Origin: Bacteroidales bacterium
Lineage (GTDB): Bacteria > Bacteroidota > Bacteroidia > Bacteroidales > F082
DNA length: 16,730 nucleotides
Direction: 5' to 3'
NCBI GenBank assembly: GCA_017508895.1
Contig: JAFWRA010000144.1
Span: 1 to 16,730 of the forward strand
The position numbers and the translations under genes were made by a program. Position 1 is the first letter of the stretch. The number at the start of each line of letters is the position of its first letter. Under the pieces are notes generated by a model that ran no database searches, was not told where the DNA came from, and saw only the letters and a program-made list of their open reading frames with translations. Shown piece by piece: positions 1 to 16,730 of this stretch.

Positions 1-50
1 GCAGAGGACTGAAAATCCTCGTGTCACTGGTTCGATTCCCGTCGGTACCA
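1..50 (+). tRNA. tRNA-Phe (GAA), 5' truncated by the window edge
   Basis: The anticodon stem 4-8 pairs with 16-20 around the loop CTGAAAA, which puts anticodon GAA at 11-13. A 5-nt variable loop (21-25), a T-arm with loop TTCGATT (31-37), the acceptor 3' strand CGGTACC (43-49) and discriminator A50 follow. The next bases are CGA, so CCA is not encoded, as is common in Bacteroidetes. The T-stem (26-30 with 38-42) carries one T-C mismatch at 28/40. The D-arm and 5' acceptor strand lie outside the window. Confidence 0.93.
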
Positions 51-60
51 CGAAATCGTA

Positions 61-89
61 GAGACGCATGGTCATGCGTCTCTTTTTTT
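61..89 (+). terminator. Rho-independent terminator of the tRNA transcript
   Basis: A perfect 10-bp stem, GAGACGCATG (61-70) with CATGCGTCTC (73-82), has a 2-nt loop and is followed by seven T residues. It lies 11 bp after the tRNA. Confidence 0.92.
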
Positions 90-184
90 ATTTGGCTTTG
101 CGTCCCCATTATTGTTCATTGTGATTGCCTTTTGTTTCGTTTTGAGTGACGCAAAAACTCACGCCTCCGTAACAGAGAAGGCAC

Positions 185-212
185 AAAAAAAGCACCCCCG
201 ATGGGAGGTGCT
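185..212 (-). terminator. Terminator of the peptide/lipoprotein transcript
   Basis: AGCACC pairs with GGTGCT around CCC-GAT-GGG with one bulged A (191-212). Seven A residues on the left (185-191) become the T-run on the minus strand. It sits 25 bp after the stop of the lipoprotein gene. T residues on the right may also make it work from the other side. Confidence 0.85.
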
Positions 213-237
213 TTTTGCTTTTTCATGAACGTGCTGA

Positions 238-1272
238 TTATCTCACACCTTCAATAACAGTTTGGTAGTTCCAGCAATTGATCATGCCAGGCATAATGGT
301 GTAGTCAAGATTCGGCTGTGACCATTTTCCAATATGCAAAGGATCGAGACCATTTTTAAATACGACATCAACAGTGAAACCTTGGCTCAGAGCCAGAGGG
401 CGAAGCATGAAGTTGAACTCAGTCTTGTTAGGCGTAGTAGCCAAAACAACACCGCAAGGTTTACCATCTTCATCCAGGATGTCGCAGTTCATCGTGATGC
501 TCCTGCCACCATCGTTGTTGGGAAGCCAACCAAGGGTTTGGATGATGTAGCTGTCATAATCAGCAGCAAAGGCAGCTTCATCACCGTCAGCATACTCTTG
601 CCAAACTTGCTGGAGCATGAGGGTGTCAACTTCGTGCAGCTTCACGGAAGCGGTGCCCCACAGGTTGAAGACATTGTCGGTAATGGTCACGCTTTCAACT
701 TCAGCCGTAGTGTTTCTCTTGGCTTTCAGCGTAATCTGAGCGATACCGAACATGTGTCTCAGTTGTGAATGCTCGTGAATGTCATCGGTGTTGATGGCCA
801 TAGGCATCTGAGAGGCATCAACTTGGCTGATTTCATGGTTTTCAGTCCAATAAGCCTCGAAGTGTTGGGTCGAGGCCACGTCGAAGGTCTGACGGTTGTT
901 ATTGGCCAGTTCTTCCAAATTGCAGCTCACCATAGTGGTGGGATAGAAATAGAAGTAGCCATAGGTCTTCTTGTTACCCACATCATTACCAGTGAAAGTG
1001 GCGCTGTGAGATTCACCAGTCACGTTGTGGAAAATCTGCATTGTGGACTCGTCAAATTGATCTGAGAGGTTGTAAACGCAAATCTCATCGTTTTCGTTCC
1101 AAGTGAATTCCCATGATTCGTTGAGATAAGCTCTTTCACCATCAAGGTTAACGACCTTCATCTGAGGGATGGTAACATTGACCGAAGAGGTGTTTTCCTT
1201 TTTCTTACAAGCTGTGAAAACGAGCAAGCCTGCCATGCAAGCCAAACCCAAAATTCTTACTACTTTTTTCAT
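238..1272 (-). CDS. Fimbrillin-like outer-surface lipoprotein
   Basis: A 344-residue protein with a lipoprotein signal peptide: basic MKK start, hydrophobic core, lipobox FTAC with Cys22, then a lysine-rich stretch. The layout resembles the Bacteroidetes fimbrillin/Mfa-like group: an early strand with a W..ND-I-VYN pattern (about residues 56-68), an 'SATFTG ... YFYFYPTT' segment (about 90-113), and later a 'HMFGIAQITLKA' strand followed by 'VESVTITDN'. These proteins are known as pilin or surface-adhesin subunits, lipidated and taken to the outer membrane. The start is preceded by AAAGGA. It lies 55 bp after the small peptide gene with no terminator between, so the two are probably one transcript. 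Assignment to fimbrillins is by pattern only; a generic surface lipoprotein is the alternative. Confidence 0.7.
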   Translation of the reverse strand: MKKVVRILGLACMAGLLVFTACKKKENTSSVNVTIPQMKVVNLDGERAYLNESWEFTWNENDEICVYNLSDQFDESTMQIFHNVTGESHSATFTGNDVGNKKTYGYFYFYPTTMVSCNLEELANNNRQTFDVASTQHFEAYWTENHEISQVDASQMPMAINTDDIHEHSQLRHMFGIAQITLKAKRNTTAEVESVTITDNVFNLWGTASVKLHEVDTLMLQQVWQEYADGDEAAFAADYDSYIIQTLGWLPNNDGGRSITMNCDILDEDGKPCGVVLATTPNKTEFNFMLRPLALSQGFTVDVVFKNGLDPLHIGKWSQPNLDYTIMPGMINCWNYQTVIEGVR

Positions 1273-1327
1273 TTTTTTCCTTTTTAGTAATTAATTAATT
1301 AGTTGTAACTTTTAGGAATGGCTGAAA

Positions 1328-1465
1328 TTACTTGTTCCAGGAACCACCCCAACCAGGATTCTGACCGCTAAGTTCACCAGTGCTTGAGTTGGTGAGAACA
1401 GTGGCGTTCACGTTCATTTCGATCACTTCGGCTTCAGGAGCCATGTAAACATTCATTTTTTTCAT
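1328..1465 (-). CDS. Small peptide, candidate modified-peptide precursor
   Basis: A 45-residue ORF, ATG to TAA, in the gap between the nucleotidyltransferase and lipoprotein genes. The N-terminal half is acidic/hydrophobic and leader-like (MKKMNVYMAPEAEVIEMNV). The C-terminal half is small, polar and Gly/Trp-rich (GELSGQNPGWGGSWNK), with no Cys. The 'MKK..Y..PE.EVIE' opening recurs, as I recall it, in many small Bacteroidetes proteins of unknown role. Its own promoter lies 85-113 bp upstream. Neighbours upstream encode a PqqD-like domain, a kinase-like protein, a nucleotidyltransferase and a protease, which makes a substrate role plausible (inference). Serine in the C-terminal GSWNK could be a phosphorylation target by analogy with lasso-peptide kinases. 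An unmodified small secreted or membrane-associated peptide is the alternative. Confidence 0.65.
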   Translation of the reverse strand: MKKMNVYMAPEAEVIEMNVNATVLTNSSTGELSGQNPGWGGSWNK

Positions 1466-1549
1466 TTTTTAATTAGATTTTAGTGAAACATTTGTTATTT
1501 AGATGAATTATCTTGTGTAGTCGTTGTTTTTTTATCCGAATTCACGCTG

Positions 1550-1578
1550 CAAAAATAGCACTTATTTTTCAAATACAA
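1550..1578 (-). promoter_or_regulatory. Promoter for small peptide and lipoprotein
   Basis: On the minus strand TTG (1578-1576) is followed after 18 nt by TATTTTTG (1557-1550), matching the Bacteroidetes -33/-7 consensus (TTTG ... TAnnTTTG). It overlaps the end region of the nucleotidyltransferase gene and would give a leader of roughly 75-80 nt before the peptide. Confidence 0.7.
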
Positions 1579-1586
1579 GAAAAAAA

Positions 1587-2726
1587 TCACTTTTTTTTGT
1601 ATATTTTTTTTCTGTTTCCCGAAATATCGTGGTTTATTTTGATAAAGCCCTGTCTCAGAGAAGTCTGCATTTCCGAGAAAGCCACGCTGGGGAACACTTT
1701 GTACATCCTAAAGAAATCTCTAAGAATGCAGACAAGGGCATGGGCCTTGCGGAGCAAATAACTTTTAGGTCTTTTCAATTTGAACGTTTCATCGCGCCCG
1801 AAATTGCCTTCTTTCATGATATATTCATAGACGAGGCGTGGTGTGCGACGCATTTTTGGGTTATGGAAAAGCATCTCTGACGCAGGAAGGCCAAGATATT
1901 GCACCAAGAGGCAGCCGAAAGCCTGCCAAGGCTTCATCAAATGCATAGCTTCAAGGTCTTCCTTAAGTTTGTTTTCATTAATTTGAGCGTGGTAGGTGTG
2001 AAGCACCATGGCCATGTCACACAACTGACGCCAGCCCACACCAGAGGTCAGGAAATGTTGCCAAGCATGATAGAAAGTGAAAAACACCATGAAGTCTATT
2101 GAGGGGACGCGAAGACGGGCGCCCTCCAGCTCCACGTCTTGGGCATTGGTCACCAATCCCAAACGTTCGATTTCCATATAGGTGGCGCTATCCTTGGCTT
2201 CAAGGACCTCTGCGCTGACGCGATGTATCTCAATGGAATAATCGCCGAATTCGATGTTGAAATGCCGGCCCGAGTCGAGTATGACACCCCAATTGTAGGA
2301 GCCTGGCATGGCACGCAACACGGCGCAAGCCTCATGAAACTTTTCCAAGCCGACAAACAAGTCGATGTCGCCGAACTGTCTGAGGGAAGGGTTGGGATAA
2401 AGGACAGACAAGCTGAAACCCTTGAGCAGCACAGGTTCGATGTCATGCTCACGCAGCATTTCCACGGCCTTGAGCATGGTCTGCTTCAGTTTCATCTGGA
2501 AGAAGAGGTTGGTGCGCATCTGGGTTTTCATGCGAGCCAGCATCTCGGAGCCAGGTTGACGGCCATCGTTCATCTTGGAGGCGACATCGCACAGCAAAGT
2601 GACTGTGGCATGATGCTCGGCGAGCTGCATGACACTCGGCCAATCTATTGCACCTTCATAAGCCACAGGGCGATCCCAAATGGCTGCCTGCAGCAGTGCA
2701 AAATATTGAACTTCTGTGTTCGTCAT
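1587..2726 (-). CDS. Nucleotidyltransferase family protein (PF14907-like)
   Basis: A 379-residue protein. The segment 'VLLKGFSL...RQFGDIDLFV' (Lys102-Gly103, Arg116, Asp120, Asp122) has the KG ... R..GD-D-L-V signature of the uncharacterised NTP_transf_5 group. There a GxD-D pair binds the metal in nucleotidyltransferase folds. Members of this group are often found with lasso-peptide and other RiPP genes; the substrate is unknown. I chose ATG at 2726 because AGGTGGAGG lies 8 nt before it. A GTG at 2741 would consume that ribosome site. The C-terminus is basic (GNRKKIYKKK). It is fourth in the minus-strand operon, 40 bp after the PqqD-like gene. Adenylylation of the neighbouring peptide is an inference only. 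Confidence 0.8.
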   Translation of the reverse strand: MTNTEVQYFALLQAAIWDRPVAYEGAIDWPSVMQLAEHHATVTLLCDVASKMNDGRQPGSEMLARMKTQMRTNLFFQMKLKQTMLKAVEMLREHDIEPVLLKGFSLSVLYPNPSLRQFGDIDLFVGLEKFHEACAVLRAMPGSYNWGVILDSGRHFNIEFGDYSIEIHRVSAEVLEAKDSATYMEIERLGLVTNAQDVELEGARLRVPSIDFMVFFTFYHAWQHFLTSGVGWRQLCDMAMVLHTYHAQINENKLKEDLEAMHLMKPWQAFGCLLVQYLGLPASEMLFHNPKMRRTPRLVYEYIMKEGNFGRDETFKLKRPKSYLLRKAHALVCILRDFFRMYKVFPSVAFSEMQTSLRQGFIKINHDISGNRKKIYKKK

Positions 2727-2766
2727 CCGTTTTGCCTCCACCTTAATTAATTAATATCCTTATTAA

Positions 2767-3036
2767 TTAATCCACAATGACTTCAGCCTTCCTCCACGAC
2801 TTGAGCAGGGCGGCAATATCCTTTTTGGCCGTTTCGGGCGAAACGTTCCAGTTATCGATTAATATATCGACCAGCGTTTGTTCATCAAAGTCGCGGTCTT
2901 CCACTTCCTCCCATAGGAAAGCTGCGGTGGCATTCATCGAAATCATACGGGTCGCATCAGCCACATCAAGGCCTTCGGCAACCAGGATGTATTCTTGTCC
3001 TAAGGGACGCAGGGTATAACCTTTCTTTGTTTTCAT
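2767..3036 (-). CDS. PqqD-like peptide-binding protein
   Basis: An 89-residue protein of normal PqqD length. It has a beta-rich start (YTLRPLGQEYILV), then 'ISMNATAAFLWEEVEDRDF', the typical 'lN.ta..lW..l' helix, and a helical C-terminus (LVDILIDNWNVSPETAKKDIAALLKSW). PqqD-type domains are RiPP recognition elements that bind leader peptides and present them to modifying enzymes. It sits between the protease and nucleotidyltransferase genes with gaps of 17 and 40 bp, so it is co-transcribed. Its likely partner is the 45-residue peptide at 1328-1465, whose N-terminal half would act as leader (inference). There is no fused radical-SAM or cyclase domain. Confidence 0.85.
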   Translation of the reverse strand: MKTKKGYTLRPLGQEYILVAEGLDVADATRMISMNATAAFLWEEVEDRDFDEQTLVDILIDNWNVSPETAKKDIAALLKSWRKAEVIVD

Positions 3037-3053
3037 CTCATTTTGTTTTTTAA

Positions 3054-3494
3054 TTATTTGACAAATAACTTATTCCATTTTTTATATACTTTCAGCAAGT
3101 ATTTCCTCACCGGAAGTAGTCTATACCAAAGGCGGCCATTACCAGGCTTGTGACGGTGTCCCGAAGGCGTGATGATTTCGTCCACAATGCCCAACACCTC
3201 TGAAACATCGCCTCGTTCGGTGCCTTGCAGGTTGCCGTCACCCATCAAGGTGACCTTATTCCCATTAATGGCGATGACCCTATGCACGATAGGCCTGCCT
3301 TTAAAAACAGCCAAAACAATATGGCCCACTTTCAACCCCTCCACCTTACGCAGCTTGACGCTATCCACTCCTCCACGAATAAAAGGCAACATGCTAATAC
3401 CCTTCACTCTCTTCAGGATGACCACTTTGCCTTCCTCCAGCAGTTGGGGAATCTGAGACAAATTCGAATCATCATAAGAGACGGTTCTCTCCAT
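3054..3494 (-). CDS. S24/S26 (signal-peptidase-like) serine protease
   Basis: A 146-residue protein. 'GISMLPFI' places Ser34 in the SMxP motif of signal peptidase I/LexA-type proteases. 'VHRVIAINGN' gives His71, and 'LMGDGN' follows, the pattern of SipW/ER-type signal peptidases that use a Ser-His pair instead of Ser-Lys. No clear membrane segment is seen; the C-terminus is basic and amphipathic (RLLPVRKYLLKVYKKWNKLF), so it may sit on the membrane surface. The chosen start forms TAATG with the stop of the kinase-like gene (1-bp overlap), which indicates translational coupling; an upstream ATG at 3548 would force a 55-bp overlap. A leader-cleaving role for the neighbouring peptide is an inference. 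Confidence 0.82.
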   Translation of the reverse strand: MERTVSYDDSNLSQIPQLLEEGKVVILKRVKGISMLPFIRGGVDSVKLRKVEGLKVGHIVLAVFKGRPIVHRVIAINGNKVTLMGDGNLQGTERGDVSEVLGIVDEIITPSGHRHKPGNGRLWYRLLPVRKYLLKVYKKWNKLFVK

Positions 3495-4363
3495 TACTTC
3501 GAAACCGTTTGGTAACACAAGAATGCGGCCTCGGCATTCGGCAGGCAATCAAGCAGATAGCATGGAACGGTACTCACCACCATAGCGTTGGTGATATGCA
3601 GTCCTTCCGCCATTTCCTTGATGAAACGATAGCCAGAGAAAGAGACATACACCGAGGCATAGGATTCGGGCATGGACTGACGGTGAATCTTGTTCACCTT
3701 AGCCTGCTGTAGCGAGACGATGGCACCAACCGGAACATTGAGGTTACGGTAACACGGCGTCTTGCCGCTCCAAGGAGATCCATACACGCGAACTACTCCA
3801 TCATCACCAACACGAAGCACGGGGTTGTCATCGTTCAACAATTCACAACCTTCTATATTATTAATCCACAACTGGCTGTGGGTACTCTTCCCTGTGCCGC
3901 TTTTTCCCAAGAAAAGATAGCCTTTCCCGTCCTTCACAGTCACTGAGGCATGCATGAGGAGCGTGTTCTTGCGGGCGGTGGCAAAGGCAAACATCAGCAT
4001 CATCACCGTATTGAGGGAGAACCATACACTCCCCAACATGCGGAATCTGGCGTTCTTGAAAGATTTATCCGTAAGCAAATAAGCCCTAACTGGTGCGTTC
4101 ATGGTGGGTGCCATTGCCATCAGCCATTCATCCTTATACTCATACAACTCAATCCGCGCCATGTCAGAGCCAGCACAACTGACGGTGACCCGCTTTTTCT
4201 CAGTAATGTCGGGCATGGCTTCGATTAATTCTGCAGTAAAAATACAGTCGGAAACCCCTTCTACTTCAAAGGGCTTGTATGATCCCATACTATTCCAGGC
4301 CACCTCATTATCAGGCATCACCACGGCAAACCTATGGCCTGCTACCTCATATTCTTTTCTCAT
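3494..4363 (-). CDS. HPr-kinase-like P-loop kinase
   Basis: A 289-residue protein. A P-loop GKSGTGKST (about residues 154-161) is preceded by 'LLMHASVTV' (His138) and followed by 'LLNDDNPVL' (Asp178/Asp179) and 'YGSPWSGKTPC', the order seen in the C-terminal catalytic domain of HPr kinase. No HPr gene is in view. Homologues of this type in RiPP loci include lasso-peptide kinases that phosphorylate a serine near the peptide C-terminus, which is the most likely model here (inference). The start is the ATG at 4363; a TTG at 4381 falls inside the promoter -7 box and is rejected. It is the first gene of the operon. Confidence 0.82.
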   Translation of the reverse strand: MRKEYEVAGHRFAVVMPDNEVAWNSMGSYKPFEVEGVSDCIFTAELIEAMPDITEKKRVTVSCAGSDMARIELYEYKDEWLMAMAPTMNAPVRAYLLTDKSFKNARFRMLGSVWFSLNTVMMLMFAFATARKNTLLMHASVTVKDGKGYLFLGKSGTGKSTHSQLWINNIEGCELLNDDNPVLRVGDDGVVRVYGSPWSGKTPCYRNLNVPVGAIVSLQQAKVNKIHRQSMPESYASVYVSFSGYRFIKEMAEGLHITNAMVVSTVPCYLLDCLPNAEAAFLCYQTVSK

Positions 4364-4378
4364 CGGACAAATTTTTTG

Positions 4379-4386
4379 CAAAAATA
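4379..4386 (-). promoter_or_regulatory. -7 box for the kinase/protease/PqqD/nucleotidyltransferase operon
   Basis: TATTTTTG followed by CA reads on the minus strand 15 bp before the ATG, so the leader would be very short. I see no good -33 box. Confidence 0.55.
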
Positions 4387-4477
4387 GGCTTTTTTTTCTA
4401 ATCCGTCATTTAAATAGTGAAAAAAGACACATTTGTTGAATAATCGGAAAAAGAAGAATGCTCCCAAAGGTTTTTCG

Positions 4478-4485
4478 TATTTTTG
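4478..4485 (+). promoter_or_regulatory. -7 box for lnt-dus
   Basis: TATTTTTG followed by CAGC matches TAnnTTTG 18 bp before the lnt ATG. No convincing -33 element. It is divergent to the promoter at 4379-4386, about 90 bp away. Confidence 0.55.
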
Positions 4486-4503
4486 CAGCTTAATATTCTT
4501 GCA

Positions 4504-6129
4504 ATGAAGAAATCACACAAAATACTGTCAGCCCTGCTCAGTGGCTTATTGTTGTCGGCTGCATGGCCTACCTGGGGAATCGCCCCTATCGCTTTCATCG
4601 GTTTTGTTCCCTTGCTATTGTTGGAAGACCGCTTTGCCAAAGGTGAAAAAGGCAAACTGTTCTGGCTCTCGTTTCTTACTTTCCTCATTTGGAATGTAGT
4701 TACTACCTGGTGGATCTGGAACGCCACCCCGGCAGCCACTGCCGCATGGGTACTGAATTCGTTATTTATGGCCATCGTGTTCAACGTGTTTCACCTCACC
4801 AAGAAAAAGGGTTGCAACAACGCATGGGGCAACTTTTTCCTCATCCCCTATTGGATGGCTTTCGAGCAGCTTACCTACCTTTGGGCTATCAAATGGCCAT
4901 GGCTCAACTTGGGTAATGCCTTCTCTTCGCATATCGAATGGATACAATGGTATGAATACATAGGTGTGGCAGGTGGAACGCTTTGGGTCTTGGCCGTCAA
5001 TATATTAATCACAAACATTATCCTGTTTTTCAAGTCGAAAGAGACAAAGAAGCTCTTTGCCTGCATTGGAATCGAGGCCTTTATCCTACTTTTGCCCATC
5101 ATCATCAGCACCAGGATGTACAACCATTATGATGAGCAAGGCACTGACACGGAAGTCATCGTTGTGCAACAGAACTGCGACCCATGGAACGAACAGTTCG
5201 ACAGCCAATTCTACGACCAAGTCATACAGAACAACATTAATCTCTCTTTGCCATTAATCACGCCGAAGACGAAGTTTGTGGTAAGCAGCGAGTCGGCCAT
5301 ACAAGAGGGCATTTGGCTGCATGAAATCGATAATGCGAAGGCGCTCCACACCCTTCACGATTATATTAAACGATTCCCGCAGATGGCCTTTGTGATTGGC
5401 GGTACCACATACGAGTTTGTGCCTCGAGGCATGGAAAACGACTTCCCAGCACGCGACATTGGCGACGGAGAACATTTTTACTATTGCCACAACTCGGCAC
5501 TGCTCATCGACACCATTAATTTGCAATATCGCAACAAATCGCAGCTCACGCCAGGTGTGGAGGCCATCCCCGAATGGATGGGGTTCTTGAAGAACTACAG
5601 CATCACCATGGGCATAGCGCGCGGCACCCTAAAAACCGACCCTGAAGCAAGGGTTTTGACTTTCGGCGACCATAAAGTTGGCGTGCCCATCTGCTATGAG
5701 TCGGCTTTCGGCGAATATGTCTCTAACTTCTGCAAGAAAGGTGCCGACCTGCTTTTCGTCATCACCAACGACGGTTGGTGGGGTGACACACCCGGCTATA
5801 AGCAACACTTCGAGTTCTCCAAGTTAAGAGCCATCGAAAACCGACGCTGCATAGCACGATCGGCCAACACGGGACGTTCGGGATTTTTCAACCAACGCGG
5901 CGACGTGCTGCAACAAACCCAATACTGGGTGCCCGACGCCATCCGTGCAACCTTGAAAGCCAACACCAAGGTGACATTCTACGCGCAGCACGGCGACTAT
6001 CTCAGCCGCATCGCCGTTTATCTGACCTTTGTCCTGCTTATCTATTGGATAGCCAAGTCGTTGTTTAGTATAGGTAAAACCAAAAAAGCCGACAAGACCA
6101 CCCGCAAGAACAAGAAAAAGAAGAAATGA
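4504..6129 (+). CDS. lnt: Apolipoprotein N-acyltransferase
   Basis: A 541-residue inner-membrane enzyme that adds the third acyl chain to the N-terminal Cys of lipoproteins, the last step of lipoprotein maturation. The N-terminal ~200 residues hold several membrane segments (e.g. 7-40, 52-72, 155-176, 186-202). A carbon-nitrogen hydrolase domain follows with the expected triad: Glu263 in SSESAIQEG, Lys345 in NKSQLTPG, and Cys397 in GVPICYES. The C-terminus has another membrane segment and a lysine-rich tail (TTRKNKKKKK). ATG 4504 is chosen; an in-frame TTG at 4483 lies inside the -7 box. It overlaps dus by 4 bp. Confidence 0.96.
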   Translation: MKKSHKILSALLSGLLLSAAWPTWGIAPIAFIGFVPLLLLEDRFAKGEKGKLFWLSFLTFLIWNVVTTWWIWNATPAATAAWVLNSLFMAIVFNVFHLTKKKGCNNAWGNFFLIPYWMAFEQLTYLWAIKWPWLNLGNAFSSHIEWIQWYEYIGVAGGTLWVLAVNILITNIILFFKSKETKKLFACIGIEAFILLLPIIISTRMYNHYDEQGTDTEVIVVQQNCDPWNEQFDSQFYDQVIQNNINLSLPLITPKTKFVVSSESAIQEGIWLHEIDNAKALHTLHDYIKRFPQMAFVIGGTTYEFVPRGMENDFPARDIGDGEHFYYCHNSALLIDTINLQYRNKSQLTPGVEAIPEWMGFLKNYSITMGIARGTLKTDPEARVLTFGDHKVGVPICYESAFGEYVSNFCKKGADLLFVITNDGWWGDTPGYKQHFEFSKLRAIENRRCIARSANTGRSGFFNQRGDVLQQTQYWVPDAIRATLKANTKVTFYAQHGDYLSRIAVYLTFVLLIYWIAKSLFSIGKTKKADKTTRKNKKKKK

Positions 6130-7085
6130 ATCAGCCGTTGCTTTCCTTAGGTCCTTTCCAAGGCATCACAGATGCGCCATTCCGCAACGTGTTCAAGAAG
6201 CATTTTAGCGGCATTGACAAGTTCTATACTCCATTTTTCACAGGCATTCATAAAGAAAACCACGCAAAGAACCTGCAAGGTGAGGAAATCGACCCACGCT
6301 ACAACGATGTAGAGACTTTGACACCACAAATTCTCAGCACCGATGCGGAAGAGATTTTGCGTTTCGCAAAGCAATGCCAACAATTAGGCTACAAAGAAAT
6401 CAATCTCAACATGGGGTGTCCGTTTCCACGGGTAGCCAACAAAAAACGTGGATGCGGTCTTCTACCCTACCCCGACAAGGTGGAGGCGCTGTTTGAAGCC
6501 ATCTTCGAGCACATCGACATCCGATTCAGCGTGAAGTGTCGGCTGGGTTATTTCAGTCCCGAGGAGATTAATGCCCTCATTCCCATCTTCAATCGCTTTC
6601 CGCTGAGCGAATTAATCATCCACCCTCGCATCGGAAAGCAGCTATACAAAGGAGAGGCTGATGTGGAGTGCTTCAAGACATTAATACCTATGATTAATGT
6701 GCCTTTGGTTTATAATGGGGATATTGTTTCGGTGGAAAGTTTTGAGCGTATTCACGAGGCAGTGCGTCCAGTCGACCAATTCATGTTGGGACGAGGTATA
6801 TTGGCGAATCCTTTTTTGGCAGAAGAGATCCGTGGGAACACACGCAATATGTCTGAAAAAGCCGAACGTTTGCATGCTTATGTTATTGACCTTTATGAAG
6901 ATAGACTGCATCATGCTGGAGGCAGCCCAAAGGTTTTGGGACGGATGAAGGAATTATGGTCCTATTTGATGAATGGTTTCGACAACTCACAAGACGTTTG
7001 GCGGAAAATCAAGAAAATCAACTCATTGAAAGAATATGAGGAGCAGGTGGAGCTCATATTCAAGCATCATGAAGTCATCATGTAA
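6126..7085 (+). CDS. dus: tRNA-dihydrouridine synthase
   Basis: A 319-residue flavoenzyme that reduces uridine in the tRNA D-loop using FMN and NADPH. Visible family marks are GPFQGITDAPFR (10-20), NLNMGCPFPRV with catalytic Cys98, SVKCRLGY (Lys137, Arg139), IIHPRIG (His166, Arg168), VYNGDI and MLGRGILANPFL, i.e. the TIM-barrel FMN site. The length is close to that of DusC-type enzymes. The start ATGA overlaps the lnt stop, so translation is coupled. The subclass (DusA/B/C) is not certain. Confidence 0.95.
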   Translation: MNQPLLSLGPFQGITDAPFRNVFKKHFSGIDKFYTPFFTGIHKENHAKNLQGEEIDPRYNDVETLTPQILSTDAEEILRFAKQCQQLGYKEINLNMGCPFPRVANKKRGCGLLPYPDKVEALFEAIFEHIDIRFSVKCRLGYFSPEEINALIPIFNRFPLSELIIHPRIGKQLYKGEADVECFKTLIPMINVPLVYNGDIVSVESFERIHEAVRPVDQFMLGRGILANPFLAEEIRGNTRNMSEKAERLHAYVIDLYEDRLHHAGGSPKVLGRMKELWSYLMNGFDNSQDVWRKIKKINSLKEYEEQVELIFKHHEVIM

Positions 7086-7094
7086 CACAAAAAA

Positions 7095-7119
7095 AGCCGC
7101 TTGACAGCGGCTATTTTTT
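7095..7119 (+). terminator. Terminator of lnt-dus
   Basis: AGCCGCT (7095-7101) pairs with AGCGGCT (7106-7112) around TGAC and is followed by ATTTTTT. It lies 10 bp after the dus stop. Confidence 0.92.
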
Positions 7120-7120
7120 G

Positions 7121-7142
7121 TACTCCCGCAGGGAGTATTTTT
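7121..7142 (+). terminator. Second hairpin with T-run, tandem to the dus terminator
   Basis: TACTCCC pairs perfectly with GGGAGTA around GCA and is followed by TTTTT. It directly follows the dus terminator and marks the apparent edge between host genes and the integrase region. It could be a back-up terminator or part of an attachment site. Confidence 0.6.
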
Positions 7143-7162
7143 GTAAACATTGTTTGAAAAAT

Positions 7163-7248
7163 GTAAATATTTTCCTGCTCATGTTGCTAATTTTATAAAG
7201 TTGATTTTCAGCATTTTATAAAGATAAGCAAAGATTTGAAATATTTAC
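7163..7248. repeat. AT-rich region with paired repeats upstream of the integrase (possible attachment/arm sites)
   Basis: In the 321-bp gap between dus and the integrase, GTAAATATTT (7163-7172) has its reverse complement at 7239-7248. Between them the 11-mer ATTTTATAAAG occurs twice in direct orientation (7190-7200 and 7213-7223). Such symmetric AT-rich sites next to a tyrosine integrase are typical of arm-type binding sites, but no matching second attachment end is visible in the window. Confidence 0.4.
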
Positions 7249-7281
7249 GTTTTATCGCTATTATCCAACTTTTTTTCATTC

Positions 7282-7303
7282 CGTTGACACGGCGTTGACA
7301 CGG
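7282..7303. repeat. Tandem 11-bp repeat CGTTGACACGG x2 at the integrase promoter
   Basis: Two perfect adjacent copies (7282-7292, 7293-7303). The second supplies the only TTG that could be a -33 element, 22 nt before the -7 box, so it may be an operator or an integrase binding site. Similar TGACRC units occur at 13370-13399. Confidence 0.55.
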
Positions 7304-7319
7304 ATTCAAAATTATTTCG

Positions 7320-7327
7320 TATATTTG
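7320..7327 (+). promoter_or_regulatory. -7 box of the integrase promoter
   Basis: TATATTTG followed by CAG fits TAnnTTTG. It predicts a leader of about 70-75 nt before the integrase ATG. The spacing to the upstream TTG (22 nt) is at the long end. Confidence 0.6.
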
Positions 7328-7340
7328 CAGAGCCTTTGAG

Positions 7341-7414
7341 AAAGATAGGGGTATCTTTCGCAGGGGTAACGATAACTAACTGATGTTTAATTAAATAACT
7401 AATCTAATGGCAAC
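7341..7414 (+). promoter_or_regulatory. Structured integrase mRNA leader, predicted antisense-RNA target
   Basis: A 7-bp hairpin, AAAGATA/TATCTTT with loop GGGG (7341-7358), is followed by AGGGGTAACG (7362-7371), GATAACTA (7371-7378) and ATCTAATGGCAAC (7402-7414), which spans the start codon. Each of these segments recurs in the same order at 8966-9021 inside the loops of a predicted minus-strand RNA, so they are complementary to that RNA. Confidence 0.65.
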
Positions 7415-8900
7415 AATTAAGTATTACCTTTCGAGGTACATCAAGAAGGATGACGAAAGGGGTGAAATTCAACTTCGTTTTAGCGGAAATCGCAATTTTG
7501 TGAAAAGAGCGGCTACTGGAATCCGCATTACTGCGGGAAGTTGGGACGCTGAAAGAGGCACACCAAGGACGCGCAAAGTAAACAAATATGGCGACAACTG
7601 CGAGGAAATCCGGGATAGGCTCAGCCAACTTTCAGGCTATCTCCTGCGCTGCTGGGAACAGGCTGATGAAGGAACCGTGAAACCTGACGCGCTCACAAGA
7701 TGGATGGCAGACATTGAATGGAGAAGCTCACAAGAGAGCATCTTCATCAACGGACAGGAAACCACGGTGACCAAATGGTATATCGAGAGCAAGACCCAGC
7801 AGCAAGAGAAGAAGGTGGAAGAGAAGAAAGAGAGGAAGAAGATTGAAAACAAGACTTTCCTCGATGTCTATTCCTATTTCATCGAAGAGCAGTACAATAA
7901 TGGCGTTATCGGCGACAGCAGACACAAGACCTACTACACTTGCCACAGCTTATGGAATAGGATGGAAAGATACCAGCATAAGCAATACAGGGTCAAAGAC
8001 ATCACAACAGCCACGATATATGACTTCAGACATTTCGTGCTGAACGAATGCGACCTTTGGGAGATGAGGCGAGTCAAAGACGATAAGACAGGGGAAATGG
8101 TTGACAAGCTTATGCCCAAGAAGCAATACGATTACATCTACCAAGGCTATGAAATCATGAAGAGCCGAGGCGTAGAAAAGCGCAGTTTGAACTATGTAGT
8201 AATCCAAGTAAAGTATTTGAAAGCCTTTTGGCATTGGCTTATGAAGATCAAGAAAGTGGGTGTTGAAGACATTTTTTTGACCTACAACATGGACCAGGCT
8301 GTTTACGGCACACCTTACTATTTCACAAAGAAGGATAGGGAAATCCTTTACAAAGCAGATTTCAGCGATAGCCCTGAGCTGGCAATCCAAAGGGATATCT
8401 TCGTGTTTCAATCGCTCGTGGGGTGTCGCGTTGGAGACTTGAAACGCTTGAAGAAATCAAACATAATAGACGGAGAAGTCCTGCAGTACGTTGCCGGCAA
8501 GACCAAGAACAAAAGCGGAAAGATTGTGACGGTGCCGTTACACCCAATCGCACAGGAAATCATCAAACGCTATAGTATCATCGAAGGCGACCAGCTCCTC
8601 CCCTTCATCGCAGACCAGAACTATAATGAAGCCATCAAAAAGATGTTCAAGAAGGTTGATAAGATTGACCACGTGGTGACGGTACTTGACCCAGTGACCA
8701 GGCTGGAGAAACAGGTGAAGCTGTCGGAGGTGGCCAGCAGTCACATGGGCAGGAGGAATTTCTGCGGCAACCTTTATGAAGCAGGATATAGGGATGCGGA
8801 CATCGCATCGATGAGTGGACACGCGGAAGGTAGCAGGGCGATTGCCCGGTATCGAAAAGTGAGCGATGAAAGAAAAAAGAAGATGATTAAATCGCTATAA
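7407..8900 (+). CDS. Tyrosine recombinase (integrase)
   Basis: A 497-residue site-specific recombinase. The N-terminus (YYLSRYIKK...GEIQLRFSGNRNF, then a 'TGIRITAGSWDAERGTPR' segment) is the arm-type DNA-binding part seen in Bacteroidetes integrases. A charged linker (about 131-150, QQQEKKVEEKKERKKIENK) leads to the SAM-like core-binding domain (150-290). The catalytic domain has Arg341 (VGCRVGDL), Lys365 (GKTK), His446-x-x-Arg449 (SSHMGRR), His472 (SGHAEGS) and the nucleophile Tyr482 (IARYRKV), so it looks intact. The length exceeds the ~400 residues common in the group because of the N-terminal region and linker. It lies at the left edge of the GC-rich accessory region and is probably that island's integrase. 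Expression is likely set by the leader at 7341-7414 and the RNA at 8947-9026. Confidence 0.95.
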   Translation: MATIKYYLSRYIKKDDERGEIQLRFSGNRNFVKRAATGIRITAGSWDAERGTPRTRKVNKYGDNCEEIRDRLSQLSGYLLRCWEQADEGTVKPDALTRWMADIEWRSSQESIFINGQETTVTKWYIESKTQQQEKKVEEKKERKKIENKTFLDVYSYFIEEQYNNGVIGDSRHKTYYTCHSLWNRMERYQHKQYRVKDITTATIYDFRHFVLNECDLWEMRRVKDDKTGEMVDKLMPKKQYDYIYQGYEIMKSRGVEKRSLNYVVIQVKYLKAFWHWLMKIKKVGVEDIFLTYNMDQAVYGTPYYFTKKDREILYKADFSDSPELAIQRDIFVFQSLVGCRVGDLKRLKKSNIIDGEVLQYVAGKTKNKSGKIVTVPLHPIAQEIIKRYSIIEGDQLLPFIADQNYNEAIKKMFKKVDKIDHVVTVLDPVTRLEKQVKLSEVASSHMGRRNFCGNLYEAGYRDADIASMSGHAEGSRAIARYRKVSDERKKKMIKSL

Positions 8901-8908
8901 GAAAGGGC

Positions 8909-8939
8909 GGGGCGGTTGCCGAGGCAATCGCCCCATTTT
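8909..8939 (+). terminator. Integrase terminator
   Basis: GGGGCG-G-TTGCC (8909-8920) pairs with GGCAA-T-CGCCCC (8923-8934), one G-U pair and a GA turn, followed by ATTTTATT. It lies 8 bp after the integrase stop and faces the terminator of the minus-strand RNA. Confidence 0.88.
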
Positions 8940-8946
8940 ATTCAAT

Positions 8947-9026
8947 AAAAAAGGGAAGCCGCGATATAGGGGTAACGGCTTCCCATTCAGTGATAACTAC
9001 TGAACTCCATCTAATGGCAACGGAGC
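8947..9026 (-). ncRNA. Predicted ~80-nt three-hairpin antisense RNA against the integrase leader
   Basis: Read on the minus strand, three hairpins abut almost without spacers. Hairpin A: stem CUCC/GGAG with a 13-nt loop (9021-9009). Hairpin B: stem UUCAGU/ACUGAA with a 7-nt loop (8998-8992). Hairpin C: perfect 9-bp stem GGGAAGCCG/CGGCUUCCC with a 14-nt loop (8975-8962), followed by six U, i.e. a terminator. Loop A is complementary over all 13 nt to 7402-7414 including the integrase AUG; loop B over 7 nt to 7371-7377; loop C to 7362-7369 and also, over 9 nt, to the leader hairpin at 7345-7353. Order and polarity fit one antiparallel interaction. A -7 box at 9039-9032 places the 5' end right at hairpin A. 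I know no named family for it; existence as a transcript is inferred. Confidence 0.72.
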
Positions 9027-9031
9027 GACTG

Positions 9032-9039
9032 CAAAGATA
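9032..9039 (-). promoter_or_regulatory. -7 box of the antisense RNA
   Basis: TATCTTTG followed by CAG on the minus strand matches TAnnTTTG. The predicted first base is about 6-7 nt downstream, at hairpin A. The -33 element is weak. Confidence 0.55.
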
Positions 9040-9170
9040 GATATTTTCAGAATATAAGAGGGCGAGAGCTGAGGTTTTTTCGCGCACTGTGTAGGCTGCC
9101 ACACGGCCATTGCCGAACACTGCGCCTCAAGCCCTCCAAATGTGTACCCCGCTGGAGCCTGACTGGATGG

Positions 9171-9228
9171 CAAAGGCTGCGGCCAAAAAGCTACCCTAAA
9201 AGGGTTAAAGCTGACCCCGCAGCCTTTG
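9171..9228. repeat. Long hairpin 1 of a related pair
   Basis: CAAAGGCTGCGG (9171-9182) pairs perfectly with CCGCAGCCTTTG (9217-9228). The inside holds AGCT/AGCT and an ACCCT-AAA-AGGGT stem. No T-run follows, so it is not a terminator. It shares its 5' arm and the motif GGCCAAxAAGCTxCC..TAAAAG with the hairpin at 9343-9400. Confidence 0.7.
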
Positions 9229-9266
9229 ACAGCCAGGCAGCCCTCCGAATCGATTAAATTGCTGGA

Positions 9267-9325
9267 GTGGATTTGCGGATGACCGACCGAGGATGAGAAA
9301 CGAGAGCGGGAAAACGCAAACCCAC
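9267..9325. repeat. Intervening imperfect hairpin
   Basis: GTGGATTTGCG (9267-9277) pairs with CGCAAACCCAC (9315-9325), 10 of 11 positions. It lies between the two related hairpins; the loop is purine-rich and has no other clear content. Confidence 0.45.
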
Positions 9326-9342
9326 TATTAGCCGAAGGCGGA

Positions 9343-9400
9343 CAAAGGTTGCGGCCAATAAGCTTCCTAAAAGATGCGCCACCTTCCTCCGCAACCTTTG
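9343..9400. repeat. Long hairpin 2 of a related pair
   Basis: CAAAGGTTGCGG (9343-9354) pairs perfectly with CCGCAACCTTTG (9389-9400). Compared with hairpin 1, the stem differs at one position on each arm as a compensating pair (C-G to T-A), so pairing is kept. With the antisense RNA, these hairpins account for most of the 577-bp gap between the integrase and the next gene. Confidence 0.7.
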
Positions 9401-9450
9401 GCCGACTGAGGATTAATTAAAAACACCTACCAAGCCAGACGAAGTGACAT

Positions 9451-9490
9451 AAAAAAGGAGAAGACTCCCCGATTCATTCAGGAAGTCTTC
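9451..9490 (-). terminator. Terminator of the DUF6266/membrane-protein operon
   Basis: On the minus strand GGAG-TCTT-CTCC (9468-9457) is followed by TTTTTT (9456-9451). An alternative 7-bp stem, GAAGACT (9490-9484) with AGTCTTC (9466-9460), overlaps the stop codon of the last gene. Either form gives a plausible terminator. Confidence 0.6.
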
Positions 9491-9954
9491 ACCATCTTGA
9501 TCACAATTACTATAGCGGTAACGATGACGGCCAGCAACACTATCACCATACCGAGCAGAAACCACATGAAAGCGGGAGGCTTCTTCTTCTCAGGAGCCGC
9601 CTCGATGACGACTTGCTGATAGTGCAGCGTGTCGGCATAATGGATGGGTTCCGGTTCTGCCTCGTAGGTGACTGTGAGGCTGTCGTCGGTGGCCGTTGCT
9701 GTAAAGATACCCTGCTCCGTCTGGATCTTGACGGCTTGGCCGTCAAGCAGCGGAGCAAGGGGCATCACGGCGGTATCGGCCAAAGGAGGCAATTCGATGA
9801 AGGTGTCGATGGGATGCGCCTGGACGCTCAGCAGCTCGGGGCATTGCTCCGTGATGCGACGGATGCGACGCTGAGCACGGCGGTTGGCATCGCAGGCGCA
9901 TAGTCCCAGCGACACCGACAACACTAGGACGAGGATGAAAAGTCGCGTCTTCAT
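9478..9954 (-). CDS. Small lipoprotein with C-terminal membrane anchor (spanin-like layout)
   Basis: A 158-residue protein. The signal peptide ends in LCAC with Cys21 as the likely lipidation site, then a very basic stretch (NRRAQRRIRRI). A polar, Pro-rich middle follows. Residues about 128-152 form one strong membrane segment (FMWFLLGMVIVLLAVIVTAIVIVI), with a short basic tail. An N-terminal lipid anchor plus a C-terminal inner-membrane helix is the layout of phage unimolecular spanins, which bridge both membranes during lysis. The similarity is in layout only; I do not recognise the family. It starts 3 bp after the 84-residue gene and is last in the minus-strand operon. Confidence 0.7.
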   Translation of the reverse strand: MKTRLFILVLVLSVSLGLCACDANRRAQRRIRRITEQCPELLSVQAHPIDTFIELPPLADTAVMPLAPLLDGQAVKIQTEQGIFTATATDDSLTVTYEAEPEPIHYADTLHYQQVVIEAAPEKKKPPAFMWFLLGMVIVLLAVIVTAIVIVIKMVKTS

Positions 9955-9957
9955 GGC

Positions 9958-10212
9958 TTACAGGTTTTCGATCATCTGCTTCAGTTCGGCATTCTCCAGC
10001 GTGAGCTGGGCGACCTGAGCCGAGAGCCCGACGATTTCCCGTCGGGCCTCGGTAAGCTCGTTATAGACGCGCTTGTTTTCCTCGACCAGGTTGAAGATGG
10101 TCTGCTGCATCTCGCGGATGGTGCGGTTCTGGCGCAGCCGCGTAGCGGCGAGCCAAGAGGCGACACCCGTGATGGGAGCCAGCAGCAGAGAAGTCCATTC
10201 AAAAACGCTCAT
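9958..10212 (-). CDS. Small membrane-anchored coiled-coil protein
   Basis: An 84-residue protein: one N-terminal membrane segment (about residues 6-24, WTSLLLAPITGVASWLAA), a basic stop-transfer RLRQNR, then a heptad-rich coiled coil from about 30 to the end (METIF-like spacing of I/L/V with many E/Q/N). Small proteins of this type occur in Bacteroidales phage-like regions as Rz/i-spanin-like or holin-neighbour proteins; this link is an inference. It lies 5 bp after the nearest DUF6266-like gene and 3 bp before the lipoprotein, clearly in one operon. Confidence 0.75.
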   Translation of the reverse strand: MSVFEWTSLLLAPITGVASWLAATRLRQNRTIREMQQTIFNLVEENKRVYNELTEARREIVGLSAQVAQLTLENAELKQMIENL

Positions 10213-10217
10213 GGCCG

Positions 10218-10904
10218 TTAGGATTTGTTGATTTTACGGCCAACCTTCTCGGGGCGGGTCTTGATGATGAAAGACCCGAAGCCACGGAGGTACACGTTCT
10301 CACCCGAAGCGGCATAGGTGAGATAGAAATGGACATCATCACCCTGAGCACCCCAATTGCCGACAGGCACGGACACGCCCATGGACGGGTCGGTGACGTT
10401 AGTGTTGAAGATGCCGATCTTCTTTTGGGTGACGTTGTAGGCAACCGCGATGAAGTTGGCGGCGGCGGGTTTGCCGATGCTTTCGGCAGCGGCAACCTCG
10501 GCGTAGATATCCAACACATCGTCGGTGAGAGAGACGCGGCTGTCCAGCATTGGAGAGTCGATACGCTCACCGTTGCCGATACCCTCCAGCGTGGAGAGGT
10601 CGACGGTCTTCACGTCGTCCACGACGGCGGCGGCAGCCGCCAGCTGGCGGGTGAGCATGTTGCGGCGGGTCATGCCACGTGTGACAGACGGAAACAGGGA
10701 CTGCAGCTGCTCGTCGGTGAGCTGGCTAACAAGTCCATGCAGCTCCTTGAAGAAGGCGCGCTGCTGTAGCTGCGCTGCCGTCTTCGGGTTCTTGACGGAT
10801 TGGGCAATGCCTCTCATGTAGGCGATGCCGTTCCATGAGGCACCAATGACGGTGCCGACTTTACCTCTGAATCCTCCGAGGATTCCTTGCTTGATTTTTC
10901 CCAT
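10218..10904 (-). CDS. DUF6266-like protein, copy 1
   Basis: A 228-residue protein opening with the family's conserved GKIKQGILGGF..GKVGTVIG.SWNGIAYM block (residues 2-31), then 'KNPKT..Q...RAFF.EL' (39-52), a 'SQLT.EQL..LFP' helix and 'GMTRRN.L..QLAAA'. The C-terminal half is beta-rich with 'YNVTQKKIGIFNT' and a terminal 'GFGSF'. No signal peptide or membrane segment. The function of DUF6266 proteins is not known to me. Of the four copies its C-terminal half is the most different. It is 5 bp upstream of the membrane coiled-coil gene, suggesting a shared task. Confidence 0.85.
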   Translation of the reverse strand: MGKIKQGILGGFRGKVGTVIGASWNGIAYMRGIAQSVKNPKTAAQLQQRAFFKELHGLVSQLTDEQLQSLFPSVTRGMTRRNMLTRQLAAAAAVVDDVKTVDLSTLEGIGNGERIDSPMLDSRVSLTDDVLDIYAEVAAAESIGKPAAANFIAVAYNVTQKKIGIFNTNVTDPSMGVSVPVGNWGAQGDDVHFYLTYAASGENVYLRGFGSFIIKTRPEKVGRKINKS

Positions 10905-10935
10905 GATCTTAAAGTTTTAGGGGTTAGACATTAGG

Positions 10936-11610
10936 TTAGTTGTTCTTTTGGGGTGGACGTGCCGGGCGATTGACCACGCCCAACGTTCCGAAGCCGACGA
11001 GCGGAATCTTCTTGCCCGTGCTGAGCATGAAGCCGCTGTATTCATCGGAGCCGATGCCGAGGGCGTCGTGGTTGAGCATGAATGATTGGATGCCGGATGC
11101 TCCGACCGTCACTGTGGAATGCACGAGGAAGATCTTCTTCTGCGTGACATTGAACACACAGATGGTCGGGTACTCGTCGCCATGTTGTGCCCTCCAGTCG
11201 TTTTCGGCATCCCAAGAGATGGTAATAGTGGAACGCGAGGCGGTGATGGTGACATCAGGAAGGTCAGCCGTGGGCGCATTGCCGATGGTGGTCAGGTTGG
11301 CCAGGTCGACGTGCATGGCACCTTCCTCGACGACCTTGGCGGCAGCAAGCTGCTGCACCAGGGCGTTACGGCGGGACATGCCCTTGGCCGAATTGGGGAA
11401 CAGGAAGACCAGTTGCTCGTAGGTCAGCTGGCTGACGAGATCCTGGACTTCGCTGAAGAAGGCGCGGTGCGCAATCTGCGCAGCGGTCTTCGGGTCTTTC
11501 TGAGATTGTGGAAGGCCTTTCATGTAGGCGATGCCGTTCCACGAGGAGCCGATGACGGTTCCAACTTTGCCTTTGAATCCTCCAAGGATTCCCTGTTTGA
11601 TTTTTCCCAT
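10936..11610 (-). CDS. DUF6266-like protein, copy 2
   Basis: A 224-residue paralogue with the same N-terminal block (GKIKQGILGGFKGKVGTVIG) and 'KDPKTAAQIAHRAFFSEV', 'SQLTYEQLVFLFP', 'GMSRRNALVQQLAAA'. The second half has a Trp-containing strand (ISWDAENDW), 'FNVTQKKIFLVHSTV' and ends 'GFGTLGVVNRPARPPQKNN'. It is separated from copy 1 by 31 bp. The leader just before its start (CCCTTAAAA ... ATCATG) resembles those of copies 1 and 4, so the duplication included the translation start region. Confidence 0.85.
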   Translation of the reverse strand: MGKIKQGILGGFKGKVGTVIGSSWNGIAYMKGLPQSQKDPKTAAQIAHRAFFSEVQDLVSQLTYEQLVFLFPNSAKGMSRRNALVQQLAAAKVVEEGAMHVDLANLTTIGNAPTADLPDVTITASRSTITISWDAENDWRAQHGDEYPTICVFNVTQKKIFLVHSTVTVGASGIQSFMLNHDALGIGSDEYSGFMLSTGKKIPLVGFGTLGVVNRPARPPQKNN

Positions 11611-11624
11611 GATTTTCGAGTTTT

Positions 11625-12395
11625 TTAAGGGTTGGTTTTCTTGCTTTCTGCTTGCGATGTTGGTACGGACTTGTCTCGGACTTGGTCAGGACCCGATTCG
11701 GGCATTTTTTCCGCTTTCTCATCCTTCGTTTTCTTGGGTGGGAATGGCGGACGTTTGGTGACTCCGAGGGTGCCGAATCCGACCTTTGCACCACCTTGGC
11801 CAGTGGCGAACATGAATCCTGAGAACTCGTCGCGCTCCAGACCGTAGGGTTTAAGCTCGACTTCGAAGGATTGTTTGCCGCTGCTCTTCATCGCCACCGA
11901 GGATGCCACAAGAAACAGTCTTTGCTGTGTGATGTTGGCCACGAGGATAACGGGGAAGTCGTCGGGGTGCTGCTCGCGGTAGTAGGTAACGCCGTCCCAC
12001 GAGATTTGCAGGACGGTGCGGTTGGCAGCGACCGAGACCGCCGGAAGGTCGGTCACGGGTGCGTTGCCGAGGGAAGTCAGGCTGTCGAGGTCGACGGTCT
12101 TGGACTTGCCGACGACAGCCGCATAGGAAGCCAGCTGCTTGACGAGCAGGTTTCTGCGAGTCATGCCCTTGGGCTTCCGAGGGTAGATGAATTCCAGTTC
12201 CTCGTTGGTCAGTGACATGGAGAGCGTCACCAGCTCCTTGAAATAGCCTTGGCGCATGGCCTTGGCTCCTGAGCGGTCCTTCTTGTAGGACTGCGGCAGG
12301 CTTTTCATATAGAAGATGCCATTCCAGTAGGAGCCGACAACGGTTCCGACCTTGCCCCTGAACCCTCCGAGGATGCCTTGCTTGATTTTTCCCAT
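11625..12395 (-). CDS. DUF6266-like protein, copy 3, with extended tail
   Basis: A 256-residue paralogue with GKIKQGILGGFRGKVGTVVG, 'GYFKELVTLSMSLTNEELEFIYP' and 'GMTRRNLLVKQLASY'. The usual '.KNPKTA.Q' part is replaced by 'YKKDRSGAKAMRQ'. The core ends at 'GFGTLGVTKRPPFPPKK' as in the others, then a ~33-residue charged, low-complexity tail follows (KDEKAEKMPESG...ESKKTNP), absent from copies 1, 2 and 4. It lies 14 bp from copy 2 and just behind an internal terminator. Confidence 0.84.
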   Translation of the reverse strand: MGKIKQGILGGFRGKVGTVVGSYWNGIFYMKSLPQSYKKDRSGAKAMRQGYFKELVTLSMSLTNEELEFIYPRKPKGMTRRNLLVKQLASYAAVVGKSKTVDLDSLTSLGNAPVTDLPAVSVAANRTVLQISWDGVTYYREQHPDDFPVILVANITQQRLFLVASSVAMKSSGKQSFEVELKPYGLERDEFSGFMFATGQGGAKVGFGTLGVTKRPPFPPKKTKDEKAEKMPESGPDQVRDKSVPTSQAESKKTNP

Positions 12396-12417
12396 AGCGC
12401 TTTGGTTTTAGTGCTTT

Positions 12418-12445
12418 CAAAAAAAGCCGCCCGAGGGGACGGCTT
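12418..12445 (-). terminator. Internal terminator between DUF6266-like copies 4 and 3
   Basis: On the minus strand AAGCCG-T-CCC-CTC-GGG-CGGCTT (one bulge) is followed by a run of seven T. It lies about 30 bp after the stop of copy 4 and 23 bp before the start of copy 3. I see no promoter between it and copy 3, so downstream genes would depend on read-through or an unseen promoter. Confidence 0.78.
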
Positions 12446-12473
12446 CAAAAAGATGATGAAAAACAGAAAAAGC

Positions 12474-13145
12474 TTAGTCGCGCTTCTTGGGGCGAGCGGG
12501 ACGCTTGGTGACGATCATCGTGCCGAAGCCGACCAGCGGCACCTTCCCACCCGTGGCGAGCATGAAGCCGCTGAAGGTGTCTTCGGCTTCGCCGTAGGCG
12601 GCCAGGCCGACATTGAACGACTGGGCACCAGTCGTGCCGATGGCGACAGTGGAAGGCACGAGATAGACCTTCTTCTTGGTGACGTTGGTCACGAAGATGA
12701 CGGGGTACTCGTCGCCGTGCTCAGCGCGGAAGTCGTTGTCGCCGTTCCAAGAGATGGTCAGGTTCTCGCCAGCAGCGGTGATGGCGACCTCGGGCATGTC
12801 GGCGGTAGCCGCGTTGCCGAGGGAGTTGATATTGCCCAGGTCGACGCTCTTGGTGTCGCCATCGACGGCGGACACGGCGGCGAGCTGCTTGACGAGGGCG
12901 TTGCGGCGGGTCATGCCGCTGGGAGCCGTCGGGAACAGGAAGGCCAGCTGCTCGTTGGTGAACTGACCTGCGAGGTCCATGACCTCCCTGAAGAAGCCGC
13001 GCTGGGTCTGCTGGCCAGCGGTCTTCGGGTTCTTTACGGATTGGGCGAGGCCGCGCATGTAGGCGATGCCGTTCCACGAGGAGCCGATGACGGTTCCCAC
13101 TTTACCTTTGAATCCTCCGAGGATTCCTTGCTTGATTTTACCCAT
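12474..13145 (-). CDS. DUF6266-like protein, copy 4 (promoter-proximal)
   Basis: A 223-residue paralogue with GKIKQGILGGFKGKVGTVIG, 'KNPKTAGQQTQRGFFREV', 'GQFTNEQLAFLFP', 'GMTRRNALVKQLAAV', a Trp strand (ISWNGDNDF), 'TNVTKKKVYLVPSTV' and the end 'GFGTMIVTKRPARPKKRD'. It is closest to copy 2. Codon use is strongly G/C-ended (much C/G at third positions), which produces long open frames on the opposite strand that I do not regard as genes. It is first behind the promoter at 13324-13331 and is followed by its own terminator, so it is probably the most abundant of the four products. Confidence 0.86.
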   Translation of the reverse strand: MGKIKQGILGGFKGKVGTVIGSSWNGIAYMRGLAQSVKNPKTAGQQTQRGFFREVMDLAGQFTNEQLAFLFPTAPSGMTRRNALVKQLAAVSAVDGDTKSVDLGNINSLGNAATADMPEVAITAAGENLTISWNGDNDFRAEHGDEYPVIFVTNVTKKKVYLVPSTVAIGTTGAQSFNVGLAAYGEAEDTFSGFMLATGGKVPLVGFGTMIVTKRPARPKKRD

Positions 13146-13187
13146 GATAATTGATTTTTAGGGGTTAATAAATGAGTGAACTATTGA

Positions 13188-13218
13188 CGTGGGACTTCGG
13201 GACGCGAGACGCGGGACG
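13188..13218. repeat. Short GGGAC-type imperfect repeats in the DUF6266 leader
   Basis: Tandem variants of GGGAC/GAGAC + GCG occur (GGGACTTC, GGGACGCG, AGACGCG, GGGACGAAG) in the 306-bp gap 13146-13451. On the minus strand this is part of the leader of copy 4. No function is evident. Confidence 0.45.
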
Positions 13219-13323
13219 AAGGCCTTTGTCGGGAGCTGTCATCATCATGGGCAGCGCAGCAGATCATAATCTTTATATTGTTTTTGGCCTGCGGCGGTGA
13301 ACGCCTTTTTGATGGCAGCTGGG

Positions 13324-13331
13324 CAAAGATA
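13324..13331 (-). promoter_or_regulatory. -7 box for the DUF6266/membrane-protein operon
   Basis: TATCTTTG followed by CCC on the minus strand. It predicts a long leader of about 170 nt before copy 4. The -33 element is not clear. Confidence 0.5.
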
Positions 13332-13369
13332 GCGGAAAAGAGGTGTTTTTCTTGATAATGGGCTGATAC

Positions 13370-13399
13370 TGACGCATTTTGACGCGATTTGACACTTTA
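13370..13399. repeat. Three 10-bp iterons between divergent promoters
   Basis: TGACGCATTT, TGACGCGATT and TGACACTTTA follow one another with exact 10-bp phase, so the conserved TGACRC faces one side of the helix. They sit between the -7 boxes at 13331 (minus) and 13419 (plus), a typical operator position. Related to the CGTTGACACGG pair at 7282-7303. Confidence 0.6.
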
Positions 13400-13418
13400 A
13401 TTGCGGGATTTTTTGTAA

Positions 13419-13426
13419 TATCTTTG
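13419..13426 (+). promoter_or_regulatory. -7 box for nuclease and M15 peptidase genes
   Basis: TATCTTTG followed by CAGG, 25 bp before the ATG at 13452. A TTG 15 nt upstream (13401) is a poorly spaced -33 candidate. Confidence 0.55.
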
Positions 13427-13451
13427 CAGGGCACACAAAACCAATAGGATT

Positions 13452-14060
13452 ATGAAGAAATTATTGATTGTGGCGGCTGCTTTCCTTATGCTTTCCTGCA
13501 GCTGCCGGAACGAAGTGACGGAAAGCAGACCACCAACGAACAAGAGCCGCGTAGCGGCGAGTGTGACAGGATGCCTTTCTGGCAGAGACACCATCGGTGT
13601 CGTGCTGCATGTGAGCCGCGTCATCGACGGCGACACCTTTGAAGGTCATCTGGATAACGGCGGCAACCCCGGTGTCAATCCGTGGATGGTGCAGCTCACG
13701 AAGATTGTGGTCCGTATCAACGGCATCGACGCGCCTGAACGCGGCCAGTATTACGGGGATGTGGCCACGCTGCATCTGCAATGGCTCATCAGCGGGAAGG
13801 CCGTAGGCCTGAAGCTGAAGCAGAAGGACGCTTACGGGCGATGGATAGCGACGGCGTACCTCGACGGCGCAGACATCGGCGCGGAGATGCTGAAGGAGGG
13901 TTTAGCCTGGCACTACAAAGAGCATGACAGCAACCCTCTCTATGCACGTCTGGAGATGGAAGCGAAACAAGCCGGACTGGGTTTGTGGAGCGATGACAGA
14001 GCGGTGCCACCTTGGGAATGGCGACGGATGGATAAGTATGAGCGTGATGCCTACAGATAA
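13452..14060 (+). CDS. Lipoprotein thermonuclease (SNase-like)
   Basis: A 202-residue protein. The signal peptide MKKLLIVAAAFLMLSC gives a lipobox with Cys16, so it is probably lipid-anchored outside the cytoplasm. The staphylococcal-nuclease domain starts near residue 50: 'VSRVIDGDTF' (Asp59/Asp61), 'VVRINGIDAPE' (Arg88, Asp93, Glu96) and 'DAYGRWIATAYL' (Arg130), matching the Arg35, Asp40, Glu43 and Arg87 of the S. aureus enzyme, all present. 'LKEGLAWHY' and 'AKQAGLGLWSD' complete the fold. It should cut DNA or RNA in a calcium-dependent way. It is 11 bp upstream of the M15 peptidase gene in one operon, divergent from the DUF6266 operon. Confidence 0.92.
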   Translation: MKKLLIVAAAFLMLSCSCRNEVTESRPPTNKSRVAASVTGCLSGRDTIGVVLHVSRVIDGDTFEGHLDNGGNPGVNPWMVQLTKIVVRINGIDAPERGQYYGDVATLHLQWLISGKAVGLKLKQKDAYGRWIATAYLDGADIGAEMLKEGLAWHYKEHDSNPLYARLEMEAKQAGLGLWSDDRAVPPWEWRRMDKYERDAYR

Positions 14061-14071
14061 GGAGGTGCGAG

Positions 14072-14437
14072 ATGGAACTGTCAAAGCTATCGATGGAACG
14101 GCTGGAGGGCGTGGATGAGCGTCTGAAGGCCATCGTGATTGAGTGCGCTGTGCGTTGCCCTTATCCGTTCAACGTCTCAGAAGGGCTGCGAACGAAGGAG
14201 CAGCAGCGCGAGTATGTGAGGCAGGGCAAGTCCAGAACGATGAACAGCAAGCACCTCACAGGAAGAGCGGTTGACCTGTACCCGCTGACGATGAATCGGA
14301 AGCAGGTGGACTGGACCAGGTTCGAGGAGCTGGCAGACCTGATGTTTCAGGTGGCCAGTGACCAGGGCACCGAAATCATCTGGGGTGGCCATTGGAAGAC
14401 GTTCGTCGACAAGTGCCACTTTGAACTCAGAGGATGA
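14072..14437 (+). CDS. M15-type peptidoglycan peptidase (endolysin-like)
   Basis: A 121-residue protein with no signal peptide. 'SKHLTGRAVDLYP' carries zinc ligands His61 and Asp68, and 'VDKCHFELRG' carries His116, with 'IIWGGHW' before it, i.e. the SxHxxGxAxD ... W.GGxW ... D..HFEL pattern of M15 D-Ala-D-Ala/L-Ala-D-Glu peptidases used by phages as endolysins. The N-terminal 'EGLRTKEQQREYVRQGKS' is also typical. A strong GGAGGTG lies 7 nt before the ATG. Lack of a signal peptide means it needs a holin or lysis to reach the wall; the spanin-like genes on the opposite strand fit that (inference). Confidence 0.92.
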   Translation: MELSKLSMERLEGVDERLKAIVIECAVRCPYPFNVSEGLRTKEQQREYVRQGKSRTMNSKHLTGRAVDLYPLTMNRKQVDWTRFEELADLMFQVASDQGTEIIWGGHWKTFVDKCHFELRG

Positions 14438-14485
14438 GGTAGCCCAATAAAGAAAACATAGTATCATTTTTTTCAATTTGTTACG

Positions 14486-14524
14486 GAAAGCTCCCAAGAA
14501 AATTTTCAAGGGAGCTTTCTATTT
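14486..14524 (+). terminator. Hairpin after the M15 gene, probable terminator
   Basis: GAAAGCTCCC (14486-14495) pairs perfectly with GGGAGCTTTC (14510-14519); the loop contains the palindrome GAAAATTTTC. Only a weak T-tract (TATTTCT) follows, so termination may be inefficient. Confidence 0.6.
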
Positions 14525-14703
14525 CTACACTCTGAAAAAAGAGACGATTGCGCGAAATGCTGAAAACGAGGTGGTTAAAAAAGCAAGTACCCTAACGGCA
14601 AACGGAGACCCGCATTTGTCGGGGCGTAGTTTATTTAGGGGCTTGGCTTTTTTAAGCACCGTACCCAAAGAAGGACACATTAAGCCTTCACGGCTTGCTA
14701 ATT
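14525..14703. other. Gene-free stretch with one imperfect stem
   Basis: No credible gene. AAAAAAGCAAGTACCCTAA (about 14577-14595) pairs imperfectly with TTAGGGGCTTGGCTTTTTT (about 14635-14653), and a small AAGCC/GGCTT hairpin lies at 14682-14696. Nothing else is recognised. Confidence 0.4.
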
Positions 14704-15080
14704 AAGGGTGGTGGCGGGGTTTGATGGAGGTACGGAGCGGAGCTTTGCGGAGCGACATCTTTCCGAACTTTTGATTTAGGATGGCGGTTGGGGTCGATGG
14801 TGGTTACGGAGCGAGGCTTGCCGAGCGTCTTTCCGAACTTTCAAATACGGGTGGTTGGTGGGGTCGATGGTGGTTGGCCGGAGCGAAGCGTCAGCGGAGC
14901 GACAACACTTTCCAAATGCTCGACTAAGGGTGGCGGTTGGGGTCGATGGAGGTCACGGAGCGAGGCTTGCCGAGCGACTTTCCAAACTTTCAAATACGGG
15001 TGGTAGGTGGGGACGATGGTGGTTGACCAGAGCGAAGCGTCAGCGGAGCGACCTGACCTGTACTCTGGGGTGGTGGTCGG
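14704..15080. repeat. ~72-bp G-rich tandem repeats, five copies plus a partial sixth
   Basis: Units start near 14704, 14778, 14848, 14926, 14998 and 15066. Each opens with a G-run block (e.g. GGGTGGCGGTTGGGGTCGATGG), then a GAGCG-rich part, then TTTCC(A/G)AACTTTCAAATA or a variant. Two sub-types alternate: type A (units at 14778 and 14926) has GAGCGAGGCTTGCCGAGCG; type B (14848 and 14998) has GAGCGAAGCGTCAGCGGAGC. The alternation suggests expansion of a two-unit block. Four or more closely spaced G-runs per unit could form G-quadruplexes. Small open frames in it differ from unit to unit and do not look coding. Confidence 0.75.
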
Positions 15081-15108
15081 GGGTGACGGAGGCATAGAGT
15101 GCGGCTGG

Positions 15109-15783
15109 TCAGCAGGAGGGGGAAAAGCGCCTGCGGCCTATAGGGGCACGGGATGACAGAACCGAGAAAGAGAAAACAGCGCAACGAGAGAAGACAGAAC
15201 GGGGAACCCTATCCCTCGCGCCCCGTCCGCGCCAGCGCGGCCGACCCGCCCGACAGGAGTCCGCGCAGCGTTTCAATCGCAAGCGGCGGCGGGCGTGCCT
15301 TTTGCGGCGGCGCACCCGAAGAGGAAGGCACCAGTATGGCCATCGCGGGCTGAGGTGGCAACGATGAGGGGGCGAAACAAGATGCGCTTTAGCGCACCAC
15401 TAAGGGAACCGCCGGGCGGACGCGCAAGCAGGGGCGCAAAACTAAAGGGGCGCGGCTGCACCCGACAAAAAGTGCGAGGTACGAGAACCGCTTAGGGGGT
15501 ACGGGGGCGGCCAAGAAAGCCCCGAGCGAGCAAGGAGCCACGAAAGCGGCTGGCCTTGGAGCCGCAAACGCTCGCTGGAGCCGCGCCAGTGGAGCGCAGC
15601 GGAACGCTTGTCGCGGGACGGCGAAGAGCAGCGGCGGTGTCGGGCAAGGGCGGCAACCTGAAAAAGCGCACGACGAAGGAGCTCAGCATTTTTTCAGATT
15701 GCCGCTCGACTTGACCCTTGCCAGCACCAAGGCAGGCGCAAGAAGCGGCGACGCAGGGAACACCGATTTCCCCCTCCTGCTGA
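15109..15783. repeat. GC-rich segment bounded by a perfect 17-bp inverted repeat
   Basis: TCAGCAGGAGGGGGAAA (15109-15125) has its exact reverse complement at 15767-15783. The ~640 bp between are markedly GC-rich, with many short CG-rich palindromic words, and hold no gene I can support: frames of 60-70 codons on both strands are Arg/Pro/Gly-rich shadows. It could be a MITE-like non-autonomous element, a structured RNA closed by a long stem, or a replication/transfer site. No flanking target duplication is obvious. Confidence 0.6.
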
Positions 15784-15852
15784 ATTAGGTAGGTTGGGCG
15801 TTGGGCAGCACAAACCTTCCAAACCGTTGATGCTTAAAGCACACGGATGGAC

Positions 15853-16123
15853 TTAGCCGCTGGCGGGGTTTTTGCCCAGTTAGAGCTTCAGCCGTGGGTA
15901 AGGCGCGACGGCCTTTCAATAAGCTTTCGGAGAAGTGATGACTTTCCAAATAACATGTGGCTGCACTGGGCAAGAGGTGTTTTTGTTGGGGCTTTTTTAC
16001 GTGCTATCGTACTTTCGTCCTATCGTGATTTCGATGGGCGAATGTGGAGCAAACACTTCTTGCACAGGGCAAAGAGAAAGGTGAGGCTGGCCGTCGCGCG
16101 GGCTGGGCGGCATTACTGACGGG
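15853..16123. repeat. ~270-bp direct repeat, copy 1
   Basis: About 90% identical by eye to 16408-16679. It starts TTAGCCGCTGGCGGGGTTTT and includes the blocks GGTAAGGCGCGACGGCCTTT, GGGCAAGAGGTGTTTTTGTT and ACACTTCTTGCACAGGGCAA. One-base indels between copies break every reading frame, so it is not protein-coding. Confidence 0.85.
16000..16031. repeat. 4 x 8-bp tandem array (CGTGCTAT type), inside copy 1
   Basis: CGTGCTAT, CGTACTTT, CGTCCTAT and CGTGATTT in exact 8-bp phase. Confidence 0.7.
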
Positions 16124-16124
16124 C

Positions 16125-16160
16125 AAAAAGTTGGCACGAGGAACGAAGGGACAACTTTTT
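16125..16160. repeat. 9-bp inverted repeat after copy 1
   Basis: AAAAAGTTG (16125-16133) pairs with CAACTTTTT (16152-16160). The right arm ends in five T, so on the plus strand it has a terminator-like shape. The equivalent place after copy 2 lacks it. Confidence 0.5.
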
Positions 16161-16286
16161 GAACGGCAGCAGTGCCGAACAGCATTGGGCTGGCAGAGTT
16201 AGAGCTTCCTTCTGCAAAAACCATGACAGCGGCGGCTTGGTCGGTTAGAGTTAGGAGTTGGAAGTTATCAGCTAGGAGTTGTTTTC

Positions 16287-16318
16287 CGTACTATCGGGTT
16301 TTCGTGCTATCGTGCTAA
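16287..16318. repeat. 4 x 8-bp tandem array between the direct repeats
   Basis: CGTACTAT, CGGGTTTT, CGTGCTAT and CGTGCTAA in exact 8-bp phase, outside both long repeats. Confidence 0.65.
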
Positions 16319-16329
16319 CGATTTGTGAG

Positions 16330-16350
16330 ATTGCGGATCAAGTCCGCAAT
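16330..16350. repeat. Short palindromic element
   Basis: ATTGCGGA and TCCGCAAT around TCAAG form an 8-bp hairpin. This word, continued by GACG, is a type of intergenic palindrome I recall from several bacterial genomes. Confidence 0.5.
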
Positions 16351-16407
16351 GACGGTGAGGCTTTGAAGGCTTTCAAGTCAGTAAAAGCCTGATGATAACA
16401 GTTGGAG

Positions 16408-16679
16408 TTAGCCGCTGGCGGGGTTTTTGCCCGGTTAGGGCTTCAGCTGTGGGTAAGGCGCGACGGCCTTTCATAAGATTTCCAGAGAAGTATTGACTTT
16501 CAAACGACGTGTGGCCGCACTGGGCAAGAGGTGTTTTTGTTGAGGCTTTTTACGTGCTATCGTGCTTTCGTCCTATCGCGATTTCGATGGGCGAAGGTGG
16601 TGCAAACACTTCTTGCACAGGGCAAAGAGAAAGGTGAGGCTGGCCGTCGCGCGGCCGCTGGGCGGTGTTGTCGACAGGC
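16408..16679. repeat. ~270-bp direct repeat, copy 2
   Basis: Second copy of 15853-16123, offset 555 bp. After it the similarity fades, but GTTxGCxCGxAGGAACGA and a final CTGGCGGCATTAC at the window end again resemble sequence around copy 1 (16101-16146), so the series may continue past the window. Confidence 0.85.
16553..16584. repeat. 4 x 8-bp tandem array, inside copy 2
   Basis: CGTGCTAT, CGTGCTTT, CGTCCTAT and CGCGATTT in exact 8-bp phase, at the position matching 16000-16031. Confidence 0.7.
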
Positions 16680-16730
16680 AGAGTGTTCGCCCGCAGGAAC
16701 GAGGACGAGCACCCTGACTGGCGGCATTAC

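Follow-up and report, generated by a model that had tools for sequence, protein, structure and literature searches.

A small mobile element from a Bacteroidales genome carries, directly downstream of its integrase gene, a gene for an antisense RNA of ~80 nt that very probably represses the integrase of the same element. The window—the whole analyzed stretch of 16,730 nt, positions 1–16,730 of contig JAFWRA010000144.1 from Bacteroidales bacterium assembly GCA_017508895.1 (F082)—contains both genes. Joint changes in RNA and integrase leader among related elements make it very probable that the RNA turns the integrase off. The reading that best fits the sequences is a trans-acting, three-site antisense repressor of integrase translation, based on the position and convergent orientation of the RNA gene, its promoter-like and terminator signatures, and three ordered, co-changing sites of complementarity. 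A sequence-only reading of the window had suggested that an antisense RNA targets the integrase leader in trans; the sequences of related elements support that proposal, with loops that follow the leader in 18 distinct systems.

The element is of a kind found in gut and rumen bacteria, and BLAST homology to the same element elsewhere extends from ~7105 to ~14686. Its left-end inverted repeat (GTACTCCCGCAGGGAGTA, 7120–7137, no strand assigned) lies near the homology break, with the BLAST match starting at 7105. The proposed target, a tyrosine integrase of 497 aa (7407–8900, plus strand), matches Pfam PF00589 (E = 2.8e-11) and a PHROG integrase family (E = 5.7e-21). Upstream, on the plus strand, stands TATATTTGC (7320–7328), seen in the sequence and taken as the probable −7 box of the integrase promoter; a terminator-like hairpin with a T-run, recognized by eye, follows the gene on the same strand (8906–8938). 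Further genes encode a 158-aa protein (lipoprotein-like by eye), an 84-aa protein, an SNase-family nuclease, and an M15 peptidase/endolysin-like protein.

The RNA gene sits on the minus strand at about 9028–8948, convergent to the integrase and between it and the remaining element genes; its ends were placed from a −7 box and a terminator, and predicted folds and a covariance-model match beside the integrase in each of 23 relatives support it. The box, TATCTTTGC (9039–9031, minus strand), presumably of the Bacteroidota −7 type, belongs to a pattern, GCAAA[AG][AG]TA, present downstream of the integrase in 24 of 24 close loci. The third hairpin of the RNA ends in a T-run, a terminator signature. 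No Rfam family matched the region at its gathering threshold, and the weak matches (E up to 5) were unrelated.

The minimum-free-energy fold of 8947–9025 (−29.7 kcal/mol) forms three hairpins with the matched bases mainly in loops. Read on the minus strand, these are hairpin 1 (9005–9025, stem CTCC/GGAG), whose loop at 9009–9021 is complementary to the start-codon region; a middle hairpin (8986–9004), in which 8992–8999 is complementary to 7371–7378; and the terminator hairpin (8953–8984), whose loop at 8966–8974 is complementary to the top of a leader hairpin. The fold also places three weak pairs, including two G-U pairs, within loop 1. The three abutting hairpins originally described thus hold for the window fold but do not generalize: Only 5 of 18 RNAs are predicted to form the middle hairpin, and the segment is a linker in the other 13 folds. 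Three hairpins were accordingly rejected as the defining architecture, which in the predicted folds is two conserved hairpins plus a pairing linker.

Exact matches between the plus strand of 8947–9026, the complement of the RNA, and the integrase leader define three sites, all on the plus strand. Site C, ATCTAATGGCAAC (7402–7414), covers the integrase start codon and equals 9009–9021 over 13 nt. Site B, GATAACTA (7371–7378), equals 8992–8999 over 8 nt, and site A, ATAGGGGTA (7345–7353), equals 8966–8974 over 9 nt. Site A occupies the top of a predicted 5′ leader hairpin (7332–7368), the unpaired tip of which consists of GGGG alone (7348–7351). The loops are complementary to the leader in antiparallel order, so the collinear arrangement and the start-codon match reported earlier were recovered at their positions, and the mid-leader match begins at 7371 as reported but extends to 8 nt rather than 7. 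The collinear match score of the window is 18, reached by 0 of 2000 dinucleotide shuffles of the leader (largest, 11), in agreement with the earlier judgment that such matching is unlikely by chance.

The partner of loop 3 required revision. The pairing first proposed for it, with 7362–7371, exists as an exact 10-nt match to 8968–8977 (AGGGGTAACG), but the usual partner among relatives is the top of the leader hairpin, represented in the window by 7345–7353, a match additional to those listed before. As a general target of loop 3, 7362–7371 was rejected, given that in 15 of 18 systems the duplex at site A contacts the loop of the leader's first hairpin; in the window copy, 7362–7371 may provide an additional contact.

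A search of 173 genomes of the nearest family returned 23 close integrase copies (57–100% identity), after which matches drop to E ~1e-60. A covariance model likewise gave 23 strong matches (E of 1.9e-11 or better; following match, 6e-5; matches of 25–33 bits treated as noise), and integrases and RNAs pair one to one by coordinates. The model was built from 18 RNAs of these same loci, so its result—no strong RNA copy away from an integrase in the 173 genomes—documents that further strong copies are lacking and does not amount to independent discovery. In all 24 loci, the window included, the integrase is followed downstream by a convergent RNA gene whose stems are of the GGAAGCC/GGCTTCC and CTCC/GGAG kind, and 97.1% of stem cells are paired (17 distinct RNA rows). 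With identical pairs dropped, the 24 loci yield 18 distinct leader/RNA pairs, which were sorted by eye from the score matrix into nine groups. Across the order (393 genomes), a close integrase or strong RNA match occurred only in G001 and G110, both of the same genus; G201 and G443 gave partial integrase matches (44–45%).

Compared across the 18 systems, the loops change with their own leader while the stems stay. Loops that diverge from the leader over constant stems, the pattern named at the outset as speaking against antisense control, were looked for in the related islands, and the opposite was found. The joint change is plainest between the window and L047–L050, where position −2 relative to the start codon differs and its counterpart in loop 1 does too; in L008, start region and loop are both unlike those of the window and agree with each other. 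Leader bases −4 to −1 before the ATG equal those of the RNA in 37 of 40 cells in ten chosen systems, a result equaled by 0 of 200,000 permutations; the ten systems show ten different leader states over these positions, and the RNA follows. Co-variation of the pairing region with its target, a feature of base-pairing antisense regulators, is thus present here.

The same correspondence holds when all sites are scored together. For the nine group representatives, the own partner heads both row and column in 9 of 9 cases (own combined scores 11–20; others, mean 6.3 and maximum 14), the true assignment of leaders to RNAs is the best of 362,880 permutations, and for each representative 0 of 2000 shuffles reach the own score. 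By duplex energy of single sites, the permutations at least as good as the true one, itself included, number 91 (A), 1 (B), and 1 (C) of 362,880, with the own partner first in 3/9, 7/9, and 5/9 leader rows, respectively; site A is therefore the weakest single site. Averaged over the 18 systems, bases of the RNA at sites A, B, and C are unpaired with probabilities of 0.80, 0.69, and 0.58, compared with 0.28 for its other bases; the leader shows little contrast (0.55, 0.66, and 0.61 against 0.50).

Several systems depart from the common pattern. L051 has a site A duplex that misses the loop of the leader's first hairpin; L052/L053 have two copies of the 5-nt site A match, and the more favorable duplex lies downstream of that loop. 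Codon 2 is mismatched in L051 and L052/L053, the match ends at ATGG in L054, L055, and L058, and the mid-leader partner in L008 is ambiguous. L058 is marginal, with a chain score of 11 against maxima of 10 for shuffles and 12 for unrelated leaders. The leader of L059 scores 21 with the RNA of L062 and 16 with its own; cross-reaction within a group is expected. In L062 itself (G127:C1), the integrase is interrupted by one in-frame stop, and leader and RNA still match with the highest own score, 20.

As proposed, repression would begin with a kissing contact between the terminator loop and the top of the mRNA 5′ hairpin at site A. Pairing would then spread to the mid leader at site B, through the linker or middle hairpin, and hairpin 1 would finally settle over the start codon at site C and prevent ribosome initiation. 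As the free product of a separate gene, the RNA from a resident copy could also reach additional or incoming copies that share its leader and act on them in trans. The element would thereby be kept quiet, with integrase output falling as copy number rises, and the sequences are compatible with a role of the RNA in copy exclusion.

Complementarity to the start codon favors a block of translation over the most serious alternative, which we consider unlikely yet worth weighing: that the RNA pairs with the leader and acts mainly through early transcription termination or exposure to RNase. Site A lies near the extreme 5′ end of the leader, where nascent RNA could be affected; against this, site C ranks first among the three in summed duplex energy and includes the start codon, all three bases of which fall within the duplex in 15 of 18 systems and two in the other three (L054, L055, and L058).

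Base pairing is symmetrical, so the leader might conversely act as a sponge, titrating an RNA that in fact controls a different gene. We regard this as improbable. The leader sequence that is covered includes the start codon, strong copies of the RNA apart from an integrase are absent from the 173 genomes, and of 84,024 other stretches in the 18 loci, taken on both strands outside the RNA gene and the leader with a leader-length frame moved in steps of 4, none scores as high as the own leader. The opposite strand of the RNA itself was removed from this set; if it is kept in, 14 windows of L055 reach the score.

Activation of the integrase, for instance if the RNA unfolded an inhibitory structure in the leader or shielded the 5′ end, is a very remote prospect: The RNA does pair with the 5′ hairpin, but the start region that it covers is not strongly folded in prediction (0.61 unpaired at site C). 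Least credible, and given almost no weight, is a functionless copy of the leader left by duplication, a recombination scar, or repeated gene conversion, for although at the DNA level the matches form collinear direct repeats and sites A and B are spaced equally (26 nt) in leader and RNA of the window, the matches largely end at loop borders, the stems are conserved and unrelated to the leader (as the sequence-only reading had emphasized), the last two matches are spaced differently in leader and RNA of nine close loci, and the RNA tracks ten leader states in the ten chosen systems, so that chance, duplication scar, and gene conversion were all rejected by the permutation, stem-conservation, specificity, and −4 to −1 tests.

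By analogy, the repressor is best read as working like RNA II of pAD1 par and the C4 RNA of phage P1 while belonging to neither family; it was placed outside par, C4, and RNA-OUT because a defining feature of each was checked and is absent here. The proposed order of contacts is that published for pAD1 par, in which kissing of the terminator loops precedes coverage of the initiation site by direct repeats (PMC7472228). The present system shares with par/Fst (type I) convergent genes and dispersed direct-repeat complementarity over the initiation site. In L051, L054, and L055, moreover, the RNA terminator abuts the integrase stop codon, an arrangement resembling a shared terminator. The window, unlike par, has no shared bidirectional terminator, the integrase having its own terminator-like hairpin at 8906–8938; the pairing regions are 1.5 kb apart and the host belongs to the Bacteroidota. 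In contrast to par, the target is a 497-aa Phage_integrase protein rather than a 33-aa toxin, and the terminator loop pairs with the 5′ leader hairpin rather than with the terminator of the mRNA.

C4 of P1/P7 is a structured RNA of ~77 nt that serves phage immunity and has two loops, each of which pairs with its own segment of the mRNA: One targets the ribosome-binding site, and the other gives specificity (PMC5320573). C4 is the parallel for an immunity role of the present RNA, and it differs in being processed from a larger transcript by RNase P, whereas here the gene has promoter and terminator signatures of its own. The C4 structural family was absent from the Rfam matches for the RNA region.

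IS10 RNA-OUT is a 69-nt trans-acting antisense RNA that blocks translation of a recombination enzyme and forms the basis of multicopy inhibition; at single copy, such control has little effect (PMC5006887). The original comparison with RNA-OUT survives as a parallel for copy-dependent control but not in its layout. RNA-OUT overlaps its target gene with 35 continuous complementary nt, whereas the present RNA comes from a separate gene and pairs at three short sites; 8948–9028 lies 1.5 kb from the leader and so lacks the overlap with the target 5′ region that marks IS10-type cis-antisense RNAs. The target, a tyrosine integrase, also differs. The sgm-sRNA of SGI1 is a small RNA encoded by a genomic island (PMC9299015), and the present RNA resembles it in being element-encoded.

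Loop-pairing control as such is already known; what appears new from the sequences is a variant aimed at a tyrosine integrase. Our literature search, with most subscription papers outside its reach, found no antisense RNA against a tyrosine integrase mRNA. A reading we hold only tentatively, with the balance of our judgment somewhat against it, treats the loops as an RNA-coded immunity or incompatibility tag: A resident would silence newcomers with the same leader, which would split the clade into about nine leader/loop specificity groups, and elements of different groups could settle together. In each of three genomes with two elements (G115, G121, and G127), the two belong to different groups (3 of 3), but by a hand estimate from group frequencies chance alone would give this outcome about half the time. 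In Fst-family systems, different repeats are thought to allow two systems to coexist (PMC7472228, PMC4147584).

The naturally matched leader/loop pairs form a ready set for studying how multi-site loop pairing encodes specificity, and the same series can be used to ask whether mobile elements employ pairing for copy control or mutual exclusion. The case also indicates that a regulatory RNA and its target can be found from raw sequence, in that co-variation later bore out the find.

Among more distant integrases (18 loci, 30–46% identity), 17 of 18 did not exceed the unrelated-leader maximum downstream, and the lack of a convincing RNA makes the system look like a trait of a single clade. The exception, L085, scored 12 against 10 and was judged unconvincing, its matches being short, AT-rich, located 0.5 kb away, and not part of an RNA of this kind; L080 scored 16 upstream, where the score has no null, via A-rich repeats and was likewise judged unconvincing. 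Five phage and plasmid relatives (L009–L013; L007, L044, L134, and L135 lie outside this set) gave isolated 10–12-nt matches only, scored with no null. In viral collections, the integrase scan was empty, the profile scan returned one distant locus (L044), and the sole DNA-pattern match (L045) was judged to be due to chance from inspection of 3.2 kb of that locus.

The element also carries four DUF6266-type ORFs as an array spanning 10218–13145; two (10218–10904 and 12474–13145) lie above the Pfam cut-off and the two between them were placed by clustering. The first shows a weak C-terminal match, below cut-off, to HU/IHF models, and a literature search of the same limited reach found no paper naming DUF6266.

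Other observations concern the element ends and their surroundings. No convincing direct repeats were found at the element ends. In ~22 of 24 loci, by eye, the left end immediately follows a hairpin resembling a host intrinsic terminator (hairpin and left end together at 7070–7137 in the window), the exceptions being L054 and L055. The sequences of these hairpins and the neighboring genes vary among loci, and their folding energies are unexceptional relative to local background in many of the 24. Sites just past terminators may be targeted by the integrase or favored by selection. The left-end inverted repeat varies by group (GTACTCCC, GTGCCCC, GTGACCC, and GTAGTCTC), apparently in rough parallel with the leader/loop groups. 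Upstream of the integrase promoter, 7283–7303 holds two copies of GTTGACACGG, 11 bp apart, which are possible integrase or repressor sites; the pair recurs with minor differences in the 10 loci compared, and L062 has a second pair further upstream. A partial tRNA match occupies the window edge (1–50), and just to the right of the element, 14720–14850 contains repeated units of the GGTACGGAGCG and TTTCCGAAC kind.
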